From positions 124,001 to 188,000 of the forward strand of contig JANXBW010000005.1 in the NCBI GenBank assembly GCA_025060325.1: a DNA stretch of 64,000 nucleotides, read 5' to 3'. Below, piece by piece: positions 1 to 64,000 of the stretch. The position numbers and the translations under genes are program-made. How positions within the stretch are numbered: position 1 is the first letter of the stretch; each line of letters begins with the position of its first letter. This DNA is from Thermoguttaceae bacterium. GTDB lineage: Bacteria > Planctomycetota > Planctomycetia > Pirellulales > Thermoguttaceae. The notes under the pieces were generated by a model. That model worked only from the letters and a program-made list of their open reading frames with translations. It was not told the origin of the DNA and made no database searches.

Positions 1-1973
1 CCAACGGGTCAAGCCGCTTTGAACATGTTAGGCAAATCCTCAAAGCCCATGCTTCCGCTCTTTCCGCACTAAGTACCGCCTTAGAGGTGCGGGCGTATAC
101 CTTTGGTCGGGAACTGATGCCGATACAGTTGACCAATGGCGAGTCGCTGCTGAGTCATCCTCCAGAACAACCGGAGTCGGCCCTTGCCTGGTCGCTCGAG
201 GAAGCCCTCCGGAGAGAAGCCGGGCGGCGAGTAGTTTCCATCATCTTGTTAACGGATGGAGCCCAGCGGGTGACTGGCACTCGGGATGTACCCGTCCACG
301 GCATTGCCACTCAACTCCAGCAGCAGCAAATCCCGGTTTTGAGCGTCCTCCTAGGGGAACCCCGGGGAATGGGCCGATTCTCGGATATCTCGGTCGATTC
401 ACTCCGGGCTCCAGCAGCTGCGGTTGTAGACGACGAGGTGGTCGTTTCGACAACTATTCATGTGGAAGGGTATCAAGGTCGACAGATTCCCGTGGAGCTA
501 TGGCTCGAAAGCCCGGCGCAGGGCCAACCGTTGTGCTCTGCCACTGTGGATGTCACAAGTGTTAGCCAAGCCTGCGCGGTGCAACTACCCTTCGTGCCAA
601 AAACCCCCGGGGAATTCAAACTTGTTGTCCGGGTGCCGACGCAACCCGGCGAGACAATTGCCCTGAATAACTCACGGGCGACGATTCTTCGAGTAACGAA
701 GGGGCGAGTAAGAGTGCTGATCGTGGATAGCTTTCCCCCGCGACCTGAGCTTGGGTTCTTGCGGCGGGCTTTGACTCTAGGGACTCAGCTGGAAATCGAT
801 ATTTTGACACTTGATCCCAAGGGCATTCCCAGCCAGCTGGGGGCCTTTCACCGTTGTCTGACCGAGCGCGAATACCAGGCTGTCATTCTCGGCAATATCC
901 CCAGCTGGATCGTTGACAAAAACGACTGGGAAATGCTCTGCCGGAAAGTCACGGAGGGAATGGGACTCTTAATGATCGGCGGCATGTGGAGTTTTGGCCC
1001 GGGTGGGTATGCGGACACTCCGCTTGCCGAAATCCTCCCGGTGCGGATGAGTCACCTCGAAATCCAGCGACCTGACGAACCGCCACGAACGGATGTGCAC
1101 ATCCCGGGACCGGTTAAGGTTCGGCCGACTTCTGAAGGAACCTCTCATCCAATGATTGACATCCGTGAGTTAGGGCAGCAAAACCAAATGATTTGGGACC
1201 GGTTGCCTGCGCTAGATGGCGCAAACAAATTCGACTCGCTGAAGCCGGCCGCCCAAGTTTTGTTGGAAACTTCGGAGCGCCAACCTGTGCTCGTCTATCA
1301 ACCGGCCGGCAAAGGTCGAGTAGCTGCCCTTGCTGTTGACTCTACATGGCGCTGGGCGCTGGCCGGGTACCCAGAGTTTTTCCGGCTGTTTTGGCGGACG
1401 ATTGTGACTTTTCTTGCCAACAAAGATCTGGTTCGCGAGGGCCGGGTTTGGATTGACCTTGCCGAGCGCGTCTATCGACCCAATAGTCCAGTTGACTTTT
1501 TCGTGGGACATGACCTGCCGGAGGACAAAGGCCGGCTTGAATTCTCGGCGCAGCTTCAACAAACAAAGCAGATCGTCGCACTTGAGCCACGGAGCGGGGA
1601 AAGAGGTTTTCGGGGCACGGTGCCTTCGCCTACTGCTCCGGGCGATTACACGGTCCTTGTTCAGGTCCGCCAGCAAGATAAGCTTCTTGAGGAAGCCACC
1701 GCCAGATTCCTGGTGGTCGAAGAAGATATTGAACTTGGCAACCCAGCGGCCGATCCCACTTTGCTTCAGTTATTGGCCACCGCGACCGGGGGCGAGGTTG
1801 TTCGGCCCGAAGAGTTCGGCCGTCTGCTAAACCGTCTGTCTCAACAAGCGGCACAGATGGAGGCCACGCTCGAGGTCCGCCAACCACTATGGGATCGCTG
1901 GCCCTGGCTCACCACTGTCCTGTGCCTCGTCAGCCTGGAGTGGTTCTTCCGGCGCCGGTGGGGCCTCGTTTGA
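1..1973 (+). CDS. VWA / glutamine-amidotransferase-like membrane protein, 5' end cut by the window
   Basis: The reading frame is open to the left edge, so the true start lies outside the window; the GTG at 87 is internal. The visible part starts inside a von Willebrand A-like fold (the strand SIILLTDGAQ carries the usual TDG). Next comes a beta-rich stretch, then a class I glutamine-amidotransferase-like fold (VRVLIVDS, then LLMIGGMWSFGPGGYADT) with no obvious catalytic Cys, and a last hydrophobic helix followed by an RRR cluster near the C-terminus. The pattern matches the large BatA-like membrane proteins common in planctomycetes, often next to MoxR-type ATPases, which would lie to the left. 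The likely role is a structural or assembly factor with its bulk outside the membrane. The molecular function is unknown. The family call is fairly secure. Confidence 0.75.
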   Translation, partial: NGSSRFEHVRQILKAHASALSALSTALEVRAYTFGRELMPIQLTNGESLLSHPPEQPESALAWSLEEALRREAGRRVVSIILLTDGAQRVTGTRDVPVHGIATQLQQQQIPVLSVLLGEPRGMGRFSDISVDSLRAPAAAVVDDEVVVSTTIHVEGYQGRQIPVELWLESPAQGQPLCSATVDVTSVSQACAVQLPFVPKTPGEFKLVVRVPTQPGETIALNNSRATILRVTKGRVRVLIVDSFPPRPELGFLRRALTLGTQLEIDILTLDPKGIPSQLGAFHRCLTEREYQAVILGNIPSWIVDKNDWEMLCRKVTEGMGLLMIGGMWSFGPGGYADTPLAEILPVRMSHLEIQRPDEPPRTDVHIPGPVKVRPTSEGTSHPMIDIRELGQQNQMIWDRLPALDGANKFDSLKPAAQVLLETSERQPVLVYQPAGKGRVAALAVDSTWRWALAGYPEFFRLFWRTIVTFLANKDLVREGRVWIDLAERVYRPNSPVDFFVGHDLPEDKGRLEFSAQLQQTKQIVALEPRSGERGFRGTVPSPTAPGDYTVLVQVRQQDKLLEEATARFLVVEEDIELGNPAADPTLLQLLATATGGEVVRPEEFGRLLNRLSQQAAQMEATLEVRQPLWDRWPWLTTVLCLVSLEWFFRRRWGLV

Positions 1974-2248
1974 GAGGACCGCTCTTTTCTCCCAATCCCG
2001 TCGGTCGCCCGGCTCATAATACCCGGCAAACTTTACCGAACCTGCCAAGCAACCCGCAGGCTTTGGCTACTGTGTCTGGTGCCCCTGATTGGAGGCTCAA
2101 CCGAATGCCCACCTAGGCTGCCCTACCCGGTTGCATTTACGGAGGGGTTAGCTAATGTTGAAGGTGTTTTCTGGTTTTTGGCGAGGAAATCCGTCCCCCG
2201 CATGGTTGAGGAAAGCAGCCGAGCTCCGAACTGGGGGAGCCTAAGCCT

Positions 2249-3220
2249 ATGGTCAGAGTCAGGTTAGGAGCAAGCGGACTGGAGGTCTCCCCGATCGCTT
2301 TTGGCACCTGGCAGTTGAGCAAGAAATATTGGGGCTCGCAGCCGAAGGAGGACATTATTGCAGCAATTTGGGAAGGTTTCGACCACGGGGTCAATCTGAT
2401 TGATACTGCCGAGGCATACGGCGCCGGATACGCGGAGAGCGTTGTCGGAGAAGCCATCCGCCATCTGCCGCGGCACGAGGTAGTGATCGCTACAAAAGTT
2501 TACAAGAGATTCGGCGAAAGCGGAGATGGCTGCCCTGATCTAACTGCCCCGGAAATCATCCGTCGGTGCGAGGGTTCACTCCGTCGCCTCGGTGTGGAAT
2601 ACATCGACATCTACTTTCTCCATTTTCTTGACCCCCTCACCCCTTACGAGGAAACCGCCGCGGCGATGGAACAGTTGCTCCGTCAGGGCAAGGTCCGGGC
2701 GATTGGGTTGAGTAACCACACCCTTGAACAAATCCGTGCTCACCGCCGTTATGCCCGGTATACCGTCATTCAGCCTTTTTATAGCTTGATTGACCCTCGG
2801 ATCGAAGAGGACATCATCCCCTACTGTCAAAGCGAAGGATTAGGGGTGATGGTGTATTCGCCGATGCATATGGGACTCCTGTCCGGCAAGTACGAAGGGA
2901 TCGAACAGTTTGACGACTTTCGTCGACACCACCCGGACTTCCAAGGGGAACGATTTGCCCGGCTGTGTCGTCAAGTGCGGCAATTGGCACCGATCGCGGC
3001 TCGTTATGGAATGACCATTTATCAACTTGTCCTTGTCGCGACACTGATGCACCCAGGGATTCACGCGGCTATTTGCGGCATAAAAAACCCACCGCAGATC
3101 GTCGAAGCGGCCGAAACTATGGGCCGAACAATCAGCCGAGAGGACTATTTCCTTATCCGTCGACTCGTTGCAGGCGTGCCCTCCAAGAAGCCGGCCGACG
3201 CTTCGGGCGTTCGAAGCTGA
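2249..3220 (+). CDS. Aldo/keto reductase
   Basis: This is a 323-aa NADP(H)-dependent aldo/keto reductase of the voltage-gated-potassium-channel-beta/YghZ-like group, a cytoplasmic TIM barrel that reduces aldehydes or ketones. The full catalytic tetrad is visible: Asp52 in LIDTAEAYG, Tyr57, Lys83 in IATKVYK, and His125 in FLHFLD. The ending of the barrel (AICGIKNPPQIVEAAE) is the usual cofactor-phosphate site. The ATG at 2249 has a GGGGGAG Shine-Dalgarno about 8 nt upstream. The gene stands alone, with 275 bp before it and a long non-coding stretch after it, so the context gives no substrate. Family confidence is high; the substrate is unknown. Confidence 0.93.
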   Translation: MVRVRLGASGLEVSPIAFGTWQLSKKYWGSQPKEDIIAAIWEGFDHGVNLIDTAEAYGAGYAESVVGEAIRHLPRHEVVIATKVYKRFGESGDGCPDLTAPEIIRRCEGSLRRLGVEYIDIYFLHFLDPLTPYEETAAAMEQLLRQGKVRAIGLSNHTLEQIRAHRRYARYTVIQPFYSLIDPRIEEDIIPYCQSEGLGVMVYSPMHMGLLSGKYEGIEQFDDFRRHHPDFQGERFARLCRQVRQLAPIAARYGMTIYQLVLVATLMHPGIHAAICGIKNPPQIVEAAETMGRTISREDYFLIRRLVAGVPSKKPADASGVRS

Positions 3221-4675
3221 CTGCGTCAGCCGTGTCTGTCGACCGAGTTAAAACCAGATCGGCTCGGAAACCCAATGGGGACTTCTTGAAAGCTTGTTGA
3301 CAGATTGGGAACGGTGCGCCCGCCCTTGGGCCCGGAAGGAACAAGGTAGGACGCTGATGTCATTCCGGATGGGTTGACCGCTCGGTTCCTCGCCAACCTC
3401 CACAGATGTCAGCAGGTCCGTCACAGATGTCAGCAGGTCCGTCAGCCTCATTGAGCCAATGTTAAACAGTCGCCGCCGTGTTGACTAAGAACAGTCTCGG
3501 GTGCTTTCGGAGGTAACCTGCCGGTGCCTCCAGCCGGCGGAATAGTGGGTTCGGCCAGTGCCACTGACGGCCGAAAACACATATGGCTCTATCTAGGGCG
3601 CAGTTTATCAGCGGAAGCGACCCGAGGAGCTATTCGCAGTAGCTTCGCTTCTCAAAAGCGTTAGGTCTGGAAGAAAGCTTCGCCGCGATTTCAGGGTCGA
3701 ACCATGGCATTGCAAGCCCCCATCAGGTAGGGAGTCAGAACCCTCAAGGGGAGGCAAGTTACAGGAAGCCGCACAGAGAGACTCCCTTGTTGAGCGTTTA
3801 ATAGTCCGGGAAAACTTGAAGAGACCTGCTGGTCCAAGGCGGCCAGGATTTGCCGCCGTACAGGTCGTGCCGAGGCAAGCAAACCGGCTGGTCTCGAGGC
3901 GCCGGTGGCCGGCTGGCCCAGATCAATGCCCCGGGGGGAGACAGCTGCCAAGCGAGAGGACTCGGAAACGGGCTGAGGCAGCTAGCGCGGAATCACAAAA
4001 ACGGGAATAGCCCCTGGATTTCGGGAGTTAGCCACCCGCGACTGGTGTTTTTAGCTCCACGCTGAGTGTACGAGTTTTTGCTTGGAGCTGCCGCTACGAG
4101 AACGGCTTCGGCCTGCCCGCAAAAGAAGTTCGCAGCCTGACAGAAGCTCCGTTGGCTAAGTGGATCCTACATAGGAAACACTCCGCAGCTTCCTTAACCG
4201 TGGAACAGCAATCGGTGTCTGACGGCCCGAGAAAGCCGGAGTTGCACCGCTGAGCCCAATTGCGGACTTTTCCGGGCGGTGAGAACGTTCGGCCTACCGG
4301 CGGAAAAATCGTTAGCGCAATCCAAGCGACGCATTACCAACCTCGCCGCAATAAGGCAAACAATGCCCGCCCCTCGGTAGTTCTCGTCAAGATTCTGCTA
4401 GCGAGTGGCACCTTAGGCATTTCCCAGGACGTCAATCCGGCCCCTCTCGCCCCAAGTGGAAGGAACGGAAATCGGATACGTAAACCCGTCAACGAGCAGG
4501 CCGGATGGCTCGCCGCGAAGAGAGTTGCAAAAGTAACTATGTTAATTAGTGAAGTGCTGCGTTACTTTCTGCAGGGCTGCCCAGCGCCCGGAGGCGCGTG
4601 AACTTGGGCCTAGACCGGTGCCCCCGAGTTCCTCTTCGGGAAGAAAAATTTTTTCTGAACTTTCTGGCTTAGTGT
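3221..4675. other. Non-coding stretch of about 1.45 kb
   Basis: No convincing gene on either strand. The ORFs here are short, differ between frames and lack Shine-Dalgarno sequences. It holds a perfect 21-bp tandem repeat (3401-3442) and ends at a strong promoter (4676-4704). I looked for RNase P RNA, SRP RNA and tmRNA signatures and found none. Confidence 0.6.
3401..3442. repeat. Perfect 21-bp tandem duplication
   Basis: The unit CACAGATGTCAGCAGGTCCGT-type 21-mer occurs twice head to tail (3401-3421 and 3422-3442) with no mismatch, and the next two bases (CA) continue the pattern. It lies in non-coding DNA downstream of the aldo/keto reductase. Two copies suggest a slippage duplication, not a functional array. 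Confidence 0.9.
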
Positions 4676-4704
4676 TTGACAAGCCCCCCGTTACGTTTTA
4701 CAAT
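4676..4704 (+). promoter_or_regulatory. Near-consensus sigma-70 promoter of the haem/propeller cluster
   Basis: TTGACA (4676-4681), a 17-bp spacer, then TACAAT (4699-4704). This matches the -35 fully and the -10 in five of six bases, with ideal spacing. Transcription should start near 4711, about 70 nt before the GTG at 4780. It lies inside the longest possible ORF of the next gene, which argues against the upstream start at 4549. Confidence 0.85.
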
Positions 4705-4779
4705 CTCCGGTGTCTTGTGTGGGAAATTTGCCAGACTGTCTCGCAATCACCCGAACTGATTCTTTGGGGGAAAGTACAC

Positions 4780-6987
4780 GTGAGCGCGGGGGAGGCAGCG
4801 GCTGCCAAGTGGGTTACTGTATCGGTCGGTTTGGCTCATCGTAAACTTCAGACCGCCTTCCGGCGATTTACCATCGTGGAGCGGCATCATGGAGGATCCG
4901 CATGCAAACTTCTCGCCGGGGCGATCCTTGCTTTGTGTGCTGCGCTTTTGGTTCCTTATCAATTGGTGCTCGGGAGTGGAATCGCCGAGGCAAGTGCGGA
5001 GCCCGCCGCGCGAAGCGATTTGGCTTCAGGCCCGGGGGGTTCGGCCACTAATCTCCCACCCATCGTTTTTACTCAGATCCCGCGCCTCAATGGGTCATCG
5101 GAAGCCGAAGGCAACTCCGGCAATCCATTGAAGAATGCTTTCCAGCTAGTGCCCGAAGGAGGCCGGCTGGTTGTGCTGGGCTTGGGACGAAATCCACAAA
5201 TCCTCACCAAAGATTTTCAGAGTGCGGCAGATCCGGAGGTCTCATTCGACGGAAAAAGGCTGCTTTTTGCCGGCAAGAAAGCAGGAGAAAAGTTTTGGCA
5301 GATTTACGAGGTTGCTTTGGATGGGTCCCCGCCCCGGCAAGTTGCCCAACTTGCTGCTGACTGTCGGTTGCCCTTGTATCAGCCGTCGCTTTTTACGCTG
5401 GATGCTGCCGCGCCCTGGTACCAGGTTGCCTTCGTCTCATGGGCTCACGGCCAGTGGACGGAAGCGGGGGTGGGGCAAGCTTGGCAAGTTTACTCTTGTC
5501 GACTGGACGGGACCGACGTGCGACAGTTGACTTTCTCGCTTACGCATTGCGGGGAATTGTGCGTGGTTCCTGACGGCCGGATGGTCTTTCCCGAATGGTG
5601 GCGGAAGGACCCGGTGCGCGATCCGGTCGGCAAAACCCTGCTCATGGGGATTAATATCGACGGTACCGACTATGCCTTGTTCGGCGAGCCCGCCGGCAAA
5701 CGTTTCAAGCGCATGCCGTGCTTTAGCCCGAAAGGGTTTATGGTCTTTGTCGAGGGAGACGAGCTTGGCCCGTATGGTTCTGGTCAGCTTGGATTTCTTT
5801 CGTATCGTCGTCCGTTACGAAGTTATCAGCCGTTAACCACCCCGCAGGAGGGTTGGTTTCATTCGCCGGGGCCGCTTCCGGACGGCACGATTCTCGTCGC
5901 TCATCAACCGCCGGATCGACCCACTTTTGGAATTTGGCAGTTAGACATCGTCAACGGTCGGAAGGTTTGTATCTTTGACGATCCGAACTACGATGAGCTG
6001 CAGCCTCGGGCAATAGCCCCCCGGTCAGAGGCGGACGGCCGCTCAAGCGTGGTTGACTATGCCAAGTCCACGGGCAAGCTGTATTGCCTGACGGCCAAGA
6101 TCTCTGATTTACCCCGGCAGCAATGGCCCCCTTCTGGGAAACTGCGGGTACGGGTGCTGGAGGGGCTCCCTTATTCGGATCCCAGCCAAGCCCAGTTTTA
6201 TGGCCCCGGGTTTTTGTCGGGTTCGCCTTCAGCTAGCATTGGTCCGGCAGTGGGCCGGCGATTCCTCGGGGAATTTGACTTGGAGGCCGACGGTTCTTTC
6301 CAGGCGGAAGTACCCGCCGACATCCCACTGGAGTTACAGATTGTTGATGAATCGGGCTTAAATGTCCGCAGTTGTCGGTGGATTTGGGTCAAGCCCAACG
6401 AGAACCGCGGATGCATCGGCTGCCATGAGGACGGGGAGCTCACCCCACCGAATGATTTTGCTCAGGCATTGGGCAAGGCAGCAGTCAAGTTAACGTTGCC
6501 TCCGGAAAGACGCCGACGGCCGGATTTCTTGAAGGACGTGTGGCCGATTGTCCGGGAGAAATGTGTAGCTTGTCATAGCACGCCGGAACATCCTGTGCGT
6601 CTTGTGGATGATAAGCAGCTTAAGGCAGTTGCGCCGGGTTCGCCCGAAGAAAAGAAGCTGGCTTGGGAGGTTTACGTCGCTCTCGTCGGAGGCTCTGACA
6701 AACAAGCGAGCGCCCAGCCAGGTCAAAAGGACCGAGCGCCGGTCATTTACCCTGGGCATGCCAGACTAAGCAGATTGGTGTGGCATGTATTTGGGACAAA
6801 CACGGCCCGACCGTGGGATGAAGGAATGACCGGCTTGTCGGCCAGTCCCATTCCGACCGAAGGCAAAGTTCAGTTTACGGTTGATGAACGGCAGACTCTG
6901 GTTGAGTGGATCGATCTTGGGGCCAACTTTTGCGACCCGCCCCGGCTAGGTGTGAATCCACGGCCAACTGGGGCGGGAAGCAACTAG
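4780..6987 (+). CDS. HzsA-related exported propeller protein with two c-type haem motifs
   Basis: A 735-aa exported protein. A TolB/PD40-like beta-propeller fills the first two thirds (for example DPEVSFDGKRLLFAGKK). Two haem-binding motifs follow in the C-terminal third: CIGCH at 545-549, inside the phrase NENRGCIGCHEDGELTPP, and CVACH at 595-599. Propeller plus this C-terminal haem region resembles the alpha subunit of hydrazine synthase and the 'HzsA-related' proteins of non-anammox planctomycetes. The anammox reaction is not implied, since no partner subunits are present. The start is GTG 4780 with GGGGGAAAG upstream, because the promoter at 4676-4704 rules out GTG 4549; GTG 4876 would give a more compact signal peptide. 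The signal core is LLAGAILALCAALL, ending in ASA. First gene of the cluster. Confidence 0.8.
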   Translation: MSAGEAAAAKWVTVSVGLAHRKLQTAFRRFTIVERHHGGSACKLLAGAILALCAALLVPYQLVLGSGIAEASAEPAARSDLASGPGGSATNLPPIVFTQIPRLNGSSEAEGNSGNPLKNAFQLVPEGGRLVVLGLGRNPQILTKDFQSAADPEVSFDGKRLLFAGKKAGEKFWQIYEVALDGSPPRQVAQLAADCRLPLYQPSLFTLDAAAPWYQVAFVSWAHGQWTEAGVGQAWQVYSCRLDGTDVRQLTFSLTHCGELCVVPDGRMVFPEWWRKDPVRDPVGKTLLMGINIDGTDYALFGEPAGKRFKRMPCFSPKGFMVFVEGDELGPYGSGQLGFLSYRRPLRSYQPLTTPQEGWFHSPGPLPDGTILVAHQPPDRPTFGIWQLDIVNGRKVCIFDDPNYDELQPRAIAPRSEADGRSSVVDYAKSTGKLYCLTAKISDLPRQQWPPSGKLRVRVLEGLPYSDPSQAQFYGPGFLSGSPSASIGPAVGRRFLGEFDLEADGSFQAEVPADIPLELQIVDESGLNVRSCRWIWVKPNENRGCIGCHEDGELTPPNDFAQALGKAAVKLTLPPERRRRPDFLKDVWPIVREKCVACHSTPEHPVRLVDDKQLKAVAPGSPEEKKLAWEVYVALVGGSDKQASAQPGQKDRAPVIYPGHARLSRLVWHVFGTNTARPWDEGMTGLSASPIPTEGKVQFTVDERQTLVEWIDLGANFCDPPRLGVNPRPTGAGSN

Positions 6988-7137
6988 CGGTTTTGGGCTG
7001 GGAAGCGGGTGAGCACTCCGAGGCTTTACCGCAACGTGCGAGGCCGCCGCGGTGGCTCAAGAAGCTTGTAAGCCCCAGTGAACCGGTAAGATTCGATCTA
7101 AGCGAGAGAGACACGGGGGCAACGCAGGGTCATACAG

Positions 7138-7177
7138 GCCGGATTAGCTCAAGGGTGAGCATTTGTCCCGGCTTTTT
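7138..7177 (+). terminator. Terminator-like hairpin between the HzsA-like and CRTAC1 genes
   Basis: GCCGG (7138-7142) pairs with CCGGC (7168-7172), enclosing an inner GCTC/GAGC stem (7147-7150 with 7157-7160), directly followed by TTTTT (7173-7177). It sits 150 nt after the HzsA-like stop and 57 nt before the next start. It may end the first transcript or attenuate read-through. Confidence 0.55.
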
Positions 7178-7233
7178 CGGACCGCCAGGGAAAAAGAGTC
7201 TTCGAGCTTGGTCTATTCCCGAGGATTTAGGCC

Positions 7234-8958
7234 GTGAAGCTAGTTGGTAGGTGGTCGAAGCTATCTCGTAGTTGCTTCCAACTGTCCGTCTCGTTCGGAA
7301 TCATGACGGCTTTCGTGCTCCTCGTGGCAGCAGGGGGCATCATAGCGAGGGAGGCTGTCGGTCAGGAGTGGCTCCCCGTTTTTGTGGACGTTACAGACGA
7401 AGCCGGTATTCGTTTTAAACACAGTTACGGGGACTACCGCCTCAGCAACATCGTGGAAGGTACGGGCGCCGGGGTCGGATGTTTTGATTATGATGGCGAC
7501 GGCTACTTGGACCTCTACTTTTTAAACGGGGCTTGGACCGAGGGGGTTAGCGATACGCGGGGGCGGGAACTTCGGGGCAAGCTTTTCAATGCCTTGTATC
7601 GGAACAACGGGAACGGGACGTTCTCCGACGTGACATTTTCTGCCGGTGTGGGGGATACGGGGTTTGGGTTTGGTTGTTCAGCAGCAGATTACGACGCCGA
7701 CGGTTTCCTCGACTTGTACGTGGCCAACTATGGGGAAAACAAGCTTTACCGCAATAACGGGGATGGAACATTCACCGATGTAACTGCGACCGCGGGAGTG
7801 GGTGATCCGCGCTGGTCGGTTTCGTCCGTGTGGTTCGACGCTGACCAGGATGGGGACATTGATGTTTACGTGGCCAACTATCTTCAGTACGACGCCGGGA
7901 AATTCCGCTGGTTTTACGCCGCCGCGGGATATCCCGGGCCACTAAGCTACCACGGCCAACCTGACGCACTTTATAGCAACAACGGCGATGGCACCTTTAA
8001 GGATGTGACACATGAATCCGGAGTGTACCAGCCCGAAGGTCGGGCGATGAGTGTCACGGTGGCCGATCTCGACGGCGACGGGCTTTTGGACATCTATGTG
8101 CCCAACGACGCGATGGAGAACTTTTTCTTCCGGGGGTTAGGAGGCGGAAAATTCCACGAGGAGGCTCTGGAGTGGGGCCTAGCTTTCGGAGAAGGTGGAC
8201 AAAATGTCTCCTCAATGGGGCCAAGCGTGGGGGATATCGACCGGGATGGGAGGCTTGACCTTTTTATCCCGGATATGAGTTACTCGTGTTTGCTAGTCAA
8301 TCGCGGGACCTATTTCGAAGACTGGACGGCCCGCACCAATTTAGCGCTGCTTTGCGGGCAATACATTAGTTGGGGCGGTGTGCTCTTTGACATGGATAAC
8401 AACGGATACCTGGACCTATTTGTGGCCACCGGCGATGCTCACTTCGAATTCCCTGACGAGGACGTATTGGTTTGGAACGACGGCCAGGGGAAGTTTATCG
8501 ACGTAGCGGACCGTTGCGGGGCCCATTTCCGGCGGGAATATGTGGGACGTGGCGCCGCTTGTGTCGACTATGACAACGACGGGGATATGGACATTGTTGT
8601 TGTGAACCTTAACGACCGATCCCGCTTGTTGCGGAACGAAGGGGGCAATCAAAACAACTGGCTTAAGGTTTTAGCTAAGACAGAGGATGGCCGCTGTGAT
8701 GCCCTGGGTGCTTTAGTCACGGTGGAGGTCGCCAGTCTCAAGCAGGTTCAACATCTTATTCCCGTAGTGGGGTACCTGTCGCAATCCGATAACAGACTTC
8801 ACTTTGGACTGGGTAAGCATCCAAAAGCCGACAAAGTCTCCATCCGCTGGCCGGATGGACGTGTGGCCGAACTGAGGGATGTGCCGGCAAACACTTTCAT
8901 AGAAGTTGTCCCGAAACCGAATGGCGAAAGTTGGGTCCTTGTGCGACCCCTCCCGTAG
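7234..8958 (+). CDS. CRTAC1-family exported protein (FG-GAP repeats plus ASPIC/UnbV domain)
   Basis: A 574-aa secreted integrin-like beta-propeller. At least seven calcium-loop repeats of the FG-GAP/VCBS type are visible, such as FDYDGDGYLDLYFLN, ADYDADGFLDLYVANY, ADLDGDGLLDIYVPND and VDYDNDGDMDIVVVN. The C-terminal ASPIC/UnbV domain runs from about NWLKVLAKTEDG to the end and includes VSIRWPDGRV. GTG 7234 starts a signal peptide (core IMTAFVLLVAAGGII) and has a GAGGA element 9 nt upstream. Proteins of this family are thought to bind ligands or partners outside the membrane; no reaction is known. The gene ends 46 nt before the ten-haem gene, so the two are probably co-transcribed. Confidence 0.9.
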   Translation: MKLVGRWSKLSRSCFQLSVSFGIMTAFVLLVAAGGIIAREAVGQEWLPVFVDVTDEAGIRFKHSYGDYRLSNIVEGTGAGVGCFDYDGDGYLDLYFLNGAWTEGVSDTRGRELRGKLFNALYRNNGNGTFSDVTFSAGVGDTGFGFGCSAADYDADGFLDLYVANYGENKLYRNNGDGTFTDVTATAGVGDPRWSVSSVWFDADQDGDIDVYVANYLQYDAGKFRWFYAAAGYPGPLSYHGQPDALYSNNGDGTFKDVTHESGVYQPEGRAMSVTVADLDGDGLLDIYVPNDAMENFFFRGLGGGKFHEEALEWGLAFGEGGQNVSSMGPSVGDIDRDGRLDLFIPDMSYSCLLVNRGTYFEDWTARTNLALLCGQYISWGGVLFDMDNNGYLDLFVATGDAHFEFPDEDVLVWNDGQGKFIDVADRCGAHFRREYVGRGAACVDYDNDGDMDIVVVNLNDRSRLLRNEGGNQNNWLKVLAKTEDGRCDALGALVTVEVASLKQVQHLIPVVGYLSQSDNRLHFGLGKHPKADKVSIRWPDGRVAELRDVPANTFIEVVPKPNGESWVLVRPLP

Positions 8959-9004
8959 CATGGGTGGTGGAGTAAGTCGGGGAATCTCCTCGGAGGTTGC
9001 GGCT

Positions 9005-11908
9005 ATGCACTGCCATCGTCAACGAATCTGGGCAGGCAAATCAATTTGGACAGCTGTTCTAGCTCTGTGCCTTGTCGCGTTGGTTCAATTGGCCGCCCAG
9101 GCCCAACCAGTGCAATCTCGACCTGTGTATGTGGGCTCCCAAGTGTGCGCTTCTTGTCATGATGGGCCGGGGGCTGGCTATCAGTACAGCCGGTGGCTTC
9201 TCTCCAAGCATGCCCGGGCGTACGCCGCTCTGAGCTTGCCGGAAGCTAAGGCCATTGCCCGGATCAGCGGGGTGCCTATCGAGCCAACCAAATCACCGCT
9301 ATGCTTGGGTTGCCATGGAACCGCCGCCCACGCTGAACCCTGGGAGCTGGAAGCGACTTTCCGGGCAAACGAAGGTGTTCAATGCGAGGCCTGCCACGGA
9401 CCGGGGAGTGAGTACATCCCTGTTCACCATTTAAAAGACCGCAAACTTTCCCAAGACAAAGGAATGATGCTCCCCGCGAAAGAGGACTGCATCATTTGTC
9501 ACGGGGAGAAAGGCTCGCACACGGCTGTGCTAGGCTCGAAGAAGTTTGATATCAACAAGGCTTGGGAAGAAGTCGCTCATCCGAGTCCGGTGCCCTTCAA
9601 GGAGCCCGAGAAGCCCGTGTTGACGGCAAAAGCTGAGAGCAAGCCGGGCGAACCTCATTACATCGGATCCCATGCTTGTAGCGCTTGCCACGATGGCCCG
9701 GGCATGAACTTCCAATACAGCAAGTGGGTCCTAAGCGCTCATGCCCGTGCTTATGCCTCCTTGTCAACGCCGGAAGCCTATCGAATCGCCGCGGAATGGG
9801 GCGTCGAGGGAAGTCCGCAAAAGTCCCAGCGCTGCCTGGAATGCCACTCGACGATCCACGCGGACAACGGCGCGAAAGTTAAGGAAAGCTTTTCCATTTA
9901 CGAAGGGGTTGGCTGCGAAGCCTGCCACGGAGCAGGGAGCGAATTTGCGGTGGAGGCCATCATGCGCGATCCCCGCGCTGCCCGGCAGGCCGGTCTAAAG
10001 GATGTCACAGAGAGCTTATGTCTGCGCTGCCACGAAAATGCCCATGGCAAGCCGTTCGATTTGGCAGTGGCTTGGAAGGCGATAGCTCACCCTCTGCGTC
10101 CGCCAGCCGATAAGACCGCCCTGCCGACACCGGTGTACAAGAATCCGCGGGCCATCGCCGTGCGGCCCGATGGGAAAGAGGCGTACGTTGCTTGCGAAAG
10201 CGCCCACGTGGTGGCGGTTGTCGATCTCGTCGAGCGGCGACTAGTAGCGGAGATCCCAGTGGGCTGGCAGCCTTCCGGGATTGCCATAAGCCCGGATGGG
10301 CGATGGGTGTATGTGAGCAACCGGTGGGACGATAACGTCTCCGTTGTGGACGTGCAAGCCCGTCGGGAGGTGGCGCGGATCTCTGTCGGTGACGAGCCGA
10401 TGGGAATTGCCGTTAGTCCCGATGGCCAGCGGGTCTTCGTGGCTAACTCCGCCCACGACGACATCTCGGTAATTTCCGTCTCGGGTCTTGTGGAAGAAAA
10501 GCGGCTGGCGGGGAGCCGGAGCCCGTGGGCGATCCGAGTTTCGCCCGATGGGGAGGTCGTCCTTGTAAGCCATGCCTTGCCGCGGTTAGGGCGCTTCCGC
10601 ACCAGGTTGGACACGGAACTGACAGTAATCGAGGCGGCTCGGGCAGTCGTGGAGGATCGGCTGACGGTGCCCGACGCCAATTTGTTGCTCGACATCGCTT
10701 GGCATCCGACCGGCAAGTTCGCCCTCGCGACCCTTAACCGCACAAAGAGCAACGTGCCGATGACCCGGCTCCTTCAAGGGTGGACAATAACCAACGGCCT
10801 GGCGATCATCTGGCGGGATGGCCGGATTAACCAGGTCCTCCTCGATGAGCCGCAGCTTGGTTTCGCCGATCCCACATCGATTGTTATCACTCCCGATGGT
10901 CGCTGGGCCCTGGTGACAAGTGCCGGCACCGACCGTATCGGCGTAGTCGATATCGAACAGCTGCTCCGTATCGTCGAGTCTGCTGATCCCTATGAGCGCG
11001 ACAACATCTTACCGAACCACCTTGCGCCGGCCACAGAGTTTGTCGTCAAACATATTCCCACCGGCGCGAATCCGCGGGCGATCGCTCTTGTGCCGGGCGG
11101 CAAGTTCGCACTTGTTGCCGAAACTTTGGACGATATGCTGGCAATCCTTGATTTGGAGACGATGGAGATAGTCGACCGAATCGATTTGGGCGGTCCAAAG
11201 GTTTTGACTAAAGCCCGATTCGGCGAGCGGCTATTCCACAACGCCAAGATCACTTTCCGCCGGCAGTTCACTTGCAACACATGCCACCCGAACGGGCATA
11301 TCGACGGCATCACGTATGACATCGAGCCGGACGGTATCGGGCTTAGTCCCGTGGACAATAAGACGGTTCGCGGGATTTTGGACACCGCTCCGTTCAAATG
11401 GGAAGGTACAAATCCATCTCTTGCCCGTCAGTGTGGTGCTCGGCTTGGCGTATTCTTTACAAGGATCCAGCCGTATACGCCAGAAGAACTTTCGGCGGTT
11501 GACTACTATCTGTCGACGATTCCTCGACCGCCGAACCGGTACCGTCCACTCGGTGCCGAACTGACCGAAGCACAGCGACGCGGACGGGAAATCTTTTATC
11601 GCACTCGGAAGACGGACGGCACGGAAATTCCAAGAGAAAACCGCTGCATCACCTGTCATCCGCCGCCTCTGTACACGGACCGCCGGCAGCATGACGTGGG
11701 CACACAGATGTGGCTTGACCGACAGGGTAAGTTCGATACGCCACACCTGAACAACATTTACGACTCGGCCCCGTACTTGCACAACGGTATTGCCCATACG
11801 CTGGAGGAAATCTGGACGCTTTATAACCCCAACGACACCCACGGTGTCACCAACGACTTGACGAAGGACCAGCTTAACGACCTCATTGAGTTCCTAAAGA
11901 CTTTGTGA
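9005..11908 (+). CDS. Fused multihaem cytochrome, YVTN propeller and peroxidase-like protein with ten haem motifs
   Basis: A 967-aa exported protein in three parts. Residues 40-365 hold eight CxxCH motifs (first Cys at 48, 100, 127, 162, 225, 277, 304, 339) in two near-identical four-haem modules of the cytochrome c554 type; YVGSQVCASCHDGPG and YIGSHACSACHDGPG open the two copies. Residues about 376-735 are a YVTN beta-propeller (repeats such as ISPDGRWVYVSN). Residues about 736-967 carry CNTCH (757) and CITCH (881) in a cytochrome c peroxidase/MauG-like context, with a late HNGIAHTLEEIW. I chose ATG 9005 because GGAGG lies 9 nt upstream and a clean signal peptide follows; an upstream start would overlap the CRTAC1 gene. 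The role is probably extracytoplasmic electron transfer with a catalytic or peroxidase-like tail. The substrate is unknown. Confidence 0.88.
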   Translation: MHCHRQRIWAGKSIWTAVLALCLVALVQLAAQAQPVQSRPVYVGSQVCASCHDGPGAGYQYSRWLLSKHARAYAALSLPEAKAIARISGVPIEPTKSPLCLGCHGTAAHAEPWELEATFRANEGVQCEACHGPGSEYIPVHHLKDRKLSQDKGMMLPAKEDCIICHGEKGSHTAVLGSKKFDINKAWEEVAHPSPVPFKEPEKPVLTAKAESKPGEPHYIGSHACSACHDGPGMNFQYSKWVLSAHARAYASLSTPEAYRIAAEWGVEGSPQKSQRCLECHSTIHADNGAKVKESFSIYEGVGCEACHGAGSEFAVEAIMRDPRAARQAGLKDVTESLCLRCHENAHGKPFDLAVAWKAIAHPLRPPADKTALPTPVYKNPRAIAVRPDGKEAYVACESAHVVAVVDLVERRLVAEIPVGWQPSGIAISPDGRWVYVSNRWDDNVSVVDVQARREVARISVGDEPMGIAVSPDGQRVFVANSAHDDISVISVSGLVEEKRLAGSRSPWAIRVSPDGEVVLVSHALPRLGRFRTRLDTELTVIEAARAVVEDRLTVPDANLLLDIAWHPTGKFALATLNRTKSNVPMTRLLQGWTITNGLAIIWRDGRINQVLLDEPQLGFADPTSIVITPDGRWALVTSAGTDRIGVVDIEQLLRIVESADPYERDNILPNHLAPATEFVVKHIPTGANPRAIALVPGGKFALVAETLDDMLAILDLETMEIVDRIDLGGPKVLTKARFGERLFHNAKITFRRQFTCNTCHPNGHIDGITYDIEPDGIGLSPVDNKTVRGILDTAPFKWEGTNPSLARQCGARLGVFFTRIQPYTPEELSAVDYYLSTIPRPPNRYRPLGAELTEAQRRGREIFYRTRKTDGTEIPRENRCITCHPPPLYTDRRQHDVGTQMWLDRQGKFDTPHLNNIYDSAPYLHNGIAHTLEEIWTLYNPNDTHGVTNDLTKDQLNDLIEFLKTL

Positions 11909-12231
11909 GGGCGTCTCCTGCGAAGTGGGCCACGTGGTCGGATGGGGTTGAGCACCTGGGCATTCCGGTCAGCGGTTTCAGGCCCGCAGGGACAGGTGAA
12001 CACCGTGACCGACCCAATGTGGCCTGGGGGCCGGGGCGCGCAGCCCAAGCGAGGGCAAGTGGTGTCTCCGCTCGGAGATAGGGAGGAACGCGCGGGCAGG
12101 CCCAGGCGGCAGGGTCCATATGGCTCACGGATTCCCAAGATTTGGTGCTTGTACAGTTCACGAAAATTTGAGCACGGCGTCGGTCATGGGGGTTGTTGAT
12201 ATTGGCTTTCCAAGTTGTTAGGGGAGTTGCG
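11909..12231 (+). other. Gap with a nested RNA-like fold between cluster genes
   Basis: No gene is visible in these 323 bases. They hold nested complementary arms: GGCCAC (11928-11933) with GTGGCC (12019-12024), GGTCGG (11936-11941) with CCGACC (12009-12014), CACCTG (11953-11958) with CAGGTG (11993-11998), then GGC/GCC and CCG/CGG inside. A further hairpin, TCTCCG/CGGAGA, lies at 12065-12078. No U-tract follows, so this is not a simple terminator. It could be a structured leader of the next gene. Confidence 0.45.
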
Positions 12232-13527
12232 ATGAGAGGTGGAATTGTGGCTTTTCTACTTGCCCTCACTGGGGGCCTCCTTTGGGGAGTTGGCGCTGTT
12301 TTAGCGGGGGATACTACTCCGGCAACTCCGAGCGGAGCTCAGCCGACCGTCACCCCTGCTAGCGTCCCGGCAGACCAGTCGGCCGAACAGTTGACCAATG
12401 TTCCGCTGCCTTTCGTGTACACCAAGTGGCGGCATTTCACGGTGGAGGACGGTCTGCCCAATGACCACATCTTTGCAGTTAAAGTTGACGGTCCGCGTGT
12501 GTGGATCGGCACGGAGAATGGCCTGGCTTGCTACGACAAGCGGACTGGCAAGATGCGGGTGTGGAAGGAAGAGGACGGTCTGCCGTGGCGGGTCGTCACC
12601 GCAATTGATATCGATCGCAAGACTGGTGACGTATGGCTTGGACTGTTCGGCGGTGGGCTTGCCCGGTTTAGCGGCGGCCGCTTCGACCATTATCATCAGC
12701 TTAACAGTGGGCTAGTTAACGATGTGGTTTACGGGGTGGCAGTGGAAAACGACCATGTCTGGGCGGCCACGACGGCCGGTGCCAGCCGACTGAACCTTAA
12801 GACCGGTCAGTGGACGATCTTCACCGAGAAGAACGCCCCCATGGAGGAAATTTGGAACTATGCCGTCCACTATCGGGATGGCAAGGTTCACCTGGCCGTG
12901 TGGGGCAGCGGTGTGCTGGAGTTTGACGTCGCCACAGAACGCTGGCAAGTATACCTCGACCCAGACCGGGAAATGGAAATTGATCTCTACCGAGACGATG
13001 GGATCATCCACGTCATCACAACAGGCGCCAATTACGTCGACGGTATCCTGTGGGTCTCATCGTACTTCGGCCTGTCCCGTTACGATGGTCGGCGGTGGCG
13101 CGGCTTTTATGCTCACGAGACAGGTATGCCGAGCGATTTCACCAACAGCTTGCGTGCCCGAAGCGGCCAGGAGTGTTACTTCGCCCACGACAAAGGGCTT
13201 GGTGTCATCGCCCATTTCGACAGTGACACCTATGCCTCCTACACCCGAGATCAAAAGACCTTGCGTGGAAAAGCGGCTGTTTTCCGTAGCGGAAAGAAGC
13301 TCATTGAATTGGATCTGGAAAAGACGATCCCCCATAACTTCTGCATCTGCGTTGATGTAGACGAAAAAGACATCTGGGTAGGAACGTCGAAGGGCCTCGG
13401 TTGGGGAATCGGCGACGGTTATTATCCCGGTGTCCGGGAAAACCCCGTATGGCTGGCTGAATATAATCAAAGCCGGCAAAAGCAGGACTTGACTGCGGCA
13501 TCGACGCCGACCACAACCGGCCAATAA
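12232..13527 (+). CDS. Exported two-component-regulator-propeller (Reg_prop) protein
   Basis: A 431-aa exported beta-propeller made of Reg_prop-type repeats, the blades found in the periplasmic sensor half of hybrid two-component systems. Blade signatures include VWIGTENGLACYD, VWLGLFGGGLARF, VWAATTAGASRLN and IWVGTSKGLGWG, with linkers such as FTVEDGLPNDHIF. No kinase, transmembrane output or regulator domain follows, so this is a free-standing sensor or scaffold propeller. I moved the start from a TTG to ATG 12232, which has GGGGAG 5 nt upstream and opens a standard signal peptide (GIVAFLLALTGGLLWGVGAVLAG). It sits between the multihaem gene and the binding-protein genes and is probably part of the same system. 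Confidence 0.85.
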   Translation: MRGGIVAFLLALTGGLLWGVGAVLAGDTTPATPSGAQPTVTPASVPADQSAEQLTNVPLPFVYTKWRHFTVEDGLPNDHIFAVKVDGPRVWIGTENGLACYDKRTGKMRVWKEEDGLPWRVVTAIDIDRKTGDVWLGLFGGGLARFSGGRFDHYHQLNSGLVNDVVYGVAVENDHVWAATTAGASRLNLKTGQWTIFTEKNAPMEEIWNYAVHYRDGKVHLAVWGSGVLEFDVATERWQVYLDPDREMEIDLYRDDGIIHVITTGANYVDGILWVSSYFGLSRYDGRRWRGFYAHETGMPSDFTNSLRARSGQECYFAHDKGLGVIAHFDSDTYASYTRDQKTLRGKAAVFRSGKKLIELDLEKTIPHNFCICVDVDEKDIWVGTSKGLGWGIGDGYYPGVRENPVWLAEYNQSRQKQDLTAASTPTTTGQ

Positions 13528-13605
13528 CGGCAAAAAATTGGATGGTTCGCTGCCAAAGTACCAAAAGCGCGTCATCACTTAGTGGCGACCCATAGGCTTG
13601 CAAAT

Positions 13606-13632
13606 GCCCAACCGGTTGGAAAACCGGAGGGC
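13606..13632 (+). other. GNRA-capped hairpin upstream of the first binding-protein gene
   Basis: GCCC (13606-13609) pairs with GGGC (13629-13632), and CCGGTT (13612-13617) with AACCGG (13622-13627), closing a GGAA tetraloop that fits the GNRA rule. No U-tract follows. It lies in the 270-bp gap, about 165 nt before the next start. It may be a leader element or an mRNA-stability structure. Confidence 0.45.
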
Positions 13633-13797
13633 TGTTCCCCTACAAAAAGACATTGGCCAAAAGCATCTTTACGCAAGGGCTGGCTCCGCCCGAAGCCGGT
13701 ACCCGTGGAGTTGGTGTATACGCAATAGTAAGTCGATGAGCCAGCTATCCACGGCCTAACCCAATGATCCTGGCCCAGACTGACCGGAGGCACAACA

Positions 13798-15291
13798 ATG
13801 GAGGCGATCTATTCCCTGACGTTCCTTGTGGGCGTGTTATTCCAGTCCGACTGGATCGGCAGCGGCACGCCTGATCCGCTAAGGCCGTGGCTTCCGCCCT
13901 TCCAACTCTCGGAGGGGATGAAGCGGGTGTTGGAAGAAATTAACTCGGTCAACGCTTATCAAGTACCGAATCTTCCTAAGAAGCGCGAACCTGTTTATGC
14001 ATACACCCCGCTGGATGTGACGCCGTTCCGGCATGTGGAGCCTCACAAGCGCCACTTCCTTGAGCAGATGGAATATTGGGGGCCCGGGCGGGCCATTCCT
14101 GAGCCGCAAGATTTAAAGACAGTTAAGATCGGCTTCATCGGCCCGCTTGTGCCAACTGTGTCGGTGGCCGTCGGTGGCCGTAGCCACAACGAAGAGCGAA
14201 TGGGGATCAAAATGCTTCAGGGGGCCAAATTGGCCATTGAAGAAGCCAACGAACGCGGCGGCTATGTACGGCGGGGAATCCCCTTCGAGTTAATCGTGCG
14301 AAATGACAACGGCTTGTGGGGCTCCACCGGTAACGAGGTCATTGATCTTGCCTACAAGGAACAGGTCTGGGCGATCTTAGGCTCCATCGACGGCGCCAAC
14401 ACCCACATCGCTATCCGGGTGGGTTTGAAGATCGAGTTGCCGATGATGTCAAGTGGCGACCTTGACCCCACCTATATTGAAACCAATATTCCGTGGGTGT
14501 TCCGCTGCATTTCCGACGACAGGCAACAGGCCTACCTCCTTGTTGACTACATGTACCGCAAGCTTGATCTAAAACGGGTGGCAATCCTGCGGTCGAGCAA
14601 CCGTTATGGTCGATTCGGCGTCCGCGAAGTGGTCGACGGAAGCCGGCGGCTAGGTCGGCCGATCGTGGTGGAGATGGCTTATCCGGTTGGATGCCAGGAC
14701 TTTTCAATCCAGCTTGAGCGAATCGAGCAAGCCAAGGCGGATGCGGTGGTGCACTGGGGTAACGCCGAAGATGGTGCCCGCGCTTTAAACCAAATGCGGG
14801 CCCGCGGGATGACCCAGCCCTTCTTTGCCTGCGACCGGTGCCTTGCACCGGAATTTGTGGAAATTGCCGGTCCTAATGCAGAAGGCGTCATATGCGCCTC
14901 CCCCTGGAATCCCGACCGCAACGATCCCATCTTTCTTGCCTTCAAGGAACGCTTCCGGGCTAGGTTTAATGAGGAGCCGGAGACTTATGCAGCCCACGCC
15001 TACGATGGTATGAACATGCTGCTTTGGGCGATTCAAGTGGCCGGCCTAAACCGCGCAAAGATACGCGACGTGCTGGCCTACCGGCCTGAACCGTTCGTCG
15101 GCGTGACGGGCGAAATCCCCTTAAGTGCCGTCAATGATGACGCCGGCGAGGTTTACTTGGCAAAGTTCGTCGGGGGCAAGTGGCATTACTATAGCCGGCA
15201 GGAACTCGGTTTGCCGCCGCGGGAAATATTAGTCCGGCCCCCGGCCGAGCAGACCGTTCAGGTGGGACCGGCGCGAGCGGTTCAGGAGTAG
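13798..15291 (+). CDS. LivK-type (Peripla_BP_6) substrate-binding protein, first copy
   Basis: A 497-aa type I periplasmic binding protein of the branched-chain amino acid/amide family. The fold starts at about residue 107 (TVKIGFIGPLVP) and shows the usual lobe motifs: GAKLAIEEANERGG, ILGSIDGANTH, RVAILRSSNRYGRFG and YAAHAYDGMNMLLWAI. The first ~100 residues are an unusual extension with three His residues (79, 83, 86) and the motif YWGPGRAIPEP (93-103), shared with the next gene. ATG 13798 has GGAGG 8 nt upstream. The N-terminus is only weakly signal-like, so export is likely but not shown. No permease or ATPase gene is near, which suggests a receptor or delivery role in the haem-protein cluster, not ordinary ABC import. 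Confidence 0.87.
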   Translation: MEAIYSLTFLVGVLFQSDWIGSGTPDPLRPWLPPFQLSEGMKRVLEEINSVNAYQVPNLPKKREPVYAYTPLDVTPFRHVEPHKRHFLEQMEYWGPGRAIPEPQDLKTVKIGFIGPLVPTVSVAVGGRSHNEERMGIKMLQGAKLAIEEANERGGYVRRGIPFELIVRNDNGLWGSTGNEVIDLAYKEQVWAILGSIDGANTHIAIRVGLKIELPMMSSGDLDPTYIETNIPWVFRCISDDRQQAYLLVDYMYRKLDLKRVAILRSSNRYGRFGVREVVDGSRRLGRPIVVEMAYPVGCQDFSIQLERIEQAKADAVVHWGNAEDGARALNQMRARGMTQPFFACDRCLAPEFVEIAGPNAEGVICASPWNPDRNDPIFLAFKERFRARFNEEPETYAAHAYDGMNMLLWAIQVAGLNRAKIRDVLAYRPEPFVGVTGEIPLSAVNDDAGEVYLAKFVGGKWHYYSRQELGLPPREILVRPPAEQTVQVGPARAVQE

Positions 15292-15392
15292 ACCAAGATC
15301 CTGGGCGTCGCGTTTAGCTTTGAGAGATTGGTCTGTGAGCTCGGTATTTTAAAGAGACCATTCGTTGCAGCTGACTTATTATTGCGGGTTCT

Positions 15393-15433
15393 AACCGGGG
15401 TTTAGCCCAAGCTAGTTGGCGGCCCCGGTTTTT
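15393..15433 (+). terminator. Rho-independent terminator after the first binding-protein gene
   Basis: AACCGGGG (15393-15400) pairs perfectly with CCCCGGTT (15423-15430). The 22-nt loop contains a short GCC/GGC inner stem. A run of five T (15429-15433) follows directly. It lies 100 nt after the stop and about 30 nt before the next gene's start. Confidence 0.7.
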
Positions 15434-15464
15434 AAACGCGCCAAGGTACCAGGCGATAGCTCCC

Positions 15465-16682
15465 ATGAACGCCGGAGTCGTCATCGGTTGTTTGCTTCTT
15501 TGGACAGCAGGCGAGGACGCCAGCAGCGCCGCCTCAACGCCGTTTTTTCGGTTGCGCGACCATGCGACCCTATACTACGGCCCGGGGCGAGAGATTCCCC
15601 CGCCCGAAAGTATCGGTGAGGTTGCCTTGGCCTATTTTGGCCCCGCGGATCCTGCGCACCCTAAAGGAGGAAGTGTTTGGGCGGGTGCTAGTTTGGCCAT
15701 CGATTTTCTCCGCACAAAAAATGCCAGGGGGAAATGCCACAACGTCCGCTTGATTTCATATTGGACTAAGGACCCCTGGGCCGGAGGAGCCGGGCTTTTG
15801 GCAAAGGGCATATATTCCGATCCGGTTTGGGCGGTGATTGGTGGGGTGGATGGCGAGACAACACACCTTGCCGTTCAAGTAGCCGCCAAGGCCCGGATTG
15901 TCATCATCAGCCCTGGCAATACCGACAAGACCACCCATTTCGCTAATGTCCCTTGGGTTTTTTCCATCCTGCCGGGCGACGATTTGTTGGCAGAAACGCT
16001 CATCGCGGAATGGGAACGCCGAGGCTTATCTCGGGAGGTCGTGCTTCTTTCGGCAACGGACCATGATTCGCGGATCTTTGCCGGCGAGCTTGTCAACATT
16101 CTGTCGCGAAGAAAAGGTGGGCTGCGGTACCGGGCGGATTGGAAACCATCAGACCCCGATCTACCAGAGCTTCTGCGACAGGTCCTTTCGGCAAAGCCGA
16201 AGTGTTTAGCGGTTGTAGCCGACCCACTTCAGACCGCCCGAGTAATTAACCTGGCGCGCGAGGAAGGTTACCGCGAGGTCATTTTCGCCGGACCGACCGC
16301 CGGCCAATCGCTGTGCGCGGAGAACCTTTCCCCGACAGCTGGCGAGGTCATTTTCCCCTTTTGCTGGGAAGCCACTGAGCGGACATCAGAGTTTGTCGAC
16401 TTATTTCGCGAAAAGTACGGCCGCACGCCGGACTACTTGGCGGCGGCAGGTTTTGACTCGGTCCTCCTTTGCGCAGAAGCGATCGAGCGGGGTGGCCTCA
16501 ACCGCGTAAAAATCAACGATGCGCTACGCAGCCTCCCTCCTTGGGTAGGTGCAAGCGGCCAAATTATTTGGGACCGTACTGGCATGAATGTCCGCCTTCC
16601 CCTCCTTGCCCGAAGGATAGACGGTCGCTTGGAGGTAATGACGAGTCCGGGGTCGTGGCAAGCGTTTTTCGCTCAGGAGTAA
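15465..16682 (+). CDS. LivK-type (Peripla_BP_6) substrate-binding protein, second copy
   Basis: A 405-aa diverged paralogue of the preceding gene. The signal-like start is short (MNAGVVIGCLLLWTAG). The motif YYGPGREIPPP (37-47) comes just before the first strand (EVALAYFGPADP), as in the first copy. Core motifs of the fold follow: GASLAIDFLR, AVIGGVDGETTHLAVQVA, IVIISPGNTDKTT and LAAAGFDSVLLCAEAIERGG. The ATG at 15465 has no clear Shine-Dalgarno. It starts about 30 nt after a terminator-like hairpin, so it may depend on read-through or on its own promoter, which I could not find. It is the last gene of the cluster and has no transporter partners. Confidence 0.85.
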   Translation: MNAGVVIGCLLLWTAGEDASSAASTPFFRLRDHATLYYGPGREIPPPESIGEVALAYFGPADPAHPKGGSVWAGASLAIDFLRTKNARGKCHNVRLISYWTKDPWAGGAGLLAKGIYSDPVWAVIGGVDGETTHLAVQVAAKARIVIISPGNTDKTTHFANVPWVFSILPGDDLLAETLIAEWERRGLSREVVLLSATDHDSRIFAGELVNILSRRKGGLRYRADWKPSDPDLPELLRQVLSAKPKCLAVVADPLQTARVINLAREEGYREVIFAGPTAGQSLCAENLSPTAGEVIFPFCWEATERTSEFVDLFREKYGRTPDYLAAAGFDSVLLCAEAIERGGLNRVKINDALRSLPPWVGASGQIIWDRTGMNVRLPLLARRIDGRLEVMTSPGSWQAFFAQE

Positions 16683-16961
16683 GGCCATTTTAAAAGGGCC
16701 TCTTGCACACCTCGCTGTTAAGGGGCCCTGGTGCCCCATCAAGTTGCGGCTAGATGATTCTTTCTCTTCGGCCGACAAGGAAACTTGACGGCCTAACGTC
16801 AGTTCGCCCCAAATAAGTGATCGTTTCCGGCGGAAAAGCCTTTCAACCCGTCGGCCATGCCCGAGCGGTAAACAGTCTGCGCTGCCCCCGAGACCTCGCA
16901 TCTTTGACCAAGAGGGACAGTCCCGGAGGATCTAGTGGTCCGGCTTCGGGTGATCCTGCTA

Positions 16962-18194
16962 TCAGGTGAGGGCCCCGGCTTCTTGGAGAAGACCATAGGC
17001 CTCTTCCCGAGGCGCGTTACGCTTAGCGTCCCAATAGGGAGAAGCTCGCCGCAATTGCTCCACCACCTGGGGGAACACCTCGATGATCCGGTCGATGTCT
17101 TCTTCCGTGTTATAGCGCCCTAAACTAAATCGCACCGAGCCATGAACTGCCGTAAACGGCACTTTCATCGCCAAAAGCACATGCGACGGCTCAAGCGAGC
17201 CGGACGTGCATGCCGAGCCACTTGATGCACAGATGCCATGCTCCGAAAGCTCAATCAGGATAGCCTCTCCCTCGATAAAGTGGCATGATAAGTTGAGGGT
17301 ATTCGGCAAACGGGGGGCACCCTTGCCGTTTATTTCCAGATAGGGAATCCTCGCAGCCAGCTCCCTTTCCAACCGGTCCCGCATCTGAGCGATTCGGCGA
17401 TTCTCTTCCTCGAGATTCTCGTAGGCAAGTTCCATTGCCTTGGCAAGGCCGATGATATATGGCACATTTTCCGTTCCCGCCCGACGCCCGTTTTCTTGAT
17501 GACCCCCGATCATAAACGGGCGCATCGGAGTTCCTTTCCGCACAAAAAGAACACCGATCCCTTTCGGGGCATGAAGCTTGTGTCCCGAGAAGGACAACAT
17601 GTCCACATGCCGGTACTCACCCGAAAGGTCAATCCGAAGTTTGCCAACCGATTGTGTGGCATCTGTGTGGAACAAGATGGCCGGGTCGGTTTCCTTAGTA
17701 ATCCGGGCCAATTCCGCTACGGGGAAGACTACCCCTGTCTCGTTATTGGCGTGCATAATTGTGACAAGAAGCGTATCCGGCCGAAGGGCGCGAATGAATT
17801 CTGAGATGTCAAGATTGCCGTGGCGGTCTACGGGCAAAAAGGTCACATCGTAGCCGTTTCGCTGCATCTCCTTGCACACTTCCAAAACCGCTGGGTGCTC
17901 GACCGCTGTGGTGACAATGTGCCGGCGGTGCGGGTTGGCCTTTGCAGCTCCCACAATCGCCGTGTTGTTACTTTCCGTGGCACAAGAGGTGAAAAGGATT
18001 TCACTTGGCGCGATGCGGCCAAAGAACCGGGCGATCCGCTGACGGGCCTCGCGAACTGCCCGGGCTACCCGGCGGGCCGGCTCATACATCGAGCTCGGAT
18101 TAAAAAACTCCTTTGTTAAATACGGAACCATTGCCTCGAAAACTTCTGGGGCAATGGGAGTCGTAGCATTATTGTCGACATAAACCAATCGCAT
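16962..18194 (-). CDS. nifS: Cysteine desulfurase NifS
   Basis: A 410-aa PLP enzyme that removes sulfur from cysteine and passes it as a persulfide to the Fe-S scaffold, in the cytoplasm. The N-terminus VYVDNNATTP, the PLP lysine in SFSGHKLHAPKG (Lys206) and the active Cys329 in SSGSACTSGSLEPSHVL are all present. The short active-site loop and the SGS phrase place it in the NifS/IscS class, not SufS. The start is the ATG at 18194, with a weak GGG-type ribosome site. It lies 220 bp downstream of nifU on the same strand, so they probably form one unit. No other isc, suf or nif gene lies nearby, so the pair is likely the general Fe-S assembly system and not a nitrogen-fixation remnant. Confidence 0.95.
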   Translation of the reverse strand: MRLVYVDNNATTPIAPEVFEAMVPYLTKEFFNPSSMYEPARRVARAVREARQRIARFFGRIAPSEILFTSCATESNNTAIVGAAKANPHRRHIVTTAVEHPAVLEVCKEMQRNGYDVTFLPVDRHGNLDISEFIRALRPDTLLVTIMHANNETGVVFPVAELARITKETDPAILFHTDATQSVGKLRIDLSGEYRHVDMLSFSGHKLHAPKGIGVLFVRKGTPMRPFMIGGHQENGRRAGTENVPYIIGLAKAMELAYENLEEENRRIAQMRDRLERELAARIPYLEINGKGAPRLPNTLNLSCHFIEGEAILIELSEHGICASSGSACTSGSLEPSHVLLAMKVPFTAVHGSVRFSLGRYNTEEDIDRIIEVFPQVVEQLRRASPYWDAKRNAPREEAYGLLQEAGALT

Positions 18195-18414
18195 CGTTTT
18201 ACCCTGTCAAAAAGTCTTGTGGGAATCTCCCGATCCTTAGCCCTGCTTAAACCAAGCGCGAATAAATTACTTACGGCGGTCGACTGACGGAACCCAACCT
18301 GGCGAAACTAGTTCGACGTTTTGGGGTCAGCCTCATTTGGCGAAAGGCGGCTTGGTTGATTTTGCCCTCTGTTATTGCAGTCCCTTTGCTGCGCGCCGCA
18401 CCCTGCCGGTTGGC

Positions 18415-19425
18415 TTAGACTTGAATCACCCGAATTCTTTCGTCTACCACCTCCTTAAGCGTTCGCTCCACCATCAACTTCAGCGTCTGCGAGGCGCCCC
18501 GGCAGGCTGCGCAGGCCCCCTCCAGCCGGCAGTAAACTAAGTTGTTTTTAATGTCCACAATTTCAATATCCCCGCCATCCTGTTTGAGTAGCGGCCGGAC
18601 GTACTCCTCCACCGCTTTTTCTATCCTCTTGGCAAACTGATATGCCGAGACCTGCCACGGGAGCGGTTCTTGGCTAACCAGAGGAATTTGCCCGTTGCCA
18701 AAAGCGCTACTTGCCGCATCGGCCACAGCTGCCGCCGACTCGGCTGGGCCAAGGCCTGGTACCACGCGAAGCGTCCTCTGTCCCCAGACGTCGTCCAAAA
18801 TGTCCTGAATGCCGCCAGGCGCATAATGGCAAGCCATGCAGGCTCCGCCGGCCTTGGTGGCATTGATCACCTCGGGGATCGTCCGCAGATTTAATTCGCG
18901 AATCTTCCGGCGCAGATAAGGCTCAGTGATCGAAAAGCACTTGCAGACAATTCGCCCGTCTTCCTCGTCTGGATGAATGTCAATCCCCAAAAGCCGTAAA
19001 TCAACGCCCCGTCGGCGCGCCCAATCGAACACGGCAGCCTGCAGCGCTTCCGTGCCCATCACCGAGCAGTGAATCTTCTGGGCCGGCAGCCCTTCCAGAT
19101 AGCGAACGATGTCGCTGTTGCGGATCTCTAGCGCCTTGATGGGTGTGTAATGACCCTGTTCTAAGATGGCACAAAGGGCTTCCGAAGCGGCGATCGCCGA
19201 GGTACAGCCAAATGTCAGATACTTGGCCTCGACGATTACATCTTGGAGCGGATCGGTGGGGTGTTTGTCGCAGCGAAACATAAAACGCATAGCATCGCCG
19301 CAAATGATCGAGCCATATTCCCCTACACCGTCCGGGTTTTCGATTTCTCCAAGATGTGTCCCCGGCTTGCCGTGGATTGCATCTAGAAAAAGCTGCTTTG
19401 TTTTTTCGCTATACTCCCACGCCAC
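18415..19425 (-). CDS. nifU: Fe-S cluster assembly scaffold NifU (three-domain form)
   Basis: A 336-aa full-length NifU with all three modules. The N-terminal IscU-like scaffold has Cys42 (ICGDAM), Cys74 and Cys120. The central [2Fe-2S] ferredoxin-like domain has Cys161 and Cys163 (CKC) with Cys196 and Cys199 (CMAC). The C-terminal NifU domain has the C-A-A-C pair at 305-308. It accepts sulfur from NifS and passes transient clusters to apo-proteins. Downstream on the same strand lies nifS. The many Fe-S and haem proteins in this window (LutA, LutB, cytochromes) would fit a general role. Length and motifs are those of the intact protein. Confidence 0.95.
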   Translation of the reverse strand: MAWEYSEKTKQLFLDAIHGKPGTHLGEIENPDGVGEYGSIICGDAMRFMFRCDKHPTDPLQDVIVEAKYLTFGCTSAIAASEALCAILEQGHYTPIKALEIRNSDIVRYLEGLPAQKIHCSVMGTEALQAAVFDWARRRGVDLRLLGIDIHPDEEDGRIVCKCFSITEPYLRRKIRELNLRTIPEVINATKAGGACMACHYAPGGIQDILDDVWGQRTLRVVPGLGPAESAAAVADAASSAFGNGQIPLVSQEPLPWQVSAYQFAKRIEKAVEEYVRPLLKQDGGDIEIVDIKNNLVYCRLEGACAACRGASQTLKLMVERTLKEVVDERIRVIQV

Positions 19426-20234
19426 GGTTATTAGTCCCTTTTGGTGAGATTTGTCCCCCTCTTCATACGCGAGTTATCGCGCAGGCAGGCCGAAAGTTCG
19501 ATATGCCACCCGGCGGCACGCCAGATGATTTGAAGGTCGGTTTGCCCAACTCAACCTAGCTGGCAGCGGTCCACAAACTCGTTACTCCGATCCCATTCCG
19601 CGGTGAGCACCGAATATTCCAGGTTGGGTGAGACTAACTATCCCTTAAATTATTGCTGACTTCGCTTGCCACCGTGAGCCTGCCACACTGTCCCTTTTCA
19701 ATGCAAAAACTCTCATCGGCCATCCCGGGCACTGGCCTTGTGCGAGCGGCAAGCAAAGTCTACCTGGCAATTCTACGAGTTTTTGTCGGCATGAATAGGC
19801 TAAAATTGCCGCTTGGCTGCCACCTAACTGCGAAGATCTCCGGAGGGTGTGATTTTCCGAAGACAAAATCTCCTGGAGCGAGTTTCTGGGCGCTGAAGCG
19901 ATCAGGAGCTACTGAGCTGCCTCAGCGGCTAATTCTGTTGCGGGATCAGAAACCGCACGGGTGACTTGAGCTCACCCACCACTTTGGATGGGGTAGGGAA
20001 TAGGTCTCGTTGGGGAGAAGAGCTGACCAACGGGAGAAACGCCACTTTTTTGATCAAAATGTTGGGGAGCAACCCAAGGGGACAAAGCATGCAATTGGGT
20101 AGTGACAAGTCCCAAGCACAGAAAGCGCCCGTTCAGGCCGCGCGACCTCCAGGCTTCGACCTGCACCACCTCCGCTAAAAAAGTGCCGATGACTACCGCG
20201 GCCTCTCACCTCCCTCCAAAAGGGCGCCCATGTT
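19426..20234. other. Non-coding stretch of about 810 bp
   Basis: No supported gene. The ORFs present overlap each other in several frames without ribosome sites. A short GC-rich stem (CGGC/GCCG near 20185-20202) followed on the minus strand by TTTTTT could end the lpd transcript, but the stem is only 4-5 bp. Confidence 0.5.
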
Positions 20235-21677
20235 TCACCCCGAACCCCGCCCCGCCACGGTGGCCCGGGGGCGATAAATATCCGTGGCCAATCCCAAATG
20301 CACTTCTGCCGCCATGCCAAGTGTTTCGCAGAGCGTAGGATGCGGGTGGATGGTCCCACCCACGTCGGCGATGTGTGCGCCCATCTCTACTGCCAGAGTA
20401 GCTTCCCCAATCAGGTCACCTGCGCCAGCGCCTACGATCCCGCATCCCAGAACCCGACCGCTTGATCGGTCGATAACCCACTTCGTAAACCCATCGGTCG
20501 CTCCGGTCGCTTGTGCCCGGCCGCTTGCCCCCCAGGGGAAGACGGCCACATCAATTTCGCGACCTTGACTCTTGGCCGCTGACTCGGTCAGACCGGTCCA
20601 GGCAATCTCCGGCTCGGTAAAAACCACGGCTGGGATGGCCCGCGGCTGGAAAGGTACTCTCTCCCCAAGGATGTTCTCCACCGCGGTTTTTCCTTGGTGC
20701 GTCGCCTTGTGCGCCAGCATCGGTTGACCGGCGATGTCTCCAATTGCCCAAATGCCGGGAACCGAGGTCTGCAAATATTCGTCAACATCCACAAATCCTT
20801 GCGGCGTCAAGCGGAGCCCAATCCGCTCGGCACCAACAAGATCGCTGTTCGGGCGGCGACCGACAGCTACCAATACTCTACTGAAAACAGCACTTTCCTT
20901 GCCGTTCTTGCCATCCAGAAACACCTTTACAGCGTCTCCCACCCGCTCAGCCCCGACTACCTTAGTTTCAAGCAGGATGCCGGCAAAAAGCTTTCGCAAG
21001 CGGGCTTCTAGTGGCCGGACAAGATCCCGATCCACACCTGGGAGTAAACCATCCGTCATTTCCACCACTGTCACCCGGCTTCCCAGCGTCGCGTAAACAG
21101 TGCCGAGCTCAAGTCCGATATATCCCCCGCCAACGACCAGCAAGGAATCCGGCACGCTGGGCACATCAAGTGCTTCCCGGGAGGTCATCGCCAGCTCGCC
21201 AAGATGGTCAAACACCGACAGCCGGATCGCGCGGGAACCAGCCGCCAGAATAAGCCGCTCGAAGGACAGTTCCGACAAACCGGGATCCTGGCCGTCCACA
21301 GGCTCCAAACGGAGGCGTTTGGCATCTACAAATTGCGCCCGCGCACGAATAACCCGCACATTCCGCTTTTTGGCAAGCTGGCTTAAGCCCCCGGTTAACG
21401 TGGCGATCACCTTTTCCTTTTGTGCCCGGAGTTGATCGAGATTGATCTGGGGCTTTCCGAAATCGACCCCCCAAGCGCGTAGCGCTTCTGCGTCGTGGAT
21501 GACCCGCGCTACATAAAGCAGGGCTTTCGACGGAATACAGCCCCGAAGAAGGCACACCCCACCTAATCGAGATTCCAAATCGACCAAGGTAACTTGGAGG
21601 CCTTCATCAGCCGCCAGAAATGCCGCTGCATAACCCCCCGGACCCGCTCCCAAAACAACCACTTCCGATTGGTCCAT
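20235..21677 (-). CDS. lpd: Dihydrolipoyl dehydrogenase (E3)
   Basis: A 480-aa flavoprotein that re-oxidises the dihydrolipoyl arm of the 2-oxoacid dehydrogenase complex, making NADH. The FAD-binding fingerprint VLGAGPGGYAAAF, the redox disulfide in GGVCLLRGCIPSK (Cys42 and Cys47), the second dinucleotide site VVGGGYIGLELG and the C-terminal HPHPTLCETLG with the catalytic His/Glu pair are all visible. It is the third gene of an aceE-aceF-lpd series on the minus strand, 220 bp after aceF. Length is typical. No lipoyl domain is fused at the N-terminus. Confidence 0.96.
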   Translation of the reverse strand: MDQSEVVVLGAGPGGYAAAFLAADEGLQVTLVDLESRLGGVCLLRGCIPSKALLYVARVIHDAEALRAWGVDFGKPQINLDQLRAQKEKVIATLTGGLSQLAKKRNVRVIRARAQFVDAKRLRLEPVDGQDPGLSELSFERLILAAGSRAIRLSVFDHLGELAMTSREALDVPSVPDSLLVVGGGYIGLELGTVYATLGSRVTVVEMTDGLLPGVDRDLVRPLEARLRKLFAGILLETKVVGAERVGDAVKVFLDGKNGKESAVFSRVLVAVGRRPNSDLVGAERIGLRLTPQGFVDVDEYLQTSVPGIWAIGDIAGQPMLAHKATHQGKTAVENILGERVPFQPRAIPAVVFTEPEIAWTGLTESAAKSQGREIDVAVFPWGASGRAQATGATDGFTKWVIDRSSGRVLGCGIVGAGAGDLIGEATLAVEMGAHIADVGGTIHPHPTLCETLGMAAEVHLGLATDIYRPRATVAGRGSG

Positions 21678-21897
21678 TCGGCTCCTCCCCAGTGTTTTGC
21701 TGAAGACCCCGGTACGTTCCGCCTCCCCGGGCAGCTGTTTATAAATTCCTCGCTATATGGCCCAGTGGGGGCCGCTAGCTTGTTGAGTGAAGATTAATTG
21801 CTGGCCACCCCCGGCCAACCGGGCCGCCTCTTAGCGAATCGCCCGCGGGTCCAGGTGTATCCCACCGCAGGCGGTCTCACCCGGTCTTGTTGAGTGA

Positions 21898-23346
21898 CTA
21901 TTCTGCTAACAATAGCCGGCCTGGGGATTGTAGCCAATCGATCACTTCATTCAAGAATCGCTGGGCCGTCGCGCCATCGATCAGGCGGTGGTCGTAGGAA
22001 AGGCTAAGCGGAAGCATGAACCGCGGCTCCACCCGACCCTCGCGAACCACCGGTTGCCAACGGGAACGTCCCAACAAGAGGATGGCCACCTCGGGGTAAT
22101 TGATGATAGGCGTACTAAACCGCCCTCCAACAGCCCCCAGGTTGCTAATAGTGAAAGTTCCCCCGCGAAGCTCCTCAATACCAAACTGGGCATTACGAGC
22201 ACGCTCGGCCAACGTCGCTAAAGCCCGGGCAAGCTCCGGTATGCTCATCCGGTCAGCATTCCGAACTACTGGCACCACAAGTCCACGCGGGGTATCCACT
22301 GCGATTCCGAGGTGCACGTACTCCTTGTAGATTATCTCCTGCCGCTCCATATCCAAGCTGGCGTTGACAGCTGGGTGATGCCGCAGAGCGATCGCTACCG
22401 CCTTCATCACAAAGGGCATCATCGTCAGCTTGACGCCAGCACCGACGAAATTTTCCGGAACCTGCTTCCGGAGCTGCTCGAGATCGGTGACATCCGCTTC
22501 GTCAAAATTGGTGACGTGGGGGATGTTGGACACCGAGCGGACCATCTGCTCGGCGATTGTAAGCCGAATTCTCGACATTCGCTCACGTCGGATGGGCCCC
22601 CAGGCATCTCGACCAGGTTCCCCGGGGGGCGGAGCGACCGGAGGCGGCTCCGGTTGGGGAGCGGCGGCTGGCTTGGCGCGGGAGACTTCCACCACTTGTG
22701 GCCCGGCACGGGATGAGGGAGCGACGCTGGCCGTCGCAACTGGCGGGGCCGCTACTTGCGGAGCCGAAGGGCCTAGAGCTTTGGGTGGGACAACGCTGCG
22801 GGCTACCGCTTCGACATCTTCCGGGGTGATTCGCCCCCCGGGACCGCTGCCCCGCACAAAACGCAGATCCACACCTAACTCCCGTGCCAAACGACGAGCC
22901 AGCGGACCAGCGGGAATCGGTTCCTCAGGTCCGTAAAGAGGCTGAGCTGCCACCATCCCCCCAGCAACAGCTACCTGTCCGCGAAGCCCGTCCGAACCAG
23001 CCGACGATGCCGACACCGCTTCCACGGGACCCGCCGGTTTTTCCGGCTGAGGGGGAGTGACTTCGGCCGGCGGTGCTACCGGGGCGGCTGCGGTCGCTTC
23101 CGCCTCACCCGGGGCCGCCAAAGTCAACAGAACCTGCCCCACCTCAACCGTCTGTCCCTCCTGAAAATGCACTTTGATAATCCGACCTGCGTGCGGACAA
23201 GGTATTTCGACAACCGCTTTGTCCGTCTCCAACTCGCAAACACCCTGATTAGCCTCGATAACGTCCCCCTCTTTGACGAGCACTTTCACCACATCGCCAG
23301 TGCGAACATTTTCCCCAAGAGAAGGCAGGCGAAATTCGATTGGCAT
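21898..23346 (-). CDS. aceF: Dihydrolipoamide acetyltransferase (pyruvate dehydrogenase E2)
   Basis: A 482-aa E2 core subunit that moves the acetyl group from E1 to CoA. One lipoyl domain (residues 1-80, Lys43 in ETDKAVVEIP) is followed by a long Pro/Ala linker. Next is the peripheral-subunit-binding domain (about 143-185, PLARRLARELGVDL to ITPEDVEAV). A second linker leads to the catalytic domain (from about 250), ending with the active-site DHRLIDGA. One lipoyl domain is fewer than the three of E. coli AceF, but normal for many bacteria. The position between aceE and lpd supports pyruvate as the substrate. Confidence 0.94.
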   Translation of the reverse strand: MPIEFRLPSLGENVRTGDVVKVLVKEGDVIEANQGVCELETDKAVVEIPCPHAGRIIKVHFQEGQTVEVGQVLLTLAAPGEAEATAAAPVAPPAEVTPPQPEKPAGPVEAVSASSAGSDGLRGQVAVAGGMVAAQPLYGPEEPIPAGPLARRLARELGVDLRFVRGSGPGGRITPEDVEAVARSVVPPKALGPSAPQVAAPPVATASVAPSSRAGPQVVEVSRAKPAAAPQPEPPPVAPPPGEPGRDAWGPIRRERMSRIRLTIAEQMVRSVSNIPHVTNFDEADVTDLEQLRKQVPENFVGAGVKLTMMPFVMKAVAIALRHHPAVNASLDMERQEIIYKEYVHLGIAVDTPRGLVVPVVRNADRMSIPELARALATLAERARNAQFGIEELRGGTFTISNLGAVGGRFSTPIINYPEVAILLLGRSRWQPVVREGRVEPRFMLPLSLSYDHRLIDGATAQRFLNEVIDWLQSPGRLLLAE

Positions 23347-23541
23347 GGCTCAGGCACTCTCCCACTAAGCTACGCTAAGCGTCACTCTTTCTCCCGACGT
23401 CAAGTCCACAAGTCGCCGGATTGGTGCCCAATCCGCGATGGATGGCCTTCACCACACAAAGGTGCTAACGGAGGCTCGCCAATACTCTCTGCTCCCAACC
23501 CCGCTATTTCAAGGATTTAGCCTAAAAAGAGCAACCGCAAA

Positions 23542-26289
23542 TTAGGATACGGCCGGATCGGGTTTTTCCGGATCAATGCCCAGTTCGGCAATCACCGCAG
23601 TCAACCGCTCAGAGGGGAACTGTCCTAGCCGAGAAAGTTCTGTGAGAGCAGCCAATACAATGCTTTCCGCATCTACCTCAAAAAACCGCCGCAGCGATTG
23701 CCGAGTGTCGCTCCGCCCAAAACCATCGGTACCAAGCACGACATAAGGCTGGGGCACCCACGGGGCGATCGAGAGCGCCACGGCTGCCACATAATCTAAG
23801 GCAGCTATAACCGGCCCACTCTCCCCCTCGAGCATCTGCTCAAGGAATGACCGCCGCGGCGGTTGATCCGGATGGAGCCGATTCCACCGCTGGCAGGCTC
23901 GCGCCTCCCGATAGAGACGCTTGTAACTGGTGACACTGTAAACGTGACTGGAGACTCCGAACTTTTCGGCCAAGATCTGCTGCGCCCGAAGGGCCTCGCG
24001 AAGGATCGCCCCACTTCCGAAGAGGACTACCTTCGGCTTGCCGGTGCCGACATACTTTTCAGAGAGGCGATAAATCCCCCGGCAGATTGCTTCGGACACA
24101 GTGCTCACGGGACCGGGCGGGACCATCGGCAGCGGTGGCATCTCATAATTTTCATTCATCAACGTGATGTAATAGAACACATCCTCCTCAAAGTAAAACA
24201 TCCGCCGCAAGCCATCCAGGATGATCGCTGCCATTTCGTAAGCATAACAGGGGTCATAGGCCTCGATTGTGGGATAAGCCAACGCAAATAGGTGGCTGTT
24301 GCCGTCCTGATGCTGAAGACCCTCACCTGCGAGGGTTGTGCGACCCGCCGTCCCGCCAAGGAGGAATCCCCGGCACCGCATGTCTCCAGCGGCCCAAATT
24401 AAGTCCCCGATCCGCTGAAAACCAAACATCGAATAGAAGATGAAAAACGGAATCATCGGGAAGCCATGCGTGTTATGGCAGGTGCCCGCGGCAATAAAGG
24501 AGGACATTGAGCCGGCCTCGGTAATTCCCTCTTCAAGGATCTGTCCGTCCACAGCTTCTCGATAGTAGAGGACCGTGTCCGAATCCACCGGCTCGTACAG
24601 CTGGCCCTGACTTGAGTAGATCCCAAACTGGCGGAAAAGGGCTTCCATCCCGAAAGTTCGGGCCTCATCCGGCACGATTGGCACAATGTATTTGCCGACA
24701 TTCCGGTCTCGCATGAGTCGGGCAAGCAGCCGGACGAAGGCCATGGTGGTTGAGACTTCTCGGCCTTCGCTTCCGGCGAAGAACTCCGCGTAATCTTCCC
24801 ATCGCGGGGGCTTGAGCTTGGCCGTGGGATGTTTCCGCCGCGGGACAAATCCACCCAATGCCCGGCGGCGCTCCCGGAGGTATTCCATCTCCGGGCTGTT
24901 ATCCGGCGGCCGATAGAACGGCGCTTCGCCAAGAAGCCTGTCCGGAATGGGGATTTCGAAGCGGTCGCGGAACTGCCGAAGTTCTTCTTCATTAAGTTTC
25001 TTTTGCTGATGGGTGATGTTGCGTCCCTCGCCGGCCTCTCCTAATCCATAACCCTTAATGGTCTTGGCCAAGATTACCGTGGGTGAACCACGGTGTTCCA
25101 CTGCGGCCTTATAAGCTGCGTATACCTTGACCGGGTCGTGGCCACCACGCCGCAACCGCCGGATTTGTTCATCGGTCAGGTCGGCCACCAAGGCCTCCAG
25201 TCGAGGATCCACACCAAAAAGGTGCTTGCGGATGTAGCTGCCGGGCATAACGGAGTACTTTTGGAACTGGCCGTCAACAATTTCGTTGAGCCGCTGGGTC
25301 AAAAGCCCCTCTGTGTCTCGCGCAAAGATTGGGTCCCAGTCTGAACCCCAAATTACTTTGATGACATTCCAGCCGGCTCCCCGAAATGCGCCCTCAAGCT
25401 CCTGGATGATCTTCCCGTTACCCCGGACAGGACCATCAAGCCGCTGCAGGTTGCAATTGACGACAAAGATGAGGTTGTCCAAGCCCTCGCGGGCTGCCAA
25501 GGTAATCGCACCTAAAGTTTCTGGCTCGTCACACTCGCCATCACCCAAGAAACACCATACGCGACACTCCCCAGCACGGGGGTTAATGCCCCGGTTGGCC
25601 AAGTAGCGGTTAAATCGGGCTTGGTAAATAGCCATGATTGGACCCAGCCCCATCGAGACAGTCGGGAACTCCCAAAAATCGGGCATAAGCCAAGGATGCG
25701 GATAGGAGCTTAAACCCCCGCCTTTGGCCAGTTCCCGCCGAAAGTTGTGCATCTGCTCTTCGGAAATTCGGCCTTCCAAGAACGCCCGAGCATAGATGCC
25801 CGGGGCAGCATGCCCCTGAAAGTAAATCTGGTCGCCGGGAAATTCCCCGCTTTTGCCGCGGAAAAAGTGGTTGAAACCCACCTCATACAACGTGGCCGCC
25901 GAGGCAAAAGTAGAGATGTGCCCTCCAATCCCTGACCACTGACGATTGGCCCGAACGACCATCGCCATGGCGTTCCAGCGGATAATGCTCTTGATACGCC
26001 GTTCGATCACCCGATCGCCCGGGTATGGGGGTTCTAATTCTGGGGGGATGGTGTTGATATAAGGGGTGGTGGCTGCCGAGACAAACGGCACGCCTCGGTT
26101 AAAGGCATGCTGTTTGAGCCGTTCCAGAAGATAAATAGCCCGAGCACTACCTCGGGACCGAAGAGCGTAATCGAATGCGTCCAGCCATTCCTGAGTTTCC
26201 TGAGGATCAACATCCACTGCTCTTTCTGGGAGGACTCCCGCCGCCTGAGTTGTTGCAATCGCCTGAAGCTCCTCAATAGTGGTTGCCAT
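23542..26289 (-). CDS. aceE: Pyruvate dehydrogenase E1, homodimeric type
   Basis: A 915-aa thiamine-diphosphate enzyme that decarboxylates pyruvate and acetylates the lipoyl arm of E2. The single long chain and the TPP site (FLGDGECDEPE, then NLIFVVNCNLQRLDGPV) are those of the homodimeric AceE family of proteobacteria, not the split alpha/beta E1 of many Gram-positives. Other family marks are GHISTFASAATLYEVGFNHF and SMFGFQRIGDLIWAAGD. I start it at the ATG at 26289, preceded by GGAGG 6 nt upstream; the GTG five codons earlier would cover that site. It is the first gene of aceE-aceF-lpd. No PdhR-type regulator is adjacent. Confidence 0.95.
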   Translation of the reverse strand: MATTIEELQAIATTQAAGVLPERAVDVDPQETQEWLDAFDYALRSRGSARAIYLLERLKQHAFNRGVPFVSAATTPYINTIPPELEPPYPGDRVIERRIKSIIRWNAMAMVVRANRQWSGIGGHISTFASAATLYEVGFNHFFRGKSGEFPGDQIYFQGHAAPGIYARAFLEGRISEEQMHNFRRELAKGGGLSSYPHPWLMPDFWEFPTVSMGLGPIMAIYQARFNRYLANRGINPRAGECRVWCFLGDGECDEPETLGAITLAAREGLDNLIFVVNCNLQRLDGPVRGNGKIIQELEGAFRGAGWNVIKVIWGSDWDPIFARDTEGLLTQRLNEIVDGQFQKYSVMPGSYIRKHLFGVDPRLEALVADLTDEQIRRLRRGGHDPVKVYAAYKAAVEHRGSPTVILAKTIKGYGLGEAGEGRNITHQQKKLNEEELRQFRDRFEIPIPDRLLGEAPFYRPPDNSPEMEYLRERRRALGGFVPRRKHPTAKLKPPRWEDYAEFFAGSEGREVSTTMAFVRLLARLMRDRNVGKYIVPIVPDEARTFGMEALFRQFGIYSSQGQLYEPVDSDTVLYYREAVDGQILEEGITEAGSMSSFIAAGTCHNTHGFPMIPFFIFYSMFGFQRIGDLIWAAGDMRCRGFLLGGTAGRTTLAGEGLQHQDGNSHLFALAYPTIEAYDPCYAYEMAAIILDGLRRMFYFEEDVFYYITLMNENYEMPPLPMVPPGPVSTVSEAICRGIYRLSEKYVGTGKPKVVLFGSGAILREALRAQQILAEKFGVSSHVYSVTSYKRLYREARACQRWNRLHPDQPPRRSFLEQMLEGESGPVIAALDYVAAVALSIAPWVPQPYVVLGTDGFGRSDTRQSLRRFFEVDAESIVLAALTELSRLGQFPSERLTAVIAELGIDPEKPDPAVS

Positions 26290-26445
26290 GGAAATCCTCC
26301 ACACTGACCCTTCGCTAAAGTCCCGACAAGCTCTTGGCCAAACTAATCTTTATAAGCACAGTTGTTTCCGAGCCGAGCTTGCGGGCCTTTTTATTGCCCT
26401 GAGCTGCTTGCTTCCTCAGCCTAGAAGGTTTGCCCGGCAAGAAGA

Positions 26446-26465
26446 TTTATAATGACCACATGTGG
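26446..26465 (-). promoter_or_regulatory. Possible operator/promoter upstream of aceE
   Basis: A perfect 10-bp palindrome CCACATGTGG (26456-26465) lies directly upstream, on the minus strand, of TATAAA (26451-26446). This is about 160 nt before the aceE start. No good -35 box could be placed, so the promoter is tentative; the palindrome could bind a dimeric regulator. The rest of the 355-bp gap up to 26644 shows nothing else. Confidence 0.3.
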
Positions 26466-26644
26466 CCGGGCATCCAACTTCACTATCCTTAAGCCGTCGG
26501 AAAAACTAAACTGTGCAGGCCATGAAGTTGGCCAGCCCCCCACCGCGGTCCGGTCCGATTAGCTGACGACAAAAAGTGATCCTGTCGGCAGGTACATCCC
26601 CCTTCCAGGTGCGGATTTCTCCGCAATCCACGTACGAGCTCAAT

Positions 26645-27865
26645 TTATCGAAGCGAGTCTACGCTAGCCTGACTTGCCCTGGAGGCGGCCGTTTGGATAG
26701 GCGCACCCAACTGCTGTAGTGCCGTCAGCCGCTCCGAGGCCAGTTGACGAACCTCGCCAGAAGATTTGCGAAGTGCCATCTGATAGTAAACTTTGGCTAC
26801 CCCCGGTTTACCTTGCCTCTCCGCGTTTTGCCCGCGCTGCAAGTATGCCCGCGCCTCTTCCTCCTGCCGGGCCAATTCGGCCGCCCGAAGGGCGGCAAGT
26901 TCGGCCACACTTAAAGCAGGCCGCTCCGCCGAACTTTCAGGAAGCGAAGACCCTTGCTGACCCATGCGCAGAGTTAAAGCTAGGCTTCCTCCCGAACCGG
27001 CTGTCAGATCAGGATCGTCCACTTGCTGGGCGGCAGCATTTTCGGCTTCAGCAAAATGCTGCCTCGAATTCCCGACCTGCAAAACGTCGCCTAATTGGGG
27101 AGTTTCGACATCCGGATGTTGGTGGAGCTCAGCCAGAAGGTTGGCTCCTTCTCTCGCATCGATAGCTGCATTTTTCGGGAAGGCTTCCCGACGGTGCTGG
27201 GGAAAGGCCTTGCGGCGATCATCGGGCCGAGGGGGCGGATCCGCTTCCCTAGGTGGCCGGCGAGCCCACGGAGGTGGCGAACTGGGGCCTTGTGGCGGCA
27301 AATGGGGGAAATATGGCCAGCCCCTTCCCCACCAATACGGGGAATACCACCACGAGGGCAGATAGACCGGCCCAGGAGTGTAAATGATCGGAGCCCAACC
27401 AACGACAGGAATGAATCCCATCACAAACGGGGTCACTGATATATCAGCCACCCAGGCCGGCCATCCGGGCGTCAAAACCACCACAGGACTAACCCCGACT
27501 AACGACCGCCGGCATCCCTGCGATGCATGCATCCACAAGTAACCCGAACAATCACCTTTTCTGAAAGCAACGCCCAAGTGTGCCCCAGCAGTTCCGGATC
27601 CGGCCATCCCGAACGGGGCCCCTACTGGCGGACCAAACTGCGCAAACCAATGTCGTCCCCGTAATGCCCACGATGTGCCGATGGCTTCGAAGAATGACTC
27701 GTTTACGCCGCGAAGGGGTGTTTGAATTGCAACTTGTTGACCGATTCCAAATTGCGAGTTAAAACCGAGGCAACAAACGACACTGCAGATAAACAAAAAC
27801 AACTGATGCCTCGGTTGTGCATGCGGAGGCGTCCAAGCCATCGGCCCATTAACTCCCTGCCGCAT
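26645..27865 (-). CDS. Exported Pro/Trp/Tyr-rich protein of unknown function with a TPR-like end
   Basis: A 406-aa protein I do not recognise. ATG 27865 has GGAGGGTG 5 nt upstream. A hydrophobic signal-like segment follows (LFLFICSVVCCLGF). Residues about 165-200 are very rich in Trp, Tyr and Pro (LPSWWYSPYWWGRGWPYF), then a basic Pro/Arg linker. The last 80 residues (EEEARAYLQRGQNAERQGKPGVAKVYYQMALRKS, split by eye) look like one TPR hairpin. Similar Tyr/Trp/Pro-rich exported proteins are common in planctomycetes and may belong to the envelope. The gene stands alone, after the PDH genes on the same strand but upstream of them in transcription. Confidence 0.7.
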   Translation of the reverse strand: MRQGVNGPMAWTPPHAQPRHQLFLFICSVVCCLGFNSQFGIGQQVAIQTPLRGVNESFFEAIGTSWALRGRHWFAQFGPPVGAPFGMAGSGTAGAHLGVAFRKGDCSGYLWMHASQGCRRSLVGVSPVVVLTPGWPAWVADISVTPFVMGFIPVVGWAPIIYTPGPVYLPSWWYSPYWWGRGWPYFPHLPPQGPSSPPPWARRPPREADPPPRPDDRRKAFPQHRREAFPKNAAIDAREGANLLAELHQHPDVETPQLGDVLQVGNSRQHFAEAENAAAQQVDDPDLTAGSGGSLALTLRMGQQGSSLPESSAERPALSVAELAALRAAELARQEEEARAYLQRGQNAERQGKPGVAKVYYQMALRKSSGEVRQLASERLTALQQLGAPIQTAASRASQASVDSLR

Positions 27866-28661
27866 GATCGCACCCTCCCGCTAACTTTGTCCAGCTATCC
27901 AACCGCCTCCTAAATTGCGCTAGCGCCGGGCTCCCACAGGTAGCGACAAAACTCAACCTGCCGGGCTTGCAGCCTCGTCCCGAGCTCCGGCTAGCTACCC
28001 TAGAGAGATTAATAACGCGGTCAGCTTTGGCCCTCTGCCAGTATTGTACCCCCTCACGGGAAATATTTGGAATATTGCCGTCAAAAATGGCGACCGAAAA
28101 ACTTAAGAAAAACCGTCAGAAACCCATTTCCGAAGTCAGGTATCGTCGGAAAACTTGCCGGCGCATTTGAAAGGGTTCAAGTGGCAAGTTAGCCGCCGGT
28201 GAGTTTGGCAGCAGGCGATGTTCTGCGCTTTGAAAGCGGTTGAGCGCCGAAGCGGAAGCTCAAGACCGGTTTGATCAGCCCTTGCTCAAATTGAAGTCTG
28301 TCGGCCACAAATGGGGGTTGGAACTCCCCGGCTTTTCTCGGACTGCCGCCCGCTAAGCTGCATAACGTTGTTGTTGGGTTAGCGAACCCCCGTAAAGCCT
28401 AGCCGGCTAAAACCATCATTAAAAAGCGGGCCCGCGAACGGCATCTTGCCCCAGTCGGCCGCACCCCTTCGGCTCGAACTCGCGGAGCTATCGATCTTGG
28501 TTTAAAATCGGTCCCCCTGAGGCAATCGCCCCCCTTTGGGACGGAAGGTCTTTCCGGGGGCAGCCCCTGCCAAGCCGCTACGCTAAGGGAAGGATGCAGC
28601 GTCCCAGCCGGTCGAACAAGAAAAGGAACCCCCTTGGCACGATAATCGTGAGGTCCAACCG
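27866..28661. other. Non-coding stretch of about 800 bp
   Basis: It is the divergent spacer between the exported protein (minus) and the creatininase-family gene (plus). A 27-codon Lys/Arg-rich ATG reading frame occurs near 28087-28170, but it has no ribosome site and I do not call it. No terminator or RNA gene was recognised. Confidence 0.5.
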
Positions 28662-29462
28662 GTGAAACCTTGGAAGCTTGCTGAAGCAACCTACGGAATC
28701 GTTCGTCAGTATCGCTACGAAGTTGCGGTCCTGCCCTTAGGTGCGACCGAGCCTCACAACCTCCATCTGCCTTATTCGATGGACACATTAGAAGGGGATT
28801 TGATCGGGGAGAAAATATGCGAGGCCGCTTGGCACCGCGGTGCCCGAGTTATTCTCCTACCAACTATCCCCTATGGCACTGTGTCCAATCAACGGGAGTT
28901 TCCGTTTGCCATCGACCTGCGACCAAGTACGCTCCTTCAAGTCATAAGCGACATAGTTGAGTCGTTAACTTATCAGGGGATTCGCAAAGTCCTCATTTTA
29001 AACAGCCATGGGGGCAATGAGATTAAGAGCGTGCTGCGAGAACTGTACGGAAGAACAAGTGCCTATTTGTTCCTTTGCAATTGGTACACAATTTTCCAAG
29101 ATTGCTACTTCCAGATCTTCGAAGAACCTGACGATCACGCAGGGGAAATGGAGACATCTCTTGCGCTTGCATTCTGGCCAGAGCTTGTGCTTCGCAATCC
29201 CGATGGCTCGCTGGCTGCTGACGACGGTCGGAAAAGACCGACCCGATTCGAAGCCATCAACAGAGGTTGGGTGTCCATTACCCGGGCGTGGCATCTTCTG
29301 ACTACCAACGCTGGGGCCGGCAACCCCCACAAGGCAACCGCTGAGAAAGGCCGGCGCCTGCTTGAAATCCTGGTCGATCGCCTAGCCGGCTTTCTAGTGG
29401 AGCTTGCCCAAGCGCCGATCGACGAGACCTTTCCTTTCGTGCCACCGCTAAAACAGCCCTGA
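28662..29462 (+). CDS. Creatininase-family metal-dependent amidohydrolase
   Basis: A 266-aa member of the creatininase/MftE-like family, cytoplasmic metal enzymes that hydrolyse small amides. The metal ligands can be placed: Glu30 and His32 in LGATEPHNLHLP, Asp41, His116 in NSHGGN and Glu162 in HAGEMETS. Length and motif order match the family. GTG 28662 is the chosen start; the ribosome site is poor (GAGG about 9 nt upstream). The neighbours give no hint of the substrate, and there is no mycofactocin or creatine gene in view. Family call strong, reaction unknown. Confidence 0.9.
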   Translation: MKPWKLAEATYGIVRQYRYEVAVLPLGATEPHNLHLPYSMDTLEGDLIGEKICEAAWHRGARVILLPTIPYGTVSNQREFPFAIDLRPSTLLQVISDIVESLTYQGIRKVLILNSHGGNEIKSVLRELYGRTSAYLFLCNWYTIFQDCYFQIFEEPDDHAGEMETSLALAFWPELVLRNPDGSLAADDGRKRPTRFEAINRGWVSITRAWHLLTTNAGAGNPHKATAEKGRRLLEILVDRLAGFLVELAQAPIDETFPFVPPLKQP

Positions 29463-29880
29463 TTTGGCAAAATAATGATCTTTCCTCGGCTTCCAGACCT
29501 CTCACGTGGCTCACAAGCGAATGTCGGCTCATCATTCCAACTTTGGCCTGCCGTGACGGAATCACACCGCGGCGCCTCATGCGCTTGATATGCGAAGCTT
29601 CTTGCCGGTCCGGCGCAAACCCTCCCCGGCTTCCACCAGGCCCTGTGTCCCTGATCCCCTCGCACCGCCCGCGAAACCCTGATGCGAATCCCGCTAAGAA
29701 CGATCAAAAAAAACCGGCGAAAAGTTCGTCGGTCTTCTTGCTCCCCCGATTGCCTCCCACTTTTCGGTCGGGGAGCCGGACGCGCGGAAAAGCGCTCTTG
29801 GTTCTTACCTTGCTGGTGCACTAGGCTAGAGGCGTGCCACGGAGGGGAGCCACTTTCACCACGGAGGCGGAGTAGTCCGG
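29463..29880. other. Non-coding stretch of about 420 bp
   Basis: No supported gene. It carries a run of eight A at 29706-29713 and the ribosome site (ACGGAGGCGGAG) of the next gene at its end. No hairpin with a T-tract was seen. Confidence 0.5.
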
Positions 29881-31230
29881 ATGGAACCGACCTACGCATC
29901 ACGGAGGAGACGTCCGCGTTTTATCTTCCCACGGGTACCCTGGGTCATCTGGGGTGCCCTTTTTTGTTGGGGAATTTTCCGCGGGCTGCCGGCCCCCCCG
30001 GCGTCGGCGGCAAGCTTTGCCACCGCGAACTTCGTAGTGCACACGTCCGACCCCCGGCTGGCCAAGCAGTTTGCAGAAGCAGCGGAGAACCACCGCTATC
30101 GGCTCGCCGTTGCATGGCTCGGCTTTGCCCTTCCCGATTGGGCAAGCCCCTGCGTTGTAACCGCCCATGTCGGACCACACTTAGGGGCTGGGGGGGCAAC
30201 CACCTTCGTCTTCGATCGCGGCGAAGTTTTCGGCTGGCGAATGACCGTCCAAGGCTCGGCGGAGCGAATCGTCGATTCCGTTCTCCCCCACGAAATCACC
30301 CATATGATCTTTGCCTCCTATTTTCGCCGTCCGATCCCCCGTTGGGCGGACGAAGGCGCTGCAACAAGCGTGGAACACCCTGCCGAGCAGGCCAAATATT
30401 ATCGGATGCTCTGCCAATACCTCCGCACGGGTCAAACACTGCCGCTTGACCGGCTTTTTGCCTTGCGGCAGTACCCTCCCAACATGCTGGTGCTCTATGC
30501 CCAGGGTTATGCCCTGGTGGATTACCTCATCCGCCAAAAGGGGCGCCGCGAATTTGTGGCATTTCTTAAGACGGCCCTCGAAACTGAGGACTGGGAGCAC
30601 GCTCTCAGCACGCACTACGGCTACCGTGGCTTACCAGACTTTCAGAGAACCTGGTTAGTCTGGCTAGCTCAAGGCGGACCCGGGTTAGGACCACCAAGCG
30701 ACCAGCCTTTGCTTCCACCCCAGAGCGCGCTTGTCGCATCGAGCAAAAAACCCCGGCCGGAGCCTAACCTTGTCCTCCACTTGCGACCTGAGCAGCCGCC
30801 TCCCCCGTTAGAACCGCCAAACGTTATTCCCGCTGGCCCGCTTGTCTCGGTAGACGGCGGCCTTGAAACGCTGCCAGCGCTCCAGCCTTTAGTTAGCACC
30901 GTAGGCTCAGGGCGAGGTTCTTTTCCAGAAAACAAAGGGACCGAACTCGCCGACCCAGCCGCGGCAAACTTCTCTCCGGAGTCAGCCGGCCAAAGTCCCC
31001 ACACCCCGCAGCTTGCTAAGAACAGCGAAAGGGCTCAGTCCCGCTTGGAAAGAGATTTAAGTCACGAATCCTTCTCAGGGACAAGCAAGCGTGTCCAGCA
31101 AAGTGGAGCTTCGGCGACAGAGCCCTTTGCCCCCGGGTCAGTTCGCCCACCGCAAAATGGATCATTTACGTCAGTTCAGTTGGCCCTGCCATTTGCGATC
31201 GAGACGCCACGTCAACAAGCGTTGAAGTAA
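29881..31230 (+). CDS. Exported gluzincin-like (peptidase MA-type) protein
   Basis: A 449-aa protein with a basic N-terminus and a hydrophobic export signal (VPWVIWGALFCWGIF, Ala-rich cleavage region near 42-46). It contains a zinc-protease motif HEITH (His137, Glu138, His141) and a likely third ligand, Glu158 in WADEGA, 17 residues on. This is the spacing of gluzincins of the peptidase MA class. Residues after about 280 form a long Pro/Ser-rich tail, probably disordered. The start ATG follows GGAGGCGGAG. It would act on proteins or peptides outside the membrane. No partner is evident. The zincin assignment is from the motif alone. Confidence 0.78.
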   Translation: MEPTYASRRRRPRFIFPRVPWVIWGALFCWGIFRGLPAPPASAASFATANFVVHTSDPRLAKQFAEAAENHRYRLAVAWLGFALPDWASPCVVTAHVGPHLGAGGATTFVFDRGEVFGWRMTVQGSAERIVDSVLPHEITHMIFASYFRRPIPRWADEGAATSVEHPAEQAKYYRMLCQYLRTGQTLPLDRLFALRQYPPNMLVLYAQGYALVDYLIRQKGRREFVAFLKTALETEDWEHALSTHYGYRGLPDFQRTWLVWLAQGGPGLGPPSDQPLLPPQSALVASSKKPRPEPNLVLHLRPEQPPPPLEPPNVIPAGPLVSVDGGLETLPALQPLVSTVGSGRGSFPENKGTELADPAAANFSPESAGQSPHTPQLAKNSERAQSRLERDLSHESFSGTSKRVQQSGASATEPFAPGSVRPPQNGSFTSVQLALPFAIETPRQQALK

Positions 31231-31516
31231 ACTCGATCGACCAAGCCGGAAGCGCAACCCCGCTCCAACGCTCGTGAACGGTCATCCTTTCTAATCGATC
31301 CAGGCGGGTGAGCACTGCTTGGCCGAAATTACGGGTTAACTGCAAGAGCGGTAGCTCTGCGCCTAGAAAAACAGGTAGCGAGGGCTAACGACCGACAAGC
31401 AACCGGCTCTACCAAAGGATCGGAAACACGCGAGTACATAAAATAAAAAGTGGATCGGTCCCAGTTAGTCCCTCCCCGTCCGGGTCAAAGGGAGGCACTG
31501 ACACCTTAGAACTTCC

Positions 31517-31954
31517 TCACTCGCTTTGATGGTGGTGACCCGAGTCGTCGGCCACCCCTGCCAAGACCAGTTCCCCTTTGTGCACGCCTTTCATGCCTCG
31601 CAGCTCGCTGGCCACCCGTTGCAGTCTCCCGGCTTCGCCGCGAAGGACGAGTACCTCTAAACATAAATCGTGAGACAGATGCACATGGAGCACGGAGACG
31701 ATGAGGTCGGCATGCTGATGCTGAAACTCGAGGAGCCGATCTCGCAATGGGCCGCGATGATGATCGTAAACGAGCGTTAAGGTGCCGACGACAGTCTTCC
31801 CGGTTGTTTCCCAAGCCTCACGGGTCAAAAGCTCGCGAATTGCCTGGCGAATAGCCTCGCTTCGTGTGGCAAAGTGGTGTCGATGACAATAGCGGTCAAA
31901 CTCGCGAAGAAGCTCTGGCTCGACAGATACCGAGAACCTTTGCACACCCGCCAC
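31517..31954 (-). CDS. nikR: Nickel-responsive transcriptional regulator NikR
   Basis: A 145-aa ribbon-helix-helix repressor. The DNA-binding part is residues 1-48 (RFSVSVEPELLREFD). The C-terminal ACT-like part binds nickel through His79, His90, His92 and Cys98, in LHVHLSHDLCLEVLVLRG, which matches the square-planar site known from E. coli NikR (His76, His87, His89, Cys95 there). It represses nickel-uptake genes when nickel is bound. No nickel transporter, urease or hydrogenase gene lies in this window, so its targets are elsewhere. The gene is monocistronic. The His-rich tail (HHHQSE) may add metal affinity. Confidence 0.95.
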   Translation of the reverse strand: MAGVQRFSVSVEPELLREFDRYCHRHHFATRSEAIRQAIRELLTREAWETTGKTVVGTLTLVYDHHRGPLRDRLLEFQHQHADLIVSVLHVHLSHDLCLEVLVLRGEAGRLQRVASELRGMKGVHKGELVLAGVADDSGHHHQSE

Positions 31955-32283
31955 CGGAAGCGTCCCTCCCCCAAATGTTTAAGCCCCACCAATTGATTTC
32001 AGCTCAGGAAGTGCCGAACTTCCCTCCGCTCCCCCACACCCCCAACGGACGACACATCCGCTTGGATCCCAGGAGCAAGTCCCCAAAGCAAAAGTCAACA
32101 AATTCCGCCGTCCTTTTTCCAGGGTCACCCGATTTAGCGGAATGTAGGCCGGTTGTCGCTTTGAATATAAGACCTGCCTTTGGGGGCAAGGCTGTACCAC
32201 GATCGGCACGGCGACCTGTTCGCCCGGAAAGTTCTAGGCGGTCGCCGTCAAGCTCGGACTTTATCCACAAACAAGCCGCATGT
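31955..32283. other. Non-coding stretch of about 330 bp
   Basis: Only a long plus-strand frame that runs antisense through nikR and the GYD gene crosses it. No promoter or terminator was recognised. Confidence 0.5.
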
Positions 32284-32568
32284 TTAAAGCTTTTCCGCCA
32301 GCTTGTCGAATTCCTCCACCGAGATAGCTGGAGCGGTTTTGAAAGCAATCCCAGTGGCTTTGGAAAGAGCCACGGATGCTTGCATCGCCTCTTTAACCCC
32401 CGGCAAGTTGGCCAAAATCAAAAGATCGATCTCGCCAAGCAGGGCGTAAATGGCTTCAATCTTCCCGCCGCAGCTCTCGACGATCTTTTTGGCCTGCTCA
32501 GTCCGAGCGGAGCTAATCCCTTTAAGCGCCTCGGCCGAATAGCGTCCGAAAAGTACAAAATTCGCCAT
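32284..32568 (-). CDS. GYD-domain protein
   Basis: A 94-aa member of the GYD family of small alpha/beta (ferredoxin-like fold) proteins. The order of strands and helices is typical: NFVLFGRYS, a helix through EQAKKIVESCGG, IEAIYALLGEIDLLILANLP, then a helix with MQASVALSKATGI. Function in the family is unknown; the dimeric fold resembles those of small ligand-binding or stress proteins. AGGAGG lies 7 nt before the ATG, one of the best ribosome sites in the window, so it is probably well expressed. A TTGACA sits about 40 nt upstream but has no matching -10 box at 16-18 bp. Confidence 0.88.
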   Translation of the reverse strand: MANFVLFGRYSAEALKGISSARTEQAKKIVESCGGKIEAIYALLGEIDLLILANLPGVKEAMQASVALSKATGIAFKTAPAISVEEFDKLAEKL

Positions 32569-33173
32569 ACCGCTCCCTCCTTTAATGCGTTAAAACCACC
32601 GGACCGTGTCAACCGTCTTCAAGCAAACAGCCGCAAACCTGTCCAAGCTCCGCCTCATTATCCCGGCCGATTCTTACCTAGGCAACACCCACCACACAAA
32701 GGGATTGGCCTCCTCCACGCTCTTGTTGACTCGCATCCACCGTTCCGGGAGTGAAGTGCTCCTCGATTTCGTAACTGACCTAGGGAAGCATTTCATCCGC
32801 GGCACCGGCTGCAAGCGCTCTTTCGCTTGGCCAGAAAATCACTAAGGTGGGGAGGGCGGCTTTAACTGGACCCACGTGCCCTGGAGCGAAGCACCTAGCA
32901 GGGATAACTCCCCACGAGTCGAGCCCCGCAGGAATCTCGCACCCAACAGGCGGTCCTTCCGCAGGGGAGGTTCGCAGCCTCCCCGGCCAAGGTTTCCAAA
33001 CCTTTCCGGCAAGGGCATAATCAAAGAGGAACTACCAGATTTGGCTAAAAAGCGGTGGCCGGGAAGTCCGGTCTGCTAGCCGATGTTCCGGATTTCGCAA
33101 GGGGCCAAAAAAGTGAAGTCTGGCCGAAAAACCCACCGGTATCCACAAGCGGTACCGCCGGAGAAAGCTGCTT
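32569..33173. other. Divergent spacer of about 600 bp
   Basis: Upstream region shared by the GYD gene (minus) and the first HtrA-like gene (plus). No supported ORF. It holds the ribosome sites of both genes at its ends, including CGGAGA before ATG 33174. Confidence 0.5.
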
Positions 33174-35141
33174 ATGGTTACTTTATCTTCTCTTCGCAAA
33201 ACTAAGCTGACACCTGCCGGGAGCCGCTCCCCACTCGTTGCCAGGTATGGGATGTCTTCGTCAAATCTCGTGAACATGATTTTCGCCGTCACCTGTGCGT
33301 GGGTCCTCACAGGTTTTGGGCCACCAAAGCTGGTATTGGCGAATTTGTCCTGGCTAACATTCGGCACCTCCGTCGCAGGGCAAACCTCCAAAATTTCCAG
33401 GCCCGAGGTCGAAACCCCTTCCCAACCGGCCACTAGCGAGCGAGAAGACACTTCAGCCATCCATTCGCTTGTGTTTAATCGCCAATTTGCTCGTATCAGC
33501 CTCATCAAACAAGTCGCAGCGTGTGTCATCTCTGTCTTCTCTCCCTCCGGCGCGGCCGGCGGATCAGGTGTGATCATATCGCCAGACGGGTTTGCGCTTA
33601 CGAATTTTCACGTAGCCAAGCCGTGCGGCATCGCGATGAAATGCGGACTTCCAGATGGACAAATTTACGATGCCATAACGGTGGGGTGGGATCCTGTGGG
33701 CGATATCGCCCTTATTAAGCTGCTAGGGCGGACGGATTTCCCCTACGCCCAATGGGGTGATAGCGACAGCGTGGCCGTGGGAGATGAGGTGTTGGTGATG
33801 GGCAATCCGTTTATGTTGGCCACGGACCTACAACCGACGGTCAGCTGGGGAATCATCTCCGCTCTTAGGCGGTATCAGCATCCGGCCGGCACGCTTTTGG
33901 AGTACGCCGACTGTCTGCAAACGGATGCGTCGATTAACCCGGGCAATTCCGGAGGACCGATGTTCGACTTGAGCGGGCGACTGATCGGAATCAATGGCCG
34001 GGCTTCTTTTGATCGCCGAGGGAGAGTCAATGTGGGACTGGCATATGCCGTGCCAGTTAATCAGATTCGCAACTTCCTGGCCCACCTTCGGGCGGGACGG
34101 ATTGTTGACCATGCTTCGGCAGGGTTTCGCGTCGCCAGTGACCCACAGGGCCGGCCTGTGGTCGTTGACATTCTAGAGACATCGGATGCCTGGCGCCGGG
34201 GAATCCGCGTGGACGATGAGATTATAAGCGTTGCCGGCCGGCCGATCTTGGGGCCAAATGATTTTAAAAACGTCCTCGCTAATTTTCCGCCAGGGTGGCG
34301 GATTCCCTTTGTCTTCCGGCGGGGCCAGGAGGTCCGCCAGGTGTTTGTGCGCTTGGAGCCCCTTCATTCCCCGGGAGAGCTTCTTGAACAATTGGAAAAA
34401 CTGCCGCTCGAAAGTCCTCCAGGCGAGGAACCCCAACCGGAAAAGCCCGCTCCCACCCCGCCTCCTCAGTTGCCCGTAGATCACTTACCCCCGGAAGCTC
34501 AAGCAGTTTACGAAGCAAAAAGGGGATTTGCCAATTTCTATTTCAATCGTCTGGCTCAACAACGACTTTGGTCGGCGTGGGCCGAAAAACAAGGGCTTTC
34601 CCAAGCAAACGGGGAGTGGCAGCTCGAGGGTCGCTGGGATAGTCGCGAGCCGTTTACCGCGACATTGGGGGCAAGGCTTGCTCGGCTTTCTGTAGCTGGC
34701 CAGACCGTTGAATGCTCCGCTGATAAACCGCCCGGCCCGGCCGAGCTTGCCCCGCCGGACCTTCGTGGGCCACTTGTTGGCCTGTGGCTTGTTTGGCAGT
34801 TGGCTACGCAAAGTCTGCAAGCACTTGCGGACTTGTCCTATTGGGGAGCAGAGCCCCACCGCGCTCAAGGACCAATGGCGGAAGTGCTTCAGGCGACGTC
34901 TGGGCCGGCGGAATGCCGCTGGCTCATCCATGAAGGATTGTTGATCGCGGTCGAGCTTCACTACGAGCGGTTTCAGGATCCACTGGAGTTAGTCTTCGAG
35001 GATTTTCGCTCGGTCGACTCGGCCGGCAAAGGGGTTCTTTTCCCCCATCGGATCCTGATTCTCCACGGCGACAACCTACTTGCCCGTTTGGAAGTAACGA
35101 GCTTCGCTGTGAACAACCGAGCAAACAGCGAAAGTCCATGA
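33174..35141 (+). CDS. HtrA/DegP-like serine protease with PDZ domain, intact catalytic triad
   Basis: A 655-aa exported protein. After an N-terminal hydrophobic segment and a linker, a trypsin-like domain starts near residue 114. The triad is complete: His146 (LTNFHVA), Asp177 (GDIALIKL) and Ser259 (NPGNSGGPMF). One PDZ domain follows (about 310-375, DAWRRGIRVDDEIISVAGRP region), then a Pro/Glu-rich linker and a C-terminal domain of about 200 residues that I do not recognise (KRGFANFYFNRLAQQRLW onward). ATG 33174 has GGAGA 8 nt upstream. It is the first of three HtrA-like genes in tandem and the only one likely to cut proteins. The likely role is envelope protein quality control or regulated proteolysis. 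Confidence 0.92.
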   Translation: MVTLSSLRKTKLTPAGSRSPLVARYGMSSSNLVNMIFAVTCAWVLTGFGPPKLVLANLSWLTFGTSVAGQTSKISRPEVETPSQPATSEREDTSAIHSLVFNRQFARISLIKQVAACVISVFSPSGAAGGSGVIISPDGFALTNFHVAKPCGIAMKCGLPDGQIYDAITVGWDPVGDIALIKLLGRTDFPYAQWGDSDSVAVGDEVLVMGNPFMLATDLQPTVSWGIISALRRYQHPAGTLLEYADCLQTDASINPGNSGGPMFDLSGRLIGINGRASFDRRGRVNVGLAYAVPVNQIRNFLAHLRAGRIVDHASAGFRVASDPQGRPVVVDILETSDAWRRGIRVDDEIISVAGRPILGPNDFKNVLANFPPGWRIPFVFRRGQEVRQVFVRLEPLHSPGELLEQLEKLPLESPPGEEPQPEKPAPTPPPQLPVDHLPPEAQAVYEAKRGFANFYFNRLAQQRLWSAWAEKQGLSQANGEWQLEGRWDSREPFTATLGARLARLSVAGQTVECSADKPPGPAELAPPDLRGPLVGLWLVWQLATQSLQALADLSYWGAEPHRAQGPMAEVLQATSGPAECRWLIHEGLLIAVELHYERFQDPLELVFEDFRSVDSAGKGVLFPHRILILHGDNLLARLEVTSFAVNNRANSESP

Positions 35142-35173
35142 CTACTTCCAAAGGTTACTAAGAGGACAACAAG

Positions 35174-36487
35174 GTGTCGAGGCGGGCTGTGTGCAACAAA
35201 GAGACGCGGATCATTTGGCGGGCTCTTTCCCGGGCAAAGTCGACCATGAATTACGCAGAATGGATCGGCCCACTAGGCAACAGTTACCGCATGGCGCCGG
35301 GTCTAGCGGTTGACACGGCGATTACCTCCCTGCCCCGGAAGGGATTTGGCGAGAGCCATTTACATCGGTTTAGCAGGCTCGCCCTAGGTGGTTACCGTGT
35401 TCGCATGGGTGTAAACGTTTACTGCGCGGGTTTATGTTTCGTCGTTGTGGCGCTAGGGTTTCTGTTGACGTCAGTTATTGCGGAGGTCCAGGCGGTATCA
35501 AACACACCTCCGGCCGAAATGGACACGCTCCTTGCAAGCGCTGTGGCAAAAACCGTCAAGATTACGGGGGCGGGCGGTTATCTTGGACTGGAGCCATATC
35601 AATCGGGGATCATTATTTCACCGGACGGGCTTGTGCTCACAGTGTGGAGCCACGTCCTCCTTGAAGGGGATGTCGCGGTCACCCTGTCGGACGGCCGGCG
35701 TTTCCCGGGCGAACTAGTGGGGATTGAACCTTCGCTTGAGCTGGCAGTATTGCGAGTGGACACTTCCACCCCCGAGTGGTTCGACCTGTCAACTAATTCG
35801 GCAGAGATCCGCCCAGGGCAGTGGGTGTTCGCCCTTCATAATGCCTTTGGTGTTGCCGTTGGGCACGAGCCGGTCTCTATCCAGCGGGGGACGGTTGCCG
35901 GCCGGGGACTTTTGGAGGGCAAACGAGGAGGCGCCGGGGCGGCCCTGCGAAGCGAAGTCATTTTCCTCGACTTTGTTACGAGTACCCCTGGTGCCGCTGG
36001 TGGGGCTGTGGTTGATTGCTCCGGCCGCTTAGTAGGAATTATCGGAAAAGCGGTGTTCCATGAGTCCAGTCGGGTTTGGGCAAGTTATGCGATTCCCGCG
36101 GAGCTTTTGGCCAAGGCCCTCCGCGGTGTTCTTGTTAACAAAACGGAAAAGTCCCGAGAGGCTGAAAAGCCGAGTCTTTCGGCAAACCTCCAAGGCCAAG
36201 TGCCCCGTGAAGGGGGCGGCCCCACTCCGGAGAACCTGGGCCTTCGCCTTGTGCCAGTAGTGATGCCGAATATTCCTGCTTTCGTTGACTGGGTTGTCCC
36301 AAATTCTCCCGCGGAAAAAGCGGGACTTCGGCCGGATGACCTCATCGTGACTGTCAACGGCCAGATTGTCCGGACGGTCGGGGACTTTCGCCGGACACTT
36401 CAGGCCCTCGGAGAGCAGGACAAAATTGTGCTGGGCGTAGATCGGAAGGGCCAATTTCTCTACCTAGAGCTTTCTTTAAAAAAGTAG
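35174..36487 (+). CDS. HtrA-like protein without catalytic Asp and Ser (pseudoprotease)
   Basis: A 437-aa HtrA-fold protein with one C-terminal PDZ domain (about 350-435, SPAEKAGLRPDDLIVTVNGQ, split by eye). His160 of the triad is kept (VLTVWSHVLLEG). The Asp position is Glu189 (SLELAVLRV), and the Ser motif reads TPGAAGGAVV, putting Ala275 in place of the nucleophile. It should not hydrolyse peptides. Start uncertain: GTG 35174 has AGGA 7 nt upstream, while ATG 35405 (residue 78 here) begins a better signal peptide (core GLCFVVVALGFLLTS). It starts 32 nt after the active protease gene, so the two are probably one unit. A binding, chaperone or decoy role beside the active paralogue is inferred. 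Confidence 0.88.
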   Translation: MSRRAVCNKETRIIWRALSRAKSTMNYAEWIGPLGNSYRMAPGLAVDTAITSLPRKGFGESHLHRFSRLALGGYRVRMGVNVYCAGLCFVVVALGFLLTSVIAEVQAVSNTPPAEMDTLLASAVAKTVKITGAGGYLGLEPYQSGIIISPDGLVLTVWSHVLLEGDVAVTLSDGRRFPGELVGIEPSLELAVLRVDTSTPEWFDLSTNSAEIRPGQWVFALHNAFGVAVGHEPVSIQRGTVAGRGLLEGKRGGAGAALRSEVIFLDFVTSTPGAAGGAVVDCSGRLVGIIGKAVFHESSRVWASYAIPAELLAKALRGVLVNKTEKSREAEKPSLSANLQGQVPREGGGPTPENLGLRLVPVVMPNIPAFVDWVVPNSPAEKAGLRPDDLIVTVNGQIVRTVGDFRRTLQALGEQDKIVLGVDRKGQFLYLELSLKK

Positions 36488-36787
36488 AGGCGCCGAGGAA
36501 TCAAAGGCCGAGCTGGTACCAATGGCATATCACCTGGGATCGGCGTGCGTGACCGGTGACCGGGAATATTGGCTTGGGTTGCCCTCAACCCTTAGGTCGG
36601 TAGAATCTCAAGCATTTGGCACGCTGGCATACCGCGGGAATCATGAACTGGCTGCGAATGGATTCCGACCGACTTTACACCGACTTTCCATGCATTTCAT
36701 GATCGACCACAAGATTCGGAGGCCTTGGAGTGCCCTAAGTGGCACTTAAGCTCAAGTTGACCAGCCGGCTCCCTCAGTCAACGACTT

Positions 36788-37957
36788 ATGACCAAATCCG
36801 TGAGGCAACCATTGCCAGGTAAAGATTTGCATCCCCGATTTTGTACGCTTGTCGAAATTTCTGGGCTTATTGCGATGCTGGTTTCAGGCAGCTTCGCTGG
36901 GCCAGTGTGCAAAGCCGGCCAAGCGGGCCAGCCACAGGGCGCCCTCGATATCGCTCCTGCACGTTTTGCAGCTCGGCCTACGCCTGATGTTCTTCGACTT
37001 GAGGAAGAGGCCTTCTATCGCGCGGCTACCTCGGCGGCACGATCGGTCGTTAGGTTGGAATGGGTCGGGGGGCGCACCTTGTTAGGGGAAAGGTTGCCGG
37101 GGGGCGCCACAGCGACAGGGCTCCTTGTTGACGAAAGTGGGTTAATCCTGACAAGCACCTATTTTTTCCTAGATAGACCCGATGCCCTCATCGTCCGCTT
37201 CTCGGACGGGAAGGCAAGCCCCGGCAGACTGCTAGGGCGAGACTTCAACCGAATGGTTGCATTGGTGCAGGCCGAGCGAAAGGGTAGCGACCTGCTACCC
37301 ACACGATGCCCCGCGGAAGAGATTGAAGTAGGCATGTGGGCGATTGCCTTAGGCTGGACGATTACCGAGCAACCGCACTTAGCCGTGGGTATTGTTAGTG
37401 CAAAGAGACGGATTTGGGGAAAAGCAATACAGACCGATGCCAACACGAGTCCACATAATTACGGAGGACCTCTTGTTGACATTAACGGGAGGGTCTTGGG
37501 CATAATCGTGCCGTTTTCCCCCGACGGCAGACATCCGATAGCAGGCGTCCATTGGTATGACTCGGGAATCGGTTTCGCAGTACCACTTAGTGATGTACTT
37601 TCCGTCGTACCCCGCCTGGCCAAAGGCGAGGACTTGTTCCCCGGCCGAGCCGGAATCCAATTTGAGCACCCCAATCCCATCTTGGCAGAACCCGTGGTAG
37701 CCGCGGTCGAACCGGGCTCAGCCGCCGATAAAGCCGGCCTGAAACCTGGGGATAGGATCGTGCGAATAGCCGGCAGGGAAGTTCGCCGCGCTGCGGATGT
37801 GGAGGAAGTCTTCCAGCAGCACTACGGCGGAGACACGTTAACCGTGGCAATTGAGCGAGCCGGTCAACGGCAGGATTTTTTGCTAACTCTTGCGCCGGAA
37901 ATCTGGCCCGGGCTTAAAAGCTTGAGGGTTACTTCGGACGCGCCGCCCAGTCCGTAA
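36788..37957 (+). CDS. HtrA-like protein with all three catalytic residues replaced (pseudoprotease)
   Basis: A 389-aa exported HtrA-fold protein with a C-terminal PDZ domain (about 300-375, EPGSAADKAGLKPGDRIV). Alignment by eye with the first tandem copy puts Tyr125 at the His position (ILTSTYFFLD), Met156 at the Asp position (DFNRMVALV) and Tyr225 at the Ser position (SPHNYGGPLVD). The glycines and framework strands (GPLVDINGRVLGI) are kept, so the fold is under selection though the active site is gone. An N-terminal hydrophobic stretch (ISGLIAMLVSGSFAG) suggests export. It is 300 bp after the second copy, on the same strand. Confidence 0.87.
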   Translation: MTKSVRQPLPGKDLHPRFCTLVEISGLIAMLVSGSFAGPVCKAGQAGQPQGALDIAPARFAARPTPDVLRLEEEAFYRAATSAARSVVRLEWVGGRTLLGERLPGGATATGLLVDESGLILTSTYFFLDRPDALIVRFSDGKASPGRLLGRDFNRMVALVQAERKGSDLLPTRCPAEEIEVGMWAIALGWTITEQPHLAVGIVSAKRRIWGKAIQTDANTSPHNYGGPLVDINGRVLGIIVPFSPDGRHPIAGVHWYDSGIGFAVPLSDVLSVVPRLAKGEDLFPGRAGIQFEHPNPILAEPVVAAVEPGSAADKAGLKPGDRIVRIAGREVRRAADVEEVFQQHYGGDTLTVAIERAGQRQDFLLTLAPEIWPGLKSLRVTSDAPPSP

Positions 37958-38065
37958 ACTCCGGAGTAATGCTATCATTTTGCCTTGAACGAGTTCAACA
38001 CGCGGGCGGGATGAGCTAGTAGACAAGCACCAACACTGGATCTGGGATTTAACTGGCCAGTCCAC

Positions 38066-38410
38066 ATGCGCCGGCACCTTATAGGGGTCTTGGGAACCGT
38101 CCTCCTTATCGGGGGAATGTTTCTCACCTGGTTCCCGGCCTCCAATGGAAACACCGAGTCGCTACGAGCTGCCGCCCTCCGCTTGGGGCCCTTCTTGCTT
38201 GTTCTATGGCTTGCTTTCCCGCAGCTTGAACGGTTACCCGAGTGGTTCTTTTGGATCTTGCCAATTTTGATATACCTCCTTGCGTTCCGGCCCAGGTGGT
38301 TTTTCCTCGCCCTCCCCTTTATCCTGGCCGCTGCCATCCTCATGCCGCGGCGCCCTCGAACGACTAAGGCTGCCCCAATCAACCGGCCTCCAAGAGGGGG
38401 AAACTCTTAG
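38066..38410 (+). CDS. Small multi-pass membrane protein of unknown function
   Basis: A 114-aa very hydrophobic protein. The first helix is about residues 5-22 (LIGVLGTVLLIGGMFL). Two or three further hydrophobic segments lie between 40 and 95 (LGPFLLVLWLAF, WFFWILPILIYLLAF, WFFLALPFILAAAIL). A basic, Pro-rich tail (RRPRTTK) probably faces the cytoplasm. I do not recognise a named family, but the Trp/Pro/Leu pattern is like small conserved planctomycete membrane proteins. No clear ribosome site precedes the ATG. It follows the third HtrA-like gene by 108 bp on the same strand and could be co-transcribed. Confidence 0.6.
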   Translation: MRRHLIGVLGTVLLIGGMFLTWFPASNGNTESLRAAALRLGPFLLVLWLAFPQLERLPEWFFWILPILIYLLAFRPRWFFLALPFILAAAILMPRRPRTTKAAPINRPPRGGNS

Positions 38411-38733
38411 GATAGGTCCCGCGGACGGTACGCCATCTTCGAGACATTCCCGCGGAAAAGCGCGGCACCCCCTTGCCCAATTGTCCACGTCTTGACTGGG
38501 TAACTTATCGCTTCGGAGGCTCCCCGGGAGCAGACCGTGCGAATTTAGTCGGCTGCGCCCCATCAAATGTAGCTCGGGCTGTGCTGCGGCTAATGGGCGC
38601 GAACTCTAGTCTGCATCACGGCCATCCGCATCGCAAAATTGCAATCCATAAGGTGTGCGCGGACCGCAAACTGATCGAAGCGCGACGAGCTGTTAAGGCA
38701 ATGGCCCACACCCAGCCAACCCAATCGTGGTGT
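38411..38733. other. Convergent spacer of about 320 bp
   Basis: No supported gene. It separates the small membrane protein (plus) from the alpha-oxoamine synthase (minus), so terminators of both would be expected. I found no clear stem with a T-tract. Confidence 0.45.
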
Positions 38734-39954
38734 TTACAAGGTGGAAAGCGATCCAAGGATTAGGGACGCACGGACTGCGGTGAGGCTTTCAAGGAAGTAG
38801 TCGATATCTTCTTCTGTGTGCACTGCTGTGGGGATCACGCGGAGGATCGATCTGCCCAGACGGATCGCAGGGTAAACTACGGGCGTGACCCAAATCCGGT
38901 ATAGCGTCCGGAGCGCCTGGGCCACCCGGAGGGCCTCCGACCCTTCCATTTCAATGGGGGTTATTGGCGACTGAGTTTTTCCGATCGCAAAACCGCGGTC
39001 CTTCAGCCCTTGCTGAAGTCGTGTAGCGTTTGACCACAGGCGACGGCGGAGGTCCTCGCCTTCGCGCACAAGTTCCAAAGCAACCTGAGTCGCCGCCACA
39101 ACTGCCAGCGGCGTTGACTTTGTAAAGACAAACGTCGGAGCGCGGAAGCGGATAAAATCGACGACCTCTTTACTCCCTGCTACAAAACCACCAATGGTGC
39201 CAAAAGCCTTGCTGAAAGTGCCTAAGTGCAAGTCCACTCGGTCTTCCACACCGTAATGTGCAGCCGTACCTCGCCCCTGCGGTCCAAACACACCCGTCCC
39301 ATGGGCATCGTCGACAAGGAGTCTCGCCCCAAAGCGATCCTTCAGCTCGACCAATTCCTTTAGAGGGCTTGTGTCGCCATCCATACTGTAAACGCCGTCA
39401 ACCACGATGGCCGTCGGTCGGCTGCCACCAATCTTTTTCAGTTGGGCTTCGAGATGATCAAGATCATTGTGGCGAAAGGTACGGATTTCCGCGCCAGAGA
39501 TCCTTGCGCCGCAAACCAAAGTGGTGTGGGCGAACTCATCCAAAAGGAGGATATCCCCCGGACCGGCCAAGCATCCCACTGCGCCCATCATGGCAAGCGC
39601 CCCGGACGGAAAAACCAGGGCAGCTTCGCAACGCTTGAAGGCCGCCAAACGGGCTTCCAGTTCCTCGTGGGCCTCTGTGTTGCCCGTCAAAAGCCGGGAC
39701 CCCATCGGCGCACCAATGCCATAACGGTTGACGACATCCGCTGCCGCAGCACACACCGCCGGATGGGTGGCCAAACCCAAGTAGTTGTTCGTGCTTAGCT
39801 GAAGGTACCTCTGGCCATCGATCTCCATCCACGGCCCAGCGTTAGCGATGGGCGAGTGGGCTAAGAACATTTCGGCCGCTAACGCCAACTCCTCGGCCGG
39901 CACAACCTTTGGACCCTGAAGGAATTCCCGACACTTTGCGAAGATATCTTGCAC
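38734..39954 (-). CDS. Alpha-oxoamine synthase-family PLP enzyme (BioF / Kbl / Spt-like)
   Basis: A 406-aa fold-type I PLP enzyme that condenses an amino acid with an acyl-CoA. Family marks are STNNYLGLATHP, PMGSRLLTGNTEAHEELE, VYSMDGDTSPL, LLVDDAHGTGVFG and the PLP lysine Lys249 in GTFSKAFGTIGG. The candidates are 8-amino-7-oxononanoate synthase (biotin), glycine C-acetyltransferase (threonine breakdown) and serine palmitoyltransferase (sphingolipids). No biotin, threonine dehydrogenase or sphingolipid gene is adjacent, so I leave the substrate open. It is monocistronic and convergent with the HtrA-like genes. Confidence 0.9.
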   Translation of the reverse strand: MQDIFAKCREFLQGPKVVPAEELALAAEMFLAHSPIANAGPWMEIDGQRYLQLSTNNYLGLATHPAVCAAAADVVNRYGIGAPMGSRLLTGNTEAHEELEARLAAFKRCEAALVFPSGALAMMGAVGCLAGPGDILLLDEFAHTTLVCGARISGAEIRTFRHNDLDHLEAQLKKIGGSRPTAIVVDGVYSMDGDTSPLKELVELKDRFGARLLVDDAHGTGVFGPQGRGTAAHYGVEDRVDLHLGTFSKAFGTIGGFVAGSKEVVDFIRFRAPTFVFTKSTPLAVVAATQVALELVREGEDLRRRLWSNATRLQQGLKDRGFAIGKTQSPITPIEMEGSEALRVAQALRTLYRIWVTPVVYPAIRLGRSILRVIPTAVHTEEDIDYFLESLTAVRASLILGSLSTL

Positions 39955-41066
39955 GGTTGGGTCACTCCACTATTGGTCCGGGAAACATGCCCGCGCGTTA
40001 GGGGCCGGAAGATTACCCGGGTTCGTAATTGATGGCTGAGACAGATCTTCAGTTGCCCAAGGGTACCATAATCAGTTCCATTGAACGCCCCGCTTAAGCG
40101 AAGCCAACCAATTCTGAGCCAAATTGTTATGTTGGCTTAGCCGAGTCGCCTTCCACGAAGTGGGCTAAACAATGCGAGTTTACGCGCAACTCAACGGGAA
40201 CCCACGCCTGGCTCGCCAGAACACCTTCTTTACCCCGAGAATCGCAATTCCCTGCCACTATGACAGCAATTCACCGGCCCGCACCTCAGCGGACTTGGCC
40301 CGGTAGTTCGCCGGGAGCCCAAATTGCCGTGAACTGTTACGGACAAAAAGCCTAACCTATCTAAAATCCCGAAATTCTTTCCCATTTTGCCGGGAGCTAT
40401 CAATGGCCAGTACGGACGTTTTCGCCCCGCTAGCGCGGATCTCCGTGGTGCCGCCAAAACGTTGCCTTCCCCACCATGTACCCTCCCCCATTAACTTCGT
40501 CCTTTCTCGGCTCTGCCGCCGAAAGCTTTCAACGCAATCGCGCCGCAAGCTACTTGGCCAAGCCCCCAGGCACTGCACCCGGAGGCACGCTTCGTCTGTC
40601 GGCCGGCATACTTTAGCTCGCTTTAATAGCAAGCCATCTCCTGATGCGAGGCTACAAGCCACGACGGATTTTCCGGGAAGCCATATCGGCAGTGAACCGT
40701 CGTGGCAGGGCATTTCAAAAATCGGGAATTTGTCGCCTTTCTCGCAGCTGCTGACCGAAATCAATATCAAAGAGGGGCATTACCTATGCCCTTGCATGTG
40801 TGCCTATGACAAAACTCGCCAGGAAAAAGCAACAACCTTCCAAAATTCCAGCCGGGGGAGGGAAGACTCCGCCGGAAGAACGCAGGGGACTGTGTTCCCC
40901 GTGCTAAGATTCGGCTACCACTCCGGCCGAAATTACCAGATAGAGCCCCAAAGACTACTTACCTTTGCTTGCCGAGAACCTCGGACCCCGCACCCGAACA
41001 AAGCTGGAAGCACCCCCGCCAACGGGATTTAGCACCGTGAAAATCCACCCAAACAGGAGGGAAGGC
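39955..41066. other. Non-coding stretch of about 1.1 kb
   Basis: A divergent spacer between the alpha-oxoamine synthase and the BON protein. One plus-strand frame of about 200 codons (40403-41032) crosses it, but its residue make-up is that of random sequence and it overlaps the real start of the BON gene. No promoter close to consensus was found. Confidence 0.5.
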
Positions 41067-41993
41067 ATGCGACGTTTGGTATCAGGATTCCTCGTGCTGA
41101 TGGCCCTAATAACGATTGGCCAGACGGCCTTCGGGGGCAATCAAGAGCTAGCGGACCGAATCGCAGCTAATCTTCGCGAAAGTGGTCAGCTTCGGAACTA
41201 TCGCATTGAAATCCGAGTGGAAGATGGCACCGCGATCCTGCAGGGGTCCGTGGCCAACATGGAACAAATGAATACTGCCCTTAGGATTGCGGCCCAAACA
41301 GATGGGGTAGCGCGGGTGATCAACAGGCTGACAGTTTCGACAACAGAGGCTGGGGGAGTGGAAAATCCACCTTCTCCCCCGCGGTTACTGACCCCGATGC
41401 CCACTCAGGCCCCCCAGGCGGAGCAGGCTGTTGCCCAAGCGCCGGCCCCATCGCCGTCCGTTGAAGTCGTACCGGCTTCAACCGCCGAACCGGGGCCGGG
41501 GCTCCTTATCCCCCCCAACCGGCAAGTCGAGCTTCAGCGCGCAACAAATTCCTCGGCAGTATCTCGCACCGCCAAAGTGACGGAGCCCGCTCCGGCTCAA
41601 GAACCGGCGCAAGTGGTGCTCATTCCCTCGGCAGCCATGCTCGGCAACCGGCCATTGCCGATTGCTTACGTGCAGCCCCGCCAAGATGGTGCCCCGGGCT
41701 ATGTGATGCCCGTAGCCGCCGGTCCGGCACCCATGGTCTACAATCAGCCGTACCTGCCTAATTATGCTTGGCCAAGCTACGCCGCGTATCCCAACTATGC
41801 TGCTTTGACCTACCCCCGCCAGTACTCCCCCACCGCCTGGCCGTATATCGGTCCGTTTTACCCCTACCCACAGGTGCCACTCGGATGGCGCCGGGTTTCC
41901 CTCGAATGGCACGACGGGTGGTGGTTTCTCGACTTTGACGACGGCTCTCGGTCCAAAGGGTTGCTCTCCGGAATCCTGCACCCGCTTCGATAA
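41067..41993 (+). CDS. Exported BON-domain protein with a Tyr/Pro-rich tail
   Basis: A 308-aa exported protein. ATG 41067 follows GGAGGG and opens a classic signal peptide (LVSGFLVLMALITIGQTAFG). The BON domain spans about residues 25-90 (RNYRIEIRVEDGTAILQG, then GVARVINRLTV), a small alpha/beta module thought to contact membranes or lipids. The middle is Pro/Ala/Gln-rich and disordered. Residues about 225-290 are rich in Tyr, Pro and Trp (LPNYAWPSYAAYPNYAAL), and the end (VSLEWHDGWWFLDFDDGS) is compact. This layout is common in planctomycete envelope proteins. Function unknown. A second BON protein lies at 57039-58043. Confidence 0.85.
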   Translation: MRRLVSGFLVLMALITIGQTAFGGNQELADRIAANLRESGQLRNYRIEIRVEDGTAILQGSVANMEQMNTALRIAAQTDGVARVINRLTVSTTEAGGVENPPSPPRLLTPMPTQAPQAEQAVAQAPAPSPSVEVVPASTAEPGPGLLIPPNRQVELQRATNSSAVSRTAKVTEPAPAQEPAQVVLIPSAAMLGNRPLPIAYVQPRQDGAPGYVMPVAAGPAPMVYNQPYLPNYAWPSYAAYPNYAALTYPRQYSPTAWPYIGPFYPYPQVPLGWRRVSLEWHDGWWFLDFDDGSRSKGLLSGILHPLR

Positions 41994-42103
41994 AACACCA
42001 AACGCCGCGCCGAAGGCGGATCCCTGCCGCCGCACCTCCTGGTTAGACGCTGGGAGCGACATCCAGGCCTGAGGCCTTACTGGCTCAGCGGGGTGTCACG
42101 ATC

Positions 42104-42148
42104 AAGGGCCTCTGAGCTTCACCATGCCAGGGGCCCTTTCATTTGTTT
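42104..42148 (+). terminator. Rho-independent terminator after the BON gene
   Basis: AAGGGCC (42104-42110) pairs with GGCCCTT (42132-42138) around a 21-nt loop. A T-rich run follows (TTTCATTTGTTT). It lies 110 nt after the stop of the BON gene and is a good match to a terminator. Confidence 0.65.
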
Positions 42149-42326
42149 AATCTCCTCTGGTCTTGTCGCCCTATCTGTCACACGATTGCTTTGGTAAATC
42201 GCTATCGGCTCGAGTAGAATACAACACTTTTCGAAAGCGCTAGCGTCTCTGCGGAATGCGTGGCTGGGGGAAGGTTCCGTGGCCCCATGGAAACCGCGCC
42301 GGCGGCTAGCGGTTCGCAGTTTGAAG

Positions 42327-42391
42327 GCGCCTCTCAGCTGGCTCAGAACGGGAAACTTAGATACCGGTTCGATCCGGCTTAGCAGAGGCGC
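42327..42391 (+). ncRNA. Long bulged hairpin in the leader region of lutABC
   Basis: GCGCCTCT (42327-42334) pairs perfectly with AGAGGCGC (42384-42391). Inside it AGCTGG pairs with CCGGCT (one G-T), and inside that GAAC-G-GG pairs with CC-G-GTTC around an AAACTTAGATA loop. No T-tract follows on either strand. It lies about 230 nt upstream of lutA in a 624-bp spacer with no other gene. It may be a structured leader or a small RNA. The stem is seen directly; any function is inferred. Confidence 0.4.
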
Positions 42392-42617
42392 GGAGGGTAT
42401 CACCTCATGCGAGCTGCGCCCCGTATTCCGATGGAATATGGCCGGAAGCCTTTAGCCTAGGGACGAGGAGGCGGTTCCCAGGACAAGGAGGCCCCAAGAG
42501 GAAGGCTGCCGAGAAGGCGGCGCAGCCGCAGCAGGGCTTACGTTTCCGTTGTTGATCTATAGAAAGCCGCGGGAATCTGTTGACGCATCTTTAACCCCTC
42601 AAGGCTGCCAAATTTCT

Positions 42618-43406
42618 ATGCGTAGCCTATCGCAGCAAGAAACTGAGGAGCTTGCCGAGGTGTATCCCCCGTATCAGCCGGGGGAGCCTGTGGCACTTTT
42701 TGTGCCATGTTACGTCGATCAATTTTATCCACAAATTGCGGAAGCAACAGTTCGGGTGTTGACGCAACACGGGGTTCGTGTGGCCTTTCCGGAGGGTCAG
42801 ACATGTTGCGGACAGCCGGCTTTTAATTCCGGCTATTGGGACGAGGCCCGCCGGGTGGCCCAACATTTTGCCCGGTGCTTTGCCCCGTTTAAATGGATCG
42901 TTTGCCCGTCCGGTTCTTGCGCCGCCATGTGTCGGGTTTTTTACCCCCTACTTGATCCGGACGGACAATTAGCCCAGGTGGGGCGGCGTGTTTATGAAAT
43001 CTGTGAGTTCCTGGTCCACGTCCTCGGGATCTGCCGGATTAACGTGCGGTTTCCTTATCGAGTGACCTTGCACGTGGGCTGTCACACGCGCCGGGAACTT
43101 GGCGTCCCTGGTCCCCCGCAAAAACTTCTTCGGTCGATCGAAGGTATCGATTATTGCCCCCTTCCGGATGCGGAGGAGTGCTGTGGATTCGGCGGCACCT
43201 TCTCCGTAAAGATGCCAGGCATTTCGATTGCTATGGGCCAGGCCAAGGCAGAAGCGGTCGTTGCCACCAAGGCACAGTGGTTATTAACCACCGATATCAG
43301 TTGCTTGATGCACCTTGAAGGAATTTTGCGCCGGCATCCAGCCGGCAAGGAGGTCCGCATTGCTCATATCGTGGAGCTCCTGGCCGGGATGCTTGACGGC
43401 AAATAG
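42618..43406 (+). CDS. lutA: Lactate utilization protein A (Fe-S oxidoreductase)
   Basis: A 263-aa LutA/LldE-type protein with two cysteine-rich (CCG) domains. The first shows VPCYVDQFYP, then QTCCGQPAFNSGY and CPSGSC. The second shows HVGCHTRRELG and AEECCGFGGTFSVK. With LutB and LutC it oxidises L-lactate to pyruvate in the cytoplasm, passing electrons on. I start it at ATG 42618; the longer TTG start at 42549 adds residues that do not look like protein. The ribosome site is weak. The next gene, lutB, begins 305 bp later. The gap contains a hairpin (AACTCGCT/AGTGAGTT, 43408-43436) without a T-tract. Confidence 0.92.
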   Translation: MRSLSQQETEELAEVYPPYQPGEPVALFVPCYVDQFYPQIAEATVRVLTQHGVRVAFPEGQTCCGQPAFNSGYWDEARRVAQHFARCFAPFKWIVCPSGSCAAMCRVFYPLLDPDGQLAQVGRRVYEICEFLVHVLGICRINVRFPYRVTLHVGCHTRRELGVPGPPQKLLRSIEGIDYCPLPDAEECCGFGGTFSVKMPGISIAMGQAKAEAVVATKAQWLLTTDISCLMHLEGILRRHPAGKEVRIAHIVELLAGMLDGK

Positions 43407-43711
43407 AAACTCGCTCAAAGCCTTCGCAAGTGAGTTCTGAGAGGCCGACTAACCGCGGCAATCCGTCAGGCAAAGAGTGGTAGACCTGGAAATAGTTGAC
43501 GAGAACCTATGGTGGTGATAAAGCGGCGACATCGAAGCTGGCCCCGGGTGCCGCCACTATGATGTCCCAATCAACAATCGAAAAATCAGCGATTTCCTTA
43601 ATCGTCTGGTAACCACTTCTTAACAGATATCGTGGGGCGAAAACCTAGCGGGGGGAGCCGCGGTATCCCATTGGCAGTTATGCGAGCACGGTTGTTCCAA
43701 GGCGGTTGTCG

Positions 43712-45139
43712 ATGAAGCATTCGCCCATAGAAGGCGCGGAATTTCTTGCTAAGGAAACAAAATGGCTTGCCGAGCCGCGGGGTTCAAAAGCCCTTGAACT
43801 TGCAACAAAACGCTCGGCAAAGACCCGGGACCAGATCGCCGCTAGCATCGCTCAGTGGGAGTCTTGGCGTGAACAGGCGGCTCGAATAAAAGCCTATGCC
43901 ATCAGTCGGCTTGATCACCTGCTGCGGCAATTCGAAGAAAACATCACCGCACGGGGGGCGACCGTGCTGTGGGCGGAAAACTCCCGCCAAGCCAATGAGC
44001 ACGTCCTCGGCATTGCTCGAAAACATGGAGTCCGGCTTGTCGTCAAGTCCAAGTCGATGGTCTCCGAGGAAATGGAGCTTAACCGGTGTCTGGAGACCAT
44101 CGGTGTTGCAGCGGTCGAAACTGATCTCGGGGAATTCCTAGTTCAATTGGCGGGGCAGCGGCCCACTCATATCGTCACGCCGGCTCTACACCTTTCCGCA
44201 GAAGACATTGGCAAAATGTTTGCCGAAAAGCTGGGCGAACCCTTTACTCGCCAGCACGAACAACTGACGGCGATCGCCCGGCGGCACTTAAGGCGGCGGT
44301 TTTTGGAAGCAGGGATGGGGATCTCTGGAGCAAATTTCGCAATTGCCGATGTAGGGGCCGTCTGTGTGGTCGAAAATGAGGGCAATGCTGGGCTCTCCAT
44401 GGCTACGCCGCCCGTCCATGTGGTTCTCATGGGGATCGAAAAGGTTATCCCGAGCATCCTCCACCTGCCGGTTTTCCTCCAACTTCTTGCCCGAAGTGGT
44501 ACCGGTCAAAAACTGACTACTTACACCCACATTATCCACGGCCCATCGCCAGGACAGGCGATGTATGTGATTATCGTTGACAACGGGCGGACCAGAGTGC
44601 TCGCGGACCCGAAGTTGCGTTCGGCGCTTTCCTGCATCCGCTGCGGAGCTTGTCTTAACGCTTGCCCGGTCTATCGCCGGGTGGGAGGATGGGCCTACGG
44701 CTGGATTTACCCAGGCCCCATCGGGGCGGTAATCACCCCGGCGATGGTGGGCATTCGCAAGGCAGGGAAACTACCCTTTGCTAGCTCGCTGTGCGGGGCG
44801 TGTCACGAGGTGTGCCCGGTCAAGATCGATATTCCGCACAAGCTGGTTTATCTGCGAAACTTGGCAGTGACTCGCTCCTCGCCGGTTCGCTCCTGGTTGG
44901 AGAAGGCCGTGTGGAAGGCCTGGGCGTTTACCATGCGGGGAGCATGGCGATACAAACTGGCCATGGCCTTAGCGCGACTGGGAATGCGAACGGTTTACTT
45001 GCTCCCTTGGAAGCCGAAACTCCTACGGGCGTGGTTGCGGGCGAGAAATCTACCGCCGCTCCCTGCGGGCGGCCCATTCCGAAAACGCTGGCCAAAGCTA
45101 GCCGGCGAGGCAAAACCACCGCTGGAGAAGTCAACATAG
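43712..45139 (+). CDS. lutB: Lactate utilization protein B (LUD domain plus 2[4Fe-4S])
   Basis: A 475-aa LutB/LldF protein. The N-terminal LUD domain runs to about residue 290 (ADVGAVCVVENEGNAG is the signature). A ferredoxin-like region follows with two cluster motifs, CIRCGACLNACPVY and CGACHEVCPVKIDIPH. A C-terminal tail of about 90 residues is rich in Trp, Arg and Pro. ATG 43712 is preferred over the TTG two codons earlier and has AGGCGG upstream. It sits between lutA and lutC, and together the three make a complete non-flavin lactate oxidation unit. A possible weak promoter (TTGACG near 43496 with TAAAGC 17 bp on) lies in the lutA-lutB gap. Confidence 0.95.
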   Translation: MKHSPIEGAEFLAKETKWLAEPRGSKALELATKRSAKTRDQIAASIAQWESWREQAARIKAYAISRLDHLLRQFEENITARGATVLWAENSRQANEHVLGIARKHGVRLVVKSKSMVSEEMELNRCLETIGVAAVETDLGEFLVQLAGQRPTHIVTPALHLSAEDIGKMFAEKLGEPFTRQHEQLTAIARRHLRRRFLEAGMGISGANFAIADVGAVCVVENEGNAGLSMATPPVHVVLMGIEKVIPSILHLPVFLQLLARSGTGQKLTTYTHIIHGPSPGQAMYVIIVDNGRTRVLADPKLRSALSCIRCGACLNACPVYRRVGGWAYGWIYPGPIGAVITPAMVGIRKAGKLPFASSLCGACHEVCPVKIDIPHKLVYLRNLAVTRSSPVRSWLEKAVWKAWAFTMRGAWRYKLAMALARLGMRTVYLLPWKPKLLRAWLRARNLPPLPAGGPFRKRWPKLAGEAKPPLEKST

Positions 45140-45382
45140 CAACCCACTATAGATCCGAAACTGGACTCGCCCGGCCAGGTCTCTGCTGTTCCGGGCGAAA
45201 CCTTTGCCATTCAGTACGGCCGTGCGGGTTTTAAGTGAGTAAGATGGGCTCCAAGCACCCAAGTGCTCAAGGTGAGTAGGGCTCCGGAGGGAGGTCATCT
45301 TGGTTTGGCAAGGTCGGTGTGGTACCAAAGAGACCGTTCTTCCGGTCGACGACTCGATGATGGCAAAGGCTCCAGATGGAAG

Positions 45383-46057
45383 ATGGGAGATTTGTCGGTG
45401 ACAAACGCACGCGAGCGGATTTTGTCGCGGATTGAGCAGGCTCTTGGCGGCAAGGTCCGCGAACCAATGGAGCCGCCGGGAATTCCCGAAATCTGGCCGC
45501 CGGATCCGTCCCCCCCTGAGGCTTTATTTGCGCGTTTCGAGCGGGAATTGGCAGCTGTTCACGGGGAAGCAGTTCGGGCAAGCTCCCCAGACCATGCTCG
45601 GGCAAGGTTACGAAGCTTGGCAGACCAATTTCGCTGGCATCGTATCGGTTATCGAGCGGAGGAGCTTGTCAACAAGGTTGTGGACGGTCTGGGAATTGGT
45701 CAGCTCCGGCGCGTGGATGAAAATTGGACCCCAGAACAGGTAGCGGAACTTGATGCTGCGGTGGTTCCTGGGGAACTATTCTTGGCCGATACTGGGTCGG
45801 CTCTGGTATTGTGCCGGCACCGATGGGAGCGCTTGCTTTACTATTTACCCCCCAGTTGCGTGATTGTGGGACACCTTGACCGGCTGTATGCCCACTTGGC
45901 AGCCGCCTGGTCCGCGGTCGCTGCTTGGTCCCAGGACCGAAGCACTCGAGGCGAATTCGTCATCATCACGGGTCCAAGCCGCACATCCGATATCGAAAAG
46001 GTGTTGACTCTGGGCGTGCACGGGCCTAAACAGCTTTGGGTCTTCTTGATCGACTAG
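45383..46057 (+). CDS. lutC: Lactate utilization protein C (LUD domain)
   Basis: A 224-aa LutC/YkgG-type LUD protein, the third part of the lactate-oxidation complex. The diagnostic end ITGPSRTSDIEKVLTLGVHG and the strand GELFLADTGSALVL are clear. Start: ATG 45383 is given, but GTG 45398, five codons on, has a better ribosome site (GGGAGA 8 nt before) and may be the true one. The longer frame from 45263 is not supported. The gene follows lutB by about 240 bp and precedes an isomerase-like gene by 178 bp, all on one strand. Confidence 0.92.
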   Translation: MGDLSVTNARERILSRIEQALGGKVREPMEPPGIPEIWPPDPSPPEALFARFERELAAVHGEAVRASSPDHARARLRSLADQFRWHRIGYRAEELVNKVVDGLGIGQLRRVDENWTPEQVAELDAAVVPGELFLADTGSALVLCRHRWERLLYYLPPSCVIVGHLDRLYAHLAAAWSAVAAWSQDRSTRGEFVIITGPSRTSDIEKVLTLGVHGPKQLWVFLID

Positions 46058-46235
46058 GGGACTCGTTAGTTATCAGGCAGAGTCTTGCTAGCCGAAAATC
46101 CGGCCTTCGCCGTAAGCGCGCGGCCGAATGGGTCAACAATCGCCTGGGGCGTGAGCATGGGTTCAGGCAACTTCTGACGGCGAACCGAGTCGGCGTTATT
46201 TCCGGGCCATTGCATAAAGATGGGAGGAGGATGAG

Positions 46236-47912
46236 ATGGCAAAAATGGTCATTCCGAAATTGCCGGCGCCACGGAAAGTCCGTCCGAATGAGGTGTTGCT
46301 CGTCGCAAGTGGCGACCTCCGACTGGCGGCTAATCAAACGTGCTGGCCCGCTCAGGAGGCAATGGAAAAGGCCTTAGCGGAGGCGGTGGCAAGCGCCGGC
46401 TTCAAGCTGGTGCGGGCGCATCCATATAAGGAAGACGAAAAGCACGGCTTCATCAGCTCTCAGAAGGAAGGGATGCAGATTTTTGCCCAGATCGATCCCG
46501 ATGCCAAACTTATCGTGGCCGAGGCCGTTTGGCAGTATTCCCATCACGTGCTAGCCGGGCTTCTTAGTCACCGGGGGCCTATTTTGACAGTGGCTAATTG
46601 GTCGGGTCAATGGCCGGGCTTGGTCGGCCTTCTTAATCTGAACGCCTGTCTTACCAAAGCCGGAAAGAAATACTCCACCTTGTGGGCCGAGGATTTTGCC
46701 GCGCCGGAATTCCGTAAACAGCTAGCCCGCTGGCTGAAGACTGGTTCCCTGCGTCATCCGACGGACCATGTGCAGCCGTTAAGCTCGATTCGGATACCAG
46801 CCAACGTGCGCCGGTTGGCGCAGGCGCTGGCCGAACAGCTTCGCCGACAAAAAGCCATTCTTGGTGTTTTCGACGAAGGTTGCATGGGAATGTACAACGC
46901 CATCATTCCCGATGAACTCCTCCACCCCACGGGGGTGTTCAAGGAAAGGCTGAGCCAATCCGCGCTTTACTACGAGACGATGCAAGTTCCGGATGATGAA
47001 GCTTTGGCAGTTCGTCGATGGATGGAGCAGCGCGGCCTGCGATTTATCACTGGTCCTAATCCAGAAACCGATTTGACGGACGAGCAGATCCTTTTGCAAT
47101 GCAAGATGTACATCGCCGCGGTGCGGCTGGCGGACGACTTCGGGTGCGATGCCATTGGCATCCAATATCAACAGGGTTTGAAGGATCTCTTGCCGGCAAG
47201 CGACCTGGTGGAGGGGATGCTCAACAACGCCGATCGCCCCCCAGTGCGAAGCCGTGACGGAAAGCGAGTGCTGTACGATGGTGAACCGGTCGTCCACTTT
47301 AACGAAGTAGACGAATGCTCAGGCCTCGATGGTCTGCTGACCTATCGCATCCATAAAAGCCTTGGCCAACCGGTGGAGACAACCCTCCATGACGTGCGCT
47401 GGGGAGATTGGGACCGCTCCGGCACGGTGAAAGACTATGTCTGGGTCTTTATGATTAGCGGCGGGGCGCCACCGGCCCACTTTGTCGACGGTTGGCGCGG
47501 TGCTCAAAGCGAGCGTCAACCGGCAATGTACTTCCGCCTTGGCGGTGGCACTCTGAAAGGTGTCTCAAAGCCGGGGGAAATCATTTGGTCGCGAATTTAC
47601 GTGGAACCAGGTCGACTGTGTATGGACCTTGGGCGAGGCTGCGTGGTGGCCCTGCCGGCAGAGGAAACCAATCGCCGCTGGCAGGAAACAACGCCTCAGT
47701 GGCCAATCATGCATGCCGTGCTTTACGGGGTTAGCCGCGATCAAATGATGGCCAAACACAAATCCAATCACGTTCAGGTGGTTTACGCCACGGACGAGCA
47801 AGCCGCCGATCAAGCTATGCTGGCCAAGGCGGCACTGGCGCAAGAGCTAGGCATAACGGTCAACGTCTGCGGAACGCGAAAAGGCGGAAAACCTTGGCTG
47901 GCCGCCGAATGA
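46236..47912 (+). CDS. L-fucose/L-arabinose isomerase-family protein
   Basis: A 558-aa protein with the fold and motif pattern of the fucose/arabinose isomerase family ([45 protein letters not shown] and a late region with the family's [10 protein letters not shown]). These are cytoplasmic Mn-dependent aldose-ketose isomerases. Glu within FDEGCMG and the NEVDE/His contexts would be metal or substrate ligands. ATG 46236 has the strong site GGGAGGAGG 5 nt upstream. It lies right after lutABC and before a terminator, which suggests deoxysugar use coupled to lactate oxidation. The exact sugar is not known, and some members are not sugar isomerases. Confidence 0.85.
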
Positions 47913-47961
47913 CCTCGGCCGAAGCGACAAGGATTTGCCATTCTGGCACCAAAACGAAGAT

Positions 47962-48024
47962 AAGCCGGCCGGAGAGGCGGCGAAGGTGAGCTCGGCCCTC
48001 TAGGCCCGTCCCGGCGGCTTTTTT
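47962..48024 (+). terminator. Terminator after the lutABC-isomerase series
   Basis: AAGCCG (47962-47967) pairs with CGGCTT (48015-48020), extended by CCGG/CCGG past one bulged G and by an inner AGAGG/CCTCT stem. TTTTTT ends it (48019-48024). It lies 50 nt after the isomerase stop, between convergent genes. Confidence 0.7.
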
Positions 48025-48149
48025 GCTCAATGGGCAGCCGGCCGCCTCATATTCTCCCGACCGAGCGCCCGTCGCCAGAACACTTCCGGCATCGAAGCAT
48101 TTTCGGCCCCGTCGGTTGCGTGAGGCCGCTAACCGAGGAGAGTCGCTTC

Positions 48150-49115
48150 TTAATTTTTCACTGGAGCAGCTGGGGCCTTTGGGGCTGCGGTGGTCCCGTG
48201 CCCCTCGGCCCGGGCGAGAGCCTTTTCCCCTTCGATAGCCGCCCCTAGTTTGCGAAGCGCCTCCGTTTCAATTTGGCGAACACGTTCCCGGGTCAAGCCC
48301 AAAGCCTCCCCAATTTCTTTGAGAGTCTTCGGTTGCCCGTCGTCGAGTCCGAAGCGCATGCGGAGTACGGTCGCCTCCCGGCTGTCCATCGTGTCAAGGA
48401 GGGCCATCACTCGGTTCAGGCTGTCATGCTCGAGTAACTCTTCCTCCGGCGTCCGAGTTTGATCATCCATTAAGATCTCGCCCAAAGACCAGCCGGAATC
48501 CCCTTGATCCGTCTGAGGTGTCATGCTGTGAATGCGAATGGCCTTCTTAATGATTGGCAGCTTTTTTCGTGGGATACCTAACACTCGGGCGACTTCTTCG
48601 GGAGTGGGTGTCCGACCAAGCTCCTCCGTCAACCGAGCGCTGGCCCGCCGCCACTTTGACAAAAGTTCCACCATATAGGCGGGGATCCGTATCGCTTTGG
48701 AACAGTTGATAAGGGCACGCTTAATCGACTGTTTGATCCAATAGCTCGCATATGTGGAAAACCGAGTCCCCATTGCTGGGTCGTAACCCTCCACCGCCCG
48801 GAGCAGACCCAAATTGCCCTCCTCGATAAGGTCTTGAAGACTAAGCCCTTTGCCGGTGTAGTTCCTAGCGATGTTGACCACAAGCCGGAGATTAGCCCGC
48901 ACCATGCGGTCGCGGGCTTGGGGATCGCCCTGCGCAATGGCCTCGGCAAGTTCCTGCTCCTCTTCGGGCGTTAGAAGCGGAGTCTCATTGATCTCCCGAA
49001 GGTAAGTTTCCAGGGGGGATTGAGCTGCCGAGCTTGTACGTTTACGGCGGGTTCTTTTCATCGGTGCGCGTGTTTCCTCAAACGACAACAAAAACCCCAC
49101 GATTTTTGCCTTCAT
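48150..49115 (-). CDS. RNA polymerase sigma factor, RpoD/SigA-type (group 1 or 2)
   Basis: A 321-aa sigma-70 protein without the long acidic region 1.1 of E. coli RpoD. Region 1.2 (PLETYLREINETPLLTPEEE), region 2 with the -10 contact helix (FSTYASYWIKQSIKRAL), region 3 and region 4 with the -35 helix-turn-helix (LKEIGEALGLTRERVRQIE) are all intact. A short Ala/Pro-rich tail ends it. It could be a group 2 sigma or a short form of the main one. The start is ATG 49115, with AGGGA 4 nt upstream; the TTG at 49130 is unlikely. It lies downstream of rpsA on the same strand, but two terminators separate them. Confidence 0.93.
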   Translation of the reverse strand: MKAKIVGFLLSFEETRAPMKRTRRKRTSSAAQSPLETYLREINETPLLTPEEEQELAEAIAQGDPQARDRMVRANLRLVVNIARNYTGKGLSLQDLIEEGNLGLLRAVEGYDPAMGTRFSTYASYWIKQSIKRALINCSKAIRIPAYMVELLSKWRRASARLTEELGRTPTPEEVARVLGIPRKKLPIIKKAIRIHSMTPQTDQGDSGWSLGEILMDDQTRTPEEELLEHDSLNRVMALLDTMDSREATVLRMRFGLDDGQPKTLKEIGEALGLTRERVRQIETEALRKLGAAIEGEKALARAEGHGTTAAPKAPAAPVKN

Positions 49116-49583
49116 CAAGTCCCTATCCAACTATCGACCGGTAATGGCAGCCCGCTCAATAACGTCCCTTGCCGGCCAACCTGCGCCGAATGTGTCTCTG
49201 ATGCCGAAATTGTTGGGAACTCCCCGAAATCCCCATAGAGCAAAAACGCCAGGGAATCAGAAAAGTCCACATAGGGGCCTAAGGATCGGCGAGGGCACTT
49301 TGCGCAGGCTGTGCCGGAGCTACCGCGAAAGACGAGGATGGAAGGTGAGACAACCTAACGCTTGCCACGTAACCCGAGGCTGTTCGGAGGCCGACACCTT
49401 TACGAACTCCTCACCGGCTTGCAGTAGGCAGACTCCGCCAAGATCAGCCAGGTTGCCTTAGGTCGTCAAGCCTGCCAAAACTGCCTGGCAGATGCAAACT
49501 CGCCAAGATGTGCTTGGTCAACAGGCTTTCCGTCGCCAGCTCGAAATGCCTACCTAGCAAGCCCGATAGCCTCACAAAGCAAA
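49116..49583. other. Non-coding stretch between sigma factor and rpsA terminators
   Basis: No supported gene in about 470 bp. It must hold the promoter of the sigma-factor gene, but I could not place convincing -35 and -10 boxes. Confidence 0.45.
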
Positions 49584-49635
49584 GCCCCCAATGGTCCATG
49601 GGGGCATGGATAGGCATCAAAACCGCCGATGGCGG
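49584..49635 (-). terminator. Two tandem terminators after rpsA
   Basis: On the minus strand, CCGCC-ATC-GGCGG followed by TTTTG (49635-49619) is met first. Then GCCCCCA/TGGGGGC (49605-49584) follows, ending in TTTGCTTTG. Both lie within about 100 nt of the rpsA stop and give efficient, doubled termination. Confidence 0.65.
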
Positions 49636-49684
49636 AAGCAACCGATTAGAACCGACTTGGCGGAGTGCGCGGCGGATACGGTGG

Positions 49685-51658
<1,974 letters not shown>

Positions 51659-51834
51659 AAAACCCCACTCAATCAGCTTCGACGCAACCTAGCAACTATT
51701 TCTGCCGACAATTCGACCACGATTGAACGATTACCGTCTTTTCCCCGCTTCTAAAGCACCACTCAAATACGGTCCGGGCCGACCCGTTTAGGCCAGCCGA
51801 CCAAATCTAACAGCCCCCTCCAAAAAGTAATAAA

Positions 51835-51862
51835 GGGACTTAGCCCGGCACGGGTTAGTCCC
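51835..51862 (-). terminator. Terminator-like hairpin in the rpsA leader (possible attenuator)
   Basis: On the minus strand, GGGACT pairs with AGTCCC and CCCG with CGGG around a TGC loop, followed by TTTATTACTTTTT. It lies about 20 nt after a predicted transcription start and 180 nt before the rpsA start codon. No minus-strand gene lies upstream that it could terminate, so attenuation of rpsA or a short RNA is the simplest reading. Confidence 0.5.
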
Positions 51863-51890
51863 ATCACAGGCACGGGGGGCAAGTACGCTC

Positions 51891-51919
51891 ACTATACCAG
51901 ACCGGTCAAGAAGTTACAA
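51891..51919 (-). promoter_or_regulatory. Predicted promoter of rpsA
   Basis: On the minus strand, TTGTAA (51919-51914), a 17-bp spacer, then TATAGT (51896-51891). The -10 matches consensus in five of six bases and the -35 in four of six. The expected start is near 51884. Confidence 0.5.
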
Positions 51920-52595
51920 TTCTCGAAATACAAGCCACTTGAACACCCGGTGCGTGGTTGGGCATCCTGCGGGAAAGCGTGGAAGCAATCCGTATATGGC
52001 TCTGTCCTTGGTCGCGTTCGTCGACCAGCGGGGTGCGTAAGTTTGACTGGGCTAGAGCCTTTGGGCTCCTCCCTACCGACCAACAGTTGGTTAAGTGCCG
52101 ATGGGCTACCGGGCAAAGCGCGGAGTTTAGAGGGACCCGGGGCGGTGGTTCTTTTGGACGCGAATCAGCGGGGAATCAGTCTCGGAACGGGGGGCCGACT
52201 TAGCCCGCAGGAATGACAAATTAAGGGGAACCAAGCTTATTCGGTTTCGGGCGGCCCCACTAAGGGGAGCGGTGACAATGGTACCCTGAAACAAGACCGG
52301 CTAACCAAATCGGCATGAAGGGTGAGTTAGAAGCCGCGTAAGGCGACTATCAGGTATTTAAGGCTACGGAGAACAGAATGGCGGGCAAAGCTTGTCCCAA
52401 ATGCGGGGGAACTAGTTTGGATGGATGGTTAGACCCTAGGCGTGCTGATTTTAAGTTAACTAAGTAGATCGCCACAGTGGCTTTCAGATGGCATTTCGGG
52501 CGGCGATGACCTCGCCTAGACCTGCGGTGACCACCACGCGGAAACTGGCGCTTGAAGAGCCCCTTTATTCGCGCGACTCTTGAGGGGTTCGACCT
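51920..52595. other. Non-coding stretch of about 680 bp
   Basis: A divergent spacer between rpsA and the disordered-protein gene. The short ORFs here overlap in two plus-strand frames and lack ribosome sites, so none is called. A GAGGGG ribosome site stands just before ATG 52596. Confidence 0.45.
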
Positions 52596-54716
52596 ATGGT
52601 CAGGAGGAATCAGTCAGGTAATCAGTGGGATCGATGGGCTGAAGAATTTGGCTTAGAAAATCGTGCGGAGGAGGGAGCTAGTACTCAATCCCAAGAACCA
52701 GTCGGGGTCGGAGGCCCATCCGCGGTCACCCCCTCGGGGGGACCAATTGATCCCGGCCGCCAGCCTCCGCGGGGATCTCACGGCTCCGGTGGTGGGCAGT
52801 CAAGACCTAGCTCCCGACAGGACACTTCTCGTCACGAAACTCATCGGAAGGATTTCGGTCGCACTCACGGAGCCTCCCAGAGCGTACCACAGGTGGCTGA
52901 ACAAGCCGCCGGCCGAGGGCAGCCAGCCCGTCATCAGGCCCCAGCACCAAGAACGCCGCCATCCCAATCTGGTCGCGCCTCGCCCGGGGCAAGCTTGGAG
53001 CTCTCACCCGCACCGCCTCCCTCAACTCCCTCTGGGGCTGCTCAGTCGGGCGGACCTCCACGTTCTAAAGGGTGGACTCCGCCGAAAAAACGGATTTGGC
53101 CGGACTTCTCCCATCGGGAGCGCAAAGTTACCGATTGGGACGAATTGGCGGTTCAGCTGGGAATCGTCCCGCAAAGCGATTCTTTATTGGAAGCTGGGTC
53201 TCCCGCGGAGGAGTCCGAGGGACGCCAGGCCGAAGAAACCCCTCCTCTCGAGCAAGGTTCCGTGCGATCCGGCGGGCAAGCCGCTGGCGATGCGGCACCC
53301 GACATAAAGGGGGAAGCTAAAACTCCGCTCGCGACTGCCTCGCAGGAGCGCCTCTCTCTTCACGAGGCGGCTACCCACTCGCAAAGAGTGGCAGACGTTC
53401 CCCCGGTTGCGCAAGCCGATCAGCGGACGAGTGCCGGCGACTTGGCGGGAACTCCCTCACCTTCCAGAATAGGTCTAGCTAGCACCGCCGGCGAGCGTTC
53501 CTTTCGGGGTCTAGATATGCCCTCTTCGGAGCCGCTGCGAAGTGAAATTTCTCTTTCGGGGGCAGCGGTGGGCCTCGAAGAATCCGAAGGTCAGATCTTC
53601 GGAGCCGCCCCCATAATGCCGAAGGTGGTTCGCCCAGAAGAAGTAGCCTTGGAATCGCCGCCCGAAGCTGGGGCCGGTTCAACCGTCGTCTCGGCGGAGT
53701 CAGAGCGACCAGGCGAAGTGGCTAGCCAAAATCCGTCGGTGGACCTCACGGTACCCCCACCCCCGGCGCTCGCGGAGCCGGCTACAACGCTGGCAGTGGG
53801 GGAAGAGACAGCTCAGCCATCGGCGCCGACGGACCTAAAGCCGGTGGAGATTCCACCGGCCCAGGTGGTGGATCTTTCAGATCGAATCTTCATCGGAACC
53901 GCGCAAGAGGTTGCAGAGCAACTTGAGACGCCGCCGGCTCGATTACCTGAACCGGTAGGCGCTTTGCAACTTACCGTTAGCGAAGACCACCCGGGCGACA
54001 CTTTGGCCGAATGGGCCACGGCAGAATCTGGCGAAGAGGGGCAAGATGTCAATCACCCTCATGCCGAGATTTCATCGGGCGAAGCTCCCGTTCCCGCCGA
54101 AGAAGAGCTGCCCCCGGCGTTTAAAGCGTGGTTTGAGCTATTCGGCGAGGAGCCGCCGGAGCTTCTCAGCAAGCGAGAAGAAAAGCTTGTCCGAGAAGTT
54201 TTAGGTGCCCCGGCCAAGAGTTCAGAAGACGTCGTTTGGCAGCAAGTCGACGAAGTCCCGCGATCAAAAGACTCCCCAGAACTCGTCACAACCATCGAAG
54301 AGCTACCCGAGCCAACCGGCTGGGTATCCTCGGCTGCACTCCCTTGGGCTGGTGAAGTGGTTGAGACCTCGCTCGGCGAGCCTACCGCCGCCTTGGAGAC
54401 AGCACCAGGAGAATCAGAGCCGGAGGAGCAACCGGTCTATCCCGGGGAGCATCCCCGCAAGCGGCGTCGCGCCGGACGTCATCGGCCAAAGCGTCGAGAC
54501 GGTCGAGATATTGCCGCTTCCGTCGAGACAACAACTGCCGATCACGAACAAGCGGAAAGTGAAGAAGACCTTGAAGATCAACCCGGTTTGATTCCTCCCG
54601 ATGCGGTTCCCACGTGGGAAGAGACCGTGGGGTTAATCATTGCCGCCAACATGGAGAATCGGGCAAGAAGTCAACATTCGCACGGGATTCATCCGCGGCG
54701 TCCGCCCCGAAATTAG
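52596..54716 (+). CDS. Long, mostly disordered acidic protein of unknown function
   Basis: A 706-aa protein I do not recognise. It is dominated by Pro, Ala, Glu, Gly and Ser, with almost no Cys and few aromatic residues, so most of it should be unfolded. Three short Trp motifs stand out: WDRWAEEFGL (11-20), WDELAVQLGI (181-190) and WFELFGEE (512-519), all of the form W-x-x-[LW]-x-x-x-[LF]-G or close to it. A basic patch (HPRKRRRAGRHRPKRRDG) comes near residue 630, and a conserved-looking end reads PTWEETVGLIIAANMENR. No signal peptide, so it is cytoplasmic. The basic patch suggests nucleic-acid or ribosome contact. GAGGGG lies about 8 nt before the ATG. Confidence 0.7.
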   Translation: MVRRNQSGNQWDRWAEEFGLENRAEEGASTQSQEPVGVGGPSAVTPSGGPIDPGRQPPRGSHGSGGGQSRPSSRQDTSRHETHRKDFGRTHGASQSVPQVAEQAAGRGQPARHQAPAPRTPPSQSGRASPGASLELSPAPPPSTPSGAAQSGGPPRSKGWTPPKKRIWPDFSHRERKVTDWDELAVQLGIVPQSDSLLEAGSPAEESEGRQAEETPPLEQGSVRSGGQAAGDAAPDIKGEAKTPLATASQERLSLHEAATHSQRVADVPPVAQADQRTSAGDLAGTPSPSRIGLASTAGERSFRGLDMPSSEPLRSEISLSGAAVGLEESEGQIFGAAPIMPKVVRPEEVALESPPEAGAGSTVVSAESERPGEVASQNPSVDLTVPPPPALAEPATTLAVGEETAQPSAPTDLKPVEIPPAQVVDLSDRIFIGTAQEVAEQLETPPARLPEPVGALQLTVSEDHPGDTLAEWATAESGEEGQDVNHPHAEISSGEAPVPAEEELPPAFKAWFELFGEEPPELLSKREEKLVREVLGAPAKSSEDVVWQQVDEVPRSKDSPELVTTIEELPEPTGWVSSAALPWAGEVVETSLGEPTAALETAPGESEPEEQPVYPGEHPRKRRRAGRHRPKRRDGRDIAASVETTTADHEQAESEEDLEDQPGLIPPDAVPTWEETVGLIIAANMENRARSQHSHGIHPRRPPRN

Positions 54717-55032
54717 GATCCGTATCGGCAAGCATGGAACGCCGCGGGTAGGTGGCCTTCGTGAGGATGGCTAGAGCCAAGGATTGTTGCGCGGGTAGTC
54801 CTCGTGACCTAAGGGCGCTCCAGGCTTATTTGCTTCGCCCCGTGCCCATAAGCGTACCGCGTCTTGAATAGTATGGATGCCATATCGATTTGGCTTGGCG
54901 CAAACTAATAGTTTTGTGTTTTTTCAAACGTCACTGTGTCGACAACACCGATCGCTTATTGTCCTTGGAGCCGCTCCCGGGTGACCACAAGATAGGGATT
55001 CTAATCCACAAAGGCCCACGATAAGCACCGCC
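54717..55032. other. Spacer upstream of mutL, about 315 bp
   Basis: No supported gene. It includes an A/T-rich segment (about 54890-54930, with TTTTGTGTTTTTTC) that could be promoter DNA for mutL, but no clear boxes could be set. Confidence 0.4.
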
Positions 55033-57006
55033 ATGGCATTGATTCGTCGGCTGCCGCAAGAAATCGTCAACAAAATCGCTGCCGGCGAGGTGGTCGAGCG
55101 GCCTGCTAGCGTGGTGAAGGAGCTTTTGGAAAACGCTATCGATGCGGGGGCCAAGAGGATCGATGTTTACGCTGGGAGCGGCGGGGCCGAATTCATCCGG
55201 GTGGTTGACGATGGCTGCGGCATCCCTGCAAACGAACTAGAGCTTGCCGTCGCTAATCACAGTACCAGTAAGATTAGCTCGGCCGACGACCTCTTCCATA
55301 TTCGGACGCTTGGGTTTCGGGGGGAGGCGCTGGCGGCCATTGCCGCCGTCAGCCGGCTCGTCCTGCGCAGCCGCACCCGCGACGCCGTAGAAGGAGCAGA
55401 GCTTTACGTAGTCGGCGGCTTGCGGCAGTGGCTGCGGCCTTGTGGCTGCCCTCCGGGCACTACGGTAGAGGTGCGCGACTTGTTTTTCAATACGCCGGTC
55501 CGCCGGCGATTCCTCCGCGGTACGTCAACGGAATTAGCTCATCTGACGGAGGCATTTATCCGCATCGCTTTGGGACATCCGTCCCTCCACATGACCCTGA
55601 CGCACAACGATCGCGTGCTTTTCGATCTACCAGCCGCCTCCACGGCAATCGAGCGGATTACGAGCATTTTCGGAAACTCGCTAGCCGAACAGCTCCTCCC
55701 CGTCGAGAGCATTGAGGGAAACGTCCGGCTTTGGGGATTCGTTGGTCATCCCCAGGAAAGTCGCACGTCGACACGATACCAGTATCTTTTTGTCAACGGC
55801 CGCTATGTTCGCGACCGATCTTTGCAACATGCCCTGGCAGAGGCTTATCGGGGATTGTTGACAGTTGGTCGCTACCCTGTAGCGTTCCTCTGGCTGGAAA
55901 TGCCCCCTGAGCTTGTTGATGTCAATGTCCATCCCACTAAGTTGGAAGTTCGCTTCCACGATGGTTCCCGGCTCTACGGGCAACTTCTGGCCACGTTACG
56001 ATCCCGATTTCTTGCTCCGGATGTCACCGCGCGGCTCCCTCAACACACGGGCGTTGAGCTTCCCCCGCCCGCTTCTGACAGTCCCGAGCTAACAGAAGAC
56101 GCATTAAGACGGCGGGTGGTGGAATGGGCACAAGGGAAGTTAGCTAGCTGGCTTCCTCCCGTCCCCCAGCAAACCGCGGCTACGACAACTTCTCCCCGAC
56201 AGCTAAATGCGGAGGTAAAGCAAGAACTGGCTTGGGGAATTTCAAATGTCCCGACCGAGCGGGCGGGCCCTGCCGCTCGTCCAAGCGAAGCTTTACCAGG
56301 ATCCACAGTTATCGCTTCATCCACTGCGAAGCCTTATGGCCCAAGATCGCCGTCGGGTGATGTGCCCTTCGAGGTCGTACCCGCCACTTCCGACAGCACG
56401 CCACGCGCCGAGCCGCCAGTTAGTACGCGACTTGGGCCCCTTAAAGCGATGCAGGTCATGGACAGTTACCTCGTCACCGAAGACGCTGAAGGCATACTGC
56501 TTATTGACCAGCATGCTTTACACGAGAAGATTTTGACGCTCCTACTTCTCGACCAATTGTCTACGGGCAAGGTGGCTTCTCAGGGATTAACCATCCCGGA
56601 GCCCGTCGATCTTGCGCCGGAAGAAGCAGCAGTGCTCCTAGATAGTCGTCAACTGCTTGAACGGCTAGGGCTTGAAATTGAGCCTTTCGGTGGCGGGACG
56701 GTGCTTGTGCAGGCTATCCCTGCTTTGCTGAAGCCGGGCCAGCTGGGCGAGCTCCTGCGGGAGATCGTTCGAACGCTGACGGATCAGGGAAGCCCTCCGG
56801 AACGGCCGGCCCTTTTTGAGCAACTGATTGCATCCCTCGCCTGTAAGGCGGCGGTCAAGGCGGGAGATAAGTTGACAAACGAGGAGATTTCTGCCCTCCT
56901 TGCCCAACGGCATCTCGTCCAAGATGCTTTTTACTGTCCGCACGGTCGGCCGGCCGTGATGGTGCTTAGCCGAAAAGATCTCGATCGGTATTTCCGGCGC
57001 TCGTAA
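55033..57006 (+). CDS. mutL: DNA mismatch repair protein MutL
   Basis: A 657-aa MutL. The N-terminal GHKL ATPase shows all its motifs: ELLENAIDAGA, DDGCGI, STSKI and LGFRGEALAAI. A transducer domain follows, then a long Pro/Ser linker (about 350-480) and the C-terminal dimer/nuclease domain. The nuclease motif reads DQHALHEKILTL (492-503): the usual last Glu of DQHAxHEx4E is Leu503, while ACKAAVKAGD and the zinc-site motif CPHGRP (635-640) are kept. It couples MutS mismatch recognition to strand incision. mutS is not in the window. It ends 32 bp from a convergent gene. Confidence 0.96.
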   Translation: MALIRRLPQEIVNKIAAGEVVERPASVVKELLENAIDAGAKRIDVYAGSGGAEFIRVVDDGCGIPANELELAVANHSTSKISSADDLFHIRTLGFRGEALAAIAAVSRLVLRSRTRDAVEGAELYVVGGLRQWLRPCGCPPGTTVEVRDLFFNTPVRRRFLRGTSTELAHLTEAFIRIALGHPSLHMTLTHNDRVLFDLPAASTAIERITSIFGNSLAEQLLPVESIEGNVRLWGFVGHPQESRTSTRYQYLFVNGRYVRDRSLQHALAEAYRGLLTVGRYPVAFLWLEMPPELVDVNVHPTKLEVRFHDGSRLYGQLLATLRSRFLAPDVTARLPQHTGVELPPPASDSPELTEDALRRRVVEWAQGKLASWLPPVPQQTAATTTSPRQLNAEVKQELAWGISNVPTERAGPAARPSEALPGSTVIASSTAKPYGPRSPSGDVPFEVVPATSDSTPRAEPPVSTRLGPLKAMQVMDSYLVTEDAEGILLIDQHALHEKILTLLLLDQLSTGKVASQGLTIPEPVDLAPEEAAVLLDSRQLLERLGLEIEPFGGGTVLVQAIPALLKPGQLGELLREIVRTLTDQGSPPERPALFEQLIASLACKAAVKAGDKLTNEEISALLAQRHLVQDAFYCPHGRPAVMVLSRKDLDRYFRRS

Positions 57007-57038
57007 ATGGGGGTAAGTTTTCCTGCGGATGGGAAGCG

Positions 57039-58043
57039 TTAGGGAGGAGTGACCTCCAAGCGATTGACGACCTCCCAAATTCCCGGCTCAAGAAGGACAA
57101 TCCGGCCGGCAAGCTGGGCTGCCTCGGAAGAAGTGACTCGCCCGTCCAAGATGGCCCTGCCCCCTTCCACCCGAACACGAACACCACCCACACTCTTCGC
57201 ACCCAATGCCCGGGTGACCCTCTCGCTCAAAATGCTTTCCCATGCCTGGCCACCCAAGACACGTCCCCGCTCAATATCCCGCTTAAACTGCTGGATCTCT
57301 TCCCGCCAGCCCACCTGACTCAATAGCCGACTTACCCGGCCGGGAGGTTGAACAAAGCTCTTTTCGTTGGCTCGAGGCGCCCTGGTGCTATTGACCCACC
57401 GCGAGGGAGGCGGCAACTCCGGAGTCATCTCCCTCCCACCAGCAGCACTTTCTGTCGGCCCAGCAGCTCCCGCCGGAGGGGTTCCGCCCATACTTTCCGC
57501 CTCCTGAATGACCGGAGCCGGACCACTCTCACCAGGGGCCTCCGGCCCCGGGGTGACCGGCGATTCTGCAGGAGCCGGTGCTACTCCCTCCGAAGGCGCG
57601 GAAGGCACCGCACGTTCCTGCCAGGCAGTAGGGGGCGACACCCAAGCGTTAGGTACGGCAACCTCCGCCGCTCCAGGAGTAAACGTCGACCAGTTGCCTT
57701 CCGGCGTCAACCACTCACGATAGCGGAATTCCCGTGCCTGGCGGGCTGCCTCCGACCTGGGATAACCTCCTGAACCAGGCGGCCGAATCCCCTGGAAGAT
57801 CCCATCCGGCGTGCGCTCAATGCCCTGGCTAAATCGGGGTTGCGGCGGGCGAATAGGTTCACCGAGAACCCTTTCCCCAAACATCCCATAGCTTCGACCG
57901 AAACGCGGGGGGCCTGTCTGGGCCAAAGCAAACTCGGTGGGCACCAAATGGGCGATGAAGACAAAGAAAGCCAAGAATGCGATAAACCGGTCAGGAATGC
58001 GACCAGACCGCCAGGAACAGTTAGCAGCTGAACCATGTGGCAT
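57039..58043 (-). CDS. Exported BON-domain protein with Pro-rich middle
   Basis: A 334-aa exported protein. The N-terminus carries a signal segment (FIAFLAFFVFIAHLV) ending in ALA-Q. The middle (about 60-220) is Pro/Gly/Ala/Glu-rich and disordered. The last 75 residues form a BON domain (ERVTRALGAKSVGGVRVRV, then GGRAILDGRVTSSEAAQLA and VVNRLEV). The layout mirrors the other BON protein at 41067-41993, but with the domain at the C-terminus. The ATG at 58043 has AAGGTGG nearby. It ends 32 bp from mutL, convergent, so the transcripts may overlap. Function unknown, probably envelope-related. Confidence 0.8.
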   Translation of the reverse strand: MPHGSAANCSWRSGRIPDRFIAFLAFFVFIAHLVPTEFALAQTGPPRFGRSYGMFGERVLGEPIRPPQPRFSQGIERTPDGIFQGIRPPGSGGYPRSEAARQAREFRYREWLTPEGNWSTFTPGAAEVAVPNAWVSPPTAWQERAVPSAPSEGVAPAPAESPVTPGPEAPGESGPAPVIQEAESMGGTPPAGAAGPTESAAGGREMTPELPPPSRWVNSTRAPRANEKSFVQPPGRVSRLLSQVGWREEIQQFKRDIERGRVLGGQAWESILSERVTRALGAKSVGGVRVRVEGGRAILDGRVTSSEAAQLAGRIVLLEPGIWEVVNRLEVTPP

Positions 58044-58277
58044 TGGTCAGCCCACCTTCGGAAAAAGTGGTGCGTCGCCCAGGTTCGGAAATCATCTAAG
58101 CCGCCCCCTCAAGCAGCAAGCGCTGGCCTACGATTCCCCAATCTTGCGGAAAGTCGCCCAGCCCCCATTTGCCGGGCGGGAGGCGGCCCACCATCGTAAG
58201 TTAGCGCAACCACCAAGGTTCCGGCTAATCGCGAGCTCTTACGGACTCCGGGCGAGCACGCATTTACCGCGAGACAA

Positions 58278-58490
58278 CTACTGGCCCCGCCAGTTCCCTT
58301 GGAGATATTGGTCAAGCACTCCCCAGTTGCGGTAGACGTCCAAATAACCCGGGGTTAAAGCCCGAACTTTGTCCAAGATGGCCTGTTTCTCCGAGGGCGG
58401 GGCTTTCAAAAAGCGACGGTAAAGCTGTTTTAGCTTCTCGCGCCGATGGCGCCTTCGACGTAGCTCTTTTCTTCTTTCGCTAATTCCCAC
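58278..58490 (-). CDS. Small basic conserved-type protein
   Basis: A 70-aa protein. The first 30 residues are strongly basic (SERRKELRRRRHRREKLKQL), and a short helical and turn region follows (SEKQAILDKVRALTPGYLDV, ending NWGVLDQYL). It resembles small planctomycete proteins that open with a run of Arg/Lys and end with a Leu-Thr-Pro-Gly phrase. No function is known. The GTG start has GGAGG about 9 nt upstream, which supports real translation. It would be cytoplasmic and could bind nucleic acid. Confidence 0.65.
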   Translation of the reverse strand: MGISERRKELRRRRHRREKLKQLYRRFLKAPPSEKQAILDKVRALTPGYLDVYRNWGVLDQYLQGNWRGQ

Positions 58491-59083
58491 GTTGCCAAAC
58501 CTCCAAAAGCCTCCGTCTTACCCTTATACGCTCAAAAAACTGATTCTTAGTCAGCCGGCTTCCCCGGGGGCATATTACCCGGCGTACTCCTCCGGCCGAG
58601 ATTTGTTTCGGCATCCCAGCGTAATTCCTGCCCGGAAGCTAAACGAAATCGACGCAGTAAGCTTCCGATTATATGCCGCCATCGTTTCTTACGGGAAGTG
58701 TCGCCCACGCAGCAACCGGGCTTTATGAAGACTCCCCTCGCTGCCTCCCCCTGGTCTTCCGGGCCAGGCACGCGGGAGCTCCAACCCTACGGCTTAGATC
58801 AGCGGGAAAAGATAAGCCCAAACTGCGTCCGGCGCTTAACAGCCGGGGGGAGGAACCCCGCCGCGCCATTGGGAAGTGCGCTAGCGCTCCGGGCAGGATT
58901 ACGCCGGGAAAATCAAGGTGGCTCTCCGCCCATGGTAACTTGCGACGAGCGGTGTGCGCCGGACCACGTTCCCCTGGCTTTAGGGAGCTGTCCGGAGACG
59001 ATCTAGATAAGAAGCAAAGTCTACCCGAGCGGGATTTTACCTTGCAAATTGACTCGCCTGTGCCCCGACGGCGCAACCGAAGG
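58491..59083. other. Non-coding stretch of about 590 bp
   Basis: No supported gene. Several overlapping ORFs in both directions look like chance. The minus-strand frame here belongs to an out-of-phase shadow of the lipoprotein gene. Confidence 0.5.
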
Positions 59084-59767
59084 TTACTGCCGTTCGGTGG
59101 TTTGCTCAGGGCGATTGGCCACTTCGGCAGCGCGCCGGAGCTGCTCTTTGCGGAACTCCTCCAGCATGGCCTTTGTGCGATTGAGATCCTCAAAGTCGAG
59201 GAACAGGTACTCGTCCCCTTCGAAGACCTTGACCGCCATGGCCGCGACGCGCCATCCCCCCGGCTCTTTTCGCACCATCCAAAGGGCCTCATCTGACTGA
59301 GGTTTGCCCTGCTCGTCCAGATCGGTCCAAACCGCCTTGACTCGAGCACTATTGGCATCTAAATACTCGACTTCGCCAACTTGATACTTAGCTGTGTCGC
59401 TCCCCCGCGGTGCGAAGTGCTCTCCCAGCGATGAGGCCTCCTGACGGGCTTTCGCCGTGTAGAGTTGTAAGATTTGCTGATCGTCCCCCTGGCGAATTGC
59501 CTCCAGGAATGCAGCTACGCAGGCCCGAGGATCAGCGGTCAGCTCGGCCAGGGAGGGCTTCTTCGTAGTAGACTCGTTGCTTGCCGATCGACCTGCTGGG
59601 GGTTGGCTTTCAGCTTTAGCCGGGGCTTGAACAGATGCCGCGGAGGCTTCCTTCCCTTCCGGCGTTGTGCCGGTGGAGCCACCCCCACAGCCAGCCAACA
59701 CTCCGGCAAGGAGCAAGCCCACCCCCAAAACCACTGCGTTCCGTCCAGGAATTGCTCGTTGCCGCAC
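59084..59767 (-). CDS. Lipoprotein with an NTF2/SnoaL-like region
   Basis: A 227-aa lipoprotein. GTG 59767 is chosen because GGAGG lies 9 nt upstream; the longer TTG start would lie over it. A signal segment (VVLGVGLLLAGVLAGC) ends in a lipobox with Cys27 (LAGC). A Ser/Ala/Glu linker follows, then a domain of about 130 residues (ACVAAFLEAIRQGDDQQILQL, then SARVKAVWTDLDEQGKPQSD, GGWRVAAMAV) with the strand-helix pattern of NTF2-like proteins. It ends with a charged helix. Lipid-anchored to a membrane; ligand unknown. Confidence 0.78.
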   Translation of the reverse strand: MRQRAIPGRNAVVLGVGLLLAGVLAGCGGGSTGTTPEGKEASAASVQAPAKAESQPPAGRSASNESTTKKPSLAELTADPRACVAAFLEAIRQGDDQQILQLYTAKARQEASSLGEHFAPRGSDTAKYQVGEVEYLDANSARVKAVWTDLDEQGKPQSDEALWMVRKEPGGWRVAAMAVKVFEGDEYLFLDFEDLNRTKAMLEEFRKEQLRRAAEVANRPEQTTERQ

Positions 59768-60504
59768 GGTCCTCGTCCTCCGTGACAAACCTTTGCGAAG
59801 ATTGAACGCTTATCGCACCTCGGAACTCCGTCCGAATACCTTGCTTTAAGAGCGGCCGGAGTTACCTTTCGAAGCTACCGTCCTTCGCTGCCCGGTGTCC
59901 TAGCCAAAAAGATCAACGGCAGTTTCCTCACGCGACAAGCTCCCGGTCAAGGTCGATCCAGGTGGGCCCACGGGCGAGCCGCGTGTGCCCCCCGCCGCGG
60001 GGGACCGCGCGCTCGCGGAAAAAAGTGCTCGGAACATGGCGAGTTCAGCGAAGCTTCTCGAAATCCTTTACGCCACGTGGCAGCACGCTTCTCCCCAGGA
60101 ACTGGTTTCTTTCGCCCTATCGTGAAGTTGGCAACGGAAGGCCCACTCTGGGCCAACCCTGCATACAACCTCCAAAAAGCTCAAGTTCAACGCCCCGAAG
60201 AAGAACTTTCAGTCCAAAGTACCCAGTCCACTTATATTCCCCAACTTGTCACCCTCCCGCTAAGAGGCACCGCAGGAGTCTTAGTCAAATTCACCTGGAT
60301 GCCCACTTGGCTTTAAGAACGGGAAAAAATGGGTGAGCACCACGAATGCCAAGCTTGAGCTGCGGGCAGAACAGCCTGGCGCGAACGATTCAGAAAAGTC
60401 GGTATTCCCCCAAATGCCAAATCGTAGGACGAACAAGTTTGGCGAGTCATCACTCGGCGAGGGTCGCCCTGAGGAAGCTCTTGAGCACCTGATAATTGAC
60501 CTTG
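59768..60504. other. Non-coding stretch of about 740 bp
   Basis: No supported gene. A small perfect hairpin ATTGAC-CTT-GTCAAT (60495-60509) overlaps the pyruvate kinase stop codon. No T-tract follows it, so it is not a clear terminator. Confidence 0.45.
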
Positions 60505-61944
60505 TCAATCAACTTGATGAATCATAATCATGTTCTGGGCCCCCCGACTAAACCCATGCCCCGCCAGGAGGACAATTATGTCGCCGGGCGCGAGGATGCT
60601 CCGACGCTTTCCCCAATCCAACACATAACTCAGCAATCCTTCCGGCTGGGGCGACTTTGGACCAAGCAACGGGATTACTCCCCAATACAGACACATTCGG
60701 CGCCAAGTAGCCGGGTTGTCAGTCACCCCCACGATTGGCACGCCACTCCGATAGCGGGAAAGTTTGAGGGCGGTGTGTCCCCTTGCCGTGCCGGCCACAA
60801 GACATTTCGCTCTCAGACGCACGGCCAGCCTCACGGCTGCCTCTGCGGCGGCCTCCGTGATCTCTTCCGCTCCCGCGGTCCCCTCGCGAGCTGGCAGCTC
60901 TGCGTAGCTTGCGGTCAAAAACGGCTCCGTGGCCAGGGCAATGCGATGCATCATTGAGACTGCCTCAACTGGGTGCTGCCCGACGGCAGTTTCCCCAGAC
61001 AGCATGCATGCATCGGCGCCATCGATAATGGCGTTAGCCACATCGGCCACCTCGGCTCGGGTGGGCATCAGCTGGCTTTGCATGCTATCGAGCATCTGCG
61101 TGGCGACAATTACCGGCCGCCCAAGTTGTCGACAAACGCGAATGATTCTTTTCTGGAGGACTCCGAGTTCCGCGATGTCGGCCTCGATTCCCAAGTCGCC
61201 CCGAGCAACCATCACGACGTCGGCGGCCTGAACAATTTCGTCCAACCTTTCTAAGGCCTCCACCTTCTCGATCTTCGCCACTACCTGGGCATGACTTCCG
61301 CGCGATTGGAGCAAGGCCTTTAGTTCGTTTACTTCCTCAGGCAGACGAACGAAGCTGAGTCCCACAAAATCCACAGCGTTTTCCGCAGCCCAAATGGCAA
61401 ATTCACGGTCCTGAGGGGTTAAGGCTCTTACCCTAACTCGGACGCCGATCACGTTAATCCCCTGTCGACTACGGACGACACCGGGCTGAATTACTCGGCA
61501 AAAAGCCACCCCATGCTTTACCTCCTCGACCCGAAGTTCCACCGTTCCGTCGGCCAGGAGGATCCGATCACCGGGACCGATTTCGTCGACCAGGGACGGA
61601 TATGTGCTCACAAGCTCATCCGGCTGGGTCGCCGTATCACCACGAATAAGCCGGATCACCCCTTCGGGCCGGCAGTAAACTTGATCCCCAACTAGGCGAC
61701 CCAACCGCAGTTTGGGGCCAGCAAGATCAAGAAGCACAGCTACCGGCTGGGCCAACTCCTCCGCCACAGCCCGAATTAACGTCAGCTTTCGCGCGCAGTC
61801 CTCGACGGAGCTATGCGCAGAGTTGATTCGCACCACGTCCACGCCGGAACTAATTAGTTGACGAAGTATCACCGGCTGATCACACGAAGGACCGATAGTG
61901 GCTATAATCTTGGTCTGACTGGGTCGGGAATAAGCGAGCGACAC
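60505..61944 (-). CDS. pyk: Pyruvate kinase
   Basis: A 479-aa glycolytic enzyme that turns phosphoenolpyruvate and ADP into pyruvate and ATP. Signatures: TKIIATIGPSCDQP at the start, RINSAHSSVED, DLAGPKLRLG, the catalytic-site run VMVARGDLGIEADIAELG and the helix SMQSQLMPTRAEVADVANAI with GADACMLSGETAVGQHP. The C-terminal allosteric domain is present (CLVAGTARGHTALKLSRYR). GTG 61944 is preferred because GGGGAG lies 5 nt upstream; the longer frame adds 43 residues not seen in the family. It is divergent from the Gfo/Idh gene across a 554-bp spacer. Confidence 0.96.
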   Translation of the reverse strand: MSLAYSRPSQTKIIATIGPSCDQPVILRQLISSGVDVVRINSAHSSVEDCARKLTLIRAVAEELAQPVAVLLDLAGPKLRLGRLVGDQVYCRPEGVIRLIRGDTATQPDELVSTYPSLVDEIGPGDRILLADGTVELRVEEVKHGVAFCRVIQPGVVRSRQGINVIGVRVRVRALTPQDREFAIWAAENAVDFVGLSFVRLPEEVNELKALLQSRGSHAQVVAKIEKVEALERLDEIVQAADVVMVARGDLGIEADIAELGVLQKRIIRVCRQLGRPVIVATQMLDSMQSQLMPTRAEVADVANAIIDGADACMLSGETAVGQHPVEAVSMMHRIALATEPFLTASYAELPAREGTAGAEEITEAAAEAAVRLAVRLRAKCLVAGTARGHTALKLSRYRSGVPIVGVTDNPATWRRMCLYWGVIPLLGPKSPQPEGLLSYVLDWGKRRSILAPGDIIVLLAGHGFSRGAQNMIMIHQVD

Positions 61945-62498
61945 TTGGGCTCCCCTTCCGGCTGAAAAGAACCGAACCTTCCTTACCTTCGGCTGACAGG
62001 TCCCAAATGCCCCAGCCCGTGAAAGCCAGTGACAATACAGCGCCAGCCGCGGCACCAAATAGTCCTTGCGCAATAGAGCGTAGGTTTCGTTGCGGCGGCT
62101 AATTGGTGTTTAAACAAACAAGCTCTCCTAAAAGACCCGTTTCGACGCAAAAGAAGTAAGCGTCAGTTGCCAGGCGGACAATTTTCGATTAGGCTCATTT
62201 TATCGCCCCGACGGTACACTGGCGAAAACCAAAGCTCCGGGGCTGACGGTCTTTTTCGGCGGCCTTTTTAGGCGGCAAATCGGATTTGTATCGCCTCCGG
62301 GGTCTTCCGGGGAAAGACCGGCCACTGTTTTGGACCCGCAAATTTGCCCATCAAGAGTGTGGGCTCCAGATCAGGAAAGAACTTTAGAGGAAAAGCTGTT
62401 TTTCAAGTGGCGCCGCCGGAAGCTCCGTAGTAACGGCTGGGTTTTGTGTAGACCAAAACTTTAGAAGCTTTGAGTTGTGCTTCAGAAGGAGAGGCACC
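61945..62498. other. Divergent spacer with two hairpins
   Basis: This is the upstream region of both pyk (minus) and the Gfo/Idh gene (plus). A GCCCCG/CGGGGC stem (62205-62210 with 62238-62243) is followed 5-10 nt later by TTTTT (62249-62253). A GGTCTT/AAGACC hairpin lies at 62301-62319. They could be a leader attenuator for the plus-strand gene. No clear promoter boxes were found. Confidence 0.35.
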
Positions 62499-63839
62499 AT
62501 GCACAAAACGCAAATCTCCCGACGCCAGGTTCTTCGGGTAGCCGGTTTAGCCGGCAGCATGTGCGTTCCGACTTTGTGGCTGCGGAAGGCTTGGGGATCC
62601 CAATCGCCGAATGAGGGGTTGGGAATTGCGGCGATTGGCGTGGGAGGAAGGGGAAGCGAAATTGGCCGGCAGGCAGCCGAATTCGGAAAAGTAATCGCCT
62701 GTGCTGATCCGGACCGCTCCAACGCCGAACGTTTCGCCAAGTCAATTGGCGGTGACTGCCAAATTTACAAGGATTATCGCGAAATCCTTGACCGGAAGGA
62801 CATCGATGTCATCACCTGCGGCACACCTGACCATTGGCATACCAAGATCTGTATCGATGCCCTCAAGGCCGGCAAACATGTTTACTGCGAAAAGCCGCTC
62901 ACGCTGACCATGGAGGAAAGTCAACTAATCTGCAAAGCCGTAGAACAAACCGGCAAGATTTTTCAGGTCGGCACACAGCAGCGCAGCGAGTATGGGGCGA
63001 TGTTTTTGAAAGCGATTGTCATGGCTCGAAGCGGGCGACTGGGCAAGCCGCTTCACGCTTTGGCATCAGTGGGCCAGGCCACCTCGGGAGGACCATTCCC
63101 CACGCAAGATCCTCCGGAGCATCTCGACTGGAACCTCTGGCTGGGACAAGCTCCCTATGTTCCGTTCTGTCCCAATCGAATTGGTTGGAACTTCCGCTGG
63201 TGGTTTGAGTATTCGGGCGGTCAGGTGACGGACTGGGGAGTTCACCACACCGATATTGCGATGTGGGCGCTTGGCGGCGAGGAAACTGGGGCGGTCGAGG
63301 CAGTGCCCATCGAATGGGACTTTCCGCTCGGTCGCGAACTGATGCGGGACACGCTGTTGGGGCGGAAACCTTTCGAAGAGCTTCCCGTTGCTTACAACGT
63401 GGCGAAGACCTTTAAAGTTGATCTCAAGCTGCCTAATGGTAATGTGATCACACTATACAGCGGTACGAACGAGCTAATTATTACTGGCAGCGAAGGCCGA
63501 ATCCGCGTCAACCGGGGCAGCCTTACCGGCAAACCCATTGAGGAGCTCACAGAAGCGGATCGTAAATGGCTCGATGAAGAGGTGATCAAGCTGTACAAAG
63601 GTCGACAGCCGGGCAGCCACATGCGCAATTTCTTTGAATGCATTCGCGACAACACTCAGCCTATATCCGACGTGTGGAGCCACTGCAATTCCGTCAATGC
63701 GTGCCACATGGCCAATATCGCGATGCTGCTTGCCCGCCCGGTGAGATTCGACCCGAAGGCTTATCGCTTCATCGACGATGAAGAGGCCAACATGCTCATG
63801 CGGCGTAAACAACGCGAGCCATTCCAAATCACTTTGTAA
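62499..63839 (+). CDS. Tat-exported Gfo/Idh/MocA-family oxidoreductase
   Basis: A 446-aa NAD(P)-dependent sugar-type oxidoreductase with a twin-arginine signal (ISRRQVLRVAGLAGS), so it folds with its cofactor before export. The Rossmann start (IAAIGVGGRGSEIG), the catalytic-type HVYCEKPLTL (Lys in EKP) and DWGVHHTDIAMWAL are typical. GGAG-AGG lies just before ATG 62499; the longer frame from 62475 is not needed. Planctomycetes carry dozens of such exported proteins with unknown sugar substrates. Gene-end sequence after 63839 to the window edge contains nothing that I recognise. Confidence 0.92.
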   Translation: MHKTQISRRQVLRVAGLAGSMCVPTLWLRKAWGSQSPNEGLGIAAIGVGGRGSEIGRQAAEFGKVIACADPDRSNAERFAKSIGGDCQIYKDYREILDRKDIDVITCGTPDHWHTKICIDALKAGKHVYCEKPLTLTMEESQLICKAVEQTGKIFQVGTQQRSEYGAMFLKAIVMARSGRLGKPLHALASVGQATSGGPFPTQDPPEHLDWNLWLGQAPYVPFCPNRIGWNFRWWFEYSGGQVTDWGVHHTDIAMWALGGEETGAVEAVPIEWDFPLGRELMRDTLLGRKPFEELPVAYNVAKTFKVDLKLPNGNVITLYSGTNELIITGSEGRIRVNRGSLTGKPIEELTEADRKWLDEEVIKLYKGRQPGSHMRNFFECIRDNTQPISDVWSHCNSVNACHMANIAMLLARPVRFDPKAYRFIDDEEANMLMRRKQREPFQITL

Positions 63840-64000
63840 ACGGAGCCTACGAACTGGAATCCCACTGGGGGGTTAATGCCCGCCAAACAGTACCTGCGGG
63901 ACTTTCGCATGGTGTGGGTCTGGCGCGGCACTGAGATTGGATTCGGTTGCCGCGCCAACCCTGCCGAGATGTAGACAGTTCGTCCCTACGGATCTGGAAG

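Follow-up and report, generated by a model that had tools for sequence, protein, structure and literature searches.

Three tandem HtrA-type genes and their domains

The window, i.e., the whole stretch of 64,000 nucleotides that was analysed, contains three consecutive open reading frames (ORFs) of the HtrA type on the forward strand, here called copies 1, 2, and 3, and followed by a gene for a small hydrophobic protein (Table 1). All three pass the Trypsin_2 model, with scores of 104.9, 71.0, and 60.6 bits for copies 1, 2, and 3, respectively, against the Pfam cut-off of 27.6, and their closest solved structures are DegP/DegQ/HtrA proteins. The PDZ domain exceeds the Pfam cut-off in copies 2 and 3; that of copy 1 can be recognised and stays below it, at 21 bits against 27. 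The claim that fold and PDZ domain remain in every copy is thus borne out, the PDZ domain of copy 1 being weak. The N terminus of each of the three proteins has a hydrophobic stretch that would suit export; the ORFs of copies 1 and 2 are over-long at this end and their likely starts, which carry export signals, are the ATG codons given in Table 1.

Table 1. Features of the HtrA gene triplet (positions are those of the window)
Feature	Position	Strand	Remarks
Copy 1, active HtrA	ORF 33174..35141	+	Trypsin_2 33561-33992; weak PDZ 34140-34352; likely start ATG 33252
Copy 1, catalytic codons	H146 33609-33611; D177 33702-33704; S259 33948-33950	+	
Copy 1, C-terminal LolA/LolB-fold domain	34545..35123 (residues ~458-650)	+	AlphaFold2, Foldseek, VIA-align
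Copy 2, pseudo-HtrA	ORF 35174..36487	+	dead protease domain 35603-36040; PDZ 36281-36478; likely start ATG 35405 with signal peptide
Copy 2, triad-site codons	H160 35651-35653; E189 35738-35740; A275 35996-35998	+	
Copy 3, pseudo-HtrA	ORF 36788..37957	+	dead protease domain 37112-37504; PDZ 37652-37885
Copy 3, triad-site codons	Y125 37160-37162; M156 37253-37255; Y225 37460-37462	+	
Small hydrophobic protein after copy 3	38066..38410	+	31 of 95 loci have a member of its family 3' of the cassette

The residues at the triad sites are exactly those of the original prediction, which read H146/D177/S259 in copy 1, H160/E189/A275 in copy 2, and Y125/M156/Y225 in copy 3. Copy 1 therefore has the catalytic His-Asp-Ser (HDS) triad that characterizes the HtrA/Do family, which copies 2 and 3 lack; both of these retain the trypsin fold and the PDZ domain of the family. 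The pairwise identity among the three copies is only 24–28%, so that the duplication is not a recent one. The genome from which the window derives has a size of 4.78 Mb in 89 contigs and contains 13 Trypsin_2 matches; a search for close DNA matches on plasmids gave none. An ORF resembling, by eye, a NikR/CopG-type metal-responsive regulator is located 5' of copy 1 on the opposite strand (31517-31954, -).

Copy 1 is more than a protease with a PDZ domain, since it ends in a LolA/LolB-like domain. The C-terminal 216 residues, folded with orthologues by AlphaFold2, gave a model with a pLDDT of 87, and the best Foldseek matches of this domain were LolB (2.5e-4) and LolA-superfamily entries; VIA-align superimposed it on 3bk5 with a Z of 12.0 over 175 aligned residues (4.0 Å) and on RseB/MucB with a Z of 5–6. 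The domain has the LolA-type half-barrel and, because the sequence identity is near 10%, the fold is all that is claimed. Elsewhere the LolA/LolB-like fold binds lipids or lipoproteins. LolA/LolB and RseB/MucB share this fold with copy 1, in which, unlike in those proteins, it is fused to an active HtrA.

Window copy 3 (389 aa) is modelled as a complete HtrA, with a pLDDT of 80 overall and >90 across most of the domains, and matches Mycobacterium tuberculosis HtrA with a Z of 26.8. In most relatives, copy 3 also carries a second PDZ domain and an alpha/beta-hydrolase-like tail (weak Pfam matches; e.g., L062, L043, and L051), both of which are absent from window copy 3; the tail is also missing from copy 3 of a second genome of the same genus (G001). 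The nucleophile elbow of this tail has a Ser residue in only 2 of 121 relatives, the other 119 being without it, and from its sequence the tail of most relatives is apparently another dead enzyme. A profile comparison between the C-terminal tails of copy 1 and copy 3 returned one short, uninformative match only.

Conservation of triad states, gene order, and joint occurrence

Strong copy 3 matches were found in most of 60 relatives, which span 20 families of the order. Distinct orthologues of each copy were aligned and the triad columns were read. In copy 1 the triad is HDS in all 115 orthologues that could be read, with zero entropy. In copy 2 it is HDS in none of 128; the serine site is occupied by Ala in 106 and by Ser in only 2, and the histidine position is mostly Y, H, P, T, or Q, the column of His160 ranking 202nd of 311 in conservation. 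In copy 3 HDS occurs in none of 152; the serine site holds Tyr in 150 of 151, the histidine site holds Phe or Tyr in 140, and the column of Tyr225 ranks 18th of 301 in conservation. Relatives with the usual catalytic residues in copies 2 or 3, which would have refuted the original prediction, were looked for among the 128 and 152 orthologues and did not appear. Around the dead site of copy 3 the motifs SPxNYGGPL and YDSGIGFA are fixed, and copy 2 has the conserved motifs NNPGAAGGA and GAGG; the conservation as a whole reflects purifying selection on the pseudoproteases, not decay. An alignment error at the triad sites was rejected, as the motif contexts, read directly, agree with the columns.

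The order 1-2-3 on one strand recurs in 138 of 175 loci, a number that includes some genomes shown twice, and most of the remaining loci are cut by contig ends. The active/dead/dead order extends across the class Planctomycetia and to other classes of Planctomycetota (L233-L236, L238-L244, L250, and L251), and distant classes have variant tandems in which one active copy is accompanied by one or two dead copies (L245-L249 and L252). Conservation of the three-gene order and of the substitutions, on which the original prediction could be checked, is therefore found throughout the class and beyond. Among the variants, the dead copy precedes the active one in L245 and L252, and in L246-L249 the active copy is accompanied by one or two dead copies bearing other residues at the triad sites (Asn, Arg, Asp, Gln, Ala, etc.).

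In a tree obtained by a quick maximum-likelihood method, which together with long branches limits finer claims, copies 1, 2, and 3 form separate clades, each with members of several classes (SH-aLRT 99–100); the triplication and the two losses of the triad are therefore older than the split of the classes sampled. The proposed stepwise loss of the triad is not supported, since each dead state is of ancient origin and fixed phylum-wide and the histidine position of copy 2 just drifts. In the window alone the losses do look graded, as if copies 2 and 3 were duplicates degenerating in this one lineage; such a local decay is refuted by the orthologue survey, given states fixed across class and phylum, conserved motifs, separate clades, and intact frames, and its probability is negligible. 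An assembly artefact was rejected on the same conservation over class and phylum.

The three genes were also searched class-wide in 148 genomes, most of the surveyed genomes being metagenome bins, using one model per copy and thresholds chosen by the analyst (1e-100 for copy 1 and 1e-60 for the other two). The identical 107 genomes hold all three genes, nearly always as a single copy each, and the other 41 hold none; this co-occurrence counts genomes and not independent events, and the absences may correspond to few losses (family f21, part of the window's family). In the window's family, 9 genomes were re-tested: 2 have all three genes and 7 have weak copy 3 matches only, without strong matches to copies 1 or 2. 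Two genomes that consist of a single contig (G078 and G182) have the three genes at distant positions, and a third genome (G125) has copy 3 away from copies 1 and 2, all being retained; equal expression from one operon is thus not essential. A second full 1-2-3 set is present in G044 (L091, G044:C12:15000-27000) and each of its members groups in the tree with sequences of other classes, as if the whole cassette had been transferred or the contig misbinned.

The joint retention or loss of all three genes makes it very probable that the two dead enzymes are functional components of the system and not decaying leftovers, and there is little doubt that copies 2 and 3 depend functionally on copy 1, or copy 1 on them, in some way. 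Gene order, triad states, and phyletic pattern, class-wide and beyond, strongly support the view of one active and two dead but functional paralogues, without the stepwise route first proposed for it.

Known systems and the proposed role of the inactive copies

The functional unit of HtrA proteases is a trimer or a multiple of trimers, and these enzymes are textbook homo-oligomers; to our knowledge, few bacterial pseudo-HtrAs have been characterised. With DegP, DegQ, and DegS (Do family) the planctomycete proteins share the trypsin fold and the PDZ domain, and the triad is intact in copy 1; in contrast to these enzymes, two of the three members are dead and copy 1 has a LolA-like domain at its C terminus. 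The NCBIfam model of the Do family, TIGR02037, scores 190.1, 109.5, and 120.5 bits with copies 1, 2, and 3, below its cut-off of 416.2.

The closest precedent is the pair MamE/MamO, in which an active HtrA-type protease and a triad-less HtrA-type partner are encoded in one gene cluster. The dead MamO is needed for proteolysis by MamE, which it activates without catalysis, and has been repurposed for transition-metal binding; physical contact between MamE and MamO was not detected by the authors (PMC4794232). This system consists of two proteins in comparison to three here, and MamO, besides binding metal, has a TauE transporter domain. The window proteins reach at most 125.1/56.3 bits with the MamE/MamO NCBIfam equivalogs, whose cut-off is 800, and no magnetosome genes were found among the flanking genes examined. 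Plant Deg5/Deg8 are Deg paralogues that assemble into hetero-oligomers, in 2016 called the sole such case (PMC4877387); the planctomycete set, a putative hetero-oligomer, differs in the missing triads of copies 2 and 3 and in its organisation as a bacterial three-gene operon. A search of open-access papers that covered HtrA in planctomycetes, pseudoprotease HtrAs, and MoxR together with HtrA or DUF58 found no description of the cassette or of its link to a MoxR operon.

The triplet probably represents an obligate exported HtrA module of Planctomycetota, made of one protease and two pseudoprotease partners. In such a module copy 1 would be the only catalytic subunit; copies 2 and 3 would bind its clients or ligands through the PDZ domain and the pseudo-active site and would control copy 1, most simply by assembly into a shared oligomer, co-assembly being the simplest mode because of the trimeric organisation of HtrA proteases. 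A strict hetero-trimer of copies 1, 2, and 3 is a possible, if somewhat doubtful, form of this assembly.

A different role for the pseudoproteases, as independent PDZ scaffolds or binders of metals, lipids, or peptides which act in the same pathway and never touch copy 1, is rather unlikely; it would agree with the metal binding of MamO and the undetected contact with MamE (PMC4794232), with the dispersed genes in G078 and G182, and with the additional domains (second PDZ and hydrolase-like tail) of copy 3 in most relatives. However, the perfect joint presence or absence in 148 genomes favours a tight dependence, and the model of copy 3 fits trimer-forming HtrAs over both protease and PDZ domains.

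RseB and MucB, which hold back the proteolysis of an anti-sigma factor, have the LolA-like fold found in copy 1 (Z 5–6), and this likeness raises the possibility that the main task of the dead subunits is to restrain copy 1, or to protect substrates from it, pending a releasing signal. The antagonism of MucA-MucB binding by lipids (PMC7400510) is counted in favour of such an inhibitory or decoy role, as is Tyr225 of copy 3, which could fill the pseudo-active site; MamO instead activates its active partner (PMC4794232), and a primarily inhibitory function is the more improbable of the two alternatives.

The MoxR-DUF58-BatA/vWA neighbourhood and a possible role in the cell envelope

The gene directly upstream of copy 1 encodes an NPCBM-domain protein in 71 of 95 loci and is preceded by genes for TPR-like and coiled-coil proteins, names that reflect the analyst's reading of the sequences. 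Farther upstream there are a protein of about 770 aa, a vWA protein, BatA/vWA, DUF58, and a MoxR AAA ATPase; in most relatives this MoxR-DUF58-BatA/vWA operon ends in the HtrA set, and several classes share this arrangement. The MoxR part of the window's genome is located on another contig (L273, G000:C11:112000-131500), where the genes for BatA/vWA, vWA, the 770-aa protein, the coiled-coil protein, the TPR-like protein, and the NPCBM protein are found and no HtrA follows the last of them; the operon is split exactly between NPCBM and copy 1, the triplet staying together.

MoxR ATPases are regarded as chaperone-like maturation factors for dedicated complexes (PMC3893208). MoxR-vWA ternary conflict systems also combine a MoxR ATPase with vWA proteins and some have trypsin effectors (PMC7159879); unlike these, the planctomycete operon contains DUF58, BatA, and an exported HtrA triplet, and the main text of PMC7159879 makes no mention of HtrA or DUF58.

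The HtrA module may serve the cell envelope jointly with the linked MoxR-DUF58-BatA/vWA chaperone operon, and the LolA-like domain of copy 1 may sense or present lipoproteins or lipids. In its most complete form, put forward tentatively, this reading describes an envelope protease machine, i.e., an obligate HtrA hetero-trimer whose single catalytic subunit is joined by two fixed non-catalytic ones, carrying a LolA-like sensor domain and working with the MoxR/BatA chaperone system, in which the extra domain of copy 3 would also be nucleophile-less in most relatives. The envelope of Planctomycetota is unusual and poorly understood, and the cassette offers a handle on its protein quality control; lipoproteins or envelope complexes may be the clients, given that the cassette links an HtrA both with a LolA-like domain and with a chaperone operon of the MoxR-vWA type. 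Moreover, a deeply conserved active/dead/dead set is a natural system in which the role of dead protease subunits can be addressed.

In a genome of another class (L267, G235:C31:5000-22000) this neighbourhood is rearranged and the HtrA genes are located upstream of prenyltransferase-like and MoxR genes. The left end of the window (3-1973, +), 31 kb from the cassette, encodes a protein weakly related (71 bits, 24% identity) to the second vWA protein of the operon.
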